From Armatimonadota bacterium (GTDB lineage: Bacteria > Armatimonadota > Zipacnadia > Zipacnadales > JABUFB01): DNA of 64,000 nt. This document shows positions 1 to 64,000 of the stretch, piece by piece; position 1 is the stretch's first letter; every line of letters starts with the position of its first letter. Under the pieces are notes generated by a model, which saw only the letters and a list, made by a program, of their open reading frames with translations, did no database searches and was not told the origin of the DNA. The stretch covers positions 124,001 through 188,000 of the forward strand of contig JABUFB010000012.1 of the NCBI GenBank assembly GCA_013314775.1, read 5' to 3'. Both the position numbers and the translations under genes were made by a program.

Positions 1-568
1 ACCACTGCAGTTCGCTCTCGAGGATCCGGTCGATGTAGTCCACGCGGTCCGACAGGCCATGATAGATGCGCAGGCCTTCTGCCGCGGCGCCGTAGAAGGC
101 CCAGTTGCGCTCGCCAAAGTAGACCCTCTCGGGCTCCGGTTCGCGCAGAGCTTCGGTCCAGCGCGCCAGTTGGTGCAACGGTGCCAGGGGCTTGAGGGCA
201 CCGTACAGGATCATCATGTCTTTGAGATTGAAGACTGAGCAGGGCCATTGCTTGCCCGCGCGGTAGTGCGAGATCATCTGGCCGCAACACCAGTCAAACG
301 CCGACATTGCAGTGGTTAGCAGGTCGTGGCAGCGCCCGGCGTTGAACAGGTGTCCGACTGCTGCACAGTACCGGGCCGTGGCGGTGGCCGACTCACCCCC
401 CGGCGCATTGTGAGGGTCGCCGATCATTCCCTGCGGTGTCTGCCACCGGGCTGCCTGACGCACGACGTTCTCGGCGAGGTCCAGGTACAGGTGGGCAGGA
501 GGCGAGTCGACCTGCATCTCGCCGGCCTGCCGCAACACCTCCATCACCTTCGCCTCCAGCTCCGCCAT
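1..568 (-). CDS. Hypothetical protein, probable helical toroid (partial)
   Basis: This gene runs off the left edge, so only the first 189 residues are present and no stop is seen. The ATG lies in a TGATG overlap with the stop of the UroD-family gene upstream on the same strand, so the two are probably translationally coupled. The visible part is rich in helices with aromatic and paired-cysteine stretches (for example DWCCGQMI and ERNWAFYGAAAEGLRIYHG). This resembles the alpha/alpha-barrel proteins common in polysaccharide-lyase and glycosidase loci, but no family is recognised and no catalytic motif can be named. The function is unknown. Confidence 0.7.
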   Translation of the reverse strand, partial: MAELEAKVMEVLRQAGEMQVDSPPAHLYLDLAENVVRQAARWQTPQGMIGDPHNAPGGESATATARYCAAVGHLFNAGRCHDLLTTAMSAFDWCCGQMISHYRAGKQWPCSVFNLKDMMILYGALKPLAPLHQLARWTEALREPEPERVYFGERNWAFYGAAAEGLRIYHGLSDRVDYIDRILESELQW

Positions 569-1722
569 CACCGCAGTTTCTTCCATTCATCGATCATCGC
601 GAGGGTGCTCTCCCAGGGCATGATGCTGTGAGACGAGACGCACTGCGACAGAATCAGTCCGGTCTTGCCGAAGCAGTCGAAGGCAAGGCGCACGGCCTCG
701 CGGGTTGCGTCGGGGCCCTTCCAGATATGGAACGTGCTGCTGGGGCCAGTCCAGAAGGCCTTGGTGGGCGCCAGCCGGTCGCGTATCACGTATGGGTCGA
801 CCCCGTGGAAGGCGAGATCAATGCCCACCAGTGAGTCCAGTTCCAGCCCGGCGAGGTGATCCAAAATGGGCATCACACCCGTGTGCACGGTGTAGGTGGT
901 GAGCATCCCGCGGCTGTGGGCTGTCCGAGCTTCGGTGTTGAGGCGCGTCGTGAGGAACCGGCCCAGTGTCGAGGGACCGTAGAAGTCGGCGGTCTCGTAG
1001 AATCCATTCCGGGTGACGATGTCCACCCCAAGTTCGCCGTACAGGTCGAGGGTGCGCAGGATTCGCTGGTGGTCGAACTCGAGGTAGTCATCCACCAGTT
1101 CCGGGTTCTCGATGGTCATCATGCACAATTCGCGCACCCCGAACAGGTGTTGCGCGCCGGTGAGCCCCATGCCGCCGATGCCCATCACCGCGAGGCCGAA
1201 GCGGTCGGCGAGAGCCCGCTGCTGTGCGTAGTATGAGCGCGCGGAATCCAACGCCTCGTCCATATCCAGCGGCTCGAAGATGAAGCGCAGACAGTCCAGG
1301 TCCTCGCGGGTCTGGAGCCAGGGCTGGATGTAATGCCCCACATTGTGGTCGCTATAGAAAGGGATGTCTTCGCCGTGGGGCCACATCTCATTGTAGCGCA
1401 CGGCAGCGGACAGGTCCCCCAACGGGGTGTGGTAGACCTTACGCAGGACGTCGCCCTCGATGTGGACTTCGGATGTGACATCCGGGTGCCGGCGTGTCAC
1501 GGACGCGCTGAAGTATACCACTTGGTCGAGGCCGAGTTCCTCGACCTGGTACCGGATCTGCTCTTCATACGGCGTCCCGTCCGGCCAGGGGAAGTTCCAC
1601 GTATGCCCCACGCGCTGTTGGGGCGTCAGCGGGTTGAAGAACCCGCAGCAGGGCACGCGGTCCACCGGTTCGCGACAGATCGCAGCGAGAATGCGTTCGC
1701 GGGAAGACATGGATTGTGGCAT
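568..1722 (-). CDS. Uroporphyrinogen decarboxylase (URO-D) family protein
   Basis: The 384-residue product has the URO-D TIM-barrel pattern: it opens with SSRERILAAICREPVDRVPC and has the family's long central stretch and a C-terminal GLILSQCVSSHSIMPWES segment. Relatives include heme-pathway HemE and the corrinoid methyltransferases MtaA/CmuA. The HemE N-terminal signature is absent and no other heme gene is nearby, so a heme role is unlikely. The methyltransferase H-x-C zinc motif is not obvious; the matching place reads VHTG. I chose ATG 1722 because a run of five G lies just upstream; an in-frame ATG at 1710 (MSSRER) is also possible. It sits between an AraC regulator and a coupled hypothetical gene in a carbohydrate region. 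The substrate is unknown. Confidence 0.8.
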   Translation of the reverse strand: MPQSMSSRERILAAICREPVDRVPCCGFFNPLTPQQRVGHTWNFPWPDGTPYEEQIRYQVEELGLDQVVYFSASVTRRHPDVTSEVHIEGDVLRKVYHTPLGDLSAAVRYNEMWPHGEDIPFYSDHNVGHYIQPWLQTREDLDCLRFIFEPLDMDEALDSARSYYAQQRALADRFGLAVMGIGGMGLTGAQHLFGVRELCMMTIENPELVDDYLEFDHQRILRTLDLYGELGVDIVTRNGFYETADFYGPSTLGRFLTTRLNTEARTAHSRGMLTTYTVHTGVMPILDHLAGLELDSLVGIDLAFHGVDPYVIRDRLAPTKAFWTGPSSTFHIWKGPDATREAVRLAFDCFGKTGLILSQCVSSHSIMPWESTLAMIDEWKKLR

Positions 1723-1747
1723 GGAAGCCCCCTGACGTTTTCTATTT

Positions 1748-1794
1748 GGCCAAAGCTGAGGCAAAGTCTAGGCAAGTCCATGCAAGGGGGCAAG
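1748..1794. repeat. Helically phased GGCAA(A)G direct repeats (candidate operator)
   Basis: The unit GGC(A/C)AA(A)G recurs near 1748, 1760, 1771, 1781 (TGCAAG) and 1789, so most steps are 10-11 bp, close to one helical turn. The array lies in the 101-bp gap between the AraC regulator gene and the UroD-family gene, 25 to 72 bp upstream of the UroD start. AraC-family regulators often bind direct repeats about a turn or two apart, so this is a candidate operator. Binding is inferred, not shown. Confidence 0.45.
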
Positions 1795-1823
1795 AAGCGC
1801 TGAGCAGAAAATACACTCACGGG

Positions 1824-2849
1824 TTACCAATTCGGATCATTTCGGTGCGTGTTGCGGAAAGTGCCGGGAGCCATGTCCGTAGCTTGGCGGAAGGACCGTG
1901 TAAAATGGGCCGGATATGCAAAGCCGACAAGCCTGGCGACCTCGGAGACGGGCAGATCGGTGCATGCCAGGAGTTGCCGGGCCTGTTCCATGCGCCGGGC
2001 GTTCACGTGCTGCATGACACTTACACCCATCTGGGCTTTGAAGAGGCGCTGAAGGTGGGGGATCGACAGATGAGCAGCCGAGGCGAGGCGCGCCAGACTC
2101 AGATGCTCGTGCAGGTGGCTGTCGACATAGTCCAGTACGCGACGAACCACTGGCGCCACGTCTCGGGCAGATTCATCCAGCGGCGGTGCAAGGGTGGGCA
2201 GGCTCGTGCGAAGGTCTGCACAGACTGAAAGAACCAGCGCTCGCAGTAGCGCGTGGGGCAGAGCGTCGCAGTACTCGGAGGAGCGACGCAGGGCATCGAT
2301 GAGCATGTCGGTCAGGGCAAGGAGCCGGTCATCGGGGAGGAACACCCGTGGCCACCCCACCCGGTGTTCGCCTTCCTCAACCCGACAGCTCCCCACGAAA
2401 GCCCCAGAAGGCAGGGGTACGAGCCACAAAGTCTCGTTTGGAAGCCTCTGGGGCTGGGCACGCTCCCAGTGGGGCCGGGTACCGTCGGGCTGAGGCACCC
2501 CCGGCGGCACGACGAAAAAGCTCCCCGCTCTGAGACTGATGATGTGGTCGGCTATCCGGTAGTCCGCTTCCCCCTCCAGCAAGCATCCCAGTACGGGAAA
2601 TCGCAGGACCTCGAGAGCTTCGGCCCTGCGGTAGCCGGCGTGCAGGTAGCTCCGGCCTGATGTGTCAAGGGGCGCTGCCTGGTCCAACGGTTTCGGGTGC
2701 CTGCGAACGTCTGCGCTGCGGCTTGTGGACAGGGCGGCGGGTTCAGCGAGGATGAGCGGCGCCGTCGCTGGTGGCGCAACCATACCGGATAGCCGGGTGC
2801 TCAGTGCGTGGAGGTCGATCTTGCCGCCGGGTGCTTTCCCCTGTCCCAT
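1824..2849 (-). CDS. AraC-family transcriptional regulator
   Basis: The 341-residue protein has two parts. The N-terminal half contains a cupin-like sensing fold (RFPVLGCLLEGEADYRI through AGSFFVVPPGVPQPDG, about residues 75-125). The C-terminal 105 residues carry the two AraC helix-turn-helix motifs, LSLARLASAAHLSIPHLQRL and VSEVARLVGFAYPAHFTRSF, the second with the usual GF.....F.R.F spacing. The open frame extends upstream through the neighbour, but ATG 2849 is 17 nt past that gene's stop and fits the domain layout. The regulator sits between an alpha/alpha-toroid gene and a UroD-family gene, with phased repeats directly downstream that may be its operator. The inducer is unknown, probably a sugar. 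Confidence 0.9.
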   Translation of the reverse strand: MGQGKAPGGKIDLHALSTRLSGMVAPPATAPLILAEPAALSTSRSADVRRHPKPLDQAAPLDTSGRSYLHAGYRRAEALEVLRFPVLGCLLEGEADYRIADHIISLRAGSFFVVPPGVPQPDGTRPHWERAQPQRLPNETLWLVPLPSGAFVGSCRVEEGEHRVGWPRVFLPDDRLLALTDMLIDALRRSSEYCDALPHALLRALVLSVCADLRTSLPTLAPPLDESARDVAPVVRRVLDYVDSHLHEHLSLARLASAAHLSIPHLQRLFKAQMGVSVMQHVNARRMEQARQLLACTDLPVSEVARLVGFAYPAHFTRSFRQATDMAPGTFRNTHRNDPNW

Positions 2850-2866
2850 AGGTGGTCCCGCTTCCG

Positions 2867-3982
2867 CTAGAACTGCTGGGTGGTCGCGTCCTGTCCCCTC
2901 ACCCCCGCCCATTCCTGCCACGGTACCCAGCCCAGTTCCTCCCGGGCGCCGCAGAGATTGGCCAGGAGCGACAGTGCGCTGCAGACCAGCGCCGTTCCGG
3001 TGATGTCCGCCTGGTCCTTCACGGGGGCCAGTTGCAGGCCGCCGTGGTTCGCCAACGACCCGCCCGGGCCGTAACTGAAGGCTCCGTCGGGTCGCAGGAG
3101 AGGCAAGAATCCGTCGAAGCAGCGGGACGTAACCTCGGCCACTTCGTCCCGCCGGTAGTCGCAGTGGCGCAGGGCGATGTCCAGCACATAGGCCACGTCG
3201 AAGATGCTGCAGGCATCCGGCGTGTCGCGCAGGGCAGGTGATTCGGCGAAGCCACGCAGGCACAGGTCCACCACGCGCTCCGGATACTGGACAGGCATGT
3301 CGGTGATGTTCAGGACCTGAATCCAGACTTTGAAAATGCCGTTGATGAGCACATTCAAGGCGATGTCGCTGCCATCCGACCACGCGCCGGTCTCTGGGTC
3401 CTGGTGCTTCACGAGCCAGTCCACCCCGGCGGCGATGATCTCCGGCGCATTCTCGTCGCCCATGAGGCGGTTGAGGTTCTGGAAGATGATCGCCGCACCG
3501 GCCCAGGAGCCCGCACCCCATGGGTTGTGCCAGTGGAGGCTCTCCATGTAGTCCACGATCTCGGCAGGCGAGCGGAAAGCCTCGGCGTGATGCAGGCGAT
3601 GTGGAGGACGGCCGCCAAGGCCCAAGAGTGTCATGATGCCGTTGCGCGTGGTCCAGCGGCGCACATTGGCGACCTCCTCAGCGGTAGGCTGTGCGTGCGT
3701 TGTGATGATGTGGCGCTCCATGCCCTCGTCGATCATGAGCCCGTCTTCGGGGCGCTGCATGGAACACAGGTAGTCGATCCACCCGGTACGTTCCTGGTCG
3801 GAGATGGTCATGCCAAGGCAACTGCGGATGTTGTAGGCCATGGAGGTGGAATCGAGGTCGAAAGGCTCGAAGGCATCGGTGGCGAAGCGGTAGCGTCCCG
3901 GTCCCGACGGGTGCGCCAGCGAACTGAGCCAACGGGGCACCGAATCCTTCGCTTCGAGTAACCAGCGGGGCAGGTTGGGCAT
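2867..3982 (-). CDS. Alpha/alpha-toroid (prenyltransferase/squalene-cyclase-like repeat) protein
   Basis: This 371-residue protein without a visible signal peptide shows helical-hairpin repeats with QW-like elements, such as DWLVKHQDPETGAWSDG and a later LLRPDGAFSYGPGG. These are typical of the six-hairpin toroid shared by terpene cyclases, prenyltransferases and some glycan-active proteins. The DxDD motif of class II terpene cyclases is not seen, so terpene cyclisation is doubtful. Proteins of this shape occur as uncharacterised members of carbohydrate loci. ATG 3982 is preferred over the upstream in-frame start at 4228 because a CGGGAG ribosome site lies about 8 nt before it and the upstream 82 residues look non-coding. 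It leads a leftward run with the AraC and UroD genes. Confidence 0.7.
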   Translation of the reverse strand: MPNLPRWLLEAKDSVPRWLSSLAHPSGPGRYRFATDAFEPFDLDSTSMAYNIRSCLGMTISDQERTGWIDYLCSMQRPEDGLMIDEGMERHIITTHAQPTAEEVANVRRWTTRNGIMTLLGLGGRPPHRLHHAEAFRSPAEIVDYMESLHWHNPWGAGSWAGAAIIFQNLNRLMGDENAPEIIAAGVDWLVKHQDPETGAWSDGSDIALNVLINGIFKVWIQVLNITDMPVQYPERVVDLCLRGFAESPALRDTPDACSIFDVAYVLDIALRHCDYRRDEVAEVTSRCFDGFLPLLRPDGAFSYGPGGSLANHGGLQLAPVKDQADITGTALVCSALSLLANLCGAREELGWVPWQEWAGVRGQDATTQQF

Positions 3983-4337
3983 GAGTGGCTCCCGGTACGG
4001 CTTTCTGCAGACTGCAGCCAACCGGTGGTTTCCCCGCGCGGGCGTATCCGTCCTGTCGCCCGTGCAGGTCAGGCAAGATGCGACGGGGAATTGCGCCCGA
4101 CGTCTGAGGCAGGTCTGGCCTGGAGAGCTCACGGCGTGGTTTCGACGGAACGGCTTGTGACGTGGACCATGGACTGTGAGGCCGAAAAGGGCGCGCAATG
4201 ATGAGCGGTGGCTATCGACCTGCAGCAAGGCGAGAAGGTTGGAGTCCGACTGGGCGCGCCGGCACAGCAGGTGTCACGCCACGCCGATGGCTTGCTGGAC
4301 GCGAACTGCCATACTCACGCCCGAACAGGAGATAATC
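3983..4337. other. Divergent intergenic region
   Basis: This 355-bp gap separates divergently transcribed genes, so promoters for both must lie here. I see no consensus -10/-35 pair, riboswitch or strong hairpin. The only clear signal is the AGGAGA ribosome site at 4327-4332 serving the rightward gene. Confidence 0.5.
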
Positions 4338-5510
4338 ATGGAGCCGGTACGCGTTGGCGTTGTCGGTCTGGGCATTCGCGGCTTATGGATCGCCCGCATG
4401 GCGAACGAGGGTGCCGAGACCGAACTGGTCGCGGTTGCGGACATGAACCCGCAGATGCTGGACATCGCCCGACAGATGTTCCCCAACGTCGCCCGGTATG
4501 GGAGCGGCGAGACCATGGCTCGCGAGGCCGATATCGAGGCAGTGTTGGTGGGCACCGGCGACCGCTTCCACGCGGGCAATGCCATGGAAGCCCTCCGCTC
4601 CGGCAAGCATGTACTTGTGGAGAAGCCTCTCGCCCAGAGCTTCTCCGACCTGGATGAGATCGCGCGCCTGCAGCGCGAAACAGGCCTGGTGGTGGGCACC
4701 TACCTGGAACTGCGCCACAGCACCCTGTGGAAGCGGGTCAAGGCGATCATCGATTCCGGAGAGATAGGGGTCATCCATGCGGTGTCTCTCGTGGACCTGG
4801 TGGGTCGGGACAAGAGCCAGTTTTTCGGGCGCAAGCGGGGCAGGTCACAGGATATGATGCTGAGCCTGGTCCTGCAGAAAGGCGTTCATTGCCTGGACCT
4901 GATGAACTGGTTCGTGGGCTCTTCGCCGCGACGCGTGGGGGCCGTCGGGCGACTGGCCCATTTCGGCGGCGACAAGCCCGCGGACAAACGCTGCCGAGAC
5001 TGCGAAATCAAAGAGACCTGCCCGCATTTCCACGAGCACACGTATCCGCTGAACCCTCCGGGTATCACGCTGGACCATGGTGATGATCACTGCGTCTGGT
5101 CTTCCGCCTGCGACCTGGAGGACGTCAGCCTTCTGACGATCCAGTATGACAACGGCGTAGTGGCCTCGTACAATGAGGTGCACTTCGCACCCAACTACGG
5201 CACCCACTTCGCCATCTATGGCTCCAAAGCGCAACTGGACACCGAAGCCAACCACGACACGGGCGAGTGCTGGGTGCAGGTGCGCGAACGCCACACACAG
5301 AACGAGCGGCGGGAGCGCCCATCCAAAGACACGGGGCACGGTGGCTCTGACCCCGTGCTCCTGGCTGATTTCGCGCGTGCAGTGCGAGAAGGTCGCGAGC
5401 CGGTGTCAGGTCTGCAGGCAGGGTACGAGAGCGCTCAGATCGGTATCGCCACCCGGCTGTCCATCGACAGCGGCCAGTTCGTCGAGCTACCGAGATTCGA
5501 CGCCGTTTGA
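4338..5510 (+). CDS. Gfo/Idh/MocA-family NAD(P)-dependent oxidoreductase
   Basis: The 390-residue protein begins with a Rossmann fold (MEPVRVGVVGLGIRG, nucleotide loop GLGIRG at residues 10-15) and has the family hallmark GKHVLVEKPLA near residue 95, whose lysine is catalytic in relatives. The C-terminal half is the GFO/IDH alpha/beta domain. A cysteine group (KRCRDCEIKETCPH, then DDHCVW, near residues 218-255) occurs in some subgroups and may bind a metal. Family members oxidise or reduce sugars and cyclitols or cleave glycosidic bonds by an NAD-dependent route; the substrate here cannot be read. ATG 4338 has AGGAGA six nt upstream; an in-frame extension back to 4176 lacks support. Confidence 0.92.
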   Translation: MEPVRVGVVGLGIRGLWIARMANEGAETELVAVADMNPQMLDIARQMFPNVARYGSGETMAREADIEAVLVGTGDRFHAGNAMEALRSGKHVLVEKPLAQSFSDLDEIARLQRETGLVVGTYLELRHSTLWKRVKAIIDSGEIGVIHAVSLVDLVGRDKSQFFGRKRGRSQDMMLSLVLQKGVHCLDLMNWFVGSSPRRVGAVGRLAHFGGDKPADKRCRDCEIKETCPHFHEHTYPLNPPGITLDHGDDHCVWSSACDLEDVSLLTIQYDNGVVASYNEVHFAPNYGTHFAIYGSKAQLDTEANHDTGECWVQVRERHTQNERRERPSKDTGHGGSDPVLLADFARAVREGREPVSGLQAGYESAQIGIATRLSIDSGQFVELPRFDAV

Positions 5511-5619
5511 AGGCCCCACGAGAACGGCCAGGTCGGTGCGCTCACCGCGCAAATTCACGGAATCCACCCGAAGATGAGCGGCGAACGGCGCACGATTTCA
5601 CGCGATTTCGAGGTCGCCT

Positions 5620-5633
5620 GTTCGCCGGCGAAC
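5620..5633. other. Perfect 14-bp palindrome between convergent genes
   Basis: GTTCGCCGGCGAAC is a perfect palindrome in the 232-bp gap between two convergent genes. It has no T-tract and too short a loop for a standard terminator. It could be a protein-binding site or chance in GC-rich DNA. Confidence 0.3.
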
Positions 5634-5742
5634 TGGTGAACGCGATAGCCCCGGGCGGAGTCGAGCGAGACTTTCGACCCGCGCAGATGGCACGGCAATG
5701 CCGCGCAGGCCGACCGTCCCGGTCGACGGACGTTGACGGCCT

Positions 5743-6495
5743 CTATGCCCCCAACTCCCCAACCATCCGCGCGTGCCACTCCGCAACACTCGATTCCACG
5801 AAGTATACTCGCGTCAACGCTTCTCCCGTCTCCCCCGGCTTCAGCGGCCCGAAGGACGGCGCGCTGTGGATGCACGAGTACTCCATGTTCTGGAACAGGA
5901 ACAGGGCAGGGCGTGAGACCGTGGCCACAAGCCGCTTCCCGTCACGGGTCTCAATCGCCAGCCAGCCCTCAAGGGCCGCGTCCGGCGGTGTCGATTGGAA
6001 GTTCGCAACGAAGGGGATGTCCATTCCCGGAAGCGCGCCCTCCACGCTGTACAATTGGATCGTGGGTCGCGGGCCGAACTTGCGGGGGATCTCCACAAGT
6101 CGCCTGAACTCGCCACCGGTGCGGCACCAGTGGCGCACGCATTCGTTGTCACGTATTGACGGAGCCCCGCCGGCCTGGAAGCAGTTGAACGCGAAGCTCT
6201 GGGTCCAGTTCCGGTCGCTCTCATTGGTCACCTGGAGCCGGGCATCTACGAAGTCCTCGCCGGGGATCAGCGTGACCGTGTATGAAAGCTCGCCATCTGC
6301 CCGGCACACCTGCTCCCAAACGCCACCCTCAAGATGTCGCCATTCGGGCTTGGCATTGTTGAACCAGTAACCTCGGGCGATATCGCCGATGGCTTCGGGG
6401 AAACCCAGGCCGAAGCTCTCGTCGGGAAACGCGGGGATCTGTGTGAGCCACGCGCCCATGTTGCCCGAATTCGCGCTGATCTGGATACGGGCCAT
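5743..6495 (-). CDS. Hypothetical protein, probable beta-sandwich
   Basis: This 250-residue protein has no signal peptide. Its many short beta-strand-like stretches (ELSYTVTLIPGEDFVDARLQVTNESD, RLVATVSRPALFLFQ) suggest an all-beta fold of the kind seen in carbohydrate-binding or galactose-mutarotase-like modules. No catalytic motif is evident and the family is not recognised. Its ATG directly abuts the stop of the SUMF1-fold gene upstream on the same strand (6495/6496), so the pair are very probably co-translated. A link to sugar or glycan handling is inferred from the neighbours only. Confidence 0.72.
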   Translation of the reverse strand: MARIQISANSGNMGAWLTQIPAFPDESFGLGFPEAIGDIARGYWFNNAKPEWRHLEGGVWEQVCRADGELSYTVTLIPGEDFVDARLQVTNESDRNWTQSFAFNCFQAGGAPSIRDNECVRHWCRTGGEFRRLVEIPRKFGPRPTIQLYSVEGALPGMDIPFVANFQSTPPDAALEGWLAIETRDGKRLVATVSRPALFLFQNMEYSCIHSAPSFGPLKPGETGEALTRVYFVESSVAEWHARMVGELGA

Positions 6496-7281
6496 TCAGC
6501 CCACCCCCCGCGCGCAGCGGAAACCGTAGAAGTCGCCGGCGTTATTGGCGAACCCGCTCATGTTCCGGGCCGCCGGGCGCAGGTTCACCGGCCGGGTCAT
6601 GCACCACGCGCCGCCCTTGATGATGGCCGATCCAGGGCCGGGGCTGTCAGCGCACCATTCGCCCACATTGCCCACCATGTCAAGCACGCCGTACGGGCTC
6701 GCGCCCGATGGATGCGCGGTGACCGGCGCGGTCTTCGGGCCCCGCTCGCCGGGGGCCACATTCCAGCGGCAGGCGCCCGGGTCGAACTCGTTGCCCCAGG
6801 GGTACAGCAGTCCGTTGGGACCACGGGCAGCCTTCTCCCACTCAGCTTCGGAAGGCAGGCGCTTGCCGGCCCAGTCCGCGTAAGCCTGGGCATCCATGAG
6901 ATTCACGAAGGTCACCGGATGGTCCAGTATCTCCTCGGGTGGCTTTCCGCCGGGCCAGTGCATACGCGGGGGATAGCCCGTCTCGCTGCAGAATCGGTGG
7001 TACTCGCGATTCGTAACCGGGCACCTGTCGATGGCGAACGCAGGCAGGTCCACGAGCCGCCGAGGGACTTCGCCGCTGAGCCAGCTTGAGTGGAAGCCGG
7101 CCTCGCTTGCGAGACGCTCCGCCTCCTCCTCGGAGGTGCCCATGATGAAGGGCCCTGCGGGGATGACGATCATCTCACTTTCTATCGGCTCATCCCTCCT
7201 GCCCTGCGCCAGCGCCGGAGTGACCGCGCAAGCGAGCAGTCCTACCGAGGTGGTCCAGATCCATTCCCTGCGGCTGGGCAT
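6496..7281 (-). CDS. SUMF1/FGE-sulfatase-fold exported protein
   Basis: The 261-residue product starts with MPSRREWIWTTSVGLLACAVTPALAQ, an export signal with a twin-arginine-like SRREW motif. It is followed by a complete SUMF1 domain: MIVIPAGPFIMGT, FAIDRCPVTNREY, RLPSEAEWEKAARG, YPWGNEFD, GVLDMVGNVGEWC and FYGFRCARG. In true formylglycine-generating enzymes two cysteines bind copper in a GGS..C....C..R..AAR stretch. Here the segment reads GGAWCMTRPVNLRPAAR and lacks the second cysteine, so sulfatase activation is unlikely. Non-enzymatic SUMF1 proteins often bind or scaffold other factors. ATG 7281 is chosen because a GGAGG site precedes it by 7 nt; that site would lie inside the coding region if the in-frame 7299 start were used. 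Confidence 0.88.
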   Translation of the reverse strand: MPSRREWIWTTSVGLLACAVTPALAQGRRDEPIESEMIVIPAGPFIMGTSEEEAERLASEAGFHSSWLSGEVPRRLVDLPAFAIDRCPVTNREYHRFCSETGYPPRMHWPGGKPPEEILDHPVTFVNLMDAQAYADWAGKRLPSEAEWEKAARGPNGLLYPWGNEFDPGACRWNVAPGERGPKTAPVTAHPSGASPYGVLDMVGNVGEWCADSPGPGSAIIKGGAWCMTRPVNLRPAARNMSGFANNAGDFYGFRCARGVG

Positions 7282-7314
7282 CTGCGCACCTCCACGCACG
7301 TCGCGTGTTGCCGG

Positions 7315-8217
7315 CTAGAGATTGAACACTCGGATCGCGTTCTCCCGGGCCACCTTGTTGAAGACCTCTTCCGTGATCTTGCCGGTATCGCGCCAGTTTA
7401 TGAGCAGTTCCGTCATGGGGATCGGCATGGTCGGGAAGCACAGGTCAGTGCCGAACAGCAGGCGATCCTGGAACTCGGTCACAAACTGCGGGCCGTAATC
7501 CGGATCGCGCGAAAGAGCGTTGTAGGGCGTGAAGTCGGACAGGTCGCCGTACAGGTTGGGGTACAGGCGCATGAGCTTGGGGACCACGCCCTCTTCCTTG
7601 ATGGGTCCCTTGGGCAGGCGGCCAACCTGTCCGCCCTCGCGCCGGAAGATGTAGCCCCGTTCTCCGGGGGTCTCCATGCGCGCGATCTCTGTCCAGAATA
7701 CCGGGCCGTGACCGAAGATAATGAGATTCGGATAGCGCTGCAGAGTGTGCTCAAGCTGGGGCAGGCCCGGGTCATCGTACAGACCGAAGTCCCCGGTGAG
7801 CTGGTCGGAACCGTCGTAGGTGACGGGCAGGCCCACCTTCTCCGCACAGGCGAAAAGATTCTGGACAAGGGGGTCCATCATCGGCAGGTTGGGCATAACC
7901 TCGCCCAGACCACGGCAGCCCCTGTCCTTGTAGTATTGAAGAAGCTCGTCCAGCGGCGAATGCGGCGAGTTGGCAATCGCCCGCGGGTCGATGTTGCAGA
8001 AGGCGAAGAACCGGTCCGGGTACTGCTCCACCATCTCCAGGATGTCTTCGTTTGCCTGGGGCAGGTATATTTCGGGGCTGACAATGGGTAGCAGAGCGCC
8101 CTTCTCGATTTCGAATCGGTCGAAAACCTCCAGAACCTGTTCGGGCGTAGAGAAGGAGTATATGGGAGGCGGCTTGCGATACGCGTGGCAATGGATGTCG
8201 ATGAACAGGGGGAGCAA
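7315..8217 (-). CDS. Amidohydrolase-2 family metal-dependent hydrolase
   Basis: This 300-residue TIM-barrel hydrolase has the amidohydrolase-2 layout: an H-x-H at the end of strand 1 (FIDIHCHAY), GLGEVMPN mid-protein, the metal-ligand region FGHGP and a late LLFGTDLCFP aspartate. Relatives hydrolyse lactones or decarboxylate aromatic and sugar acids. The start is TTG 8217, placed just before the first strand; a GGGAG lies almost directly against it, which is tight, so the true start may differ slightly. It lies 33 nt upstream of the SUMF1-fold gene on the same strand, so the two are probably co-transcribed. The substrate is unknown. Confidence 0.85.
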   Translation of the reverse strand: MLPLFIDIHCHAYRKPPPIYSFSTPEQVLEVFDRFEIEKGALLPIVSPEIYLPQANEDILEMVEQYPDRFFAFCNIDPRAIANSPHSPLDELLQYYKDRGCRGLGEVMPNLPMMDPLVQNLFACAEKVGLPVTYDGSDQLTGDFGLYDDPGLPQLEHTLQRYPNLIIFGHGPVFWTEIARMETPGERGYIFRREGGQVGRLPKGPIKEEGVVPKLMRLYPNLYGDLSDFTPYNALSRDPDYGPQFVTEFQDRLLFGTDLCFPTMPIPMTELLINWRDTGKITEEVFNKVARENAIRVFNL

Positions 8218-8435
8218 CTCCCTTCGGGTGTCATTACTCTCAGGGCGCCGCAGAGCGATGCCCTGCTGCCGCCTTCATTCGCCGGGATGCGCCTGACGCC
8301 CTTCCGGCCAGTGAGGATCGCGGTCCCTCGCGGGGTGCGCTCGGGCAACAACTCGGCATCGGTGGTGGTGCTACGGGAACTGCCGGGTGGCGGCGGACCT
8401 GTAGAACACCGGTGCGCCAGTGAGTCGCCGCAAGA

Positions 8436-9743
8436 TCAGTAGCCGAACAGCTCATGGTGGATCTGGCTGCGCGGCACGCCGTTCGCGCGAAGGTCCGTCT
8501 CGAGCTTCTCTACCATTATCGGCGGGCCGCAGAGCAGGAACTCATACTCCGCAAGCTCCCGGGCGAGGTGCTCCTTCAGAAGGCCCACGGTGATGAACCC
8601 TACCCGCAGGCTCTCATGCTCCTCAAGACCGCTCAGCACATGAACAAGCTCGACATGGTCGGCGGCCTCGACCTCCTCGCGCAGGGCAATGTCCTCCTCA
8701 TACTGGTTCCCGTAGAAGAGATAGGCTTCGCGTTCCGGTAGCCGCTCCAGTTCGTCAATCATGCGCCGGAACGGGGTGACCCCGATGCCTCCGGCCAGCA
8801 TCACCACCGGCCTGTGGGACCGCAACGCCTCGCGCCCGAAAACCCCGTAGGGGCCGTCAATCAAGAAGCGCTCTCCGGGTCGGGTGTCCTGAAGCCTGCG
8901 AGTGGTCACGCCCAGCGCTTTCACGGTGATGTGGATCTCACCGGTCTCTTCTCGGTACTTGGAGATGGTGAACGGGCGCACTGGCCGGAATGCTCCGTGG
9001 CGGAAGAATGCAAACTGCCCGGGTAACGGGCGCAGCGGGCGCCGGACTGGTTTCATCGCGATGTCGACTACGTCCGTGGCGGCGTGTGCAACCCGGGTCA
9101 CTTCGTAGACCGAACTGAATATCCCGAGCTCTGCCAGGAGTCTGAGTACGTAGAAGAGACCTGCCGCGGCCAGCACGATGAACCAGACATTTCCAAGTGG
9201 GGTGCTGTTGAGCGTCTCCCCGATTGCGTAACCGTGAACGAAGACAGCAGGGAGGAGGAGATAGCTGGACAGGTGCGTGAAGTACCACCGGTCCCTGCCG
9301 ATGCGCTTGCGGATAAGAGTACTCGCGGCGACGATCCCGCACAGTACGGCGAAGGCGACGATGCCAAGGGTCACATAGGCCGCCAGGCGCGGAGGAAGAG
9401 CGCCTCCGAACAGCCACTGGTCGTGCTTGTCCCGGTAGTACAGGGCGATGAAGACAGGGTGCAGGAGCACCAGCGCCGGCGCGGCCGTGCCGATTGCCTT
9501 GTGCAGGCCAATGGTCCAGATGTAATCGGGTGTAACCCAGCGCGCAATGGCCTGGCGGTAGCCGAGAAGGAACTGCCAGAAAAGCAGCATTGTTCCGAAA
9601 AGGGAGCCGATCTTGGCGGTCAGTTTCCATGCATTGAGCGTCGCGATGGGCTCATCCAGTGAAACGAAGAACACCGGCGCGACGCTTGTGGCGGCGATGG
9701 TGAGAAGCAGTGTAGTCTTCGGGATATCCATTCGTGGAAACAT
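8436..9743 (-). CDS. Ferric-reductase-like membrane flavocytochrome
   Basis: The roughly 435-residue protein has an N-terminal membrane part of about six helices with four conserved histidines (GLHKAIG, LLHPVF, FTHLSS, FVHGYA), positioned to hold two b-type hemes as in ferric reductases and NADPH oxidases. The cytoplasmic part has an FAD-binding barrel (RPFTISKYR) and an NAD(P)-binding fold (LAGGIGVTPFRRM, LLCGPPIMVE). It probably moves electrons from NAD(P)H across the inner membrane to iron or another acceptor. The start is uncertain: ATG 9743 (MFPRMDIP) is used; 9731 and 9761 are in-frame alternatives. It is divergent from the large RIFT-barrel gene, with a TATAAT box upstream. Confidence 0.87.
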   Translation of the reverse strand: MFPRMDIPKTTLLLTIAATSVAPVFFVSLDEPIATLNAWKLTAKIGSLFGTMLLFWQFLLGYRQAIARWVTPDYIWTIGLHKAIGTAAPALVLLHPVFIALYYRDKHDQWLFGGALPPRLAAYVTLGIVAFAVLCGIVAASTLIRKRIGRDRWYFTHLSSYLLLPAVFVHGYAIGETLNSTPLGNVWFIVLAAAGLFYVLRLLAELGIFSSVYEVTRVAHAATDVVDIAMKPVRRPLRPLPGQFAFFRHGAFRPVRPFTISKYREETGEIHITVKALGVTTRRLQDTRPGERFLIDGPYGVFGREALRSHRPVVMLAGGIGVTPFRRMIDELERLPEREAYLFYGNQYEEDIALREEVEAADHVELVHVLSGLEEHESLRVGFITVGLLKEHLARELAEYEFLLCGPPIMVEKLETDLRANGVPRSQIHHELFGY

Positions 9744-9786
9744 GATAGCAGCTCGAGCCATTCTGGTGCTGCGGGGCATCGTTGCC

Positions 9787-9792
9787 ATTATA
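9787..9792 (-). promoter_or_regulatory. Candidate -10 box for the ferric-reductase-like gene
   Basis: Read leftward, the sequence is TATAAT, a perfect -10 hexamer about 45 nt before ATG 9743. The best -35 match is a weak TTGCGG with a long 19-bp spacer, so only the -10 is well supported. Confidence 0.4.
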
Positions 9793-9906
9793 GCCCACAC
9801 CGGCGTTGATCCCGCAAGCACCAACGCTGAAGGAAGTCGGCCATCGCCAGCGGAAAGACCCCACATTCAATGCCCTGCCGCGCCCAGAGAACCCAAGGAG
9901 CTGACC

Positions 9907-12900
9907 ATGCGAACCCGTCATTTGCCCATGCTGTGCCTGTTGCTGCTCATGCCGGTGATCGCGACACTGGCTGCCGACACAGACGGCGATGGTCTTGCGG
10001 ACGACCTGGAGACCGAGCTCGGACTTCCACTGGATGCCCCGGTGTCACTGCTGCAGGTTGCCACCAGCCCCGACGCAGGGTTGAGCGATGAGGAAGCCGG
10101 GCGGTCCGCGCCGGACGTGCTGACCGTTGAGGCAGGTCATGCTGGTGACAGGCGGGTGCTCCTCAAGGCCACCTTCGCGCGTCCCGTGGATTTCGCCGGC
10201 TCGACCTTCATCTTCTACGTGGATGTCGACGGCGATACGAAGACAGGCCGGGTGGACCAGTACCACGGTGGTACCGATGTGATGGTGATATTCAGCGACA
10301 GGATGATGCAATTCACCTTCTACGCGCCCTGCGATGCGGGCAACACAGGAGCCCGTTCAGCGAAGGCCGGCAACGTTCTCTACGTCGCCCTGGATGCACC
10401 CTTCCGGATCGACGGCGAAAGCATTCCCCTGGGTCTGCACGTGCTCAGCCAGCGCAAGGATTCGACCTTCAGCGATAGCACCCGACATGCGCGGGTCGAC
10501 CTGCCCAAGTCTGGTGCCAGCGTTCCGGTTCTCCCGCTGGGCAAGGGTGGCGTTTCGCGCTCAGCGTCGGAGTTCCGTTTTGTCAATGACAAGGTCGCCT
10601 ACGAGAAGCTGTCGGATAAGGGACTGCGTGCCGAGCAGGTTGCGCCGAAAGAACCCATCCAGTTCGGCAGGGAGCGGCCGCGTGTGACCTATGTCTCCAC
10701 ACCCCGCGGCCCTGCGGGACCGGACGTGGTTGCGCGGCGGCGGATCAACGTGGAACTCCTTGAGGAAGCGGGGATCGCGCGTTCACCAGCGGCCATCAGC
10801 TTCGGCATTCCCCTGCCACAGCGTGCACTCACCGACCCGGCAAACATGCGCCTTTTGCGCGACGGGCAGGAAGTCCCCTGCCAATTTCAGGCCACGGCTT
10901 TCTGGCCGGACGGCAGCCTCAAATGGGTGATCGCGGATGCGCGGGTCCCTCTGGGCGCGAAAGAGCGTGCCGATCTCGTAGTGGAGTTCGGGCGGGAAGT
11001 CTCGCAGACCGATGCCGCCCCGAAACTGAGCGTCGAGGACAACCCGGACTCGCTTACGGTCACCACCGGCCCCCTCAAGGCCGTCATCGATAGGGAGCAG
11101 TTCTGCCTGATCAGTGCCGCGTGGTTCGACCGAAATGGTGACGGGCTGTTCGCAGACGATGAACGCGTCGGCGCCACGGACCCGGCCGGTGTGGTCCTGC
11201 GAGATGAGAAGGGCAAGGAGTTCCGCATGTCCGCCGCGCCTCCTGATGACTTCCGAGTGGAGATGCTCGGGCCGCAGAAGGCCGTCGTGCGGGTCGAAGG
11301 CTCTTACGGAGCGGAAGATGGCGCCAAATACATGCGGTACATCACCCGGTTGACCTTCCGCGCGGGCAGCCCGGTCGTAGAGACGGCCATCACACATATC
11401 AATGACTACCTCGCAACGGAGTTCACGGACATCACATCTCTGAGTTTTACGTATCGACCCGAAGGCGGCGCGGACTCGGGCGCCCTGTTCCCGGAAGATG
11501 GTTGGGAGAAGCCGGCGCAGGGACGCAGCATCTCGGTTTTCCAGAAGGACGAGACCGGGGAGCGCGGTTCCGGCGCATTATCCTGGAGCTCAGGCGGCCT
11601 GCGGGGGAGCGCGGTGGTGCATGACTTCTGGCAGCGCTGGCCCAAGGCGCTCTCGGTACGCGACGGGCAAGTCATCTTCGATCTCCTTCCCGAGCAGCCC
11701 GGACCGGAATACGGAAAGGACTTGCCCTACTGGCTCATGTACCCCTTCGTGGAGGGGAAGTATCGGTTCAAGTGGGGCATGGGCATGACGGAGCGCATCA
11801 GCCTCGACCTGTCAGGATCGGTCCCGGTCCGTGAGCTCTGGGCGGAAGCGCAGGTGCCCGTGGTCGCCGTCATCCCCGCGGAATGGTATGCCGAAACACG
11901 CGCATTTGGTCCCGTCGCAGCGCCGAGGGGCAAGCAGTTCGCGGCGTGGGATGAGTTCGTGGAAAAGAGCTTCGAAGCTCATCTGGCCACGAAGGAGCGA
12001 CAGCGCGAGTACGGCTACTTCAACTACGGCGACTGGTTCGGCGAACGCGGCCGAAACTGGGGCAACAATGAGTATGACCTCGCCCACGGCCTGTTCAGCG
12101 AGTTCGTGCGAACGGGAAATCGCGATCTGTTCAGACTGGCCAGAGTTTCAGCGCGGCACCGAGCGGATGTAGACACCGTCTGGGCCTATCCGGACCCGTA
12201 CTATGTCGGCGCGACTCACCAGCATTCCATCGGACACAGCGGGACCTGGACGGAAGCCGTAGAGCGCGCCACCTGGAGCTACCGTTATGATATGCACACT
12301 TCCGCCGAGGGCGGGCATGTCTGGGCGCACGGCATTGTGGACAGCTGGTTCCTCACCGGCGAGCCGCAGTCCATGGAATCGGCCATCGCCCTGGGTGAGC
12401 ACATCGCCTACGCCTTCGCGCCGACCTTCCATGCGCTGGGCACCCACGAGCGGTCGGCTGGATGGTCTCTCGTCGCCATAGGCGCCATATACCAGGCCAC
12501 CTATGATCCTGTCTATCTGCAGGCGGCGCGCAGGATAGCCGAGGTCGCGCTCAGGGAGCAGAAGATGGAGAAGGGCGGAGCATGGCCCCATGTCCTGCCC
12601 AGGGATCACGCGGGCAGCGAGCAGGGAGCCGAAGGCAATAACCTCTTCCTCATCGGAATCCTTCTGAGCGGCCTGCAGGCGTACCACGAAATGTCCGGTG
12701 ACCCGGCGGCGTTGCATTCTCTGGAGGCGGGAGTTGGCTGGGTGCTGAAGTCCTGGGACGGCAAGGCCTCCGGCTGGCCGTACTCGGCGAAAACAGATGG
12801 GACGCCGCTGTATCGGGCAAGCACCAGCCTGAACCAGCTGATCATTGGCCCGATCGCATACGTGGGAAGACTGACCGGGAACGATAGCATGATGCAGGTT

Positions 12901-13803
12901 GTGCAGGAAGCCCTGTCTGCCAGCGCATTCCAGAGTCCGGCGGCCAATGGGAAGAGCCTGGCGCAACAGTTGTTCTTCACCGGACCGGTGCTGGCCGAAC
13001 TGCAGGCGTGGCTGGCGAGGACCCGCGAGGACAAGGGGCTGAACGTCCTCGATGGCAGCCCGGAGAGCATGACCGCGATGCTCATCCGCACAGCCACCAG
13101 CGACCGGCACAGTGTGCGCGCACCCGACAAGAAGGTGTTCGGGGTTCGCCTGCGCGAAGCCGGGGCAGAGCTGTCAGTGATACGCACTCCCCACGGCGCC
13201 ATGAACAGACGGGCGGAGTTCGCGACGGTGCGAGTATTGGATGCGTCGGGAAATACCGTTCACGAGGGCAGATGCAGCACCGATGACAAGTATCAGGTGA
13301 CGTGGGCGCTTCCCGGTCAGCCCGGCGACGAGTATGCAGTGCTTGTAGACGACGACCAGCGTGGTGTCTGGAGCCTCAGGGGCGACAGTCTGGACATTGT
13401 CATGCGCACCAGTCCCGACTTCCGTATCGGTGGAGTGGGACGGTCACGGTATTACTTCATGGTGCCCGAGAGTACGCCGGAGTTCGGTATCAACCTCGTG
13501 GGCGTGCATGTCGGGCCTTACGCAGCGCTGGTGCTCGACCCGGACGGCAAAGCCGCGGGAAGCTACCAGGGTGCGAACCCGGGAGCGGCACTGATTCCAG
13601 GCGCGCCACCGGCATCGGGCCCGGTCCCACCGGGCAACCCGGAGCGGGCGACGATCACCGTGAAGCCGGCGCCGGAGCAGACAGGAAAGCTCTGGAGCGT
13701 TATCCTCAGCGCGGCGGGAGACATCGGGGTGCATCTGACGGGGGTGCCAGGCTGGCTGGCGCTGTCGGAAAGGGACTGGTTTCAGCCGGCAGTGTTGGAC
13801 TGA
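9907..13803 (+). CDS. Exported PcRGLX/YetA-like RIFT-barrel protein (exo-rhamnogalacturonan lyase family)
   Basis: This is the largest protein here (1298 residues). It starts with a signal peptide (MRTRHLPMLCLLLLMPVIATLAA) followed at once by an acidic calcium-type repeat DTDGDGLADDLETELG. After a beta-rich module, residues from about 275 match the RIFT-barrel start of the PcRGLX/YetA family (RRRINVELL, FGIPLP, LRDGQEVPCQFQATAFWPDGSLKWV). A central beta-sandwich and a helical toroid follow (DWFGERGRNWGNNEYDLAHGLF near residue 710), then a C-terminal beta module. Characterised relatives cleave rhamnogalacturonan I from its ends (PL26). ATG 9907 has AAGGAG 7 nt upstream. Activity is inferred from family membership; the catalytic residues were not checked. 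Confidence 0.82.
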   Translation: MRTRHLPMLCLLLLMPVIATLAADTDGDGLADDLETELGLPLDAPVSLLQVATSPDAGLSDEEAGRSAPDVLTVEAGHAGDRRVLLKATFARPVDFAGSTFIFYVDVDGDTKTGRVDQYHGGTDVMVIFSDRMMQFTFYAPCDAGNTGARSAKAGNVLYVALDAPFRIDGESIPLGLHVLSQRKDSTFSDSTRHARVDLPKSGASVPVLPLGKGGVSRSASEFRFVNDKVAYEKLSDKGLRAEQVAPKEPIQFGRERPRVTYVSTPRGPAGPDVVARRRINVELLEEAGIARSPAAISFGIPLPQRALTDPANMRLLRDGQEVPCQFQATAFWPDGSLKWVIADARVPLGAKERADLVVEFGREVSQTDAAPKLSVEDNPDSLTVTTGPLKAVIDREQFCLISAAWFDRNGDGLFADDERVGATDPAGVVLRDEKGKEFRMSAAPPDDFRVEMLGPQKAVVRVEGSYGAEDGAKYMRYITRLTFRAGSPVVETAITHINDYLATEFTDITSLSFTYRPEGGADSGALFPEDGWEKPAQGRSISVFQKDETGERGSGALSWSSGGLRGSAVVHDFWQRWPKALSVRDGQVIFDLLPEQPGPEYGKDLPYWLMYPFVEGKYRFKWGMGMTERISLDLSGSVPVRELWAEAQVPVVAVIPAEWYAETRAFGPVAAPRGKQFAAWDEFVEKSFEAHLATKERQREYGYFNYGDWFGERGRNWGNNEYDLAHGLFSEFVRTGNRDLFRLARVSARHRADVDTVWAYPDPYYVGATHQHSIGHSGTWTEAVERATWSYRYDMHTSAEGGHVWAHGIVDSWFLTGEPQSMESAIALGEHIAYAFAPTFHALGTHERSAGWSLVAIGAIYQATYDPVYLQAARRIAEVALREQKMEKGGAWPHVLPRDHAGSEQGAEGNNLFLIGILLSGLQAYHEMSGDPAALHSLEAGVGWVLKSWDGKASGWPYSAKTDGTPLYRASTSLNQLIIGPIAYVGRLTGNDSMMQVVQEALSASAFQSPAANGKSLAQQLFFTGPVLAELQAWLARTREDKGLNVLDGSPESMTAMLIRTATSDRHSVRAPDKKVFGVRLREAGAELSVIRTPHGAMNRRAEFATVRVLDASGNTVHEGRCSTDDKYQVTWALPGQPGDEYAVLVDDDQRGVWSLRGDSLDIVMRTSPDFRIGGVGRSRYYFMVPESTPEFGINLVGVHVGPYAALVLDPDGKAAGSYQGANPGAALIPGAPPASGPVPPGNPERATITVKPAPEQTGKLWSVILSAAGDIGVHLTGVPGWLALSERDWFQPAVLD

Positions 13804-13930
13804 CGAGAAGGGGCGGCGCGCTGCAGGTGTGATGTGGAACCCGGCCGAGCCGTGGGATTGGCACCGCGTTTCACTGCCTTTGGCGAAACGGGCGCCTGTA
13901 CCCGGTTCGAGGTACTATGCGGCAACGGCC

Positions 13931-13951
13931 GGCGGGCCACGGTTGCCCGCC
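13931..13951. repeat. GTAGGG(C/T)GGGC-type palindromic element
   Basis: GGCGGGC and GCCCGCC form a perfect 7-bp stem with a 7-nt loop. On the minus strand it is preceded by GTTGTAGG, giving a GTAGGGCGGGCAAC pattern. From memory, such GTAGGG-hairpins are dispersed intergenic repeats in many bacteria. Only one copy is seen here. Confidence 0.5.
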
Positions 13952-14021
13952 CTACAACGACTCAGCAACGGCCGGGCCGGATAGGGTCCCTCCGGAACCC
14001 TTAGCCTTTGCCGTCGCTTTT

Positions 14022-14104
14022 GGGCCCCGGAGGGGCCGTGCGCATATAGCCGGGGGCGGAAGCCCCTGGATACCGGTGGCCAGAAGCCACGCAGGGGCAC
14101 CGGA
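14022..14104 (+). repeat. Dispersed multi-hairpin element, copy A
   Basis: The element contains a first hairpin (GGCCCC-GGA-GGGGCC, 14023-14037), a linker GTGCGCATATAG, and a second hairpin (14050-14069, GGGGC-GGAA-GCCCC core). A third stem follows (GTGGC-CAGAA-GCCAC) inside CCGGTG...CACCGG. The first hairpin, the linker and the first arm of the second hairpin recur in inverted orientation at 20078-20124 with few changes, so this is a repeated element. It fills most of the 357-bp gap between convergent genes (13804-14160); no credible gene is seen in that gap. Confidence 0.7.
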
Positions 14105-14160
14105 GGGTCAACGCAATCCAGCAGATAGAAGGCACAGCGTCGCCCGGGCGGCCAACGCCC

Positions 14161-15207
14161 TCAGAACCTCATCGCCTCGAAGGCCTGCTCGTACAACCAA
14201 TGCCCGAAGTCATTGGGATGATTGATGTTGTTGCCCAGCAGTGATGACTGGTCCTTGCGCTTCAGGACCATCTCCCAGGTGCTGAACACATCCACGTAGG
14301 CACATCCAGCTTCGAGGGCGGCTTCACGGGTCGCGGCGGCATACTGGTCCATGCGGTGCGTGCTGTGAACCCAGTGGTCATTGGGCGGGAATGCCGAGAA
14401 CAGGATGACCTCCGCTCCCTTGCGATCCCGGATCATCTTCACCAGCTCCACCAGGTTCGCCCGAAACACCTCGGGCTCGGTGTTCCCCTTGTTGTGGTCA
14501 TTCATCCCCCAGCCAACAAGCGCCAGGTCTGGCTTGTCCACGGTCCCCATGTACTTGTCGAACCAGTCGATGCCCTGGCGCGATGCGTAGCCTGAGATGG
14601 ACACATCCTGCACCTCGACCTGCGCTTTGGGGAACCGGCGCTGCAGGTAGCTCGCAAAGCGGTTCTGGAACCGGAACTCGGGGCGCGACGCCTCGCCACC
14701 GGCGGTAATGCTGTCTCCGTAGGACGCGATCTTGAAAGGTCCGCCCGCCTCGAGTTTTGCGCGCACTGCAGCCATGGCCTGGGTCTGGTCATTAGGCTGC
14801 GCCCAGGGCTTACCGTTGCTGGTGCGGTAGTCGGCCCAGACAAAGAACGGGTGATTGCTCCAGTTGGTGAAATCCGTGTGGTTGAACTGCTCCAGGCCGT
14901 ACAGGACGTGGGTGGAGTAGTCTGGGATGCGCGAACCGGCGGTGCGCGTGATGGTGCCGGCGGCATAGTCCACCTTGTAGTCGGCGCCTTCGGTATAAAC
15001 CACGCAGCCTTCATCTGTCGCCAGGAAAGTGCTGCGGAGGGTCAGCGTACCCGGCAGGATTTGATCGAAGCACAGGTTCGCGGGCTTCTGGGCGGCCAGC
15101 ACGAGGCTCTCGCCCTGCACATTCATGCTGATGCCGGGCTGCTCCTGTGCCCCGGCAACGCAGGCGAGGGAGCAGATGAGCGGCCACATCATGCAGCGTG
15201 AATCCAT
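14161..15207 (-). CDS. Exported SGNH/GDSL-family hydrolase
   Basis: The 348-residue protein has a short signal peptide (MDSRCMMWPLICSLACVAGAQ), a beta-rich N-terminal domain of about 130 residues, and a catalytic SGNH domain. The four blocks are visible: SYGDSITAG (nucleophile Ser), a glycine block near SISGYASRQG, GWGMNDHN (Asn) and NHPNDFGHWL (Asp and His). Such enzymes remove acetyl or other esters from glycans, consistent with the neighbouring lyase and glycosidase genes. ATG 15207 is chosen because it begins the signal peptide and has a GGAG upstream; the longer frame to 15393 looks non-coding. It is divergent from the GH20-like gene. Confidence 0.88.
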   Translation of the reverse strand: MDSRCMMWPLICSLACVAGAQEQPGISMNVQGESLVLAAQKPANLCFDQILPGTLTLRSTFLATDEGCVVYTEGADYKVDYAAGTITRTAGSRIPDYSTHVLYGLEQFNHTDFTNWSNHPFFVWADYRTSNGKPWAQPNDQTQAMAAVRAKLEAGGPFKIASYGDSITAGGEASRPEFRFQNRFASYLQRRFPKAQVEVQDVSISGYASRQGIDWFDKYMGTVDKPDLALVGWGMNDHNKGNTEPEVFRANLVELVKMIRDRKGAEVILFSAFPPNDHWVHSTHRMDQYAAATREAALEAGCAYVDVFSTWEMVLKRKDQSSLLGNNINHPNDFGHWLYEQAFEAMRF

Positions 15208-15393
15208 GGTGCAACACTCCAGTAGGGCGGTCGAGATTCGGATGCGGCAGCGAAGACCCACTGTTTCACCGTGGCGGCCTGCCCGTCCTTCCCCTGCCGT
15301 GAGAAAGGTAGATGAAGGACGCTCTGACAGTACCGGCGAAATCATCCGTGCCGCGCAATGGGTTGATTCTTGCGGCACAAGGGGTGACGACAC

Positions 15394-17793
15394 ATGTGTC
15401 GAAGGCTGATCGGGATCGCCTGCCTCATGTTGGCCGCAGTTTCGGCCGCAGATCAGGACGAGGTGAGGACAATGACGGCGGATGAACTCGCAAGTTGGCA
15501 GCGCTGGCTCTGCCCCTTACCAAAGCAGGTGGAGTTGACCGGCAAGGTCACCGTTCCCGTGGAGCGCCTGCGGGTGCGGACAAATGACCCCGCGACCGTG
15601 CTCGATGGTCAACTGGGGGTGGAACTTGCCGGGGCGTTGGAGGCGAAGACTGGCGTGAAGCCCGATCTCGCCGCGGAGGCGGCACCGGGCGACTTCGTGC
15701 TGGACTTCCGCCGGCGAGAGCAGGACAAGACGCTTCTGGCGGACAAGGCGCATCCTGACCAGGCGTACATTCTGGAGACGGTTACTGAAGACGGCCAGGT
15801 CACCCTCACCTGCCGGGCATTGAGTGAGACCGGCAGTATGTTCGGAATGCGGACACTGATCCAGTTGCTGGTTGCGTCGGCGCAGGGAACCGGCCAGGAA
15901 GTCACAGTAGATATCCCGGTGGGGAAGATCACCGACTGGCCGGACCTGGAAGAGCGCGGACAATGGGGCGGCAGCGTGGTGCAGGACCTGGAATGGCTAG
16001 CCGGGTTCAAACACAACTTGATCGAGCTGCACGCCAAGTTGAGCATCGACGACCAGGGGGTAGCCCACGCGACGATGGATCAGGCCGTCATGCAACGCGC
16101 CCGAGCGCTGGGCGTTCGCGTGGTGCCTATCATCCACCACCTCGAACAGCTTGAGGACACCGGACTGTTCAAGTTCTACCCGCAACTCCGGGCCACGAAC
16201 GTCGAAAACAAAAACTCGACCCTCAAGCCCATCTGCTTCTCTCAGCCGGACCTGGTGAAGCCGCTGTCCCAATGGCTCACCGAACTGGGGCAGATCCCCG
16301 ACGTGTCTGAAGTGATGATCTGGCTGTCCGAGGAGGGGAAGGGCTGCGGGTGCGACGCCTGCAAACAGGTCGATCGCTTCGTGAACGAACTGAATGCGTG
16401 CGTGGCAGCCTGGCGGGTTGCAAAGGAGACATGCCCCGATCTTGGTCTGCGCGTTCTCCTGACCCAGGCGAGTTACCCGTCGAATGAGGCGGTGCTCAAG
16501 GCCTTGCCCGAAGACGTGAAGGTCTCGTACTACGATGGCGGACGAACTTACAACACCGACCGCGCCCCCATGATCTATCCGGTGCTGGAAGAGTATCTCA
16601 GCAAGGGGCGCTGGCTAGGCGTTTATCCCACACTCTCGTCCAACTGGCTGAGCGTGGCGCCCTTCAGCAACCCGGAGTTCGTGAAGTACAGGATGACCGA
16701 ATTCGTGGACAAGGGCCTGCACTGCCTTGTGGCCTACGTCGTTCCCGCTGCTTGGCTGTACCGAGTGAACACCGAGGCGGGGCTTGAGTGGTCCTGGAAC
16801 GCTCACGGACGTTCGGAGCGGGAGTTCGCAGTGAGTTTTGCTGTGCGTCACGGAATACCGGACCCGGAGAAGTTCGCGGACTGGACAGAGCTTGTCGGGC
16901 CCCCCGCGTGGGACCTGTATGCGTCAAGGTTCCCCTACCTTGAGAACTGGGGTGCACCCACTGCGAAAATCGCCTCCGGCAGGATGAAGGTCGGCCTGGG
17001 GCAGTCTATTTTCGCAGCCTTCCAGTCTCCCGAGCAGTTCGAGAGAAATCTGATGCAACTCGATGAAGCACTGGCGCTCGCGCGAGAAGTGGGTGACGAC
17101 GAGTATATCGCCGAGACCGTGATCGTGCGGGGATATACCCAGACGCTGCAAGCAGTCTGGCAGCTAAGCCAGATCATGCGCGGCGATGAGGGCGTTGCGC
17201 CGGAGAACCTCGCGGCCGCCGAGAAATGGCTGAAGAGTTGCCAGGAGGGTCTGGACAGTCTCATCGCCGCGTATCCCACCTGGAGCGACGCGTGCCTGCC
17301 GGACGCGTCGGTGAGAAAGCCGGACCGGTACCTGGCCACGGTGAGGCTCATGGAGGAGCTGTCCGCGAACATGGGCGAGCTGATGGAGGAGATCGGGCTG
17401 GAGGATGTGAGAAAGCCCTACAGGATGCATGTGATCGGGTCGTGGAAGACAGCGGATTTTGCGGAACGGGGGGCAGTCACGAAGCGGCTTGACGTCACAC
17501 AGTTCGTGAGAGGCGAGGGCACGTATTGGTTCCGACCTGCGTACAAGATGGGTTCGCTGGGGCTCATCGCGACCCAGGTCGCGCTGGTTTCCTATGCGAA
17601 AGATAAGCCGGACGAATTGCGCGAGGAAGCCGTTGACCGCCACGACTGCCATGCCGGCGCGTGGGTGAAAGACGACGTGTACCTGCTTCCCCTCAAGGAG
17701 TATGACCCAGAGCGTGGCTACGCGGTGCTCGCGAATGTGCGAGGCGGCGACTCCACAGAAGGCGACTTCCTGTTCCGGAAGGTAAAGGAGTAA
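15394..17793 (+). CDS. Exported GH20/GH84/GH67-like glycosidase-fold protein
   Basis: The 799-residue protein has a signal peptide (MCRRLIGIACLMLAAVSAA). Next comes a GH20-type accessory N-terminal domain (about residues 30-155, ending in the typical FGMRTLIQLLVAS), then a TIM barrel starting with DWPDLEERGQWGG. Near residue 308 the barrel has WLSEEGKGCGCDACKQ, an acidic pair followed by a C-x-C-x2-C. The usual GH20 H-x-G-G-D-E motif is not seen. The C-terminal third is helical with a final beta stretch. Hexosaminidase or glucuronidase activity is plausible but not assigned. ATG 15394 is supported by AAGGGG upstream. Confidence 0.78.
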   Translation: MCRRLIGIACLMLAAVSAADQDEVRTMTADELASWQRWLCPLPKQVELTGKVTVPVERLRVRTNDPATVLDGQLGVELAGALEAKTGVKPDLAAEAAPGDFVLDFRRREQDKTLLADKAHPDQAYILETVTEDGQVTLTCRALSETGSMFGMRTLIQLLVASAQGTGQEVTVDIPVGKITDWPDLEERGQWGGSVVQDLEWLAGFKHNLIELHAKLSIDDQGVAHATMDQAVMQRARALGVRVVPIIHHLEQLEDTGLFKFYPQLRATNVENKNSTLKPICFSQPDLVKPLSQWLTELGQIPDVSEVMIWLSEEGKGCGCDACKQVDRFVNELNACVAAWRVAKETCPDLGLRVLLTQASYPSNEAVLKALPEDVKVSYYDGGRTYNTDRAPMIYPVLEEYLSKGRWLGVYPTLSSNWLSVAPFSNPEFVKYRMTEFVDKGLHCLVAYVVPAAWLYRVNTEAGLEWSWNAHGRSEREFAVSFAVRHGIPDPEKFADWTELVGPPAWDLYASRFPYLENWGAPTAKIASGRMKVGLGQSIFAAFQSPEQFERNLMQLDEALALAREVGDDEYIAETVIVRGYTQTLQAVWQLSQIMRGDEGVAPENLAAAEKWLKSCQEGLDSLIAAYPTWSDACLPDASVRKPDRYLATVRLMEELSANMGELMEEIGLEDVRKPYRMHVIGSWKTADFAERGAVTKRLDVTQFVRGEGTYWFRPAYKMGSLGLIATQVALVSYAKDKPDELREEAVDRHDCHAGAWVKDDVYLLPLKEYDPERGYAVLANVRGGDSTEGDFLFRKVKE

Positions 17794-17995
17794 GGGGAGG
17801 ACGGCGAAGGCGGAAAGCGACGGCCGGGCGCGAAACGTGGCGTCCCTGCAGGCGGCAGTGCAAGAGCGCATTGGGTAAAGGCACCATCTCCCGATGCGGC
17901 CCGGAGCTGGATGCCGGTCCCCCAATGCGGACCCCGGCGACGGACAGATAGCGACGGTATGCAGACCCAACTGAACCGACATCAGGAGACCATCC

Positions 17996-20074
17996 ATGTC
18001 CGAACGCAATTTCCAGTTCCGCCAGAGACTCAATCGCGTACACAGGCCAGACCGCCGCGACCCTGCCCTGACCCCGGCAGACAATGAGGTCGTCGTGGAG
18101 AAAGGCTGGCGCATTGCCATCCCCGAGGGGGCGTCCGAGTACATCACCGGCGTGGCGCAGGACCTGCAGGACTACTTCCTCACGAGCATGGGCGTCCCGA
18201 CGCTGCTGGCTCCCGGCGAACAGGCCGGACCCGCCACCATCTGCCTGACCACGCGGGAAGCATCGCCAGATCTGGGAGCCGGGCTTGTGAAACCGCGCAG
18301 TTACCGACTCATCGCAGCAGATGGCGCCATTACCATTTGCGGGTTCGACGAGCGGGGCATCGGCCAGGGCTGTTACTGGCTGGAAGAGCTTATGAACCTG
18401 CGCGAGGCGCCCTTCGTGGAGCGGCAGGACATCACCCGCACCCCCATCTTCTCGCCGCGCATGGTGCACTCCGGCTGGGGCATCGACCAGTTCCCCGACC
18501 CGCACCTGAATGCCATCGCCCACGCGGGGATGGACGCAATCCTGGTGTTCGTCAAAGGCCCGGACATGACCACCACCGGGTACCTGGACCTGAACAATCT
18601 CGTGGACCGCGCCGCCCTGTTCGGTCTCGATGTGTATCTGTACAGCTATCTGATCAGCGAGAAACACCCCTCCGAACCCGATGCCGAAGAGTACTACGAG
18701 AGCACCTATGGCGCGCTCATGAAGGCCTGCCCGGGAGCCAGAGGTCTCATCTTCGTGGGTGAGTCCTGCGAGTTCCCCAGCAAGGACGAACATACCACCG
18801 GCAAGCTGCGCCTCGACCCCAGCGTGGACCGCACGGTGGACAAGCGCCCGAGCCCCGGCTGGTGGCCCTGTTTCGATTACCCGGAGTGGCTTGACCTGCT
18901 CAAGCGCATCTTGCGCAAGTACAATCCGAATCTGGACATCGTCTTCTGGACTTACAACTGGGGTTGGGCGCCCGAAGAGGACCGGCTCGCGCTGATTCGC
19001 TCCCTGCCCACCGACATCTCCCTCCAGGCGACCTTCGAGATGTTCGAAGACGTGGTGAAGGAGGGCATCGTCACCCGCTGCGTTGATTACACCGCGTCTT
19101 TCGCGGGACCAGGCAAGTACTTCAGCAGCGAGGCGCAGACCGCCCACGAGCGGGGCATTCCGCTGTACACCATGAGCAATACCGCGGGCCTGACGTGGGA
19201 CATCGGCGTGATCCCGTACGAGCCCGTGCCCTTCCAGTGGGAGCGGCGCTACAAAGCTCTCCTGAAGGCGCGGGAGGATTGGGGCCTGGTGGGACTCATG
19301 GAATCCCATCACTATGGCTGGTGGCCGTCGGTGGTGAATGAACTTGCGAAATGGGCGTACTGGGAGCCGGCCACCGAGACGCGGGATATGGCGCTGAAAC
19401 TCGCCGCGCGGGACTTCGGGCAGACCGCCGCACCCCTGGCAGTGGAGTGCTGGGATCACTGGAGCGAGGCGATCCTGGACTATGTGCCCACCAATGAGGA
19501 CCAGTATGGCCCATTCCGCGTAGGCCCGGCTTACCCACTGCTGTTTCAGGTGGAGAAGGAGCCCTTCCCGGACGCCCCGTATGCGCACTTTGGCAACCGG
19601 ATCCTGACCACCCACTACCGGCCCCACAAGCCCGAAGACTTGCCCACGGAGATCTTCCTGCTGGAGCGCATGAAAAGCCGCTGGGAGCAGGGCCTCGAGA
19701 AGCTCGAAGCTGCGGTCGCGGCCACACCCGAACGCAAGAGGCCCGAAGCAATGCGCATGCTGTGGCTGGGCAGGTTCATCCGCAACTGCGTGCAGACCAC
19801 CATCAATACCAAGCGCTGGTGGCTGCTGAAACAGCGACTGGAGACCGAACCCGGGCAGGCCGATGCGATCCTGAATGAACTGGTCGCGCTGGGTGAAGCG
19901 GAGATCGCCAATGCGCAGGAGGCGATCCCGCTGGTTGAAGCGGATTCTCGCCTGGGCTGGGAGCCGAGCATGGAGTACATGTGCGATCGGGCGCATCTGG
20001 AGTGGAAGATCGCCCAGATGCGCGCGGTGATTGACGAGGAGATCCCCGAGTACCGCAAGAGTCTGGGAAGGTAG
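17996..20074 (+). CDS. Cytoplasmic GH20/GH67-like glycosidase-fold protein
   Basis: The 692-residue protein lacks a signal peptide. The N-terminal domain (about residues 35-135) matches the accessory domain shared by GH20, GH84 and GH67 enzymes and ends in FDERGIGQGCYWLEELMNL. The barrel follows with RTPIFSPRMVHSGWG, VFVKGPDMTT, a possible catalytic stretch IFVGESCEF near residue 255, and VFWTYNWGW. The C-terminal 150 residues form a helical domain. It may act on oligosaccharides taken into the cell, complementing the secreted homologue just upstream. The exact specificity is unknown. ATG 17996 has AGGAG 8 nt upstream. A dispersed repeat begins 4 nt after the stop. Confidence 0.75.
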   Translation: MSERNFQFRQRLNRVHRPDRRDPALTPADNEVVVEKGWRIAIPEGASEYITGVAQDLQDYFLTSMGVPTLLAPGEQAGPATICLTTREASPDLGAGLVKPRSYRLIAADGAITICGFDERGIGQGCYWLEELMNLREAPFVERQDITRTPIFSPRMVHSGWGIDQFPDPHLNAIAHAGMDAILVFVKGPDMTTTGYLDLNNLVDRAALFGLDVYLYSYLISEKHPSEPDAEEYYESTYGALMKACPGARGLIFVGESCEFPSKDEHTTGKLRLDPSVDRTVDKRPSPGWWPCFDYPEWLDLLKRILRKYNPNLDIVFWTYNWGWAPEEDRLALIRSLPTDISLQATFEMFEDVVKEGIVTRCVDYTASFAGPGKYFSSEAQTAHERGIPLYTMSNTAGLTWDIGVIPYEPVPFQWERRYKALLKAREDWGLVGLMESHHYGWWPSVVNELAKWAYWEPATETRDMALKLAARDFGQTAAPLAVECWDHWSEAILDYVPTNEDQYGPFRVGPAYPLLFQVEKEPFPDAPYAHFGNRILTTHYRPHKPEDLPTEIFLLERMKSRWEQGLEKLEAAVAATPERKRPEAMRMLWLGRFIRNCVQTTINTKRWWLLKQRLETEPGQADAILNELVALGEAEIANAQEAIPLVEADSRLGWEPSMEYMCDRAHLEWKIAQMRAVIDEEIPEYRKSLGR

Positions 20075-20077
20075 GGG

Positions 20078-20124
20078 AGAGGCTCTGCCGCCCCTGGCTA
20101 TATGCGAGCGGCCCCTCCGGGGCC
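20078..20124 (-). repeat. Dispersed multi-hairpin element, copy B (inverted)
   Basis: Read leftward this matches copy A: GGCCCC-GGA-GGGGCC hairpin (20110-20124), linker CTCGCATATAG, then an AGGGGC...GCCTCT imperfect stem (20078-20095). It directly follows the stop of the GH-like gene, so it could also act as a transcript 3' end. Confidence 0.7.
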
Positions 20125-20211
20125 TGTAGGCGGAGAGCGGGGCACCGACGGGATTTGGTTACGAAACGCGGGTGCGGAACGCTAAGTCGCGGAGACCAAG
20201 ACCGCACGGCC

Positions 20212-20377
20212 GTCGACTACTGCCCCGCGCTGAAGCACGGGGCTGCTTGGCCCAGAGCGACCAGATGTGGTCGTTCTGGGCCGATCGTCTCCCGGACGGT
20301 GAGGCCCGCTTGGCGTCCGCGAGGACGCCTGGCTCGACTCGAGCCCTCAGCCCCGTGCTTCGGCGCGGGGTGTCGAC
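20212..20377. repeat. BIME-like paired palindrome element (REP-type)
   Basis: A terminal inverted repeat of about 30 bp bounds the element (GTCGAC...CACGGGGCTG at 20212-20245, inverted at 20348-20377). Each arm is itself a hairpin of the form CCCCGTGC-TTC(G/A)-GCGCGGGG with a four-base loop. Between the arms lie three more hairpins: a 15-bp stem at 20249-20282 with one wobble, GGCGTCC-GCGA-GGACGCC at 20312-20329, and GGCTCG-ACT-CGAGCC at 20331-20345. This is the layout of bacterial interspersed mosaic elements. No REP-associated transposase is in the window. The element lies in the 322-bp gap upstream of the next gene and ends 20 nt before its start codon. Confidence 0.75.
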
Positions 20378-20396
20378 CACAGGAGACCCAATACCG

Positions 20397-22424
20397 ATGA
20401 TGCCGGAGCTTCCGGCCGATCAGCCCGACTGCCAGCGCTGGATGTGGATTGAGCTGATCGGCTTCGACAACACAGTTCCCGACTACAACGTGGCCGCGTT
20501 TCTCGACAACGCCGGGTTCGTGCCCGATGGCCTGTCGATTCTCTTCTCCACGCCAGACTTCGTTCACCTGCACGATGGTCTCGAGCGCGAGGTGGTGTTC
20601 CCGCCGGATTACTGCTCATACGCGGGCAAGCCCTACAACGTGGAACGCGAGAGGCAGGCCTGGACGAACCATCAGCTCAAGGGACTCGTGGACGAACTCG
20701 GACGACACGGCGTCCCGGTCTACTTCACTCTCTTCAACCTTTTCGTCAGCGAAATCGACGGTGAACTGTACCGCAGCCCGTGGTGCGACGCTCACCCGGA
20801 ACTGATGGAGTTCACGCGCGACGGCCAGTCCGCCCAGTGCCTCAACCCGCTCAAGCGATTCCCCGACGGGAGTCACTATGAGGACTTTCTGGTGTCGCGG
20901 CTGGTGGACGTGGCTGAGGACTACGGTTTCGCAGGAGTTCACGCGGCCGACGGCTACAGCAGCCCGCGCCTGCCTATCTGGATGGCGGATTACTCGGACG
21001 ATATGACGGAACAGTTCGTGAGCATGATGGGTGTGGAGTTGCCTGAGAAGGTCCAGCCGGGCGCGGACCTCGAACCGTCCCCGGAGTTGATCCGCGCCCG
21101 GGCGGACTTCATCTGGACCAACTTGCGCCGGGAATGGTGCGAGTTCTACGCCCGGCGGTTCGAAGGGCTCTACACCAAGATCTGTTCCGCAATGCACGAG
21201 ATCGGCCGGCAGGTCACCTTCAACAACGCCTGGACCCGCGACCCCTTCGAAGCGTACGACCGCTATGGCATCGACTACCGCAGGATCGCCCGGGCAGGGG
21301 TGGACCGGTTCTTCCTGGAAACCGTGGGCGCGGGGGTGTCCATTGGCGCGGAAAGCGGGTTCCGGGCCGACCTGCGCCATGAGCTCAATTTCATGCTCGC
21401 ATTCACCAGAGCCTGCATTCCGGACATGCCTCTTCAGTGCCTCAACGCCACCGGAGACACCACGGAGAACTGGGACGTGCTCAACCATGCCCCACCCGTG
21501 AGTGAGCGGGAGATCCTCACCCTCGGGCACATGTTCCTGCAGGATGACCGCGGTTTCCGGCACGCCTCGGACGGGCCGCTGGTGTGTCTCGCGGATGGCA
21601 TCAACGGCCCCCAGTGGAGGTGGCTACGGGAGAACTGGGTAGCGGCGTACGAGAGCCTGCCGGCGCGGGTGCTCGGGGCAACGGTGGTGTGGTCTCAGGC
21701 GGCGCTGGACGCCGAGATTGCGGATTACCCGGCGCGCCGGATACTGTCCCGGCAGCAGATCGCTGGGCGTCTGCAGAAGCTGGGCGCGCCCCTGCAGGTG
21801 GTGGTAGACGCCCGGCACGTATCCGCGTCGCGCGGGTGCCTGCTGGTGCCGAGGCCGGAGTTGCTGCCGGAAGACGAGCTGAAGCAGCTCCTGGAGTACC
21901 CGCACGGCCCGGTGGTGATGATTGGGCGGCAGGGAACCGACCTGCCCGGCGCGGAGCCGGCTTTCGCCGAAGGAACTGGGCCTGACCAGCTTGCCTGCTG
22001 GGTCTACAACGCGGGACGGGAACTGGTGTCGCCGGCCCTCGAACCCACCGCGCAGGCGGACCTGCCCGCCGAGATTCCGAACCCGCCCAACTACCTGCAT
22101 GGCCTTTACTACCGCCCGGTGAGCCAGGGGTTCCTGCAGGCCTGTGCCGATCTCCTGGTCGAGTTGACTGACGTCCCCCGGGTTATGGGAGATGAGCCGG
22201 ACCTGCGCCTGCTGGCCTTCGAGACGCAGGATAGCTCGGTGCGCATCCTGGTGGGCAACGAGGCGCACTTCTACGTAGTGGGCCGGATCGATATGCTGCG
22301 CGAAGTGCGCACAGTGAGCATTCGCAGCCACTTTCCGGGCAGGCCGATCCCGTATGACGGCCGCATCATCGAAGTGCGCGTGCCGCCACGGGGGATGGTT
22401 GCGCTGGACGTCGAGGTGGTGTGA
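20397..22424 (+). CDS. Hypothetical TIM-barrel glycosidase-like protein
   Basis: The 675-residue protein has no signal peptide. Its first 400 residues look like a glycosidase TIM barrel (WMWIELIGFDN, VPVYFTLFNLFV, GFAGVHAADGYSSPRLP, RQVTFNNAWT, PLQCLNATGDTTENW), with several acidic residues at strand ends. A Rossmann-like or GATase-like stretch follows (ILSRQQIAGRLQKLGAPLQVVVDARH), then a beta-rich C-terminus. It is not assigned to a known family. ATG 20397 is followed by a second ATG and preceded by AGGAG; the longer frame back to 20172 crosses the palindromic element and is rejected. A glycan role is inferred from the barrel and location. Confidence 0.65.
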   Translation: MMPELPADQPDCQRWMWIELIGFDNTVPDYNVAAFLDNAGFVPDGLSILFSTPDFVHLHDGLEREVVFPPDYCSYAGKPYNVERERQAWTNHQLKGLVDELGRHGVPVYFTLFNLFVSEIDGELYRSPWCDAHPELMEFTRDGQSAQCLNPLKRFPDGSHYEDFLVSRLVDVAEDYGFAGVHAADGYSSPRLPIWMADYSDDMTEQFVSMMGVELPEKVQPGADLEPSPELIRARADFIWTNLRREWCEFYARRFEGLYTKICSAMHEIGRQVTFNNAWTRDPFEAYDRYGIDYRRIARAGVDRFFLETVGAGVSIGAESGFRADLRHELNFMLAFTRACIPDMPLQCLNATGDTTENWDVLNHAPPVSEREILTLGHMFLQDDRGFRHASDGPLVCLADGINGPQWRWLRENWVAAYESLPARVLGATVVWSQAALDAEIADYPARRILSRQQIAGRLQKLGAPLQVVVDARHVSASRGCLLVPRPELLPEDELKQLLEYPHGPVVMIGRQGTDLPGAEPAFAEGTGPDQLACWVYNAGRELVSPALEPTAQADLPAEIPNPPNYLHGLYYRPVSQGFLQACADLLVELTDVPRVMGDEPDLRLLAFETQDSSVRILVGNEAHFYVVGRIDMLREVRTVSIRSHFPGRPIPYDGRIIEVRVPPRGMVALDVEVV

Positions 22425-22476
22425 AGAGGTCGGAATCTGCCGCCCATTCTGCGGGCTGTAAGGCAATCGTGGGTGC

Positions 22477-22545
22477 CACTGCTTCCCGCGAAGTGGAAGC
22501 AGTGCTTTGTCAGCGTGTCACACCAGGCGGTGCGTGGTGTGACAC
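22477..22545. repeat. Two adjacent perfect hairpins
   Basis: CACTGCTTCC pairs perfectly with GGAAGCAGTG (22477-22504, 8-nt loop). Ten bases on, GTGTCACACCA pairs perfectly with TGGTGTGACAC (22515-22545, 9-nt loop). They lie in the 228-bp gap after the TIM-barrel gene. They may be 3' ends, a structured leader for the esterase gene, or a REP-type element. Confidence 0.55.
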
Positions 22546-22652
22546 ACGCCCGCAAACCAACAGCACAGGTCCTACCGATCCCTCCGTCGAACTGCGTCTG
22601 AGCCATCCCAATCACACGCCGAGACCGTTTACATACAACAGGAGACCCGCAA

Positions 22653-23615
22653 ATGCCACTGATTGACATGCCGCTGGACAAGCTGGTGCAGTATGAAGGA
22701 CGCAATCCGCGCCCGGCCGATTTCGACCAGTACTGGGATGACGCCCTTGCCGAGATGCGCGCCGTGGATGCCAACGTGTCTCTCGAGCCCGCACCCTTCC
22801 AGGTGCCCGGAGCGGAGTGCTTTGACCTGTGGTTCACCGGCGTGCGTGGAGCGCGCATACATGCCAAGTATCTGCGCCCGAAGAGCGCGGACAAGCCCCA
22901 TCCGGCCGCCTGCATGTTCCATGGATACACCGGAAGCTCGGGGGACTGGTTCGACAAGCTGAGCTATGTCGCAATGGGCTTCAGCATCGCCGCGCTGGAC
23001 TGCCGCGGACAGGGCGGCAAGTCCGAAGACACCGGCGGTGTCAAAGGCAATACCCACCGCGGCCACATCATTCGCGGCCTGGACGATGAGAAACCGCACA
23101 ATCTCCTGTTCCGCCATATCTACCTGGACACCGCGCAGCTCGCGGGCATCGTCATGGGTTTCGACGAGGTGGATGCGGAGCGCGTCTGCGCCATCGGCGG
23201 CTCCCAGGGCGGCGGTCTGACCCTCGCCTGCGCTGCGCTTGAGCCCCGCATCCGCAAAGCCGCGCCAGTTTTCCCCTTCTTGTGCGACTACCTGCGGGTC
23301 TGGGAGATGGACCTCGCGCAGGGCGCATACGAGGAACTGCGAACATACTTGCGGATGTTCGACCCAACTCACGAGCGCAAGGACGAGATATTCACGCGCC
23401 TGGGATACATCGATGTTCAGTTCCTGGCGCCGAGGATCAGAGCCGAAGTGCTGATGGGCGTTGGGCTCATGGACACCATCTGCCCGCCATCGACCCAGTA
23501 CGCGGCCTTCAACAAGATCACCTCGCCGAAGCGGGCTATCATCTACCCGGACTTCGGCCATGAGGGTCTGCCGGGCTTCTATGACAAGGCCTTCGAATTC
23601 ATGAGCAATTGGTAG
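22653..23615 (+). CDS. CE7-family acetyl esterase (acetylxylan esterase/cephalosporin-C deacetylase)
   Basis: The 320-residue alpha/beta hydrolase has the CE7 (AXE1) markers in order: FHGYTGSSGDW, DCRGQGG (RGQ motif, near residue 116), GGSQGGG (nucleophile Ser near 190) and DFGHEG (catalytic His near 308), with the acid expected around GLMDTICPP. Length matches the usual 310-330. Without a signal peptide it probably deacetylates short oligosaccharides in the cytoplasm. The start ATG 22653 has AGGAG 10 nt upstream. It is followed 55 nt later by the GHL10-like gene in the same direction. Confidence 0.92.
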   Translation: MPLIDMPLDKLVQYEGRNPRPADFDQYWDDALAEMRAVDANVSLEPAPFQVPGAECFDLWFTGVRGARIHAKYLRPKSADKPHPAACMFHGYTGSSGDWFDKLSYVAMGFSIAALDCRGQGGKSEDTGGVKGNTHRGHIIRGLDDEKPHNLLFRHIYLDTAQLAGIVMGFDEVDAERVCAIGGSQGGGLTLACAALEPRIRKAAPVFPFLCDYLRVWEMDLAQGAYEELRTYLRMFDPTHERKDEIFTRLGYIDVQFLAPRIRAEVLMGVGLMDTICPPSTQYAAFNKITSPKRAIIYPDFGHEGLPGFYDKAFEFMSNW

Positions 23616-23670
23616 CGTATGCAAGCCGGCTGTGGGTGGCGACTGGAATCCGACCGTGTGGAGGCGTGAC

Positions 23671-25380
23671 ATGAAGTACGCAATCGTGGCCGGTCTAGGG
23701 CTGGTGCTTCTGTGTGCAAGCGCGACCTGCCGGCAAGTGGAGCAACGCGCGGTCTGGGCGCATTTCTCTGACATCAAAGACCCGGAGACACTCCAGAAAT
23801 CGGTGGATCGCATCGCCGCGGCGGGCATGAACGCGATCTACATCCTCGTTTGGTACAACGGCGGACAGGCTACTTACGTGAGCGATATCTGCCCCATGCA
23901 GAGCGGAACGCCCGAGGGGTTCGACCCACTGGGCGCACTCATCGAGGCGGCCAAACCCAGGGGCATCGACGTCCACGCCTGGTTCGTGAATGGGAGCTAC
24001 GGCCACACGCGCCCCGGCTTCGTTTTTGCCAAGCATCCAGACTGGGAACTGCAGAGCGGAAGCGACTCGGGCGACGGGTGGTACGACCTGGGCAAGTCCG
24101 AAGTGCGCGCTTTCCAGCGAGACGTGATGCTGGAGTGCCTGCGCAGGTACGACGTGGCAGGCATCCACTTTGACTATATCCGCTTCAACGGACGGGGCAT
24201 GTGCTACTGCGATGAATGCCAAAGGCAGGTGCAGGAGCAGTTCGGGATCCCACCGGTGTCGGCTGCGAATCCGACCTTCCCGCTGGCCAGCCAGATGAGT
24301 GGCAACCCGGTGGGTAAGGTCAGCACCGCGCAGGTGCTGGCGACCTTTGAAGATGGCGTCCCGGCGATCACCCTCAACAAGCTCGGCGAAGGCGAAGCCG
24401 CGCTGTTCAACTGGCAGGCGGAGAACACCGGGAATAGGGCGGTTCCGGAGATCGCGGCCAAGTTGCTGGAACGTTTCGGCGCGACCGGCGATACCGTCTA
24501 CCAGGTGCGCAACACGCCCACTACCGACCGCTATGGGCTGGGCAGTCAGCAGAAGGGCATGGATTGGGTGCGCGGTATGGGCTGCAAGGTTGCGGCGGTC
24601 ACCGATGCCGAGCTTGAGAAGGTCCCGGCCGGGGCGACCGTGCTCTTCACCGCGCAGTATCTGATCCCGCCCGAGACCGCGGCTTGGCTGGAGCGGCACG
24701 TGAGCGCCGGCGGGAACGCCCTGTTCGTGGACGGCCCGATATTCTCCATCAAGGAGCCCGCCTTGCAGCGAGTGCTGGGGCTGACCGGACCGGAGCGATA
24801 CTTCAGCGCCATGCGCGTCATAAGTCCCGCGCCGGACCAGGACCTGATCATTCCCGGGCCACCGGTGGACCCGGAAATGGAGATGAAGCGCGCTGCTGCC
24901 TGGGAGCAGTTCCGGCGAAGCGTGGTGACCGATCTCGTGCGCCAGGTCTACCGGGGCGCGAAGCAGATCAAGCCCGAGGCCCAGGTCTCCGCGGCGGTCT
25001 TCTACAACCGGGCTGCCGCGGACAGCGTCTGCCAGGACTGGTACGGCTGGCTGAGTGAGGGCATCATCGACTACGTGCTGCCCATGGCCTACACCGAAGA
25101 CAACGCGAAGCTCGCCGAGGCGCTGGACGAGTGGACGGCCTTCGACCCGGAACTGGCGCGGATCATCCCCGGGCTTTCCATCTACTCGAAGTCCGGCGGC
25201 GGCAGGACCGTCACCCGCGATCTGGACCTCGTGAAGCAGCAGGTGGATCTCTGCCGGTCCTACAACGCGCGGGGAAACTGTTTCTTTGCGCTGGCTTACC
25301 TCAATGATGCTCTGCGCGACCAGTTCGCGGCGGGCCCATACGCTGAGCCTGCTGAGGCCTACTACCCGCCTGCGAGGTGA
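23671..25380 (+). CDS. Exported GHL10-family protein with inserted GATase-like domain
   Basis: The 569-residue protein has a signal peptide (MKYAIVAGLGLVLLCASATC). It then shows the GHL10 (DUF187) barrel: RAVWAHFSD, MNAIYILVWYNGG, DVHAWFVNGSYG and GIHFDYIRFNGRG with CYCDEC. The barrel is interrupted from about residue 200 to 400 by a beta-galactosidase-trimerisation/GATase-like domain (VLATFEDGVPAITLNKLGEGEAALFNW, LIPPETAAWLERHVSAGGNALFVDGP). It then resumes at AWEQFRRSVVTDLV with SAAVFYN and DYVLPMAYTED. GHL10 enzymes act on complex polysaccharides, though few are characterised. ATG 23671 has GGAG upstream. Confidence 0.82.
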   Translation: MKYAIVAGLGLVLLCASATCRQVEQRAVWAHFSDIKDPETLQKSVDRIAAAGMNAIYILVWYNGGQATYVSDICPMQSGTPEGFDPLGALIEAAKPRGIDVHAWFVNGSYGHTRPGFVFAKHPDWELQSGSDSGDGWYDLGKSEVRAFQRDVMLECLRRYDVAGIHFDYIRFNGRGMCYCDECQRQVQEQFGIPPVSAANPTFPLASQMSGNPVGKVSTAQVLATFEDGVPAITLNKLGEGEAALFNWQAENTGNRAVPEIAAKLLERFGATGDTVYQVRNTPTTDRYGLGSQQKGMDWVRGMGCKVAAVTDAELEKVPAGATVLFTAQYLIPPETAAWLERHVSAGGNALFVDGPIFSIKEPALQRVLGLTGPERYFSAMRVISPAPDQDLIIPGPPVDPEMEMKRAAAWEQFRRSVVTDLVRQVYRGAKQIKPEAQVSAAVFYNRAAADSVCQDWYGWLSEGIIDYVLPMAYTEDNAKLAEALDEWTAFDPELARIIPGLSIYSKSGGGRTVTRDLDLVKQQVDLCRSYNARGNCFFALAYLNDALRDQFAAGPYAEPAEAYYPPAR

Positions 25381-25654
25381 GGGTGGGAAGCCCGGGTAGG
25401 AGGGGGACTCTTCCTGCCCGGCGGATTGCCGTCCGACCATCCGTCTCGCGCATCGGGGGCAATTCCCGCCATGCCCGACACTCCCGGGCAATCTCGCTTG
25501 TCCATTCCCGATGCCGTCCGCGACCTATACCACTGCGCCACTTACAAGACGCAGGCCCGTCGCGAGCTCATCGCCCCCCCGGATGTTGCAGTCGAAAATC
25601 ATTGCCCCGGCAGGGGGGCAGATCAATACTTCGCCGTCGAGGAGAGGTTACACC

Positions 25655-27109
25655 ATGAGCGACAAGATCAGGATCGGTTGGGCAAGTCGTGACATTACGC
25701 CGGATCGCCCCGTGTCGCTGCGAGGCCTATTCAACCTGCGCATTGCCACACGGGTGCAGGACCCGCTGACCCTCACCGCCCTGGCCATCGAAAGCGGGGG
25801 CGAGCAGGCGATCATCGTCTCCATCGACACCTGCGCTGTGGATGATGAATTGCTGGCGAGCAGCCGTGAAAAAGTCGCCGAGAGACTGCCCGGCTTCGAT
25901 CCCCGCAAGCTCATCGCCAGCGCAACGCACACCCACACCGCGCCTTTCGTGGGCGGCGCAATCGGCCTGCAAAAGGACACGGACTACCTGGACGACATCG
26001 TGGCGAGGTACCCGGACTACATGCCGACATCGGAGTACACGGACGTGGTGGTCAATGCGCTTGTCGATGCCGTGTGCGAGGCGTGGGAGAACCGGACGGA
26101 AGGTCTTGTCGGCTGGGGATACTCATACGCGGTGGTAGGCGAGAACAGGCGTGTGCGCTACTTCGACGATCGAGCCATGATGTACGGGAGCACCGCCGCC
26201 GCCGATTTCTCGCACATCGAGGGCCACGTGGACCACGGCGTTTACCTTCTTTTCACCTACGACCCAGAGCAGAATCTCACGGGGGTTCTCGTGAACGTCG
26301 CCTCACCGTCGCAGGCGAGTGAGAGCGGGCAGGATTTCGTCTCCGCCGACTTCTGGCACGATGTGCGGGTGGAACTGCGCAAGCGCTATGGTGAGAGCCT
26401 GTTTGTGCTGCCTCAGTGCTCGGCGGCGGGAGACCAGTCGCCTCACCGCCTGATCCACACCCGTGCCGAGCAGCGCATGCTGGCGCTCAAGTACGGCGAG
26501 GGCCGTGGCAGGCCGCTCAATGACGCTCTGCGGCTGGATATCGCAAAGCGCATCGCGTACGCCGTGGATGATGCCGAGCCCGCGGTGCGCAAGGACTTGC
26601 GCGACGAGGCGGTGCTGAAGCACGAGTACCGCGACCTGGAACTGCCCCATTGGAATGTGACTGAGAAGGAGTACGAATCCGCCCGGGCGGAGATGGACGA
26701 ACTGGCCGCGAAGCTCGAGGGCCTCGAGGGGGGTGACCGACTGGACAGCACTTACACCGCGCTTCGCTCGCGAATCGGTTGGTGCAAGCGGGCAGTTGAC
26801 CGTTATGAAAACCCGCTGCCCTTTGTGCCCATCGAGATGAACGTGGTTCGCCTGGGCGATGTGGCTTTCGTGACCTCGCCCTTCGAGTACTACCTGGATT
26901 TCGGCGACCGGATCAAGGGACGCTCGGCTGCTGTGCAGACCTTCGTGGTGCAGCTGTCCGGCGGCGGCAGCTATCTCGCCACCGAGCGCGCCGCCAGTGG
27001 CCTGAGCTACGGAGCGGTGCCCGCAAGCTGCAAGGTCTCCCCCGCTGGTGGCCAGGTGATCGTAGACGAGGCGGTCGCCATCATCGAGAGGATGTTCGGG
27101 GAGGAGTAG
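25655..27109 (+). CDS. Neutral/alkaline ceramidase N-terminal-fold protein
   Basis: The 484-residue protein matches the N-terminal domain of non-lysosomal neutral ceramidases: IRIGWASRDITP at the start, VSIDTCAVDDELL, the histidine-rich SATHTHTAPFVGG likely to hold zinc, and a late FVVQLSGGGSYLATERA. It lacks the export signal of true ceramidases. Proteins with this fold are frequent in bacterial glycan loci and their substrate there is not established. ATG 25655 is preceded by GGAGAGG; the longer frame from 25511 is rejected. A small hairpin after the stop separates it from the convergent GH29 gene. Confidence 0.85.
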   Translation: MSDKIRIGWASRDITPDRPVSLRGLFNLRIATRVQDPLTLTALAIESGGEQAIIVSIDTCAVDDELLASSREKVAERLPGFDPRKLIASATHTHTAPFVGGAIGLQKDTDYLDDIVARYPDYMPTSEYTDVVVNALVDAVCEAWENRTEGLVGWGYSYAVVGENRRVRYFDDRAMMYGSTAAADFSHIEGHVDHGVYLLFTYDPEQNLTGVLVNVASPSQASESGQDFVSADFWHDVRVELRKRYGESLFVLPQCSAAGDQSPHRLIHTRAEQRMLALKYGEGRGRPLNDALRLDIAKRIAYAVDDAEPAVRKDLRDEAVLKHEYRDLELPHWNVTEKEYESARAEMDELAAKLEGLEGGDRLDSTYTALRSRIGWCKRAVDRYENPLPFVPIEMNVVRLGDVAFVTSPFEYYLDFGDRIKGRSAAVQTFVVQLSGGGSYLATERAASGLSYGAVPASCKVSPAGGQVIVDEAVAIIERMFGEE

Positions 27110-27125
27110 AGACGGGCGAATTTGC

Positions 27126-27142
27126 TCCCCGGGAAACGGGGA
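27126..27142. terminator. Weak hairpin between convergent genes
   Basis: TCCCCG-GGAAA-CGGGGA forms a 6-bp stem in the 92-bp gap between the ceramidase-fold and GH29 genes. There is no long T-tract, so terminator function is tentative. Confidence 0.35.
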
Positions 27143-27201
27143 ACGGACATTTGGGTTCGCATCGTCACCGAACCCGCTGCCTGTGTTCGTTTCCCCTGCT
27201 T

Positions 27202-28437
27202 TCAGCCCTCCAGGCTGGCGAAGTCCAGCCGGATCACCGGCACCGTGCCCGGCATCTCGTCCAGCGGCAGATTCCGCAGGCGCAGGCAGGGACCTGCAGC
27301 GTGACGCGCGGGTGTCAGGTCGATGCTCGTCTCCACTGACGCGCCGGTGTTCAGCAGAACCGCGCTCTCCGGGAGCACCGCGAACGGCGGCAGATACAGT
27401 GCCGTGCCCACCGCAGGCCGATGCAGGTGGACGTAGAGCGTGCTTCCCTTCCGCGTGACGAGCACGGTTCGGTTGTCGGTCACTCCCGGCGCGGGTTCGG
27501 CACCCTCGAAGGCCTCGCGCACCGTCTTGTACCAGTGGCCCACCGGCTCCAGCACGCGGAGCGCCTCTTCCGGGAATGTGCCGTCCCCGCGCGGCCCGGG
27601 GTTCAGCAGGTAGTTGCCCCCTTTCGCGAGGATCTTGTCCATACTGCGCACTAGGTGGGCGACGGTGTAGTAGTCCTCATCCGCGCGGTAGCCCCAGCTT
27701 TCCATGCCCACAGACTGGCACGCCTCAGTGGGTCGGTCGAAGACCAGCACCTCGTCCACCGCGCGTTCGTACTCGCGTTCGGGGGTGTCGAAGTCTCCCT
27801 CGCCGAACCCGCGGCCGTTGATGACCGCCGACGGCTGCAACTCCCGGATCAGCGCATTGAACCGCGGGTCACGGTGCTCGATGACATTGGCATCCCACCA
27901 GAACCCATGAATCTCTCCATAGCGGGTACACAGTTCGCGCACCTGGGCTTCGACATACGCCAGGTACTTGCCGAGGTCGGGCTCGTCGCCCGGGTCGGGG
28001 GCAGGAAGCTCGTAGGAACGCCCCGCGCTGGGGTAGTGGGGGTGGTGCATGTCGGCGACCGAGTAGTACAGGCAAAGGGGGAAGCCGCGCCGGTGACAGG
28101 CATCGGCAAGCATCGTCAGCACGTCTCGACCGTAAGGCGTGCGGGTCACCTTGTACTCGGTCTCGTCGCTGTCCCACATGCAGAAGCCGTCTATGTGCTT
28201 GGTGGTGAAGCACAGATAGCTCATTCCAGCGTTTTCGGCAATGTCCAGCCACGCGTCGGGGTCGAAGCGCTGTGGATCGAACTGGTGGATCTGCGCGGCG
28301 TAATGGTCCCGCGGGATGCTGCGGCGGAACTGATCCTGCTCATGCCATCCCCCAAGCGCGTACAGGCCCCAGTGAACGAACAGCCCGAAGCGGTGCTCGA
28401 AGAACCAGTCGCGCGCGTCGCCGAAACTGAAGGACAT
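27202..28437 (-). CDS. GH29-family alpha-L-fucosidase-like protein
   Basis: The 411-residue protein begins with the GH29 barrel (WFFEHRFGLFVHWGLYALGGWHEQ), then YLCFTTKHIDGFCMWDS, CLYYSVADMHH, and IHGFWWDANV, whose aspartate matches the GH29 nucleophile position. A short beta-rich C-terminal domain follows (about residues 325-411). Family members release alpha-L-fucose from glycans. No signal peptide is visible, so it may act on imported oligosaccharides. ATG 28437 has GGGAGG five nt upstream, and a TACAAT box lies about 25-30 nt before it. It is divergent from the second UroD-family gene. Confidence 0.88.
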   Translation of the reverse strand: MSFSFGDARDWFFEHRFGLFVHWGLYALGGWHEQDQFRRSIPRDHYAAQIHQFDPQRFDPDAWLDIAENAGMSYLCFTTKHIDGFCMWDSDETEYKVTRTPYGRDVLTMLADACHRRGFPLCLYYSVADMHHPHYPSAGRSYELPAPDPGDEPDLGKYLAYVEAQVRELCTRYGEIHGFWWDANVIEHRDPRFNALIRELQPSAVINGRGFGEGDFDTPEREYERAVDEVLVFDRPTEACQSVGMESWGYRADEDYYTVAHLVRSMDKILAKGGNYLLNPGPRGDGTFPEEALRVLEPVGHWYKTVREAFEGAEPAPGVTDNRTVLVTRKGSTLYVHLHRPAVGTALYLPPFAVLPESAVLLNTGASVETSIDLTPARHAAGPCLRLRNLPLDEMPGTVPVIRLDFASLEG

Positions 28438-28574
28438 GATGCCTCCCGAAGCCCGTGGGTTTGGTGTATTGTACCAGAACGAAGGACAGACGGGCCAGGA
28501 CGCACGTCCCACGCGTCAGCCTGGACCACCGCTGCCCCACCCACCGCCACGAAAGGGCTGGACCCAACCAGACC

Positions 28575-29651
28575 ATGACCCCACGAGAGCGCTTTCTCGG
28601 TGTCGCGGACGGCACACTCACCAATCACCTGTACCTCGCCCTGAACCTCAATGTTGGGTGGTTCATGGAGGAGACCCTGGAGCGCTGGTACGGGGAAGGA
28701 CTCCCGGCGGGTGCTGATCTGGCTGAGCACTTCGGTCTGGACCGCGTATTCTTCACCGGCGGCGCACCGTACAGCCCGATGCCCGCCTTCGAAGAGGAAG
28801 TCCTGTCCGAGGACGCCGAGACCCGGGTGGTGCGCGACAGGCTCGGCGCGACCCTGCGTGTGTTCAAGCAGGACACCGCGTCGAAGATGCCCCAGTGGCT
28901 CGAATACCCCATCAAGACCCGCGACGACTGGCTTGCGTTCCGCGAGCGCCTCGACCCGAACACGCCGGCACGATACCCGAAAGACTGGGACGAGTTCGAG
29001 CGCAAGTGGGCAGAGCGGGACCAACCCCTGGGCCTTGCCCCCGGCAGCTTCTTCGGACACACACTGCAGCGTTGGGTGGGCACCGAACACCTCTGCATCC
29101 TCTTTTGCGAGCAGCCCGAGTTCGTACACGAAATGATGGAATATCTCGAAGGCTTCTTCCTCGCGCTGATTGAACCGTTCCTGCAGCGCGCGCAGTTCGA
29201 TTTCGCGTCTTTCGGCGAGGACATCGCTTACAAAGGCCGCAGCTTCATCTCCCCGCGGATGTTCCGCGAGTTCATCCAGCCCCACTACCGCAGCATCACC
29301 CATGCCCTCCGGGCCAAAGGGGTCCGCACCATTTTCGTGGACAGCGACGGCTGCATCGATGAGCTGATCCCGCTGTGGATGGAGGTCGGCATCAACGGTT
29401 TCTCGCCGCTGGAAATCGCGGCGGGGACTGACCCGCTGGCTCTGAAGCGTGAGTACGGGCGCGACATCGTGCTCGCCGGGGGCATCGACAAACGTGCGCT
29501 GGCGCGGGGGACAGACGCTATCGATGCTGAAGTGGAGAAGGCCCGGCGCCTGCTGGAACTGGGCGGCTACTTCCCGATGGTAGACCACTCAACGCCACCG
29601 GATGTGCCCCTGTGGGCCTTCGAGTACCTGTTGGAAAGGCTGAGGGGATAG
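28575..29651 (+). CDS. Uroporphyrinogen decarboxylase (URO-D) family protein, second copy
   Basis: The 358-residue protein starts MTPRERFLGVADG, the usual URO-D opening, and continues with FGEDIAYKGRSFISPRMFREF and the GINGFSPLEIAAGTDPLALK and DIVLAGGIDKRAL barrel strands typical of the methyltransferase-like branch. The zinc-binding H-x-C motif of MtaA-type enzymes is absent; the corresponding stretch reads FVDSDGC. It is clearly different from the first copy at 568-1722. The ribosome site before ATG 28575 is poor. It shares a divergent promoter region with the GH29 gene. A corrinoid or methyl-transfer role is possible but unproven. Confidence 0.82.
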   Translation: MTPRERFLGVADGTLTNHLYLALNLNVGWFMEETLERWYGEGLPAGADLAEHFGLDRVFFTGGAPYSPMPAFEEEVLSEDAETRVVRDRLGATLRVFKQDTASKMPQWLEYPIKTRDDWLAFRERLDPNTPARYPKDWDEFERKWAERDQPLGLAPGSFFGHTLQRWVGTEHLCILFCEQPEFVHEMMEYLEGFFLALIEPFLQRAQFDFASFGEDIAYKGRSFISPRMFREFIQPHYRSITHALRAKGVRTIFVDSDGCIDELIPLWMEVGINGFSPLEIAAGTDPLALKREYGRDIVLAGGIDKRALARGTDAIDAEVEKARRLLELGGYFPMVDHSTPPDVPLWAFEYLLERLRG

Positions 29652-29667
29652 GCGTGTCGCGGGACAG

Positions 29668-30645
29668 CTATTCGCCGAGCGTGTGCGCTTGTACCGTGAT
29701 CTGCGCCGGGTCGGCCTGCCCGAGATGATGAACCGCGCACGCCGCCTGAAGATACTGTCGCGCGATGTCCAGAGAAGAAGTGTCGCGCTGCTCTTCGATC
29801 ATTTTTCCGGCCAGGATGTTCAGCCCCGTCACGTCCAGCGCCACGCAGTCCGTGGATGCCAGGACTTTGCCGCAGTTCCAGTACGGCGGCATGCGCGCCA
29901 GGCCGGGCTCCACGTTGGGCTGCAGGGCGTCGAGAATGTGAAGGCGGAACTTGAGGCGCACCGAGGGCCGCGCTGCTGCCAGCGCCAGTTGGTCCGGGGC
30001 CGACATCAATTGGAGTCTGTCAGCGCGCGGGACGCAGGCCAGTTGGGTGCTGGTGGCTCCCCACATGCCCAGTTGCCGGTCCGCGCGCAGGCGGGCCAGG
30101 CTGATGAGCACATCGCATTCCTCGAGCACAATCCGGCTGATGCCGCCCCGGAAGCCCTCGGATTCGGCGCCCATGGTCCGCACGCCGTCGGGGTCCTTGC
30201 GCACGAGAAGCCCCGCTGAGAAGAGGGATGTCTCGCTATCGGCCCATACCGTGATGGATGCGGGGCGAACGCCCGCTCGAACCAGACGGTCGATGAGCGC
30301 GTCCAGCAAAGCCAGCGAGGCCGGCGGGTACTGGGCGTCCAGCAATATTCCCACCCGTTCGCCCTGACCGGACAGCGAACCCCACGCCTCCTGGAACTTG
30401 CGCGTTCCGGTGGCATCCATCACCGCGCGGTCCAGCATCTGTGCAACCACGCGGTAGCTCTGTTTACCCAGCGGGTACACGCTTGCCGGTGCGAGAATGG
30501 ATGGGGCTTCGAGAAAGTTGGCGGCGCTGACCTCGGCAACGATGGCAGGGCCGGGCACCCGTCCCGGGTTGGCAAGGACAGGTAGCGGGGCAAGAATGGC
30601 CCCAATCAGGACTGCTGCCGTCATTACTGCGGCCGATCTTCCCAT
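29668..30645 (-). CDS. Exported DUF362-family protein
   Basis: The 325-residue protein has a signal peptide (MGRSAAVMTAAVLIGAILAPLPVLA) and the DUF362 pattern: PASITVWADSE, ECDVLISLARLRAD, ILDALQPNVEPG and a late WNCGKVLASTDCVALDVTGLNIL. DUF362 domains are often fused to ferredoxins or exported, and their activity is not established. No iron-sulfur cluster motif is seen here. It is convergent with the UroD-family gene (16-nt gap) and lies 158 nt downstream of the sugar-isomerase-like gene on its own strand. Confidence 0.8.
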   Translation of the reverse strand: MGRSAAVMTAAVLIGAILAPLPVLANPGRVPGPAIVAEVSAANFLEAPSILAPASVYPLGKQSYRVVAQMLDRAVMDATGTRKFQEAWGSLSGQGERVGILLDAQYPPASLALLDALIDRLVRAGVRPASITVWADSETSLFSAGLLVRKDPDGVRTMGAESEGFRGGISRIVLEECDVLISLARLRADRQLGMWGATSTQLACVPRADRLQLMSAPDQLALAAARPSVRLKFRLHILDALQPNVEPGLARMPPYWNCGKVLASTDCVALDVTGLNILAGKMIEEQRDTSSLDIARQYLQAACAVHHLGQADPAQITVQAHTLGE

Positions 30646-30803
30646 GGGTGAGTTGCCGCGGCCAGGCTTTTCCCGCGCCTCCAGGTATTGGACAGGCCTG
30701 TCGCGTACGGGTTTCCAGCGGGGCAGACAGGACGGACGCAGTCACCTGGCGAGATGCAGGGTCACGCGCCCGTCCGTGGATCAGACAATCACGGGGGAGC
30801 TAC

Positions 30804-31673
30804 TCACGACTGTCCGGAGCGGATGCGGTCCACCATCGCCTGCACGGTCTCGAGCGCTTTTGCTGCCAGACTGTCGATGAGTTCCGGCGACATCTCCGCC
30901 TTCTTGTTCGGGCCCTCGAAGCGTTCCACCGGGCAGGGACCGCTGAAGCCAAACTCGGACAATGTGCGCAGCATGGATTCGTGGTCCACGTCGCCCTCGC
31001 CTATGTACGGGAAGAGCGGGTTCGCGCGGGGACCGACGTGGTCCTTGATGCACAGGGCCACAGTGATGTCCGCGCACAGGCGAATGTCCTCGGCCGGGTC
31101 CACGCCCTCATAGAAGTGGACATTGCCTCCGTCATAACAGATGCGGAAGTGCGTAGAGCCCACGCGTTCCACAGCTTCCCGGCAGCGGCTTGCAGTGGCA
31201 GTGATGCCCGTGTGGGGCTTGGAGACCAGCATCACATCCATTTCTTCGGCATACTTCACCACGGGCGCCACCGCTTCAAACCACTCGTCGGTCATCCGCG
31301 CCCAGACATCAGCCGGGTGCTTCTCGTCCGGCCAGCTCTTGTACTCCCACGGGCCGATCACGAGTATCTGCGGCACGCCCATGAGCTTCGCCTGGTCGAT
31401 GCGCCTGCGGAACAAGTCCTGACCGCCTTCAGCAGTAAGGGCGATAGCGCGGGGCTGGAACATCATCACCGGCTCAAGCCCGGCGTCTCGCACGATGCGC
31501 CCCAGTTCGCCGATGCGCGCATCGTCATCATACGATCCGGGGGTCTCGATTCCCTCGTGGGTCGTCCCGAATGCCAGGTATCTGTATCCGGCGCGGGCGA
31601 TCCCTTCGACGGCGCGAGAGAAAGGCAGTTCCGAGTAGGGCAGAGTCATGCAGGCGATCTTCGGGTCGAACAT
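30804..31673 (-). CDS. Xylose-isomerase-like TIM-barrel protein (sugar phosphate isomerase/epimerase type)
   Basis: The 289-residue protein has the AP-endonuclease-2/xylose-isomerase-like barrel: KIACMTLPYSELPF, GIARAGYRYLAFG, LGVPQILVIG-type central strands (here MGVPQILVIGPW), FRICYDGGNVHFY and PCPVERFEG at the end. In relatives, Glu, Asp and His residues at strand ends bind a divalent metal. Such proteins isomerise or epimerise sugars, inositols or ketoses. ATG 31673 begins the first strand. It is the first of four proteins of this fold in the window. Confidence 0.85.
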   Translation of the reverse strand: MFDPKIACMTLPYSELPFSRAVEGIARAGYRYLAFGTTHEGIETPGSYDDDARIGELGRIVRDAGLEPVMMFQPRAIALTAEGGQDLFRRRIDQAKLMGVPQILVIGPWEYKSWPDEKHPADVWARMTDEWFEAVAPVVKYAEEMDVMLVSKPHTGITATASRCREAVERVGSTHFRICYDGGNVHFYEGVDPAEDIRLCADITVALCIKDHVGPRANPLFPYIGEGDVDHESMLRTLSEFGFSGPCPVERFEGPNKKAEMSPELIDSLAAKALETVQAMVDRIRSGQS

Positions 31674-31773
31674 GCCGGCCTCCGGGCGACGTGGAATCAG
31701 TCAGCCGCGCGGAGAGCCCGTGAAGGCCGCTCCGCGCGGGACGAAACTCGCGGAAGCGAGTGATGCTCCCGTC

Positions 31774-32964
31774 TCACTTTCGTGGCCTGTCAAATATGGG
31801 AAGGGGCTCGATCGGCGGCTCCTCGAAGTCCAGTTCCTTCAGCTCGAAATCCGCTCGCACGACCCCGTTCAGCGGTACTACCACCCGCTGCTCAGCCCAT
31901 TCATACGGCCATGCCCAGGCGGATACCACCCGCACGCCGGCCGGCACTTCAATGGAGTATTCGCCGTTTTCGTCGGTCACGGTGGAGAACACGCGCCAAT
32001 CAATGATAGGTGGCTTGATGCCGATGCACCCGCCCGGATCGGTCGCGTCTGCTCCGCCAGCCACCGGCAAGTCCGGCCTGATATCCGGCGGCAGTTCAAT
32101 GGGCTCCGGGGGTGGGAGGAACCACGGTTGATCCATGCGGACTTCGATACTCGCTCCGGCGATGGGTGCCCGAGTGCCATCGAGCTTCACACCCATGACT
32201 TTGCCGACGATCTTGCCCGTTTCGGGGTCCTTCTCGGGCCAGAGCTGGAAGTCCGCAACAGCAGTCTGTCCGGGACTCACATAGACGAAGGCCTCGCCGG
32301 TCAAGTATCCCGGGACGGCCACAGTCACGAAGTACGGGCCCTCCTGGACAGCGCGCATCACGAAGCTGCCGGTATCATCCGTGATCGCGGAGTACGAGAC
32401 CCCCGGAGGCGGCGGATAGATGAATGGGACTGCCGGGGCAGTGTTGGCGCCACCGGCGTTGGGCGACGAATCGGCGGACGTTCCGTCCGGAGCGATGGTA
32501 GGCTTACCCTCATCGTCCATGATCCAGAGCAGGTCGGATCGGGCGACCACCTCGACACCCACCGCGGGGACCCAGACACCGTTCTCATTCTTGATGACCA
32601 GTCCCGCGATCTGCCCTGCGGGAAGCGGACGGATCGGCGGGAGTATGATCACCTCGCCCGGTTCGATCTCGAACTCCGACCGGCCCGCTTCAGTGCCGTC
32701 GGGGCCGATAATGTCCAGGACATGCTCGCCCGGCGGGATGTTGGGAATGCGGAAAGTACCGTCGGGATTCACGCCCACAGGCAGCTCCGTACCGTTGAGA
32801 AGCAGTCTGCAGTTCTCGGGCGAGCCGCTGTTGAGATCAACGCTCCCCGTCAGGACTCCCGTCTGATTGTTCGCAGGCGGAGTGGCCTCATCGCCTCCGC
32901 CTCCGCAGCCGGCCATGATCGCCAATACAAGGACTGCCAGACTTAGCGCAACAATGCGCACCAT
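31774..32964 (-). CDS. Lipoprotein with repeated carboxypeptidase-regulatory-like domains
   Basis: The 396-residue protein starts with a lipoprotein signal (LVLAIMAGC, Cys at residue 20) and a glycine run. At least three carboxypeptidase-regulatory-like beta domains follow: TGSVDLNSGSPENCRLLLNG.. ending GEHVLDIIG, IAGLVIKNENGVWVPAVGVEVV.. ending GPYFVTVAVPGY, and IVGKVMGVKLDGT.. ending in EYSIEVPAGVRVVSAW. The domains are joined by Pro-rich linkers. It is probably a surface or periplasmic structural or binding protein. ATG 32964 follows an AAGGAGG site, and a good promoter lies about 120 nt upstream. Confidence 0.87.
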   Translation of the reverse strand: MVRIVALSLAVLVLAIMAGCGGGGDEATPPANNQTGVLTGSVDLNSGSPENCRLLLNGTELPVGVNPDGTFRIPNIPPGEHVLDIIGPDGTEAGRSEFEIEPGEVIILPPIRPLPAGQIAGLVIKNENGVWVPAVGVEVVARSDLLWIMDDEGKPTIAPDGTSADSSPNAGGANTAPAVPFIYPPPPGVSYSAITDDTGSFVMRAVQEGPYFVTVAVPGYLTGEAFVYVSPGQTAVADFQLWPEKDPETGKIVGKVMGVKLDGTRAPIAGASIEVRMDQPWFLPPPEPIELPPDIRPDLPVAGGADATDPGGCIGIKPPIIDWRVFSTVTDENGEYSIEVPAGVRVVSAWAWPYEWAEQRVVVPLNGVVRADFELKELDFEEPPIEPLPIFDRPRK

Positions 32965-33085
32965 CGCCCCACCGACCTCCTTGTAAGTTGTGAACAACCC
33001 CACGGCGACCTGAAGGTCCCCGGTGCCCCTATGACGTTGCGACGATGGCCCGTGTTCCATAAGCCAGGCAGATTGTACAAAACTG

Positions 33086-33113
33086 ATTATAACACCTCGG
33101 GGCCCATTCACAA
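33086..33113 (-). promoter_or_regulatory. Sigma-70-type promoter for the lipoprotein gene
   Basis: On the minus strand TTGTGA (33113-33108) and a perfect TATAAT (33091-33086) are separated by 16 bp. The lipoprotein start codon is about 120 nt downstream. Confidence 0.55.
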
Positions 33114-33234
33114 TCGATGGGTGCGGGGTTGTTTGGGCTTGCCCCCAACCGGGCGTTTGTGTACTGTTCTGCCAGTGTTTGCTACATTCGAATGGACGGC
33201 GATGTGTCGTTCGTCACGGATGGAGGAGCAGCAG

Positions 33235-33600
33235 ATGCCCGACTGGGTTCTTGTCGCTCTCGGGTTTATCGCAGTGCCGCTGGTGGCCGTTATCGGCTTC
33301 ATCGGGGTGGTCGGCTTCGGCATCTGGGTGATCCACAAGAACAGGATGGCACGCCTCGAATTGGAGGAGAAGGAGCGTCAGGCCGAACTGGACCGCGAGC
33401 TTCTCGGCCTTGGGAGCAAGGAGATCGCGGCCAATATTCAGGTGATCCTGGACCGGCTGAACGCCCTCGAGAATCGGATGGACAGGCTTGATGCAATGAA
33501 AGAAGTGGAAGCTGCCAAAGCTCGGGGGCGCATCCCGCTGGGGACCAGCGAGGAAGCTGTACGGCCCGAGCGCCGGCAGGACGAGACAAATATCGCCTGA
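33235..33600 (+). CDS. Small membrane protein with one helix and a coiled coil
   Basis: The 121-residue protein has one N-terminal membrane helix (about residues 5-35, VALGFIAVPLVAVIGFIGVVGF). A charged heptad-rich coiled coil follows (LELEEKERQAELDRELL.. LDRLNALENRMDRL), then a polar tail. The layout resembles phage-shock PspB-type proteins, but length and detail differ, so I do not assign it. ATG 33235 has GGAGGAG upstream. It is followed 45 nt later by the DUF456 gene in the same direction, so the two envelope proteins probably form an operon. Confidence 0.72.
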   Translation: MPDWVLVALGFIAVPLVAVIGFIGVVGFGIWVIHKNRMARLELEEKERQAELDRELLGLGSKEIAANIQVILDRLNALENRMDRLDAMKEVEAAKARGRIPLGTSEEAVRPERRQDETNIA

Positions 33601-33645
33601 CCGGCCCGCATCCGGCAGGCCGGCTGCAGGTTGAAGGAGGCGCAC

Positions 33646-34179
33646 ATGGAGTTTCTGTCGGGCATTCTCACGTACCTGGGCATTGCCTTGTTCGTGATCA
33701 CCCTGTTCGTTGGCGCATTCATCACGCTCCTCGGCCTTCCTGGTACGGTGCTGATCCTGGTGGATGCCGTGATCTACTCGGCGGCCACGCGCTGGGAGAA
33801 GCTGGAATGGGGACTGCTGCTGGTGCTGGGGGTCATCACCCTGGTGGCGGAGATCAGCGACAATGTGGTCAGCGCTGCCGGGGTGAAGAAGTACGGAGGC
33901 TCCACCGCGGGGATGATCTGGGCCATGATCGGCGGTCTCATCGGCGCCGTGGTCATCGGCAGCATTGTCGGGGCTTTCGTTCCCGTGATTGGCCCCATCA
34001 TCGGCGGCCTTTTGGGCGGTTTCGCGGGCGGGTACTGGTACGAGCGAGGCCAGGGCAAATCCGACCAAGAAGCAAGGCGTGCGGGCATGGGTGCCGTCGT
34101 GGGACGCCTCGCCGGTACGGTGCTCAAATCTGTCCTTGCCGCCGTCATGGTCATCCTGTGTCTAAGCTACGCCTTCTGA
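33646..34179 (+). CDS. DUF456-family membrane protein
   Basis: The 177-residue protein is almost entirely hydrophobic and matches DUF456. It has a first membrane hairpin with TLLGLPGTVLILVDAVIY, a middle ISDNVVSAAGVKKYGGS loop, then glycine-rich helices (GMIWAMIGGLIGAVVIG, GPIIGGLLGGFAGGYWYERG). The family's role is unknown. ATG 33646 has AAGGAGG five nt upstream, better than the in-frame TTG at 33631. It lies directly after the small coiled-coil membrane protein. Confidence 0.88.
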   Translation: MEFLSGILTYLGIALFVITLFVGAFITLLGLPGTVLILVDAVIYSAATRWEKLEWGLLLVLGVITLVAEISDNVVSAAGVKKYGGSTAGMIWAMIGGLIGAVVIGSIVGAFVPVIGPIIGGLLGGFAGGYWYERGQGKSDQEARRAGMGAVVGRLAGTVLKSVLAAVMVILCLSYAF

Positions 34180-34273
34180 ATGCATTGACGCAGTTGCAGG
34201 AGTCTTCCGGGGACTGCCGAATCTAGTCGCTGAGCCGGCGTTGCAGTTGGAGCCTCAAGGAGTAGAGCGCCGC

Positions 34274-35071
34274 ATGGATCTGAGCACATCGACCCTCCCC
34301 GAGGGTGAATGGCAACTGGCCTGGCATGATGAGTTCGACGGGGAGACGCTGGATGAAACCAAGTGGCTGTACCGGTTGCACCGATTCGGCCGGCGCGTTC
34401 CCCAGTGGACGCCCGAAGCCGTGCGGCTCAACGGCCAAGGGCAGTTGGAGCTGACCGCTTTCGAGCGAGACGGTGAGTTCTTCTGCGGAGCCATCCAGAC
34501 GGGCTCGAATTTCATGGACCGCCCGGGCGAGCCGATGTGCTTCAACAAGGACATGATCTGGCCAATCGGCAAGCTGGCCACGCCCACTTTCGAGCATACC
34601 TACGGCTACTGGGAGATCCGCTGTAAGCTACCGCGGGTGCCCGGCTGGTGGGGAGCTTTCTGGATTCAGTCCGCGGTGATCGGCAGCAGCCTGGACTACG
34701 CCCGAACCGGGGTGGAGATTGACGTCCTGGAGAACTTCGAGCGCAACGGCAAGGTCAGTCACAACATCCACTGGGGAGGCTACGGGGCCGATCACCAGTC
34801 ACGGGGCAGCGGTGACATCCAGGTGGAGAATTGGCAGGACGAGTACCACAACTACGGAGTCCTCTGGACGCCGGACGCACTCACCTTCTACATCGACGGC
34901 AGGCAGACCTGGGCGGTCTCGGATGCCGTGCCGCAGTGCCCCCAGTTCCTGCTGGTGACCACGGAGATCCGGGGCGCAGCCGGTGGCATGAATCCGAACC
35001 GGGAAATCCAGGCGGAGCAGCTGCCGGATGTCTTCCTGGTCGATCACGTACGCGTTTTCGATCCGGCCTGA
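34274..35071 (+). CDS. GH16-family beta-glucanase-like protein
   Basis: The 265-residue protein is a complete GH16 jelly-roll domain: LAWHDEFDGETLDETKW at the start, GYWEIRCKLPRVPGWWGAFWI, and the catalytic stretch GVEIDVLENFE, equivalent to the family E-I-D-x-x-E with nucleophile and acid/base glutamates. It continues with YHNYGVLWTPDALTFYIDG. Members hydrolyse beta-1,3 or mixed-linkage glucans, agar or carrageenan. No signal peptide is visible, which is unusual for this family. ATG 34274 is used with AAGGAG 11 nt upstream; a slightly longer start is possible. Confidence 0.9.
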   Translation: MDLSTSTLPEGEWQLAWHDEFDGETLDETKWLYRLHRFGRRVPQWTPEAVRLNGQGQLELTAFERDGEFFCGAIQTGSNFMDRPGEPMCFNKDMIWPIGKLATPTFEHTYGYWEIRCKLPRVPGWWGAFWIQSAVIGSSLDYARTGVEIDVLENFERNGKVSHNIHWGGYGADHQSRGSGDIQVENWQDEYHNYGVLWTPDALTFYIDGRQTWAVSDAVPQCPQFLLVTTEIRGAAGGMNPNREIQAEQLPDVFLVDHVRVFDPA

Positions 35072-35215
35072 CGCGTGTAAGGAGCGCTGCGAGGCCGGAC
35101 TGCGGTGGAAGCGATTCATAGAAGGGGCGCCCGCATAGAACTCGGATTATCGGGCGGCACCTGACAGGAACGCTTGCGGCCACGCAGGCGACAGCAGCGT
35201 GTGGGAGAGGTCGGT

Positions 35216-36706
35216 ATGGCCCAGGAGTGCAGCGTGAGCAGCACGCAGCTTGTCGGAACCGGTGTCCCCGGGCTGGACACGGTCCTTTGCGGAGGCCTGT
35301 TGCCCGGAGCGTGCGTCGTCGTGGAGGGGGCGCCGGGCGCGGGCAAGACCACCCTCGGACTGCAGTTCCTCTACCAGGGGATTGTGCAGTACGGCGAGCC
35401 GGGGCTGCTCGTGAGCTTCGAGGAGTTCCCCGAGGAGTTGCACCGCGATGCGCAGTCGTACGGCTGGGACCTGCGAACCCTGGAACGCGAGCGCAAGCTG
35501 GGTGTGATCTGCACATCCCCCGAAGTCTTTCTGGAAGACACCATGGCTCCCGAAGGACTGTTCGCGCGTTACGTCGAGGAGATGGCTCCAAAGCGGGTGA
35601 TGGTGGACAGCATCACACAGATGGGCAACCTCTCGCGCGACCCCTTCGAATTGCGCAAGCTGGTTTACGGCATTCGCAATGGCTTCAAGCGCCACGGTCT
35701 GACCTCGATGCTCATCACCGAGTCCGACAATCTGCGCCGGAATGGAGCCCCCTTCGAACGTTACATCTGCGACGTGGTGATCTGCCTGGAGTATCGGCTG
35801 GTGGAGAGTTCGGGAGCCAGGGTGCGGGAGCTCGAAGTCGTCAAGAGCCGGGCACGCCCGCATATCGCCGGGCGGCATCTTTTCGATATCAATGACCACG
35901 GGATGGTCGTAGCGCCGGATCTCACGGCAATCATGCCGATCCAGGAATCGGTTACGCCCGTGGAGCCGCGCTTCATCACCACCGGCTCCGCGGGTCTGGA
36001 CAGGATGCTGTCCGGTGGTCTCGTGGAGGGATCCACGACAATTGTCGCCGGGAGCACTGGCGTGGGCAAGACGATCCTCGGATTGCAGTTCCTCATGGCG
36101 GGGGCGGCCGCCGGCGAGCGCGGGCTCTTCATCTCCTTCGAGCAGACAGCGTCCGAGCTTGCCCGACTCTCGCGCGGCCTGAAGATGCCGGAAAGCCAAC
36201 TCCGGCCGGACGGCCTCATCACCGTTTCCTGCCACCGACCGGGCCGTGGCGCGATGGGGCTGCTGGTGTCCGGGATCGTTCAGATGATCCAGGAACTGCA
36301 GCCAAAGCGCATCGTGGTGGATGCCCTGTCCACACTCGCGAAGGCGCCTATGGAGCCGACCAGGGCCAAGGCAGACCTGACCGGTTTTGTCTCCGCGCTC
36401 TGCGCCAGTCCGGCCACCTCGATCATCTGCGACGAGACCCCGGGCATCGTGGGCGAGTTCGAGGTGACCGGGGGTGTCATGGTCTCCTCGCTGGTGGACA
36501 ACGTGATCATCCTGCGGTACGTGGAACTGGGGAGCGAGATGCGCAGAGCCGTGTCGATTCTGAAGGCGCGGTATGTCGGCCATGACAAGGAGATCAAGGA
36601 GTACGTCATCGGGCCCTCGGGCATCGAACTCATGAGCAAGTTCGACGTGGCGACGGGGCTTCTCAAAGGGTCGCCTGTGCGCCGCGACGTGGAGGACTTC
36701 TTCTAG
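35216..36706 (+). CDS. KaiC-like double-domain RecA-family ATPase
   Basis: The 496-residue protein contains two KaiC/RadA-like domains. Domain 1 has GTGVPGLDTVLCGGL, Walker A GAPGAGKTT (38-46) and SFEE (catalytic glutamates E69/E70). Domain 2 has GSAGLDRMLSGGL, Walker A GSTGVGKTI (about 279-287) and SFEQ (E309). The closing region of domain 2 (SSLVDNVIILRYVELGSEMRRAVSILKARYVGHDK) aligns with the KaiC segment holding its autophosphorylation pair; residues S424-S425 fall at those positions. No kaiA or kaiB is present. It is followed 34 nt later by two small membrane proteins, so it probably serves signalling rather than a clock. ATG 35216 follows GGGAGAGG. Confidence 0.9.
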   Translation: MAQECSVSSTQLVGTGVPGLDTVLCGGLLPGACVVVEGAPGAGKTTLGLQFLYQGIVQYGEPGLLVSFEEFPEELHRDAQSYGWDLRTLERERKLGVICTSPEVFLEDTMAPEGLFARYVEEMAPKRVMVDSITQMGNLSRDPFELRKLVYGIRNGFKRHGLTSMLITESDNLRRNGAPFERYICDVVICLEYRLVESSGARVRELEVVKSRARPHIAGRHLFDINDHGMVVAPDLTAIMPIQESVTPVEPRFITTGSAGLDRMLSGGLVEGSTTIVAGSTGVGKTILGLQFLMAGAAAGERGLFISFEQTASELARLSRGLKMPESQLRPDGLITVSCHRPGRGAMGLLVSGIVQMIQELQPKRIVVDALSTLAKAPMEPTRAKADLTGFVSALCASPATSIICDETPGIVGEFEVTGGVMVSSLVDNVIILRYVELGSEMRRAVSILKARYVGHDKEIKEYVIGPSGIELMSKFDVATGLLKGSPVRRDVEDFF

Positions 36707-36740
36707 AGCCAAACCGGTTGCGGCGGAGGGGGTGTGATGA

Positions 36741-37073
36741 GTGGGCGTGTTGGAAGTCAACGAGATCGTGGCGCTGGTTGCTGTAGCGCTGGCGTGCGCT
36801 GCCACCCTGTCGGCTCGCGCGCATCCGGCCAACAGCGCCAGGACGCGCCTGTGGTGGACCCGCTTTCTCGCCATGCTCGTGCTCTTCCTCTGCGCACAGA
36901 TCGCCACCAACCTCGAACAGCTTTGGCAGGATGACATGCTTCAGCATCAGGTGCTCAATGCGCTTGAGCACATGCTCTTGTGCGGCGCAGGAGCGGGAGC
37001 GATGTTGATCGGCGTGCGGGGCATCCGCGAGGCGTTCTTGAGGCTTGGCGGTGGGGAGGATGGGAGCGCGTGA
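36741..37073 (+). CDS. Small three-helix membrane protein, paralogue 1
   Basis: The 110-residue protein starts at GTG and has three predicted membrane helices (EIVALVAVALACAATL, WTRFLAMLVLFLCAQIA, and HMLLCGAGAGAMLIGV). Its pattern ARTRLWW...NLEQLW...LNALEHML..GVR parallels that of the next gene, so the two are tandem paralogues. The stop overlaps the next start as GTGA. No family is recognised. Its place right after the KaiC-like ATPase suggests it is a membrane partner or sensor. A GTG at 36747 is an alternative start. Confidence 0.72.
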   Translation: MGVLEVNEIVALVAVALACAATLSARAHPANSARTRLWWTRFLAMLVLFLCAQIATNLEQLWQDDMLQHQVLNALEHMLLCGAGAGAMLIGVRGIREAFLRLGGGEDGSA

Positions 37074-37369
37074 ACCTGGGTATCGCGATTATCGATATGC
37101 TGGCCATGAGCATGTTCTTCTCCGCCGCCGTGCTGGCACTGGTGGCAAACCGGGAAGCCCACGGACGCACCCGGCTCTGGGCCAGTGCCGCACTGGCATT
37201 CGGAACATTGGCGCTGGACAGGGCCGCCAACGCGGTGGAATGGTCGGGGATCGGCCAACTGCGCTTTCTGGACGCGCTTCAGGGCTACTTGAGCACCTTC
37301 GCGTGCCTCGTGATCTTGATGCTGCCCGTGAGGTTCTTGATTGTTGCAGGCCGGCCGAAGGGCGACTAG
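37070..37369 (+). CDS. Small three-helix membrane protein, paralogue 2
   Basis: The 99-residue protein begins at GTG 37070, overlapping the previous stop by 4 nt (GTGA), with GGGGAGG upstream. It has three predicted helices (AIIDMLAMSMFFSAAVLALV, LWASAALAFGTLAL, and YLSTFACLVILMLPVRFLI). Shared with paralogue 1 are GRTRLWAS (ARTRLWW), NAVEW (NLEQLW), LDALQG (LNALEH) and the final PVR (GVR). Upstream in-frame starts would overlap far into the first gene and are rejected. Its function is unknown. Confidence 0.72.
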   Translation: MNLGIAIIDMLAMSMFFSAAVLALVANREAHGRTRLWASAALAFGTLALDRAANAVEWSGIGQLRFLDALQGYLSTFACLVILMLPVRFLIVAGRPKGD

Positions 37370-37387
37370 AGTGACCAACGGAGAACG

Positions 37388-37567
37388 TCAGCGCGGCTTA
37401 TACTCCTCACAACGTCTGGCATTGGGGCGCTCGGGGCGCCTGCAGGCTCCCCTGTAGTCATATCGGCAGCTGTCGCAAAGGAATTTCCCGGGTGCGCGCA
37501 CAGCTTTCCACCACATCCCGAGCCTACTGATCAGCCCTGCAAATCCTCTAGGCCGATTCCCCATCAT
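37388..37567 (-). CDS. Four-cysteine mini-protein (probable zinc ribbon)
   Basis: This is a 59-residue protein. It starts ATGATG (37567 or 37564) behind AAGGAG, inside the last 20 nt of the upstream membrane-protein gene. Its C-terminal half reads FLCDSCRYDYRGAC...NARRCEEYKPR, a C-x2-C-x7-C-x10-C pattern typical of a small zinc-binding fold. The first 25 residues are basic and hydrophobic (GFAGLISRLGMWWKAVR). Overlap, ribosome site and clean cysteine spacing make it likely real. The role is unknown; nucleic-acid or protein binding is possible. Confidence 0.65.
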   Translation of the reverse strand: MMGNRPRGFAGLISRLGMWWKAVRAPGKFLCDSCRYDYRGACRRPERPNARRCEEYKPR

Positions 37568-38195
37568 TCACTCCTTCAGCGACGGTATCCGCTTCATGCG
37601 GTTCTCCCGGCAACTTCGGGAGGGGCTCCCCGGGTGCTTGCCCGTCTTCAGCCAGCAACTCCCGTGCCTTGACGGCCAGGTCTCGCAGGGCTCCGCGCGG
37701 GTCAACTCTCCGCGTCGAGTCGAGCACCAGGACGCTGGTCAGGAACTGCCGCGGATCGGCGATCCCCGCGACGATTTCCCGGTGCGGCTGAGCACCGAAG
37801 GGCCAACCGGCGAGTGCCGGCCAGATCAGTCCGGCCACCGCCGGAACCACGAAAGCAGCCTGCAGCAGGCATGCGGGGGCGTTGCGCAGGGCGAAGTCGA
37901 GGGCGATGTGGATGTCTGCGGGTCCGGGTCGCAGAGCCTGGACGGCCAGCGACATGAGGGCCGCGTAGAAAAGATGACTGGCCATCATGAGCGCCCAGAG
38001 CCCAGCCGCGCGCGGTGAAGGGCGCTCCAGCCCAAGGGCTATCGCGAGATAGACGGCCGCAACCGCCACCGGGCATACCCAGTAGGGGATTGCCCACGGC
38101 GCTGGCGATGCGCCGTATAACCATGCGGCGCACAGGATCAAACAGATCCCTGACAAAAGCACGGCGGGTGCGTCGGAGTGGGCATTCCCGGACAT
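37548..38195 (-). CDS. Hypothetical multi-pass membrane protein
   Basis: The 215-residue protein has about five membrane helices (AVLLSGICLILCAAWLYG, YWVCPVAVAAVYLAIAL, GLWALMMASHLFYAALM, LLQAAFVVPAVAGLIWPAL) and a polar C-terminal region of about 75 residues containing RDLAVKARELLAEDG. No family is recognised. ATG 38195 follows the stop of the PE-repeat gene by 4 nt with GGAG upstream; the longer frame to 38225 would overlap it. It is probably co-transcribed with that gene and with the four-cysteine mini-protein that overlaps its 3' end. Confidence 0.72.
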   Translation of the reverse strand: MSGNAHSDAPAVLLSGICLILCAAWLYGASPAPWAIPYWVCPVAVAAVYLAIALGLERPSPRAAGLWALMMASHLFYAALMSLAVQALRPGPADIHIALDFALRNAPACLLQAAFVVPAVAGLIWPALAGWPFGAQPHREIVAGIADPRQFLTSVLVLDSTRRVDPRGALRDLAVKARELLAEDGQAPGEPLPKLPGEPHEADTVAEGVNDGESA

Positions 38196-38199
38196 CCGT

Positions 38200-40104
38200 T
38201 CACTCTCCGGTCGGGGTGACGGCATCCTGGCGGCGTGCTACAGCGCGCAGCAACTGATCCAGGTGGGTGCCTGCCGCAGCGGCCCCTGGGATCCCTGGAT
38301 GACCAAGCACGACGAGAACATGCTGGCCGCCGAGTTGCGTGAGGGCAAGCACCACCGAACCGGTCTCTCCCGCGAGCACCACGCGGTCGCAGTCCGCCAA
38401 CCGCGAGGCAAAGCAGAGGTCTTCGCACAGCCCGAACACCGCGGCAGCCTCGCCCGGTGGCAAGACACTTCCTGGCTGGCGGCGTGTAAGGGCCACGACC
38501 TGTCGCCCAGGGCAGTAACTGGCGGTCGCCGTCAACCCGGTTGCTTCCGGCAGATCCGCAAACAGCGGCGCGATGCGGCTCTGCAGATCCTCATCCGGGT
38601 ACGCAGGAACCGCCTGGGGGCGCGAGATCGGCGGCCAGGCAGGCAGCGCCTCCTCCTGCAATGCTGCAGTGACCTTGCCCACGGCAAGGTCAGCGATGCC
38701 CAGGTTGGCTTCGCCGGGCAGCGTGAGCGCCACCACCAGGCCCCTGTTTTCGCTGCGCACCGCGCTAACACCCACGTACTTGCGCCCAACCCTGAGGAAA
38801 CCGCGTGCGAAGGCGCCATAGCCGCACGTCTCCAGTATCCCGGAAGCCGCGCACAGGAGGTCTTCCAGCACCGCGGGAGCGTTCTCGCCGGGCTCACCTG
38901 GCTCTAGCGCCCATGCGATTGCCCGGCCGGACGGGGTCTCTCCCGGCGCAGGGCGGGCCGCACCTACCGAGAGGAGCGCCCGGGTAGCTGCATCGGCCCA
39001 CCCAGACAGGGTTGCGGCATCTGCAATTGGCGCTCGACTTGCTGAGACCTCGTAAGTGAACAGCCCGTGCTCAGAGGGCACGAACGTTGGGCTTTCCGGT
39101 TCGGGTTCGGGTTCGGGTTCGGGTTCGGGTTCGGGTTCGGGTTCCGGTTCCGGTTCCGGTTCCGGTTCGGGTTCGGGCTCGGGCTCCTCGGGGGTATCAT
39201 CGAGGGCCAGGTGCGGCTGGATGACCTGAACGTTGGGCGGCTCGTCGTCTTGCACCACCGCCGGCCGTTCGGGTCGTTTCGGCTCCACCGGGGCATCGTC
39301 GTCGAGCGCCTGCAGGATGGCCTCGCGCGAGGAGAGGGCCGGCGCGGCGGCCTGCTCCGGCTCCGGAGCAGACATTGCGATGACCTCGGGCTCAGGCTTG
39401 GCCGTCTCGTGCTCAGCGCTGGGCTCCACAGCCTGGGGGCCACGCGGCACGGGCCGGAGTTCAAACCGTGGGCGTGCCGGTTCCCTTTCGGGTCCCGGCT
39501 CTGCTTGCGTCGTGGCAGGAGGCTGTTCGGCCTCTCCCCGCGGCTCCTCCTCACCCTCGCGGCGCATGAGTTGCTCGATCAGTTCGCGTCGGCGCTCGCG
39601 GGTGGGTTCCTGCTCCCGGATAGTTTCGGGGCTCTCGGACGGCCTGATGGCAGGCTGCAAAGTGGCCCGAGCTGCCCCGAAGGCGCCCTTGATGAGCCAC
39701 AGAAGCAGAACGGTGACCGCGATTTGCACAAGGACACCGGGGAAATACTCGGCGTAGTAAAGCAAGAAGGCCTGCTGCAGCGTCTCGGCTTGCTCGGGGC
39801 TATGTGCGGTGGCGGCAAGAAGCGCCTCGCCAAAGCGGGTGACGATGCCGATAGCGATCCCGGCCACGACATGTAGGCCACGCAGGGAACCACCGAACTG
39901 CCCAAGCATCAGCGCCGCGTAAGCCAGAACCTCCGCCACCAGGATCACAGGCAAGATTCGGCCGTGGGGAATGAGTGTGCGCGCGATGCCCGCTTCCCAC
40001 ATCTGGGCGCTGCCCAGGCCGCCGACGATCAGGGTGCTGACCACGAAAAGCGTGGCAGCAAGCAGCGAAATGCGGTGGCGTGCCCGGGGCCGAGATTGTT
40101 TCAA
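38200..40104 (-). CDS. Membrane protein with Pro-Glu repeat linker and C-terminal globular domains
   Basis: The 634-residue protein has four N-terminal membrane helices (about residues 12-155). A long charged Glu/Pro-rich linker follows (165-360) with about 15 uninterrupted Pro-Glu dipeptides. The C-terminal part has two related globular regions (about 370-500 and 510-630; ENRGLVVALTLPGEANLGIADLAVGKV and VLAGETGSVVLALTQLGGQHVLVVLG). The second resembles a roadblock/LC7-type fold, but this is tentative. A linker this stiff could carry the cytoplasmic domains away from the membrane. The downstream gene (4-nt gap) is also a membrane protein, so the two may form a complex. Function unknown. Confidence 0.7.
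   Translation of the reverse strand: MKQSRPRARHRISLLAATLFVVSTLIVGGLGSAQMWEAGIARTLIPHGRILPVILVAEVLAYAALMLGQFGGSLRGLHVVAGIAIGIVTRFGEALLAATAHSPEQAETLQQAFLLYYAEYFPGVLVQIAVTVLLLWLIKGAFGAARATLQPAIRPSESPETIREQEPTRERRRELIEQLMRREGEEEPRGEAEQPPATTQAEPGPEREPARPRFELRPVPRGPQAVEPSAEHETAKPEPEVIAMSAPEPEQAAAPALSSREAILQALDDDAPVEPKRPERPAVVQDDEPPNVQVIQPHLALDDTPEEPEPEPEPEPEPEPEPEPEPEPEPEPEPEPESPTFVPSEHGLFTYEVSASRAPIADAATLSGWADAATRALLSVGAARPAPGETPSGRAIAWALEPGEPGENAPAVLEDLLCAASGILETCGYGAFARGFLRVGRKYVGVSAVRSENRGLVVALTLPGEANLGIADLAVGKVTAALQEEALPAWPPISRPQAVPAYPDEDLQSRIAPLFADLPEATGLTATASYCPGRQVVALTRRQPGSVLPPGEAAAVFGLCEDLCFASRLADCDRVVLAGETGSVVLALTQLGGQHVLVVLGHPGIPGAAAAGTHLDQLLRAVARRQDAVTPTGE
39095..39186. repeat. In-frame hexanucleotide tandem repeat coding Pro-Glu
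   Basis: About fifteen copies of the hexamer GGTTCG, with GGTTCC and GGCTCG variants, lie in tandem. On the coding (minus) strand each unit encodes Pro-Glu. The near-identical DNA units make slippage likely, and any change by whole units keeps the frame. Confidence 0.9.
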
Positions 40105-40162
40105 ACTCCCTCACTCTCCTGCTTCTGCCTCTGCGCGGTCGCGGCGCAACGCCGCAACCGGG

Positions 40163-40945
40163 CTATCGCTCGGGTACCCGGGCGTCCTTGGCCTTCTTGA
40201 TGTCCTCGTCGGCCAGGTCGGATTTCTTCAGGATGGTTGCGGTGATGATCTTGTCGCCCTGCGCGATCTTATCCACCACGTCCATGCCCTGGATGCACTC
40301 GCCGAAGACGGTGTGAACACCGTCCAGATGGGGCTGTGGTGAGTGACAGATGAAGAACTGGCTGCCTCCGGTGTTCGGCGCGGAGGTCTTGGCCATGGAG
40401 AGTGTCCCGCGTCGGTGTTTGAGTCCTTTGTCGGCCTCGTCCGGAATGGTCCAGCCCGGGCCGCCGGTGCCGTCTCCCTTGGGGCATCCGCCCTGAATCA
40501 TGAAGTTCGCAATGACGCGGTGGAACTTGAGGCCATTGTAAAAGCCGGTGTCCACCAGGTCCAGGAAGTTCCCTACGTGGATGGGGGTCTTGTCATCGTA
40601 CAACTCCAGGACAATGTCGCCCTTGCTCGTCACCAGTTTGACAACTGAGCCCTTCGCTTTGTCAACCAAGGCCTTCTCCTCTTCCGACAATTTGACTTCC
40701 GTAGTCTTCGCTTCCCCGGGCTTCTTCTCTTTATCCGAGGCGGGCTCCTTCTGCTCCGGCTTCTCCTGTCCGGGAAGCTTGTCCGCGCTCGAGGGGGGAT
40801 TGGTCTCGTTGAGGTACGCCAGCCGGCCCTCGTAGATGATGTCGGGCTTCGGCTTTGGCGCCATCGCGGCCTGATTGATGGCATACATGGCGATCAGCAC
40901 CGCCGCTAAAGCCGCCATGCTGATCCAGATGCGAGCCTGCTTCAT
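40163..40945 (-). CDS. Membrane-anchored cyclophilin-type peptidyl-prolyl isomerase
   Basis: The 260-residue protein has an N-terminal membrane anchor ([18 protein letters not shown]), a Lys/Glu-rich linker of about 70 residues ([15 protein letters not shown]) and a cyclophilin domain with [47 protein letters not shown] and GMDVVDKI. The catalytic Arg (FHR) and Phe (FFI) are present. It probably helps fold exported proteins. ATG 40945 begins the anchor; the longer frame to 41398 is rejected. A matching promoter lies about 120 nt upstream and is divergent from the mla promoter. Confidence 0.92.
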
Positions 40946-41062
40946 ACAGATCACCCGGTATGAATTGGTGAGTATTCCACCCCGTGACAACCCCCGAATT
41001 ACCAACACGAAGCCGGCGCGGAGGGTTCCGGGCCAGACGGTCTCGCCGGATGAAGAGAGTGA

Positions 41063-41091
41063 AGTATAGCGACGCGCCGTTGCGTGCGCAA
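41063..41091 (-). promoter_or_regulatory. Candidate promoter for the cyclophilin gene
   Basis: On the minus strand TATACT (41068-41063) follows TTGCGC (41091-41086) with a 17-bp spacer. The -35 is weak; the -10 and spacing are good. Confidence 0.4.
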
Positions 41092-41139
41092 TGGTAGCGG
41101 CTCGGACCTGTGCCTGCGCGGGCGAGACGGGGGGTGCGG

Positions 41140-41169
41140 TTGACTTGATTCTCCCCGCTGGGCTATAAT
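41140..41169 (+). promoter_or_regulatory. Near-consensus promoter for the mla-like operon
   Basis: TTGACT (5 of 6 bases) and TATAAT (6 of 6) are separated by 18 bp. Transcription would begin near 41176, about 47 nt before the permease start. Confidence 0.7.
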
Positions 41170-41222
41170 CGGCCCGTCGATCGGACAATCCAGTCGCGCG
41201 CAACGCTGGTGGTGCACCCCTC

Positions 41223-41990
41223 TTGCTGGCATATCTCGGGAGGCAGGTTGTCCGCTTTTTTTCGTTTTTCGGGCAGACCACTCTCCTGCATATGGATGTG
41301 CTGGGGGGTATCCTGCGGGGCCGCCTTGAATATGCTCCGACGGTACACCAGATGGCCCACATCGGCGTGGAGAGCCTGCCCATCGCAGCGGTGACCATGC
41401 TGATGTCCGGCGCCGTTCTCGCATATCACGGCGCGATCGAAGCCGGCCAGTGGGGCGTGGACGAATATGCCGGGTGGTTGGTTGCTGAGATGATGTGCCG
41501 CGAGTTGTCGCCTGTGCTCGTGGCATTTGTGGTCGCCGCACGCGCTGGGTCTGCCATGACGGCGGAACTCGGCACGATGAAGGTCACTGAACAGATTGAC
41601 GCTCTGCGGGCGCTGGCCACCAGTCCCGTGGATTTCCTTGTGGCCCCGCGGTACATTGCGTGCATCGTGATGGTGCCGATCCTTGTGTTCATGGGCGATG
41701 TGATCGGGGTGATGGGCGGGTATCTGATGGCCGTCACCACCCCATATCTCAACGCTGCCGACTATTTCGCGTACATCCCGGGCGGCCTGGCGACCACCAC
41801 CATTGTCGGGGGAGTCGCCAAAGGCCTCTTCTTCGGGATGATTATCGCCGTGGTGAGTTGCCACCAGGGGCTGACCTGCGGGATGGCGTCGGAGGCCGTG
41901 GGCAAGGCCACGACGCGCGCTGTCGTCTACTGCATCATGCTGGTATACGCCGCCGACCTGCTCCTGGCACCCATCCTGTTCCAGGTGTGA
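41223..41990 (+). CDS. mlaE: MlaE-like phospholipid ABC transporter permease
   Basis: The 255-residue membrane protein matches the MlaE/TtgA2 permease family: [61 protein letters not shown] (the family's most conserved stretch) and a C-terminal [19 protein letters not shown]. It forms the inner-membrane channel of a phospholipid transporter with the next two genes. The start is TTG 41223; no strong ribosome site is seen, so the exact start is uncertain. It leads an operon behind a near-consensus promoter. Confidence 0.93.
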
Positions 41991-42049
41991 TGGTTTGCCC
42001 TCTGGGAACCGGGGTGCGCGCGAGCTGCCCATCCGCGCACCAGGGATGA

Positions 42050-42817
42050 ATGATGTCCGAAACGCGTGAGCCGATCATCCAGGTCCGGAATCTCTGCTAC
42101 CAGGTGAACGGCTACCAGGTCCTGCGCAGCGTGACTTTCGACGTCTACCCGGGCGAGATCTTTGGCGTCATGGGCATGAGCGGTTCCGGCAAGAGCACTC
42201 TGCTCAAGATCCTGATGGGCTTGCTGCCGGTCTGCGGTGGAGACATCACGATCAAGGGCACATCCATTCTCCAGCTGACCGAGCAAGAGCTCATGGCAGT
42301 GCGGCGGGATATGGGTATGTGCTTCCAGTATTCCGCGCTCTTTGACTCGATGACTGTCGGCGAGAACGTGGCTTTCGGTCTCAAGCGCCGGAAGAAGCTG
42401 CCGCCGGCGGAAATCAAGCGACTGGTGGATGAGCATCTGGACGAGGTCGGTCTCCACGGGCTTGCTGATAAGATGCCGGCCGAGCTGTCGGGCGGCATGC
42501 GCAAGCGCGTGGGTATCGCCCGGGAGCTGATCCTGCAGCCCGAGATCTTGCTCTATGATGAGCCCAGCGCGGGGCTTGATCCGATCATGTCGGCAGTCAT
42601 CGACCGGCTGATCGTTGACTTGAGAGCGAAGTTCGGGATTACGTCGCTGGTTGTGACCCACGAAGTGGATGAGCTGTTCGCCATCTCCGACCGCGTTATG
42701 ATGATCCACGAGGGCGAGGTCGTGGCCTGTGATACGCCGCAGGGTCTGAGCGAGTCGGATAACGCCATTGTCCAGCAGTTCGTGCACGGCAGCGCTGAGG
42801 GGCCAATCAAGGTGTAA
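42050..42817 (+). CDS. mlaF: MlaF-like ABC transporter ATPase
   Basis: The 255-residue ATPase has Walker A GMSGSGKST, Q-loop CFQYSALFDS, signature LSGGMRKRVGIARELI, Walker B ILLYDEPSAGLD and the switch histidine in VVTHEVDELF. The sequence VRRDMGMCFQYSALFDSMTV is typical of the MlaF branch. It would power the MlaE permease. It starts ATGATG 59 nt after the permease gene and is followed by the MCE protein. Confidence 0.95.
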   Translation: MMSETREPIIQVRNLCYQVNGYQVLRSVTFDVYPGEIFGVMGMSGSGKSTLLKILMGLLPVCGGDITIKGTSILQLTEQELMAVRRDMGMCFQYSALFDSMTVGENVAFGLKRRKKLPPAEIKRLVDEHLDEVGLHGLADKMPAELSGGMRKRVGIARELILQPEILLYDEPSAGLDPIMSAVIDRLIVDLRAKFGITSLVVTHEVDELFAISDRVMMIHEGEVVACDTPQGLSESDNAIVQQFVHGSAEGPIKV

Positions 42818-42882
42818 GCCCGGTCGGTTTCCGGGTGATCTCGGGAGCCTGGTGCACGGGCATCAGCGGAGTTGACCTGACT

Positions 42883-45465
42883 GTGGTTGCCGAGGCCAAA
42901 GTCGGCATCATGTTCCTGATAGTCATCCTGCTCGCGGTGGGAACCGGCGTGTATCTCACGGGGCGTCTAGGGTACCTGTCAGGCCAGCAGCTCAGCATTC
43001 ACTTCGCGAATGTTGAGGGGCTTTCCAAGGGCGCGAAAGTCCTCTTGATGGGCATGGAAGTCGGCCGCGTGCTGGATATCCGGATGGCTACTCCCCAGGA
43101 GTTGCGAGAGTTCCCGGAGAAGCCCATCGTGGTCCATGTGTCCATCGACAGGGATGTCAATCTCAAGACCAGCGACCGGTTCGTTATCACCCAGTCCGGC
43201 CTGCTGGGAGACACCAGCATTGCGGTCAGGCGCCTGACTCAGGAACAATTGGAGGCGGAAGCCGCCCTCTCCGGCGAACCGCTGGAGAAGCCGCGCCCAA
43301 TCCCTCCGGGACACCACGTCGCCGGCGTGAAAGCCGTGGGTATCACCGAGCTGGGCGATGATGCCCACGTCTTGCTGGCGCAGGTAAAATCGGCGATCGC
43401 CGATTTCCAGGAAGTCTACACGAGCCCGGAGATCCGCGAGCAGTTGCCGCTTATCCTGGCAAATGTCGAGCGCGCCACTGCCAACGCCATGGATTTCTCC
43501 AGAGCGCTGGCGCGGATCTCGATGCAAAATGAAGGGCGAATTGGCGAGATAGCCACCCAGATCGCGTCCGCGGCGCGGGAACTTGACCTGAGCGCCCAGC
43601 GAGTGCGTCAAATGATCCTCCACAGCGCGCCCAATATCGAGCGCAGCACCGGACGGATCGCCCAGATGATCGAGGGCAGCGCGGGAAGCGTTGAAGCGAC
43701 CGCGAGGTACATGGAGCGCACGGGAGGGCTGGTTGTCGCCAGCGCTGAGGACATCCGCAAGGTCACCGGACGCGCGGCGCAACTGGTGGACACCAGCGCC
43801 GACGACCTGGAGCAGACCATCGGCTCCGTGCGGAAGGCATCGGACCTGGTGCTGTCAACCGCCGAGAATGTGGATGCAACCACGCGCGAGGCCAGGCAGT
43901 CGCTGGGCCGGATGACCACTCGCCTGGATGAGATGGTGCAGAACACCGCGGCCAACATTGAAAAGACCGCGGCGACCGTCGAGGAGACCTCTCGGCTCTC
44001 GGCCGAAGAATTCCGGCGCTTCCTGGCCAAGTCCTCCAGCAACCTCGAGGCCGCCGCAGCGCAGGTCGAGAAGGCCACGCGAGAAATGGCGGCCCTCGTG
44101 GAGACCAGCGGCGCTGATATCGGCAGGTCCACGAAGCGCATCGCGGCCTTGGTGGAGAAGAGCGCGGGAGATGTGGAGACCGCCAGCGCCAACCTCGCCG
44201 GGATGTCCTCGCGCGTGCATGAAGATGTTGTGGCGATGACTGCCCGGGCCCGCGCGATGATGGAAACCAGCGCGGCGGATGTCGAGAAAACAAGCTCGGA
44301 CATCGCCGCCACGGCGAGTAAGCTGCGGGCGGACATGGAAGCGGTCACCGGCCGGGCGCGAACCATGGTTGAGACGTCGGCGACCAATATCGAGAAGACC
44401 ACCGGGCGTATCGCTGAGCTTGCCGAAAAAAGCAGTGCGGATATTGAGTTCACCACCCGGCGCATCCACGATCTCGTGGCGATGTCACCGATACCCGGCG
44501 ATCTGGCCGCCGCCAGCGGTCACATCCGCCGGTCGGCTGCGAACGTGGAGACGGTCACGAACGAACTGGTGTCCGCTCTCGGCGACCCGGAAGTGGATGG
44601 CAGCATCCGCAAAGCGCTGTCCAATCTGTCCCGGGCCAGCGATCACATTCTGGGCGTGACCCAGGAAGCCGAAGCGCTCCTGCGAGACGGCCGAAGGAAT
44701 GTGAACGATGAGCAGATGTGGGCCAACGTGCGGCAGGCCATCCAGCGGCTGAACCAGTCGGCAGAGGACCTTGAGGCGATTACCGAGCACGGGCGCAAGA
44801 TACTCACTGACCCGGCCGTCACCGAGGATATCACCGCGACCGTATCGAACGCTCGAAAGTTGACGGAGCGCGGCGCTGCGGTGGCTGAGAAAGCCGAGGA
44901 GACCCTCACGCGGATTGACGATACGGTGGCCGGGGTCAAGGACATTTCGCGCAGGTTGAGCCCGAGCTACAGCGAAGCATACACAGGCCTGGAAGCCATC
45001 GAGGACTTTGGCCTGCGCGCCGATCTCGTGGGCGACTTCTATTTCGGCGACAAGAGCGATCTGTTCTGGCGTCTGGGAATCCGTGACCTGGGTGATTCGG
45101 AGACCTTCATCCTGCAGCGCGGCATGCACACCGGCTCCGGCGGAACTTTCCGCGCCGGCCTGTTTGCCAATGAGCTTGGTGTGGGTTATGACTACCAGCT
45201 CAGCGACCGGTTCCGGCTGGAACTGGATGCCTGGGACCCGGATGACCCGCGCCTGGACGCCCGGGGACTGTGGCGCCTGAGCGACTGCTGGGACCTGACG
45301 CTGGGCGCCAGCGAAGTCTTCGCCGGAACCGAACCGTTCATCGGTCTCAGGCGCAGCGCAAACCTGGGTGGGACGCCGCCTGCGGCGAGGCAGCGGTGCC
45401 TTCCGAGAAAGCCCGGCCTTCAGCGGGCACAGCCGACGGAACGTGACGGCGCCGCGAAACGCTGA
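42883..45465 (+). CDS. MlaD-like MCE protein with long helical repeat and C-terminal beta domain
   Basis: The roughly 860-residue protein has an N-terminal anchor (EAKVGIMFLIVILLAVGTG) and one MCE domain (about 34-115, GQQLSIHFANVEGLSKGAKVLLMGMEVGRV). A very long helical region with repeats of the type SA.DIEKTTGRIA.LVE follows (about 240-535), then another helical stretch. It ends in a beta-strand-rich segment with alternating hydrophobic residues (about 705-830; DLVGDFYFGDKSDLFWRLG, GYDYQLSDRFRLELDAWD). E. coli MlaD is only 183 residues. The layout suggests a tube or needle reaching towards the outer membrane. Start GTG 42883 fits the anchor; GTG 42835 is an alternative. Confidence 0.88.
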   Translation: MVAEAKVGIMFLIVILLAVGTGVYLTGRLGYLSGQQLSIHFANVEGLSKGAKVLLMGMEVGRVLDIRMATPQELREFPEKPIVVHVSIDRDVNLKTSDRFVITQSGLLGDTSIAVRRLTQEQLEAEAALSGEPLEKPRPIPPGHHVAGVKAVGITELGDDAHVLLAQVKSAIADFQEVYTSPEIREQLPLILANVERATANAMDFSRALARISMQNEGRIGEIATQIASAARELDLSAQRVRQMILHSAPNIERSTGRIAQMIEGSAGSVEATARYMERTGGLVVASAEDIRKVTGRAAQLVDTSADDLEQTIGSVRKASDLVLSTAENVDATTREARQSLGRMTTRLDEMVQNTAANIEKTAATVEETSRLSAEEFRRFLAKSSSNLEAAAAQVEKATREMAALVETSGADIGRSTKRIAALVEKSAGDVETASANLAGMSSRVHEDVVAMTARARAMMETSAADVEKTSSDIAATASKLRADMEAVTGRARTMVETSATNIEKTTGRIAELAEKSSADIEFTTRRIHDLVAMSPIPGDLAAASGHIRRSAANVETVTNELVSALGDPEVDGSIRKALSNLSRASDHILGVTQEAEALLRDGRRNVNDEQMWANVRQAIQRLNQSAEDLEAITEHGRKILTDPAVTEDITATVSNARKLTERGAAVAEKAEETLTRIDDTVAGVKDISRRLSPSYSEAYTGLEAIEDFGLRADLVGDFYFGDKSDLFWRLGIRDLGDSETFILQRGMHTGSGGTFRAGLFANELGVGYDYQLSDRFRLELDAWDPDDPRLDARGLWRLSDCWDLTLGASEVFAGTEPFIGLRRSANLGGTPPAARQRCLPRKPGLQRAQPTERDGAAKR

Positions 45466-45589
45466 GTGAACCTGGAATACTGCAGGACCGCTACAGACAT
45501 AACGCAGAACCCCCACCCCGTGCGCGGGTTGATTGGAGCAGCCCGGAACAGGCCGGGCCATTCGGACTGGATAGTCAGGAGGACATACA

Positions 45590-46171
45590 ATGCAGGTTAT
45601 TCTGATGGACGACGTGGAACGCGTGGGCCACGAGGGTGACGTGATCGAAGTGGCCGACGGGTACGCGCGCAACTTCCTGCTCCCCAAGAAGCTTGCGGTC
45701 GAGGCAACAAAGGGCGCGCTCAAGGATCTTGAGAGGCGCCGCAAGGCTATCGAGGGCCGGGAGGCCCAGAAGGCGGCCAAGGCCCAGGCCATCGCCGACG
45801 AACTCGCAACCAAACGTGTGGTCGTCAAGGCTCGGGCGGGTGAAGGACAGCGCATCCACGGTCAGGTCACCCCCGCGATGATCGCCGAAGCCGCGGCCGA
45901 GCAGATTGGCGCAGAGATTGACCGCCGCGACATCGACATCGCCGAACCGATCCGCGAGCTGGGCGACTATCTCATCAGCGTGCGCGTGTACAAGACCGTG
46001 GCGGCCCAGCTTCCGGTCAGCGTTGTGCGCGAGAAGTCGGATGAGCACGAGGAAGAAGCCGTTGTTGCTGCTGAAGTCGCCGAAGAAGAGACCCCGGCAG
46101 AAGACGAAGCCACCGATGAAGCCACCGACGAATCCCAGGATGCCGAAGTAGAAGAGGCGCCGGAAGAGTAA
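45590..46171 (+). CDS. rplI: 50S ribosomal protein L9 with acidic C-terminal extension
   Basis: The 193-residue protein begins with the L9 N-domain (MQVILMDDVERVGHEGDVIEVADGYARNFLLPKKLA), followed by the long connecting helix and the C-domain (VRVYKTVAAQLPVSVV). L9 is usually about 150 residues; here about 43 extra residues follow, almost all Glu, Asp, Ala and Thr (HEEEAVVAAEVAEEETPAEDEATDEATD). ATG 45590 has AGGAGG upstream. A small hairpin (45541-45558) lies in the leader. The gene precedes dnaB, a common bacterial order. Confidence 0.96.
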   Translation: MQVILMDDVERVGHEGDVIEVADGYARNFLLPKKLAVEATKGALKDLERRRKAIEGREAQKAAKAQAIADELATKRVVVKARAGEGQRIHGQVTPAMIAEAAAEQIGAEIDRRDIDIAEPIRELGDYLISVRVYKTVAAQLPVSVVREKSDEHEEEAVVAAEVAEEETPAEDEATDEATDESQDAEVEEAPEE

Positions 46172-46219
46172 CAGGCGACGCGTTCCGCGCGCGAACAAGT
46201 GAGTTGAGCCGTCAAAGGA

Positions 46220-46250
46220 CTGGGGTCCGGACAGTCTGTCCGGGCCTCAG
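46220..46250 (+). terminator. Strong hairpin between rplI and dnaB
   Basis: A 14-bp stem (CTGGGGTCCGGACA with TGTCCGGGCCTCAG, GTC loop, including wobble pairs) is followed after about 10 nt by TCTTTCTC. It may terminate or attenuate read-through from rplI into dnaB. Confidence 0.6.
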
Positions 46251-46285
46251 TCGGGCGCGTCTTTCTCGCGGAAATTGACTGGTCC

Positions 46286-47734
46286 TTGAGGTCGATTCCC
46301 TTGGCCGTTGATGCATCATCTCGGAATGCGGACGTGCCCCCCGACCGCCTGCCGCCGCAGGACCTGGAGGCGGAACAGGCGTGCCTGGGTGCGATGCTCA
46401 TCGAGGCCGGCGCCACCGCGCGAGCGATGAGCATCGTCAAGGAAGAAGACTTCTACCGAGATGCCCACCGCATTATCTTTCGCGCGATGCTCGAGGTGCA
46501 TAACCGCACCGAGCCCGTTGACATCGTGACCGTGGCCGCTGAACTGCGCCGCCAGGGCAAACTGGAGCAGGTCGGCGGCGGCGAGTATCTCACCGCGCTC
46601 ATCAATCAGGTTCCCACCTCCGCTCACGTCGGCCGCTACGCTACCATCGTGGCGGAGAAGTCGGTCCTGCGCCAGCTCATCGCGGCCGGCAGCAAGATAC
46701 AGGGGCTGGGCTACGCCAACCCCCAGGATATCGGCGAGGTGCTGGACCAGGCTGAACAGAGTATCTTCGAGATTGCCCAGCGGCGCACCGGCGGCGATTT
46801 CGTGCACATCGGCCCGGCGGTGCTGGACACCTTCGAGAAGCTGGACCAGAAATTCAACAACCCCGGATTCATCAGCGGCGTGCCCACCGGCCTCGTGGAC
46901 TTCGACGAACAGACATCCGGCTTGCAGCCCGGCGATCTCATCATCGTGGCCGGCCGTCCTTCCATGGGCAAGACGTCGCTGGCTATCGCCAATTTCGCCC
47001 TCCACGCCGCCGTTCAGGGCAATGTGGGTGTGGGCATTTTCAGCCTTGAGATGTCCAAGAGCCAGCTTGCTGAGATGCTCCTGTGCGCCCAGGCGCGGGT
47101 CAACTCGTGGGCACTGCGGCGGGGGATCGCCACCCAGGAGGACTGGAACGCCATCGGCAATGCCCTGGGGTTTCTGCCCAATGCGCCCATATACATCGAC
47201 GATACCCCGGGCATTCCGGTGCTCGAATTGCGCTCCAAAGCACGGCGGCTCAAAGCCACCTACGATGTCGGCCTCATCGTTGTGGACTACTTGCAGCTCG
47301 CGAGTATGAGTCAGTACGCCGAGAGCCGCTACCAGGAAGTCTCAGCTATCGCTCGGTCACTCAAGAGCCTGGCCAGGGAACTCAATGTACCTGTGGTGGC
47401 GCTGTCCCAGTTGAGCCGTCTCGTTGAGCGCCGCGAGGACAAGCGTCCAATCCTGTCTGACCTCGCGGAAAGCGGCGCGATCGAGGCCGAAGCCGACCTT
47501 GTGTGCTTCCTGTACCGGCCTGACTACTACAAGCGAAAGGCCGAAATGGAGAACTCGGAAGATCAGGCGACCGTTGCCGAAGCCCGCAGGCGCCTGGATG
47601 AGCCGGGCGAAGCGGAGATTATCATCGCCAAACACCGCAATGGCCCCATCGGCACGGTCAACGTGCTGTTCAACCCCAAGTTCCGCGTCTTCGACAACCT
47701 GATCACGTCTCGGGATGGTGCCAGCCCAGTATGA
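46286..47734 (+). CDS. dnaB: Replicative DNA helicase DnaB
   Basis: The roughly 482-residue protein has the DnaB N-domain (PPQDLEAEQACLGAMLIE, VDIVTVAAELRRQGKLEQVGGGEYL) and C-terminal RecA-like helicase domain. That domain has PTGLVDFDEQTSGLQPGDLIIVAGRPSMGKTS (Walker A), IFSLEMSKSQL, LIVVDYLQLAS (Walker B) and DLAESGAIEAEADLVCFLYRP. No intein is inserted. It unwinds DNA at the replication fork. The start is uncertain: TTG 46286 is given, but TTG 46301 has a better spaced GAGG. The stop overlaps the purD start by 4 nt (ATGA). Confidence 0.96.
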   Translation: MRSIPLAVDASSRNADVPPDRLPPQDLEAEQACLGAMLIEAGATARAMSIVKEEDFYRDAHRIIFRAMLEVHNRTEPVDIVTVAAELRRQGKLEQVGGGEYLTALINQVPTSAHVGRYATIVAEKSVLRQLIAAGSKIQGLGYANPQDIGEVLDQAEQSIFEIAQRRTGGDFVHIGPAVLDTFEKLDQKFNNPGFISGVPTGLVDFDEQTSGLQPGDLIIVAGRPSMGKTSLAIANFALHAAVQGNVGVGIFSLEMSKSQLAEMLLCAQARVNSWALRRGIATQEDWNAIGNALGFLPNAPIYIDDTPGIPVLELRSKARRLKATYDVGLIVVDYLQLASMSQYAESRYQEVSAIARSLKSLARELNVPVVALSQLSRLVERREDKRPILSDLAESGAIEAEADLVCFLYRPDYYKRKAEMENSEDQATVAEARRRLDEPGEAEIIIAKHRNGPIGTVNVLFNPKFRVFDNLITSRDGASPV

Positions 47735-48999
47735 AGGTCCTCCTCATCGGCTCCGGTGGCCGCGAACACGCCATCGCCTGGAAACTCAGCCGCAGCGACA
47801 GCGTCCGCGAAATCGTCTGCGCTCCGGGAAACGCGGGCATCGGCAGTGTGGCCCGGTGCGTTCCGGCGGACGTCGAGGATGTGCCGGGGCTGGTGGAGCT
47901 CACGCGGCAGGAGAAGCCCGACCTCGTCGTCATCGGGCCTGAGCGCCCGCTGATCCTGGGTGTGGTGGACGAGCTGCGGGATCTTGGCGTTCCGGTGTAC
48001 GGACCCACGAAGGCAGCCGCGAGGCTCGAAGGCAGTAAAGCCTTCACCGACGAGATCCTGGCGCGGCACGGCATCTCGAAGAAGCAGTTCAGAGTGTTCG
48101 ACGAGCCGGGCCCGGCGAAAGACTATATCGCTGACCGTGGCGCACCCATCGTGGTCAAAGCCGACGGCGACGCCTTCGGCAAGGGCGTCAAAGTGGCCGG
48201 CACCGTGGAAGAGGCCTGGGAATTTGTGGACCGCTGCATGGTCGACGCTGAGTTCGGGCCTGCCGGCAAACGCCTTGTCATCGAAGAGTGCCTGACGGGG
48301 CAGGAGTGCTCGATCCTTGCGTTCACCGACGGCGAGACCGTGGCGCCCATGGTGCCCTCACAGGATCACAAGCGCATCGGCGAGGGTGACACCGGGGACA
48401 ATACTGGCGGTATGGGCTGCTACTCCCCGGTCCCGGTGGCCGACGACGCTCTGGTCGCGCAGTGCGTGGAGCAATTTCTGAGGCCCACGGTGCGGGCAAT
48501 GGCGGAAGAGGGCACGCCGTACTCCGGGACCCTCTACGGCGGTATCATCTTGCCCGACACGGGGCCGGAGATCCTCGAGTACAACGTGCGTTTCGGTGAC
48601 CCGGAAACCCAGGTGATACTCCCGCGCCTCAAGAGCGATCTTGGAGAAGTGCTACTTGCCACGGCCGAGGGAAGGCTTTCGCGGGTCGAAGTGGAATGGT
48701 CTGACGAGACCTGCGTCTGCGTGGTCATCGCCTCGGGCGGCTACCCGGGGAAGTACGAGAAGGGCAAAGTAATCCAGGGCATCGAGCGGGCCGAAGAGGA
48801 CGACCGGGTCATGGTCTTCCACGCGGGCACGGCTCTCTCGGACGGCAAGATCGTCAGCGCCGGCGGCCGGGTACTAGGAGTGACCGCCTTGGGCGACGGC
48901 TACAGGGATGCGCTGGACCGCTGCTACGCGGCGGTCGAGAAGATCCACTTCGACGGTATGTACTATCGCAGAGACATCGGCTGGCGGGCACTGGCGTAG
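47731..48999 (+). CDS. purD: Phosphoribosylamine-glycine ligase
   Basis: The 422-residue ATP-grasp enzyme opens MKVLLIGSGGREHAIAWKL, the PurD signature, and continues with VVIGPERPLILGVVDEL, the ATP-grasp region APIVVKADGDAFGKGV, and EYNVRFGDPETQVILPRL. It joins glycine to phosphoribosylamine, the second step of purine synthesis. It is translationally coupled to dnaB (ATGA) and precedes purE, purF and purM, so much of the purine pathway is grouped here; purL, purQ and purS are absent from the window. Confidence 0.96.
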   Translation: MKVLLIGSGGREHAIAWKLSRSDSVREIVCAPGNAGIGSVARCVPADVEDVPGLVELTRQEKPDLVVIGPERPLILGVVDELRDLGVPVYGPTKAAARLEGSKAFTDEILARHGISKKQFRVFDEPGPAKDYIADRGAPIVVKADGDAFGKGVKVAGTVEEAWEFVDRCMVDAEFGPAGKRLVIEECLTGQECSILAFTDGETVAPMVPSQDHKRIGEGDTGDNTGGMGCYSPVPVADDALVAQCVEQFLRPTVRAMAEEGTPYSGTLYGGIILPDTGPEILEYNVRFGDPETQVILPRLKSDLGEVLLATAEGRLSRVEVEWSDETCVCVVIASGGYPGKYEKGKVIQGIERAEEDDRVMVFHAGTALSDGKIVSAGGRVLGVTALGDGYRDALDRCYAAVEKIHFDGMYYRRDIGWRALA

Positions 49000-49070
49000 G
49001 CTCGAGCGAGCCGAACCAGCAGCCGGAACATCACCTTACCCACCATACCTACTCTCGCGAGGGACAAACC

Positions 49071-49571
49071 ATGGGCAACGGGAAGGCTGTCGTCGGGATC
49101 GTTCTCGGAAGCGCATCGGATATGGCGCAGGTAGAATCCTGCGTCGAGGTGCTCAGGGAACTGGACATCGCCTACGAAATTACCGTGGCTTCGGCGCACC
49201 GGACGCCGGAGGAGGCCACCACCTTCGCACGCACCGCCAGGGAGCGCGGGCTGAAGGTCATCATCGCCGCTGCGGGATGGGCCGCACACCTGCCGGGAGT
49301 TCTCGCGGCGCATACCACTTTGCCCATCATCGGCCTGCCCATCGGAAGCTCGCCTCTTGGCGGCAAGGACGCTCTCTACGCTATGGTGCAGATGCCCCCC
49401 GGCGTCCCGGTGGCCACTGTGGGCATCGACACCGGGCGCAATGCGGGCATTCTCGCGGCACAGATCCTGGGTGTCGCGGATGACGCCGTTGCGGAGCGTC
49501 TGGCGAGAATGAAAGAAGATATGGCAGAGAAAGTCCGGCAGGCCGCGCGCAAGCTTGCCGCCGAGCAGTGA
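49071..49571 (+). CDS. purE: N5-carboxyaminoimidazole ribonucleotide mutase (class I PurE)
   Basis: The 166-residue protein has the PurE fold: VGIVLGSASDMAQVESCVEVL, ASAHRTPEEATTFARTA and IAAAGWAAHLPGVLAAHTTLPIIGLPI. The AHRTP and the GWAAHLPG loops form the active site. Length fits class I enzymes, which act on the N5-carboxy product of PurK; no purK is seen here. ATG 49071 has GAGGGA upstream. Confidence 0.95.
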   Translation: MGNGKAVVGIVLGSASDMAQVESCVEVLRELDIAYEITVASAHRTPEEATTFARTARERGLKVIIAAAGWAAHLPGVLAAHTTLPIIGLPIGSSPLGGKDALYAMVQMPPGVPVATVGIDTGRNAGILAAQILGVADDAVAERLARMKEDMAEKVRQAARKLAAEQ

Positions 49572-49630
49572 TCTACCGGGGTCCCGCGACCCGTCCACCG
49601 AACCTCATTATCTGGCGGAGCTGATTATCC

Positions 49631-51106
49631 ATGCAGACGGCACGACCCTGTGGCCAGGGCGCCTGCGGTACATCGGGTTGTAGGCTGTTGCCCGAGCGCA
49701 CCTGGCGAGACGCCTGTGGCGTGTTCGGTATCTGGGGGCCGGGGGAAGACGTGGCGCGGCGCACATACTTTGGCCTGTACGCCTTGCAGCATCGGGGGCA
49801 GGAGAGCGCCGGAATCGCCGTGGGCGATGGGGAGACCGTGCGCCTGCATGCGGACCTGGGCCTGGTGTCACAAGTCTTCGATGAGGAGATCATCGCCGGT
49901 CTGCGGGGACAGGTGGCGGTCGGCCATGTGCGTTACTCAACCACGGGCAGCAATGTTCCCGAGAACGTGCAGCCCATGGTCGGCGAGCACAGGTCTGGCA
50001 GGTTCGCCGTGGCCCATAACGGGAACCTCATCAACACAGTGGCTCTGCGCGACGAACTCAAGCGGCAGGGCCACGTTTTCAAGAGCACCAGCGACACCGC
50101 CGTCATTGCGAAACTGATCGAGACCAGCCCCGCCGACAGTGTTGAAGAGGCCGTTGCCGAGATCATGCCGCGCCTCAAAGGCGCTTATTCTCTGGCCTTG
50201 TGCACCGCCGACAGTCTCATCGCCGTGCGCGACCCCAACGGCGTCCGCCCTCTCTGCATTGGTCGTATGAACGGTTCGTGGGTCACCGCGTCGGAGACTT
50301 GCGCGCTGAGCGTTGTAGGCGCGAGTTTCGTGCGTGAAGTTCAGCCCGGCCAAATCGTGGTGCTCAACGGGTCTGGGCAGCGTGTCATCGAAGCCATGCA
50401 GCCCGACCGCAGCGCCTGCTGCATCTTCGAGTTCATCTACTTCGCCCGCCCTGACAGCCACATCTACGGGCGCAGCATTTACATGTCCCGCCTGCGCATG
50501 GGTGAACTGCTCGCCCAGCAGGCGCCGGTGGACGCGGACCTGGTCATCGGGATCCCCGAAAGCGCAATTCCCCACGCCATGGGTTACGCCAGCCAGTCCG
50601 GCATCCCCTACGGCGAGGGATTCATCAAGAACCGCTATATCCACCGGACCTTCATCATGCCCGACCAGCGCCTGCGGGAAGCCGGGGTGCGCATGAAGCT
50701 GTCTCCCTTGCCGGAGGCGGTGGCCGGTAAGCGCGTGGTTGTGGTAGACGACTCCATCGTCCGCGGCACCACCACAGGGCCGGAGATCGACCTTCTGCGC
50801 GAGGCAGGCGCGAAGGAAATTCACCTGCGCATCAGTTGTCCGCCCATCCGGTTCCCCTGTTTCTATGGCATCGACACATCCACTCGCAAGGAACTGATCG
50901 CGGCCCGGCTGGATGTCGACGAGATATGCCGGCACGTACGCGCCGACAGCCTCGCCTTCCTGGACATGGACAGTCTGGTGGAAGCTGTTGGCCTGCCGAA
51001 GATCAATTTCTGCACCGCCTGCTTCGATGAGACTTACCCTATCGAGATCCCGGCGGACCTGCAGATCACCAAGTACGACCTGGAAGCCGAGAAGACCCAG
51101 GTATGA
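49631..51106 (+). CDS. purF: Amidophosphoribosyltransferase, iron-sulfur type
   Basis: The 491-residue protein has a 28-residue propeptide before the catalytic cysteine (RDA-CGVFGIWG, Cys29), an N-terminal glutaminase domain (YALQHRGQESAGI, HNGNLINT) and a phosphoribosyltransferase domain with VVVVDDSIVRGTTTG. Cysteines in ACCIFEF, RFPCFYG and FCTACF match the B. subtilis-type [4Fe-4S] ligands, so this is the clustered, cleaved form rather than the E. coli type. It makes phosphoribosylamine, the first committed purine step. ATG 49631 has GGAG upstream. Confidence 0.96.
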   Translation: MQTARPCGQGACGTSGCRLLPERTWRDACGVFGIWGPGEDVARRTYFGLYALQHRGQESAGIAVGDGETVRLHADLGLVSQVFDEEIIAGLRGQVAVGHVRYSTTGSNVPENVQPMVGEHRSGRFAVAHNGNLINTVALRDELKRQGHVFKSTSDTAVIAKLIETSPADSVEEAVAEIMPRLKGAYSLALCTADSLIAVRDPNGVRPLCIGRMNGSWVTASETCALSVVGASFVREVQPGQIVVLNGSGQRVIEAMQPDRSACCIFEFIYFARPDSHIYGRSIYMSRLRMGELLAQQAPVDADLVIGIPESAIPHAMGYASQSGIPYGEGFIKNRYIHRTFIMPDQRLREAGVRMKLSPLPEAVAGKRVVVVDDSIVRGTTTGPEIDLLREAGAKEIHLRISCPPIRFPCFYGIDTSTRKELIAARLDVDEICRHVRADSLAFLDMDSLVEAVGLPKINFCTACFDETYPIEIPADLQITKYDLEAEKTQV

Positions 51107-51167
51107 CACCAGGGCCCGGGCGGCCGGTGACTGCTCGCCGCCTGTGAGGCATACGGGAGTGCGCCGG

Positions 51168-52202
51168 ATGGACCGCAAGGTGACCTATAAGGATGCCGGA
51201 GTGGATATCGAGGCCCAGGACAAGGCCGCGAGTCTGTTCGCCGACGCCGTGCGTGAAACCTACACCGACCAGGTGATCTGCGGGTTGTCGGATTTCGGCG
51301 GGATGATGGCTCTGGGCCGGGGCTACTCGGACCCGGTCCTGGTCGCAGGCACCGACAGCGTTGGCACAAAGCTGATGATAGCCTTCGCCATGGACAAGCA
51401 CGACACCATCGGCCAGGACTGCGTCGCCATGTGCGTGGATGACATCGTCTGTCAGGGCGCGCGGCCTCTGCTGTTTCTGGACTATGTTGGCAGCGGCGTG
51501 CGGGACCCTGAGCAGACGGCGGCCCTCGTCACCGGGGTCGCACGGGCCTGCAAGACGGTGGGCTGCGCGCTTCTCGGCGGCGAGATGGCCGAGCTTCCCG
51601 GGCTGTATAAGACCGGCGAGTATGACCTCGTGGGGTTCGCCGTGGGTGTGGTGGAACGCTCGGAGATCATCGACGGTTCCCAGGTGGCGTGTGGTGACGT
51701 GGTCTTGGGCCTCGCTTCGGACGGCCTGCACAGTAACGGATACTCGCTGGCGCGCAAGGTGCTTCTGGAGATCGGCGGCTACACCGTCGACACGCATCTT
51801 CCGGAACTCGGCTGCACTCTGGGCGAAGCCCTACTCACTCCCACGCGGCTCTACGCCCCGGCGATCATGGCGGCGCTGGATGCCGGGATTGTGCCCCATG
51901 CGCTGGCCCATATTACCGGCGGCGGCCTTCCGGACAACGTCGCCCGGTGCATTCCCAGCGGCTTGTGCGCGGTGATCGAGAAGGAGAGTTTCCCGCGAGC
52001 ACCCATATTCGACCTCATCCGCCGCATCGGCAATGTCGATGAGCCCGAGATGTACCGAACCTTCAATATGGGCATCGGGATGGTGGCCATCTGCGGTCCC
52101 GACAAGGCAGGTGCCATGCGCGCGGCGCTTGAGGCATGCGGAGAGACAGTCTACGAGATCGGCCGAATTGAGGGCGACTGCGAGAAGGTGCGGCTGGTCT
52201 GA
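51168..52202 (+). CDS. purM: Phosphoribosylformylglycinamidine cyclo-ligase
   Basis: The 344-residue protein matches PurM: VTYKDAGVDIEAQDK, LVAGTDSVGTKLMIAF, HDTIGQDCVAMCVDDIVCQGARPLLFLDY, LLGGEMAELPGLYKTGEYDLVGFAVGVV and AHITGGGLPDNVAR. It closes the imidazole ring to make AIR. ATG 51168 has GGGAG upstream; the longer frame overlaps purF and is rejected. It completes the purD-purE-purF-purM run. Confidence 0.96.
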   Translation: MDRKVTYKDAGVDIEAQDKAASLFADAVRETYTDQVICGLSDFGGMMALGRGYSDPVLVAGTDSVGTKLMIAFAMDKHDTIGQDCVAMCVDDIVCQGARPLLFLDYVGSGVRDPEQTAALVTGVARACKTVGCALLGGEMAELPGLYKTGEYDLVGFAVGVVERSEIIDGSQVACGDVVLGLASDGLHSNGYSLARKVLLEIGGYTVDTHLPELGCTLGEALLTPTRLYAPAIMAALDAGIVPHALAHITGGGLPDNVARCIPSGLCAVIEKESFPRAPIFDLIRRIGNVDEPEMYRTFNMGIGMVAICGPDKAGAMRAALEACGETVYEIGRIEGDCEKVRLV

Positions 52203-52232
52203 GAGGGCCCAAACGGCCCGGAGACCAACTCC

Positions 52233-52997
52233 ATGTTTTTCCCCCTGTCGAAGATCCTGGGAGGGCTCTGCTTGCCCTTCACTCAGGTCTTGCTGCTTCT
52301 GGCGGCCTTCGCGTTCCTCGTGAGGCGCCGTCCCCGCGCGGCGTGGGTCTGCTTCTGGACCGCTCTTCTCGGCATGTACGCCCTGAGCACTCGCCCGGTT
52401 GCCGACCTGATCACCCGCCCGCTTGAAGAGCAGTTTCCGCGGACTGCTCTGCCTGCCTGCGTCGACGCCATCGTGGTCTTGGGCGGAGCGACAGATCTCG
52501 CCACATCGCTCCCGGAGCGCCTCGAGTTCGGTTCCGCCGCGGACCGCTTCATCGAAGGAGTCATCCTCGCGAAGAAGTACCCGGACGCCGCACTGGTCTT
52601 CTCCGGCGGTACGTCGAGCCTGTTTGACTCCTCGCGCCTGGAAGCACCCTGGCTTGCAGAGTACGCGGAGAAGTTGGGGGTCCCGCGGGCGCAGATCCGG
52701 GCAGAGCGGCGGTCGCGCAATACCCGCGAGAACGCCGTGGAGACCGCCACCATCCTGCGCGCCGAAGGCCGGACTTCCGTGCTGCTCGTGACGTCGGCAT
52801 TCCACATGCCCCGGTCCATGGGATGCTTCCACCAAGTCGGGGTGTATCCCGTCCCGTACCCGGTGGATTTTCGCACCCAGAGTGCCCCGTACGATCTGAT
52901 GTCCCTGATGCCGAACATCAACAACCTGGCGGATGCGAGCCACTCCATTCGCGAATACTGGGGGCTCCTGATCTACAGCCTGAAGGGGTATCTCTAA
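52233..52997 (+). CDS. YdcF/ElyC-like (DUF218) membrane protein
   Basis: The 254-residue protein has two N-terminal membrane helices (LPFTQVLLLLAAFAFL, WVCFWTALLGMYAL). A DUF218 domain follows: DAIVVLGGATD, ALVFSGGTSSL, RRSRNTRENAVETATILRAEG and VLLVTSAFHMPRSMGCF. E. coli ElyC and SanA are relatives linked to envelope precursor metabolism. It follows purM by 30 nt and may be co-transcribed. The exact activity is unknown. Confidence 0.9.
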   Translation: MFFPLSKILGGLCLPFTQVLLLLAAFAFLVRRRPRAAWVCFWTALLGMYALSTRPVADLITRPLEEQFPRTALPACVDAIVVLGGATDLATSLPERLEFGSAADRFIEGVILAKKYPDAALVFSGGTSSLFDSSRLEAPWLAEYAEKLGVPRAQIRAERRSRNTRENAVETATILRAEGRTSVLLVTSAFHMPRSMGCFHQVGVYPVPYPVDFRTQSAPYDLMSLMPNINNLADASHSIREYWGLLIYSLKGYL

Positions 52998-53010
52998 TAC
53001 GCGCGCAGTG

Positions 53011-53793
53011 CTAGGCGTACAGCCGGTGGATTGTGTCTTTGCAGGCGACAAAGCAGTCCATCGTCTCTTCGCGCACCGGGAACTCTACTGTGAAAGGCCC
53101 GGAATAGCCCAGGTCGCGACACAGGGTCAGAACGGGCTCCCATGGCAGCGTTCCCTGCCCAAAGGCGAGATGGTCGTCGTCCACGCCTCGGTTGTCGGCC
53201 AGGTGGGTGTTGGTAAGCCACGGCGACAACTCCCGCAGCATCTCTTCGGTGTTCCCGTTCATGTGGGAATGCCCGAAATCCAGCAGGAAGCGGAGACACG
53301 GGCTCTGCAGATGCCCGAAGAGCTCGAGGAACTCGGTGGGTGTGCTGAACAGCTCGCGGCTGTCGTGGTAAGTGTAGGCGTAATGGTTTTCGAGGCAGAT
53401 CACCACGCCTGCAGCCTCGTATGCTGGTAGGGCGGCCTGCAAGACTTGCCGGGTGACAGCCAGTCCGGTGGCCTGATCGACGTGGCTGCCTCCGTGCAGC
53501 ACAACCTGGCCGAACCCACCGATCCTGCAGATGCGCAGCCATTCGGCCAGCATCTCGCCTCCTGCATCCGGACCTGACCGGGCGAGGTCGCCCCAGACGT
53601 GAACGGAGAGCGCAAGGCCCATATCCGCCGCCAAGACGCTCAGCATGGACAGGCACGCCTCGTCCAATGCCGGATGGGGCCAGGAGAACTCCACGCCTTG
53701 CAGTCCGAACTCATTGCAGGCGCGGTCCAGCGCCTCCTCGGGCGTGTCCCAGTCGTAATGCAGGCAACTGATGAGAATGTCGGGTCCCGGCAA
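53011..53793 (-). CDS. Xylose-isomerase-like TIM-barrel protein
   Basis: The 260-residue protein starts DILISCLHYDWDTPEEALDRA and has the AP-endonuclease-2 barrel: GLQGVEFSWPH, GQVVLHGGSHV, VVICLENHYAYTYH (metal Glu), LRFLLDFGHSHMNG (Asp and His) and a closing FTVEFP (Glu). Relatives isomerise or epimerise sugars. The start TTG 53793 has GGAGG 8 nt upstream; the GTG at 53802 would sit directly on that site. It is convergent with the YdcF-like gene and divergent from the HAD gene. Confidence 0.83.
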   Translation of the reverse strand: MPGPDILISCLHYDWDTPEEALDRACNEFGLQGVEFSWPHPALDEACLSMLSVLAADMGLALSVHVWGDLARSGPDAGGEMLAEWLRICRIGGFGQVVLHGGSHVDQATGLAVTRQVLQAALPAYEAAGVVICLENHYAYTYHDSRELFSTPTEFLELFGHLQSPCLRFLLDFGHSHMNGNTEEMLRELSPWLTNTHLADNRGVDDDHLAFGQGTLPWEPVLTLCRDLGYSGPFTVEFPVREETMDCFVACKDTIHRLYA

Positions 53794-53870
53794 GACAACC
53801 ACCTCCGGCCCACCTGTTCTCGGCCGGGGCTGGAAATCCCTTCACCGGCACGGCCGGCAGAGGAGTGGCG

Positions 53871-54548
53871 ATGGGGAAGACAACCTGGGCGATGATCTTT
53901 GACGTCGACGGCGTGGTCGCGGACACAGAGGCTCTCAATGCCCGCGCCAGCGTCCTGATGTTCAAGGAGCTGTACGGCGTCACAGTGCAAGCGGAGGACT
54001 TCCGGGCCTTCGTGGGCACAGGCGATGAGCGATACGTGGAGGGGGTGGCCGAGAAGTACGGGGTCAGCATAGACACCGTTGCGGCTGTTGAGCGACGGAA
54101 AGACAACTTCTTCAGGCTCCTGCGCGATGCTCCCCTGCCCGCGATGGCTGGAGTGCTCGAACTCGTGCAAGCTGGGCGCGAAAGCCCCGAGATACTCCTG
54201 GCAATCGCGACTTCGGGCAACAAAGACAAGCAGTTTCCGGTCATTGAGGGCACCGGGCTGAGACTCGACTGGTTCGACGCCGTGATCACCGGAGACGATG
54301 TCACCCGCAAGAAGCCGGATCCCCAGATATACCTGGTGACCGCGGAACGCCTGGGCATCGCTCCTGCGCGTTGCGTGGTTTTCGAGGACGCTCCGGCGGG
54401 TGTGGAAGCGGCGAAAGCCGCCGGGATGCGGTGCGTGGCGGTGACCAGCTCGGTTGATGCCGACCAGTTGCGCGCCGCGGACCGCGTGGTGACAAGCCTT
54501 GCTGAGGTAAGCATTCCGGCTCTGGCCGAACTCATCGGAGCTCGGTGA
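53871..54548 (+). CDS. HAD-family phosphatase, beta-phosphoglucomutase-like
   Basis: The 225-residue protein has HAD motifs in order: MIFDVDGVVADTEALN (motif I, DVD), LAIATSGNKDKQF (II), TRKKPDPQIYLV (III Lys) and CVVFEDAPAGVEAAKAAGM (IV). A helical cap follows motif I, as in beta-phosphoglucomutase and related sugar phosphatases. It may dephosphorylate or isomerise a sugar phosphate. ATG 53871 has AGGAG five nt upstream and is preferred over the in-frame GTG 53865, which overlaps that site. Confidence 0.9.
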   Translation: MGKTTWAMIFDVDGVVADTEALNARASVLMFKELYGVTVQAEDFRAFVGTGDERYVEGVAEKYGVSIDTVAAVERRKDNFFRLLRDAPLPAMAGVLELVQAGRESPEILLAIATSGNKDKQFPVIEGTGLRLDWFDAVITGDDVTRKKPDPQIYLVTAERLGIAPARCVVFEDAPAGVEAAKAAGMRCVAVTSSVDADQLRAADRVVTSLAEVSIPALAELIGAR

Positions 54549-54611
54549 TGTCGCGCCTTGAAGTCAGGCAGCTATTCCGAAACGGAATTGTGAACGTCTG
54601 CGGCTATTGCG

Positions 54612-54640
54612 TTGACAGAGCCCCCATGAGAGCCTATAAT
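54612..54640 (+). promoter_or_regulatory. Perfect sigma-70 consensus promoter
   Basis: TTGACA (54612-54617) and TATAAT (54635-54640) are both perfect and spaced by exactly 17 bp. Transcription would start near 54647, before the histidine kinase gene. Confidence 0.9.
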
Positions 54641-54674
54641 TGCTACGAGAGACTATAGACAAAAGGGCAGTATT

Positions 54675-55613
54675 GTGCTCGCCTGCCTGACGCACGATGG
54701 AGAGCAGGGGGGAGAAAGTACTGAGCGGCACCCAATGTCTCAGCCAACGGCCCGTAAGCTGACCACAGAGCACCATCACGAATCCCCAGCTGAAACGATC
54801 CGCCGACTGCGCGCCCGAGTCGCGGAGCTTGAACGCCTAACGCAGGCTCTTGAGCGAGAGAGCCGCGAGAAGTCACTGTACCTGGCAAGCTTGAGCCACG
54901 AAATGAAGGCGCCACTCAACGCGATCAATGGTTTCGCGGAACTGCTTGCCGACACCTCGTATGGATCTCTGGACTCGGAACAGCAGCGATTCGTCAGCCG
55001 CATCGCCGAAGCGGGACAGCACCTGCTGGGCCTGATCAACGACGTGATCGACATCGCCCGTATCGATGCCGGGCGGCTGCAAGTCGACGTGCAGCCGGTC
55101 CGCATCAACCGGGCGATCGAGCAGGTCGCCCTGATCAGTCGCGGCCTGGCACGTGAGTATGACGTGTCCCTGCGCTTCGACCCGGACCCTGCCGATCCTC
55201 TGGTCCTTGCGGACGACAGGCGGCTCAAGCAAGTCCTGTTCAACCTCATCTCCAACGCCTCCAAGTACTCCGGGGCGGGGTCCGTCGTCCGAGTGCATTC
55301 GGCGAGTGAGAATGGGCATGTCCGTGTCAGCGTCACCGATCAGGGCGTCGGCATCCGACCAGAGGACCAGAAACGCGTTTTCGAGCCATTTGAGCGTACC
55401 GAGGCCGCCACGCGCATGGCCGACGGAACAGGCCTCGGCCTGCCGTTGAGCAGACGTCTTGTCGAACTCCAGGGCGGCGAGATGGGCGTGATCAGCAAAC
55501 CGGGGGAGGGGAGCACTTTCTGGTTCACGCTCCCAATCGTGCACGAGACCTCTGCGCCTTCGCAAGACGACCTCGAAGGGGCGGAAACGCGCCCGACCCG
55601 GTACGCCGGCTGA
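54675..55613 (+). CDS. Orphan soluble histidine kinase
   Basis: The 312-residue protein has a short N-terminal coiled coil (AETIRRLRARVAELERLTQALER), a HisKA domain with the phospho-accepting SLSHEMKAPLNAINGFAELL, and a HATPase domain with NLISNASKYS (N box), DQGVGI (G1) and GTGLGLPLSRRLVELQGGEM (G2). There is no membrane helix, PAS or other sensor and no adjacent response regulator, so the signal must come from a partner. GTG 54675 has AAGGG upstream; ATG 54735 is the alternative. A perfect consensus promoter precedes it. Confidence 0.92.
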   Translation: MLACLTHDGEQGGESTERHPMSQPTARKLTTEHHHESPAETIRRLRARVAELERLTQALERESREKSLYLASLSHEMKAPLNAINGFAELLADTSYGSLDSEQQRFVSRIAEAGQHLLGLINDVIDIARIDAGRLQVDVQPVRINRAIEQVALISRGLAREYDVSLRFDPDPADPLVLADDRRLKQVLFNLISNASKYSGAGSVVRVHSASENGHVRVSVTDQGVGIRPEDQKRVFEPFERTEAATRMADGTGLGLPLSRRLVELQGGEMGVISKPGEGSTFWFTLPIVHETSAPSQDDLEGAETRPTRYAG

Positions 55614-55632
55614 GCGCATCCGATGGGAATCA

Positions 55633-55663
55633 CGAGCCCGGGCGTCGATTGCGCCCGGGCTCG
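55633..55663. terminator. Bidirectional intrinsic-type terminator hairpin
   Basis: A perfect 12-bp stem (CGAGCCCGGGCG and CGCCCGGGCTCG, 7-nt loop) separates the convergent kinase and isomerase-like genes. The following CTTGCTTGT is only mildly T-rich. Confidence 0.75.
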
Positions 55664-55684
55664 CTTGCTTGTGGAAGATGATCG

Positions 55685-56473
55685 TCAGGCGGGACTGTCG
55701 ATGATGCACTGAAGGTGCCGGGCGGTGTCGAAGACGAACTGCTCGGGATACTGGCGATAGACGGCCAGTTCAGCGGTAAGATACCCATCGTAACCCACGC
55801 CGCGAAGGGCATTGACTACCCGCGGGTAGTCCACGCTGCCCGTTAGCAGAGCCACGAACTGCCGGGTGTTCACATCGAAGTCCTTCACGTGTACCCGTAC
55901 GATGCGCTCGCCGAGGATGTCGATCCACTGGTGCGGGTACCCATAGAGCAGAATGTTGCCCACGTCGAAGTACGCCTTGATCAGCTCGTGGCCGAAATCG
56001 TCGATGTAATCGCGGAACTCCAGCGGGCTCAGCAGGAACTTGTTCCAGACGTTCTCCAGGGCCATTGTGATGCCAAGCTCTTCCGCAGTTGGCAGGGCCT
56101 CATAGAGGCTCTTGCGGCTCAGCTCATAGGCTGCGGCGTAGGACACGTCATCGTTCACCACGGCTGGGACCACGAGAACCACGTCGGCGCCCGCCCACTT
56201 GGCCACGCGCAACGCGTCCTTGACCCCCTCGACCCCCTTCTCCCGCACTTCCTCGTCGGTGCTGGACAGCGGGAAACCCCAATGTGTGCTGCACATGACA
56301 CTGTGGATGTGAATCCCCGCGTCGCTGGCGGCCTGAGCAGCCGCCTCGGTCTCCTCCTGCGTTGCGTACTGAGGGATCTCCACACCGTCGTACCCGGCTT
56401 CGGCGCAGAGCCTCATGCGCTCGACGTCGCTTAGCTTGGGCATTACCGAACCGTAGTAGATCGATTTCTTCAC
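55685..56473 (-). CDS. Xylose-isomerase-like TIM-barrel protein
   Basis: The 262-residue protein has KKSIYYGSVMPKLSDVERM, AGYDGVEIPQYAT, ADVVLVVPAVVN, ITMALENVWNKFLLSP (Glu), IKAYFDVGNILLYGYP (Asp), RIVRVHVKDFD (His) and a closing YLTAELAVYR (Glu). These mark a metal-binding barrel closest to hexulose-6-phosphate 3-epimerase/isomerase types (UlaE-like). The start is GTG 56473 with GGAG 8-9 nt upstream. It is divergent from the next gene, which encodes another barrel of the same fold. Confidence 0.87.
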   Translation of the reverse strand: MKKSIYYGSVMPKLSDVERMRLCAEAGYDGVEIPQYATQEETEAAAQAASDAGIHIHSVMCSTHWGFPLSSTDEEVREKGVEGVKDALRVAKWAGADVVLVVPAVVNDDVSYAAAYELSRKSLYEALPTAEELGITMALENVWNKFLLSPLEFRDYIDDFGHELIKAYFDVGNILLYGYPHQWIDILGERIVRVHVKDFDVNTRQFVALLTGSVDYPRVVNALRGVGYDGYLTAELAVYRQYPEQFVFDTARHLQCIIDSPA

Positions 56474-56583
56474 AGCTCAGTCTCCCTCTCTCGATTGGCC
56501 AGAGGTGTACGGCCTCACCGGGAGGTTTCCACGGGGCCCGAGCATAACCTTCCACCATTCGCACAAAGGGGAGATGCTTTTCG

Positions 56584-57432
56584 ATGATGAGGCTCTGCGG
56601 GCACACCATGGGGACGCCCGGATATGATGTCTACGAATCCGCCGATCTCTTCGCGGAACTCGGTTTGAATGCCATGGAGATCCGCTGCGCCGTCGACGGT
56701 CATCTCTGCCTGGAAGCGGTTGGGGAAGCAGACGCCCGCGCGGTGGCCGATTATGCGCGAGGAAAGGGCATCGGCATCGCCTGCCTGACCCCATATTACA
56801 GAGACTTCGGCACCGATGAATCCTCCATACAGACCTTGGCCGGGTTGGAGATTGCGGCGCGCGCAGCATCGTGGATGGACTGCGGCCTCGTGCGGGCGAT
56901 GGCGGGAGTCTGGCCGGTGGAGGGCCGCGAGCGCAGTGACATCCTGGCGCGCACCGTCGACGGGCTGCGCTGGGCCGGTGATGTTGCCGCTGAGCACGGG
57001 GTTCGCCTTGCCGTCGAAAACCACATTGGCACGCTGGCGATGTCCGCCGAGGAAACCGCAGAGTTCATCGCCCGGGTCAATCACCCGATGGTAGGAGTAC
57101 TGCTGGACTTCTACTGGAACGTGGTGGCAGGGGACGAGTCGCCGCGCGAAGTCATCGACCTGCTCGGCGGCAGCATACTGCACTGCCACGTGAAGAACCT
57201 GGTGTGGGTGGAAGGGAGACACACCACGGTTCTGCTCGAGGATGGGATCATCGACTGGACGGAAGTACTCCGGGAACTGCATCGTTCCGGCTTCCAGGGA
57301 TACCTAAGCGATGAATACGAGAAGTACTGGAAGCCCGAGTTCCCGGGGCCTGAAGTGGGCATGAGGGCGAACGCGGAGTATCTGCGGCGGTGCGCGGAGA
57401 AAGCCGGGGTGCCCCTGACTCAGGGGGACTGA
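56584..57432 (+). CDS. Xylose-isomerase-like TIM-barrel protein
   Basis: The 282-residue protein starts ATGATG and has LFAELGLNAMEIRCAVDG, GIGIACLTPYYRDFG, GVRLAVENHIG (Glu), MVGVLLDFYWNVVAG (Asp), ILHCHVKNLVW (His) and GYLSDEYEKYW (Glu). The metal ligands of the sugar isomerase/epimerase barrel are in place. It overlaps the convergent YqgF-like gene by 13 nt. With the gene at 55685 and the one at 53011, it makes three such barrels in 4.5 kb. Confidence 0.87.
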   Translation: MMRLCGHTMGTPGYDVYESADLFAELGLNAMEIRCAVDGHLCLEAVGEADARAVADYARGKGIGIACLTPYYRDFGTDESSIQTLAGLEIAARAASWMDCGLVRAMAGVWPVEGRERSDILARTVDGLRWAGDVAAEHGVRLAVENHIGTLAMSAEETAEFIARVNHPMVGVLLDFYWNVVAGDESPREVIDLLGGSILHCHVKNLVWVEGRHTTVLLEDGIIDWTEVLRELHRSGFQGYLSDEYEKYWKPEFPGPEVGMRANAEYLRRCAEKAGVPLTQGD

Positions 57433-57854
57433 TCCGCTGTGATGCCCTCCGGGTGGGAACGTAACCAGTCCAGCGCGATGGCCAGGGCCGCGTAGTCATC
57501 CACCGGCCGCGGAGGGACCCGCATTCCCGTCGGGATCAGGCGAGCAAACCCCCGTGGGGGGTGATCGCGAAAATACAGCGCCCGGGCGCCAAGAGTGGTG
57601 CCGCGTTCCGCGACAACCTGAACGGGAATGCCCACGGTTGGAAGCATTTCCAGCACGAGCCCCCGGCCCGTGCTGTCGCCCACGAGAATCAGCGACGGGG
57701 AATGCCTGGCGATGAGATCGGCGACATCAGCGGCCAAGCGCACGTTGGGCGAAATGCTCAGGTCGAGACAGGAGCCGTCGAGGGCGACGACCGCCAGGCC
57801 GCATTTGGCTTTGCCCGGGTCAATCGCGAGGAGGCAATGCGGCCGGACGGTCAC
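57420..57854 (-). CDS. YqgF/RuvX-like RNase H-fold nuclease
   Basis: The 144-residue protein has CLLAIDPGKAKCGLAVV, the first-strand Asp loop of the YqgF/RuvC-like fold, SLILVGDSTG, and a C-terminal RPVDDYAALAIAL, whose aspartates complete the acidic site. YqgF (RuvX) proteins trim pre-16S rRNA or act on branched DNA. This version is diverged from classical RuvX. Its GTG overlaps the stop of the DUF3084 gene (GTGA), showing tight coupling. Confidence 0.82.
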   Translation of the reverse strand: MTVRPHCLLAIDPGKAKCGLAVVALDGSCLDLSISPNVRLAADVADLIARHSPSLILVGDSTGRGLVLEMLPTVGIPVQVVAERGTTLGARALYFRDHPPRGFARLIPTGMRVPPRPVDDYAALAIALDWLRSHPEGITADQSP

Positions 57855-59347
57855 TGGCCGCTCACCTTTGCCACATCCAGGCGTACCAGCATGGGGTCAT
57901 CTGTGCGCTGCGCGACGCGGGCTTCAGTCTCAACAACGACGTCCACTCGGGTTGGCGCCCCGATCTCGAGTATCTCATCGAGGGCATCCAGCAGCTCCTC
58001 CGCCGGAATCTCAAGATAGTGACCAGTCTGCGGGATTGGGAGCATGCCCCGGTCAGCCGCGATATTACGCACCTGCCGCGCCGTCTGCCACAGCCTGCGG
58101 AACACATAGCCGCGGGAGAGGCTGCCGTCGATGACGGTGGAGAACACAGTCTCACCGGGCCGGAAAATCACCTTGTTGGGCGCGGTCCACAACTCGACCG
58201 TCATCGGCTCCGCTTGCCGGTCAAAGGCGCCGTCCCAAGCTTTGACGATTACCACGTAAGCGGGCTCGTCTGCCTGGGAGATGCGGTTGACCACTTCCTG
58301 CACAATGTCTGCTTCGGTGGGATGAGCTCGGCCGGGAGGCAGGGGAAACACCACCTCGACCGACCTGCCCGTAGGCCCGGGCGCAATGCCGTGGCTTGCC
58401 GCCGCCTGGCTGGCATAGCTGATCAGTTCGCGGATGATCGCCTCAAGCTGTTCGGGAGCCCAATGGCTTTCTACGATGCCCCGCACGAGCTCCGCTCCGG
58501 GCTCATAGGCGACCTGCTGGTCCATAATCGCTTCCCGCTCGCGGCGATAGCGTTCCACCGTCTCACGGGCCTCGGCCAGTTGCACGTCCAGTTCGCCCAA
58601 GTGCTCCTCGGCGAGCTCAATTTCCCTTCGCAGTCCCTGTATCTTGTGAACCTCCGCTTGGCTGCTCATGAGTTCCTTGGACACACTGTCCAGTTCCTTT
58701 GAGACCGTTTCGAGTTCCCCTTTGGTCTGATCCAGGTCGGCACGCACCGACGAAAGATCGCCCTGTGTGGTGGTGAGTCGCTCGCGCGCGTCTGCCAGGG
58801 CCTCGCGGGCGATTCTGAGTGATGCGCGGGCTGCCTCGAGATTTCTCTTGGTGCCCGACAGGTTCTTCCGGGTAGCCTGCAGCCCTTGTCGCGCGGCGTG
58901 AAGAGAATCACGGGTCCGGCTCAGGGCCGCCTGGCTCGCCCCCAGTGCGCCCCGTGTGGTGGAAAGCTGCGCTGCTGCCTCATCGCGTTTCGCGGTCGCA
59001 TCTTCCGCCTCCAGGCGGGCATCGCGCGCATCCTTCTCGGCACGCTCGATCTTCGCGCTGAGATTGGCATTACGAACCTTCAGGGTCTCAGCCTGCTCAC
59101 GAAGCTGGCGGATACGCAAGAGCGCGTCGCGGGCATCCTGGCTCACGGACATGGCGAACCCGAGGCCGGCAAGAGGCAGGGCAGCACCCACTGCCACCGC
59201 AACGAGGCGCGCGGTCATCCTGGGCCGCAGGCCAAACAAGGACTGGCGGTTGCGGCCCAAGCGGTAACCGATGACGTCACCCGCCCAGGCAATGAGGGCG
59301 CCCACGAGGGGCAGCACGATGAGGGCGATCAGCAGATTCGGCGACAT
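57851..59347 (-). CDS. DUF3084-family membrane coiled-coil protein
   Basis: The 498-residue protein has a membrane helix (LLIALIVLPLVGALIAWAG) and a Gly/Arg loop (GYRLGRNRQSLFGLRPRMTARL) with a second helix. A long coiled coil follows (about 75-285, for example EKDARDARLEAEDATAKRDEAA), then a conserved C-terminal domain with AYVVIVKAWDGAFDRQAEP and GLPIPQTG-like MLPIPQTGHYLEIPA. This is the DUF3084 layout, known mainly from cyanobacteria and a few related phyla; its role is unknown. ATG 59347 begins the first helix. It is coupled to the YqgF-like gene. Confidence 0.87.
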   Translation of the reverse strand: MSPNLLIALIVLPLVGALIAWAGDVIGYRLGRNRQSLFGLRPRMTARLVAVAVGAALPLAGLGFAMSVSQDARDALLRIRQLREQAETLKVRNANLSAKIERAEKDARDARLEAEDATAKRDEAAAQLSTTRGALGASQAALSRTRDSLHAARQGLQATRKNLSGTKRNLEAARASLRIAREALADARERLTTTQGDLSSVRADLDQTKGELETVSKELDSVSKELMSSQAEVHKIQGLRREIELAEEHLGELDVQLAEARETVERYRREREAIMDQQVAYEPGAELVRGIVESHWAPEQLEAIIRELISYASQAAASHGIAPGPTGRSVEVVFPLPPGRAHPTEADIVQEVVNRISQADEPAYVVIVKAWDGAFDRQAEPMTVELWTAPNKVIFRPGETVFSTVIDGSLSRGYVFRRLWQTARQVRNIAADRGMLPIPQTGHYLEIPAEELLDALDEILEIGAPTRVDVVVETEARVAQRTDDPMLVRLDVAKVSGQ

Positions 59348-59491
59348 TTGGGCAGTTCCGCCCGGGACTGCAGAGTCCCGCACTTGACACCGGTGCGGCC
59401 AGTATAGACGGCAGGATACGCGGAAAACCAGTCCACGGCAAGGGCAACGGCAGGCAGGGAGGTGTGTCCCCCGAGAACAGGCGAGTCGTCT

Positions 59492-59583
59492 CAGCCGAGG
59501 TCTGTTCGCTTTCCTCGGCTGTATCCCGCAACGAACGGGGTCGCTGCCGCGGCCTCACCGCTCGCGAAGCGGGCTGTGAGGCC
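59492..59583 (-). terminator. Two strong hairpins downstream of the lpt permease gene
   Basis: The 331-bp gap 59348-59678 holds two perfect stems: CAGCCGAGG with CCTCGGCTG (59492-59521, 12-nt loop) and GGCCTCAC with GTGAGGCC (59551-59583), the second with an inner CGCT-CGCGA-AGCG stem. They may terminate the lpt operon or attenuate read-through into the DUF3084 gene. Nothing else is seen in the gap. Confidence 0.6.
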
Positions 59584-59678
59584 GGAGTCCCTCCCGGGAG
59601 CTCCAGATGCTCTCGGGCGCGCGATCAGACGACGTGCAAATACCCAAGAGACTGAAATGCACCCGCTAGAGGGCCCGG

Positions 59679-60818
59679 CTACCGTGATGCGTCGTACATG
59701 AGCCCCAAGCCCACCGACAAGACAACGGCATTGGGCAGCCACGCAGCGATTAGTGGCGACAATGCCCCCTGCTCGCCGAAAGCTCGAAGCACGTTGAACA
59801 CAATATAGTACACGAAAACAATCGCCAGCGAGATGCCGAAGCCCACGCCGGTGCTGGTGCGTTGCGGCCTCATGCCCAGTGGGAACCCGAGGATCGCGAA
59901 GCATATCGCGGCCCATGGCACCGCAAAGCGCAGGTGCAGGTGCTGAATGAATGTCAGTCGCAGGTTGCGATTGCCGGGAGGCGCGCTCTCGGGGTCCTCG
60001 AGGCGCTTGATCTCGGCCTGCAACTGGGCCAGCGTGTATTCCTCGGGCTTTCGCTTGCCGCCGGAGCGGATCTCCTCCGGGGACTTGCCTATGGGCGCCC
60101 GCGCGGTCTCGCTCACGACTTCCGCGTAACCCTTGTCTGTCATCCACCGGTGCTGGGCGTTGCGCATGACCCACTGCTTCCCGTCCCAATGCGCCGACTC
60201 CGCGAAATACAGGTCCGGCGCACGCTTGCCCTTGAATTCGATGATGGTGACGTTGGACATCCGGCCCTCGCGGACGCTGAGGCGGTCGGCATAAACGAGA
60301 AGCTTTGCCTCGCCGCGGTCGGGTATCCGCAGCACCATGGGCTCGTCGACATCTCGGGTTGTGAGCACGTACTCACGCAGCAGGGCTGACGCCTTCGCGC
60401 TGGAGACCGGACCTATGGCCTCGTTGAACAGGAATGCCAGGACCGTGATGCACATTCCGGCGAAGACAACGGGGGTGGCAAGACGCCAGATGCTGATCCC
60501 GCCCGCTCGCATAGCAACGATCTCGCCGTGGCTTGAAAGCTCGCCCGAACCCATCAGCGCGGCAAAAACGGTGCCCATGGGCAGCGTCAGTGCGATGATC
60601 GAGGGGATTCGCAGGAGGAAGACCTGGAGGACGAGAGCGAGCGGGAACCCGTCGCGCACCACGAGTCGCGCGGCATCGAATACGGGGCCGACGCCCAGCA
60701 GGATAGCCACGAAAGCGGCCACCCCCACCAGGAAGGGGCCCGCGAACTGTGTTCCTATATAGCGGTCGATGATCTTCATGAGTTGCAGCCTGGGTGCGCC
60801 GGATACCACGGCGCTCAC
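59679..60818 (-). CDS. LptF/LptG-family lipopolysaccharide transport permease
   Basis: The 379-residue protein matches YjgP/YjgQ permeases: IDRYIGTQFAGPFLVGVAAFVAIL, RIPSIIALTLPMGTVFAALMGSGELSSHGEIVAMRAGGISIWRL, a central periplasmic domain of about 150 residues, and C-terminal helices with FAVPWAAICFAILGFPLGMRPQRTS. It extracts lipopolysaccharide with LptB. GTG 60818 overlaps the lptB stop (GTGA), so it is preferred over ATG 60779. Only one such permease is present here; E. coli has two (LptF and LptG). Confidence 0.92.
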   Translation of the reverse strand: MSAVVSGAPRLQLMKIIDRYIGTQFAGPFLVGVAAFVAILLGVGPVFDAARLVVRDGFPLALVLQVFLLRIPSIIALTLPMGTVFAALMGSGELSSHGEIVAMRAGGISIWRLATPVVFAGMCITVLAFLFNEAIGPVSSAKASALLREYVLTTRDVDEPMVLRIPDRGEAKLLVYADRLSVREGRMSNVTIIEFKGKRAPDLYFAESAHWDGKQWVMRNAQHRWMTDKGYAEVVSETARAPIGKSPEEIRSGGKRKPEEYTLAQLQAEIKRLEDPESAPPGNRNLRLTFIQHLHLRFAVPWAAICFAILGFPLGMRPQRTSTGVGFGISLAIVFVYYIVFNVLRAFGEQGALSPLIAAWLPNAVVLSVGLGLMYDASR

Positions 60819-61534
60819 ATGCGGAAGCGATCCCCCAGGTAATACTTGCGCGCAATGGGATCGTGGGGCAAGTCAGCCGCGGAGCCTTGGGTGCGAATGA
60901 TCCCATCCGATATGATATACGCCCGGTCCGTAATTCCCAGGGTCTCGCGCACATTATGGTCGGTGATCAGGATGCCCGTATCCTCATCCTTCAGGCCGCG
61001 CACAATGTTCTGGATGTCTTCAATGGCGATGGGGTCGACGCCGGTGAAAGGCTCGTCCAGCAGGATGTAGGACGGGTTGGTGCACAGAGTCCGGGCGATC
61101 TCGACACGACGCTGCTCGCCCCCCGACAACACCATCCCCTTGGAGTTTGCAAGAGCCGACAGGCCCAATTTCTCCAGGAGCGTGTCGGCACGGTCGAACT
61201 GCTCGGCCCGGGACAAGCCCTGGAGTTCGAGGATCAACAGCAGATTCTCGCGTACCGTGAGCTTGCGGAAAACCGAGGGCTCCTGTGCAAGATAGCCAAT
61301 GCCTTTGCGGCAGCGTACATGCATGGGCAGGCCGTTGAGATCTTCGCCCTCAAGCAGGACGCGGCCTGAATCAGACTGCACGAGGCCCAGGGTCATGTAG
61401 AAACTGGTGGTCTTCCCGGCTCCGTTCGGTCCGAGAAGGCCCACGATCTCACCACGGTTCACAGTGAAGCTGACGCCGCGGACGACCTCGCGCCCGCGGT
61501 AGCTCTTTTTCAGTTCGATGGCTTCCAGCGGCAT
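60815..61534 (-). CDS. lptB: Lipopolysaccharide export ATPase LptB
   Basis: The 239-residue ATPase has Walker A LLGPNGAGKTT, IGYLAQEPSVFRKLTVRENL (Q-loop, typical of LptB), signature LSGGEQRRVEIARTL, Walker B YILLDEPFTGVDP and the switch LITDHNVRETL. The open frame extends 47 residues further up, but ATG 61534 (MPLEAIELKKSYRG) matches the family start. It is coupled to the downstream permease. Confidence 0.95.
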   Translation of the reverse strand: MPLEAIELKKSYRGREVVRGVSFTVNRGEIVGLLGPNGAGKTTSFYMTLGLVQSDSGRVLLEGEDLNGLPMHVRCRKGIGYLAQEPSVFRKLTVRENLLLILELQGLSRAEQFDRADTLLEKLGLSALANSKGMVLSGGEQRRVEIARTLCTNPSYILLDEPFTGVDPIAIEDIQNIVRGLKDEDTGILITDHNVRETLGITDRAYIISDGIIRTQGSAADLPHDPIARKYYLGDRFRM

Positions 61535-61750
61535 GAAAACAGGTTCCCGGGAGAGAGTAGACAACAACGGCAGACCGGAGGACTGGCGTCGCTCCGCAAC
61601 CGCTTGTGGCTGCGAGGCGCATGCCTGTACTCGGTCCCGAGCAGCTGACGGCTGCGTCGCATTGGGTTCAGGCACCGGGCTGGGACACGGCCCGATCCCC
61701 GATGCCAGTCCCCAATAGTTGGGCCAAGCCCGGCCTGAAAAGTCGCCCGC

Positions 61751-62311
61751 TCACTGCTGCGGCGCGCTCGTGGTCGGCGGAATCTCAACTTCCATGTGCA
61801 CCGGGCCCTCGACGGTCACGTCGAACGTGTTCATATCGATGATGATCGTTTGGCCCGTGAGTTTCGCGGGCTGGCTGTTGGGCGGCTGCGGGATCGTGCT
61901 CATGACGGCCTCGGCGCCGCCGGTGAGCTTCACGATACGCGAATCGCCCAAGAATTGCGCGTCTCCCTTGCAGTCCGCGGTGATGATCCGTTGCCTGCCC
62001 TCAGTGTCTTTGGCTTCGGTGATGTCGAAATGCACGGGGCCGGAAGCGGTGATGCGCTCGATCCTGTTCCCATCGGCGCTAAATTTCCCGCTGATGCGCT
62101 CGGAAGTCATGACGGACTTGTCTTCGCCCTTGATCTCCACCCTGCAGCCGCCGGAGAACTCGATCTCTCCGGTCTTCCAGTTGTACGTCGCCTTGCGGTT
62201 CGCCGTGATAGTCGCCTGCTGGGTCTGCTTCTCGGCTGCCAGGGCGAGGCCGGAGGTGATCAGAAGCAAGCCTGTCACTATCGCTGTCGTAATGCGTTGT
62301 GCGCGTCTCAT
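61751..62311 (-). CDS. lptA: LptA/OstA-like periplasmic protein
   Basis: The 186-residue protein has a signal peptide (TTAIVTGLLLITSGLALAA) and an OstA/LptA beta-jellyroll pattern: ATYNWKTGEIEFSGGCRVE, ERITASGPVHFDI, ITADCKGDAQFLGDSRIVKLTGGAEA. It probably bridges lipopolysaccharide across the periplasm. ATG 62311 has AGGAGG upstream. It lies between the lptC-like gene (31 nt) and lptB (216 nt). Confidence 0.88.
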   Translation of the reverse strand: MRRAQRITTAIVTGLLLITSGLALAAEKQTQQATITANRKATYNWKTGEIEFSGGCRVEIKGEDKSVMTSERISGKFSADGNRIERITASGPVHFDITEAKDTEGRQRIITADCKGDAQFLGDSRIVKLTGGAEAVMSTIPQPPNSQPAKLTGQTIIIDMNTFDVTVEGPVHMEVEIPPTTSAPQQ

Positions 62312-62342
62312 GCGAATTTCCTCCGTGTCAGACGGAACTGCC

Positions 62343-63278
62343 TTACCTGGGCACCCGAGCCCGGGCTGTCACCTTGCCCAGGAACGTTGCAGTCCCACTC
62401 TTCGCATCGATGATGAGTTTCGGGGCCGTGGCTGTGACGCCCTTTCCCTTCAGTGTGACGCCGCCGGACAGCTCCCAGTTCTTGCCGTCGTTGGTTGCTC
62501 TTGCCCGGGGAGCCTCGGCGGTGATGTTCTCGTGGGTCACTTTCACGCCGCCGCTGAGGTCCAGGCGGCCGTCCTTGCGGCGAAATATCGCCTTCTCGGT
62601 GCGCGCATGGTATCCGTGGCCGTCCAGCGTCGGAGAGCCCGTGAGCGTAGCCACCGCTGTGTCGCTGTCGACTGTGGCCTGCCCGCACTTCACTGAGTAG
62701 CCCTGGTACTGCAGCGTCACCGTGTCCGACAGCGTGATCATGTCTGAAGCCCGTTCAGCCACAAGCTTGCCGGATTTCAGGTCGTACCCCGCGTACGACG
62801 CCGTTACAGGGCCGGATGCCTCCAGCACCTGCGTGCCCATGTTGTAGTCGAGGCTCTCGCAGGCGAAAGACGACCCTCCCACCGTGGACTTGGCTTCCAC
62901 CCCGTCAGCGAACCGGACCGCGCGATTCTTCATATCAATGACGAACTGCTCGGCGCGGACTTCCAGTTTTTCCTCAGCGCCCCGAGCCAGCTCCCACAGA
63001 ATATCGGTCCCGGTGGCGCGCATGGTCTTGCGGTCGAAGGCAATGCTGCCGCGGCTTTTCACCTGCCACAGGAGTTTGCCCTGGTCGTCATACTCGTTGA
63101 GCTTGAGCCCTTCAAACTCGACCTGGATGCGCTCCAGGTCGTTCGGCTTCTTCGTTGCGACGGGCCTGCCCCTGTCATCTCCGGCAGGCGTCCCTGGCTG
63201 TCGGGTGGCCAGCCAGACCACCCCTATCGACAACAGCACGGCGGCCGCCGCCACCAGGTACGCTACGCGTGGTCTCAT
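62343..63278 (-). CDS. lptC: LptC-like protein with extended OstA-type repeats
   Basis: The 311-residue protein has a membrane anchor (AYLVAAAAVLLSIGVVWLA). An LptC-like jellyroll follows (GLKLNEYDDQGKLLWQVKSRGSIAFDRKTMRATG), then further strands of OstA type (YDLKSGKLVAERASDMITLSDTV, GRLDLSGGVKVTHENITAEAPRARA). LptC of E. coli is 191 residues, so this looks like LptC fused to an added LptA-like jellyroll. It sits between the glycosyltransferase (12-nt gap) and lptA. Confidence 0.82.
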   Translation of the reverse strand: MRPRVAYLVAAAAVLLSIGVVWLATRQPGTPAGDDRGRPVATKKPNDLERIQVEFEGLKLNEYDDQGKLLWQVKSRGSIAFDRKTMRATGTDILWELARGAEEKLEVRAEQFVIDMKNRAVRFADGVEAKSTVGGSSFACESLDYNMGTQVLEASGPVTASYAGYDLKSGKLVAERASDMITLSDTVTLQYQGYSVKCGQATVDSDTAVATLTGSPTLDGHGYHARTEKAIFRRKDGRLDLSGGVKVTHENITAEAPRARATNDGKNWELSGGVTLKGKGVTATAPKLIIDAKSGTATFLGKVTARARVPR

Positions 63279-63290
63279 CGGCGCTGGGCC

Positions 63291-63995
63291 TCAATCGATG
63301 AAGCGGAACTTCAGGATGGTCCACAGGGCAGCGAAGCCGTCACGCCAACCGATTTTCTTGCCCTCACGGATGGTGCGGGGAGAATAGCGGATGGGGATTT
63401 CGGCCACGCGCTTGCCCGAGCGCCGGGCCCCTTTGACGAACTTCGCGGCGATCTCGAAGTCCAGGTCGAAACTATTGCTCCGCAGGTTCAGGCCCTGGAA
63501 GACTTCGCGCCGGGCCAGCTTGTAGCAGCTGGCGATGTCCGTCAACCCGCTCCAGAAAAGGATTCGGAAGAATGCATTGATCGCTTCGCGCCCGAGGGAA
63601 AACGCCCCCGGCGGGAGCTTCTCCCCGCGCGCCTTCATCCCTCTAATGCGGGACCCGATCACCGCGAAAGTCTCGGGCTTGCGGGCGGCTTCGAGAAGAA
63701 CCAGGTAATCCTGTGGGTCGTATTCCAGATCGGCGTCTTGGATGATGATGAACTCGCCCTGCGCCGCGGCGATACCCCTTTTGACAGAGTTGCCCTTGCG
63801 CATGTTTCGCTCTTGCAGAATCGCGCGGATGCCCGGTTGGCTCGCGAGTTCCTGGATTCGCTCGCGGGTGCCGTCGGTAGAGCAGTTGTCGACAAGGATG
63901 ATCTCCTTGGGCACATCCACCGCGCGCACTCTGGAGACGATTTCGTCGATGGTCGCTATCTCGTTGTAAGCGGGAATCACCACGCTGAGTTCCAT
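63291..63995 (-). CDS. Family 2 glycosyltransferase
   Basis: The 234-residue protein has a GT-A fold: ELSVVIPAYNEIATIDEIV, EIILVDNCSTDGTRE, RKGNSVKRGIAAAQGEFIIIQDADLEYDPQDY (DAD metal motif). A C-terminal region typical of DPM1-type enzymes follows, with no membrane helices. It probably transfers a sugar from a nucleotide or to a lipid carrier for envelope glycans. It is complete, starting at ATG 63995 near the window edge, and leads the lpt run. Confidence 0.92.
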   Translation of the reverse strand: MELSVVIPAYNEIATIDEIVSRVRAVDVPKEIILVDNCSTDGTRERIQELASQPGIRAILQERNMRKGNSVKRGIAAAQGEFIIIQDADLEYDPQDYLVLLEAARKPETFAVIGSRIRGMKARGEKLPPGAFSLGREAINAFFRILFWSGLTDIASCYKLARREVFQGLNLRSNSFDLDFEIAAKFVKGARRSGKRVAEIPIRYSPRTIREGKKIGWRDGFAALWTILKFRFID

Positions 63996-64000
63996 GTCGG

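Follow-up and report, generated by a model that had tools for sequence, protein, structure and literature searches.

Giant MlaD and giant TamB in one family of Armatimonadota: a lipid bridge possibly stretched across a wide periplasm

The helical region of the MCE protein encoded at 42883..45465 of the window (the whole stretch of DNA analyzed here, 64,000 nucleotides) contains a family-specific extension of approximately 290 residues, which is matched by a giant TamB protein in the same genome. This is the real oddity of the gene and it was missed in the original prediction. The domain plan of the protein is already known; the paired stretching of MlaD and TamB is, as far as our searches show, new within the literature searched, and no report of it was found in the open-licence literature. 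We favor, with moderate confidence, the view that a known lipid bridge has been stretched in the window's family so as to reach across a periplasm that is unusually wide (approximately 60-90 nm). The broader proposition, namely that the lengths of the MlaD tube and of TamB increase jointly within the phylum and thereby act as rulers, so that the window's family would have about doubled its periplasm to approximately 60-90 nm and this would be readable from sequence, appears to us to be evenly poised.

The gene stands behind mlaE and mlaF on a 250-kb contig of a 6.1 Mb Armatimonadota genome. Its product had been described as an MCE protein with a long helical region and a beta-rich end, and this is borne out by a Pfam MlaD match, a hydrophobicity period of 3.58 residues and a beta moment with a z-score of 5.1. 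The features of the locus are as follows:

mlaE, 41223..41990, + strand: permease of a lipid ABC transporter, 255 aa (Pfam MlaE, E 3.6e-68; TIGR00056 above cut-off).
mlaF, 42050..42817, + strand: ABC ATPase, 255 aa (Pfam ABC_tran, E 4.2e-33).
Giant MCE/MlaD protein, 42883..45465, + strand: 860 aa, GTG start (Pfam MlaD, E 2.8e-12).
N-terminal transmembrane helix, 42901..42960, + strand: approximately residues 7-26, hydrophobic stretch GIMFLIVILLAVGTGVYL read from the sequence, position conserved in relatives.
MCE domain, 42982..43227, + strand: residues 34-115 (Pfam alignment bounds).
Long helical region, 43360..44955, + strand: approximately residues 160-691 (period 3.58; low-confidence AlphaFold secondary structure).
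Family-specific insertion, 43618..44478, + strand: 287 residues (246-532), approximately 16 x 18 aa, amphipathic (alignment with G006, lag-18 signal).
C-terminal beta domain, 44956..45357, + strand: residues 692-825, approximately 10 amphipathic strands (conservation in the phylum, beta moment).
Polar C-terminal tail, 45358..45462, + strand: residues 826-860, present in the window's family (alignment with relatives).

The genome contains a single MlaE, the one listed above, and the product of 42883..45465 is its sole MCE protein. The top NCBIfam match of mlaF is the MlaF model, with a score below the cut-off of this model. The Pfam MlaD match of the giant protein (residues 34-115) reaches 47.2 bits against a curated cut-off of 25.1, and the NCBIfam equivalog OM_asym_MlaD gives 43.2 bits, which is below its cut-off of 135, so that the protein does not classify as an E. 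coli-type MlaD. The frame stops at 45465; GTG 42883 was chosen as start over the earlier GTG 42835, since the resulting N-terminus MVAEAKVG agrees with those of the relatives (MSxEAKVG). The gene order mlaE-mlaF-mlaD is conserved in almost all of the Armatimonadota loci that were read, and operon and domains are shared with the other long MlaD proteins of the phylum. In G057, two MCE genes occur in tandem behind mlaE and mlaF, a short one (134 aa) immediately preceding the long one. Elsewhere in the window, a 634-aa ORF (38200-40104, - strand) carries a long Glu-Pro repeat (EPEPEP...) between a membrane-like N-terminal part and a C-terminal domain.

The window protein very probably belongs to the transenvelope MlaEFD kind, as known from Veillonella parvula, since it combines adjoining mlaE and mlaF genes and the absence of MlaA and MlaC with an extended helix behind the MCE domain. 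V. parvula possesses only MlaEFD, and its MlaD (419 aa) consists of a transmembrane segment, an MCE domain, a helix of approximately 150 residues and a predicted ten-stranded barrel (PMC10665443). On fractionation, the part comprising transmembrane segment and MCE domain is recovered with the inner membrane and the barrel is found with the outer one, and the transenvelope model published in 2023 is backed by this localization of domains and by mutants; the modelled MlaD tube measures 23.5 nm and the periplasm 24.2 nm (PMC10665443). The idea that such a protein spans the periplasm alone is therefore not new, but it holds for the window protein inasmuch as its layout should allow it to do so, with the terminal domain likely in the outer membrane. 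The accompanying statement that MlaD homologs are usually short has to be corrected, since 85% of them are of the long form, the short one being confined to Proteobacteria; moreover, diderm Terrabacteria lack MlaABC (PMC10665443).

The window shares with V. parvula mlaE, mlaF and one long MlaD composed of transmembrane segment, MCE domain, helix and a beta domain of approximately ten strands, again without MlaA and MlaC. It differs in the size of MlaD (860 aa versus 419) and of its helical region (approximately 530 aa versus approximately 150), in the array of 18-residue repeats and in the giant TamB (4,300 codons) encoded by its genome. E. coli MlaD (MlaFEDB) has in common the MCE domain, the inner-membrane anchor and the partners MlaE and MlaF, but with 183 aa it possesses neither a long helix nor a beta domain and depends on MlaC and MlaA. 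PqiB and mycobacterial Mce1 likewise combine an MCE ring with a subsequent helical tube whose lumen is hydrophobic (PMC10665443); however, PqiB has three MCE rings, and in the heterohexameric Mce1 the end barrel consists of six strands, one from each chain.

The absence of mlaA and mlaC, originally noted for the window, extends to the whole genome. In this genome and 60 relatives, the MlaC profile gave no match over the cut-off and the MlaA profile none, and the controls E. coli and Caulobacter were detected with both; copies elsewhere in the window's genome were thus not found. A lone MlaC-like match among the 61 genomes (G051:C350) is weak and, with 22.2 bits, under the curated cut-off. As to mlaB, there is no STAS gene between or beside mlaEFD in the window. 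Since LpxC, Omp85 and TamB are present in the genome, the cell is a diderm, and judging from these genes it probably makes lipid A.

Within the helical region, hydrophobicity recurs with a period of 3.58 residues at a power of 24.8, compared with a maximum of 10.6 in 500 shuffles. Of the repeat spacings named originally, 18 (z 8.5), 36 (z 8.2), 25 (z 4.4) and 29 (z 4.1) were recovered as self-similarity lags, together with one of 72 (z 6.5), and that of 22 is outside the 30 strongest. The basic repeat unit is 18 residues (7+11, five turns), in agreement with the suggested fit to heptads and hendecads. No recent tandem array was found in the DNA under the helical region; the DNA repeats are weak and the similarity resides at the protein level, and therefore the repeat array is old. 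Prolines are scarce, with seven in all and one of them inside the insertion at 246-532. An AlphaFold model of the full protein shows helices at 160-691 with short gaps at low confidence (pLDDT 38), and nothing predicts a compact fold of this region, although the models of the full protein and of the C-terminal domain (pLDDT 38 and 40), both monomers built with one relative of 92% identity, are too uncertain to be given weight.

The stretch between the MCE match and the beta domain, taken as the length of the helical region, comprises 569 residues in the window protein and 562 and 507 residues in two further genera of the family, compared with 268-285 residues in the sister families f2, f3, f4 and f6. 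Alignment with G006 (family f4) reveals a single clean insertion at 246-532, whose length of 287 residues is one short of 16 x 18; with other relatives, the aligner scatters the extra helical residues. The sister families of the same order are devoid of this insertion, and most other Armatimonadota MlaD proteins have 440-670 aa. Among the families tested, only the window's family shows a strong lag-18 signal. The transenvelope layout is standard for MlaD in Armatimonadota, and it is its length that makes the window protein unusual. The MlaD of G054 shows a repeat signal of 54 residues (z 7.5) in its helical region instead of 18, which suggests that it was lengthened separately.

A search for the C-terminal beta domain in other MCE proteins, as originally proposed, detected it in 144 of the 151 Armatimonadota genomes, almost always in single copy (the gene is broken in one genome, and two copies exist in another one). 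The mean column identity is 34% (42 sequences), and outside the window's genus the domain is 22-61% identical to that of the window. Hydrophobic residues alternate along it (beta moment z 5.1 over 42 relatives), and approximately ten amphipathic strands were counted by eye. An aromatic last residue is common among outer-membrane barrels, and 14 of 43 relatives end on one. The domain is likely an outer-membrane beta-barrel. We infer this identity from the sequence pattern, because no solved structure or Pfam family matched significantly: a profile search of the PDB returned only weak matches to TonB receptors, and a Pfam scan gave nothing for the window protein and one weak OMP_b-brl match in a relative. 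Likewise, one scan of IMG/VR gave no match to the C-terminal domain. The relatives mostly stop at or near the last beta strand, without the polar tail. There are some departures from the common plan, namely long MlaD proteins without the beta domain in G043 and G044 (one family; that of G043 ends in a proline-rich tail), an MlaD frame continuing for 429 codons beyond the beta domain in G127, and an insertion of approximately 70 residues splitting the MCE domain in G059, G072, G094 and G085 (family f24).

The TamB of the window's genome is encoded by a single uninterrupted frame of 4,300 codons (G000:C7:84000-103500) and has approximately 4,260 aa, with an N-terminal transmembrane helix, five DUF748 stretches and the TamB C-terminus; an Omp85 gene is located directly downstream. 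It is 2.4-fold longer than the TamB of the sister families (approximately 1,740 aa). Approximately residues 1-206 and 2685-4300 correspond in the alignment to the two ends of an ordinary TamB (G006), and about 2,480 extra residues are found in between. TamB is likewise giant in G002 (4,365 codons), and in G003 it has at least 2,882 codons in a copy that ends at the contig edge.

Both extensions can be converted into reach. An alpha helix rises 0.15 nm per residue, and TamB and YhdP have 1,259 and 1,266 aa. E. coli TamB was modelled with 17.8 nm, or 24.6 nm when extended, and YhdP with 26.8 nm (PMC11014939); these published dimensions, divided by these protein lengths, yield 0.014-0.021 nm per residue. 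The calculated added reach is approximately 43 nm for the MlaD insertion and approximately 35-53 nm for that of TamB. The whole reach amounts to approximately 79 nm for the MlaD helix and 60-90 nm for TamB in the window's genome, compared with 34 nm and 25-37 nm in the sister families, the helix values being maxima, calculated for a single straight helix after subtraction of a 44-residue linker. No fitting was involved in the agreement between the two proteins, and the TamB range is broad. Deinococcus radiodurans is the one case found that pairs a giant TamB with a wide periplasm: its TamB homolog (DR_146T) has 4,002 aa (PMC5382914), similar to the TamB of the window's genome and likewise in a deep-branching diderm, and its periplasm measures 121 +/- 4 nm by cryo-tomography (PMC9388160). 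The Deinococcus comparison differs from the window in offering no paired MlaD, as the related control Deinobacterium chartae gave no MCE match.

The lengths of the MlaD helix and of TamB are correlated in the phylum. In 55 genomes with a complete TamB (transmembrane helix found, no contig edge), which were partly picked after long frames had been seen and are therefore not a random sample, the Pearson coefficient is 0.89 and the Spearman coefficient 0.79, with a slope of 6.6 +/- 0.5 TamB residues per MlaD residue. Lengths were taken from domain bounds and the transmembrane helix, as stop-to-stop frames proved misleading in G127 and G152 and were dropped. The means of 28 families give a rho of 0.76; when the window's family is excluded, rho is 0.73. 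Independent contrasts of log lengths, on a tree built from MCE, barrel, MlaE and MlaF, give an r of 0.80 (sign-flip p 0.002), which falls to 0.49 (p 0.10) without the window's family. The phylogenetically independent support for the link is thus mostly one double event in this family; f24 and the clade f14/f19/f29/f33/f37 point in the same direction. Barrel length shows no such association (contrasts, -0.03), and Omp85 length, taken as a control, shows no correlation in 8 usable cases. Genome size and GC content were rejected as causes, since the partial correlations stay at 0.87 and 0.89. The OstA/LptA family, considered as a third ruler, gave only short, weak and multi-copy matches.

That the corrected correlation hangs on one family leaves room for another reading, in which the periplasm has ordinary width, both proteins grew by drift, as expansion comes easily to repeat arrays, and the additional repeats form slack, fold back on themselves, tilt or bend round the wall. 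It also gains from the genomes that break the length rule, such as G041 (helix 246, TamB 2,104), G007 (205 and 1,869) and G060 (helix 194; TamB 2,064, with a further copy of 1,594). Nevertheless, we consider it rather unlikely. Drift would have to account for a similar added reach (43 nm and 35-53 nm) of two unrelated proteins in the same lineage and for an insertion near a whole number of 18-residue units, while the barrel kept its length and MlaE, MlaF and the neighbors in the window are of ordinary length. Moreover, the published pair of TamB and periplasm in D. radiodurans agrees with the reading of a wide periplasm.

Characterized MCE proteins are lipid transporters, and in nearly all of the loci inspected the MlaD gene immediately follows mlaE and mlaF. 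Both observations make it improbable that the protein is a mechanical tether or spacer between inner membrane, wall and outer membrane, with an MCE ring but no lipid conduit, even though a long coiled coil with an outer-membrane domain recalls connectors of outer membrane and wall such as SlpA/OmpM (PMC9388160); furthermore, the Pfam scan gave no SLH domain. An assembly artefact or gene fusion can practically be dismissed, for although stop-to-stop frames are deceptive in GC-rich genomes (G127, G152), the same length and repeats recur in independent genomes, i.e. in a 92% identical protein from a MAG named Armatimonadetes bacterium and in proteins of 851 aa (another genus) and 789 aa (a third genus).

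On the preferred reading of a stretched lipid bridge, six copies of the long MlaD would form, by homology, a ring of MCE domains on MlaE2F2 in the inner membrane. The helices beyond this ring would probably assemble into a tube with its hydrophobic stripe inside, which would carry phospholipids, and the beta domains would anchor the far end of the tube in the outer membrane. Phospholipids could thereby pass without MlaC or MlaA, probably in the direction from the outer to the inner membrane. In V. parvula, the roles of MlaEFD and TamB are antagonistic (PMC10665443), and TamB may oppose the MlaEFD flow here as well, as proposed from the genetics of that organism. We propose that both proteins were lengthened because each of them has to bridge a periplasm of unusual width: selection for reach in the window's family would have added repeats to MlaD as well as TamB, and the approximately 16 additional helical repeats of 18 residues in the tube would have been acquired in parallel with the longer TamB.

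The width of the periplasm is known for few bacteria, and a genome gives no estimate of it at present. If the lengths of the MlaD tube and of TamB do track this width, estimates would become possible for uncultured lineages, and the co-evolution of envelope-spanning machines with the envelope would become directly testable. It would also support the view that MlaD and TamB are end-to-end bridges and not partial carriers.
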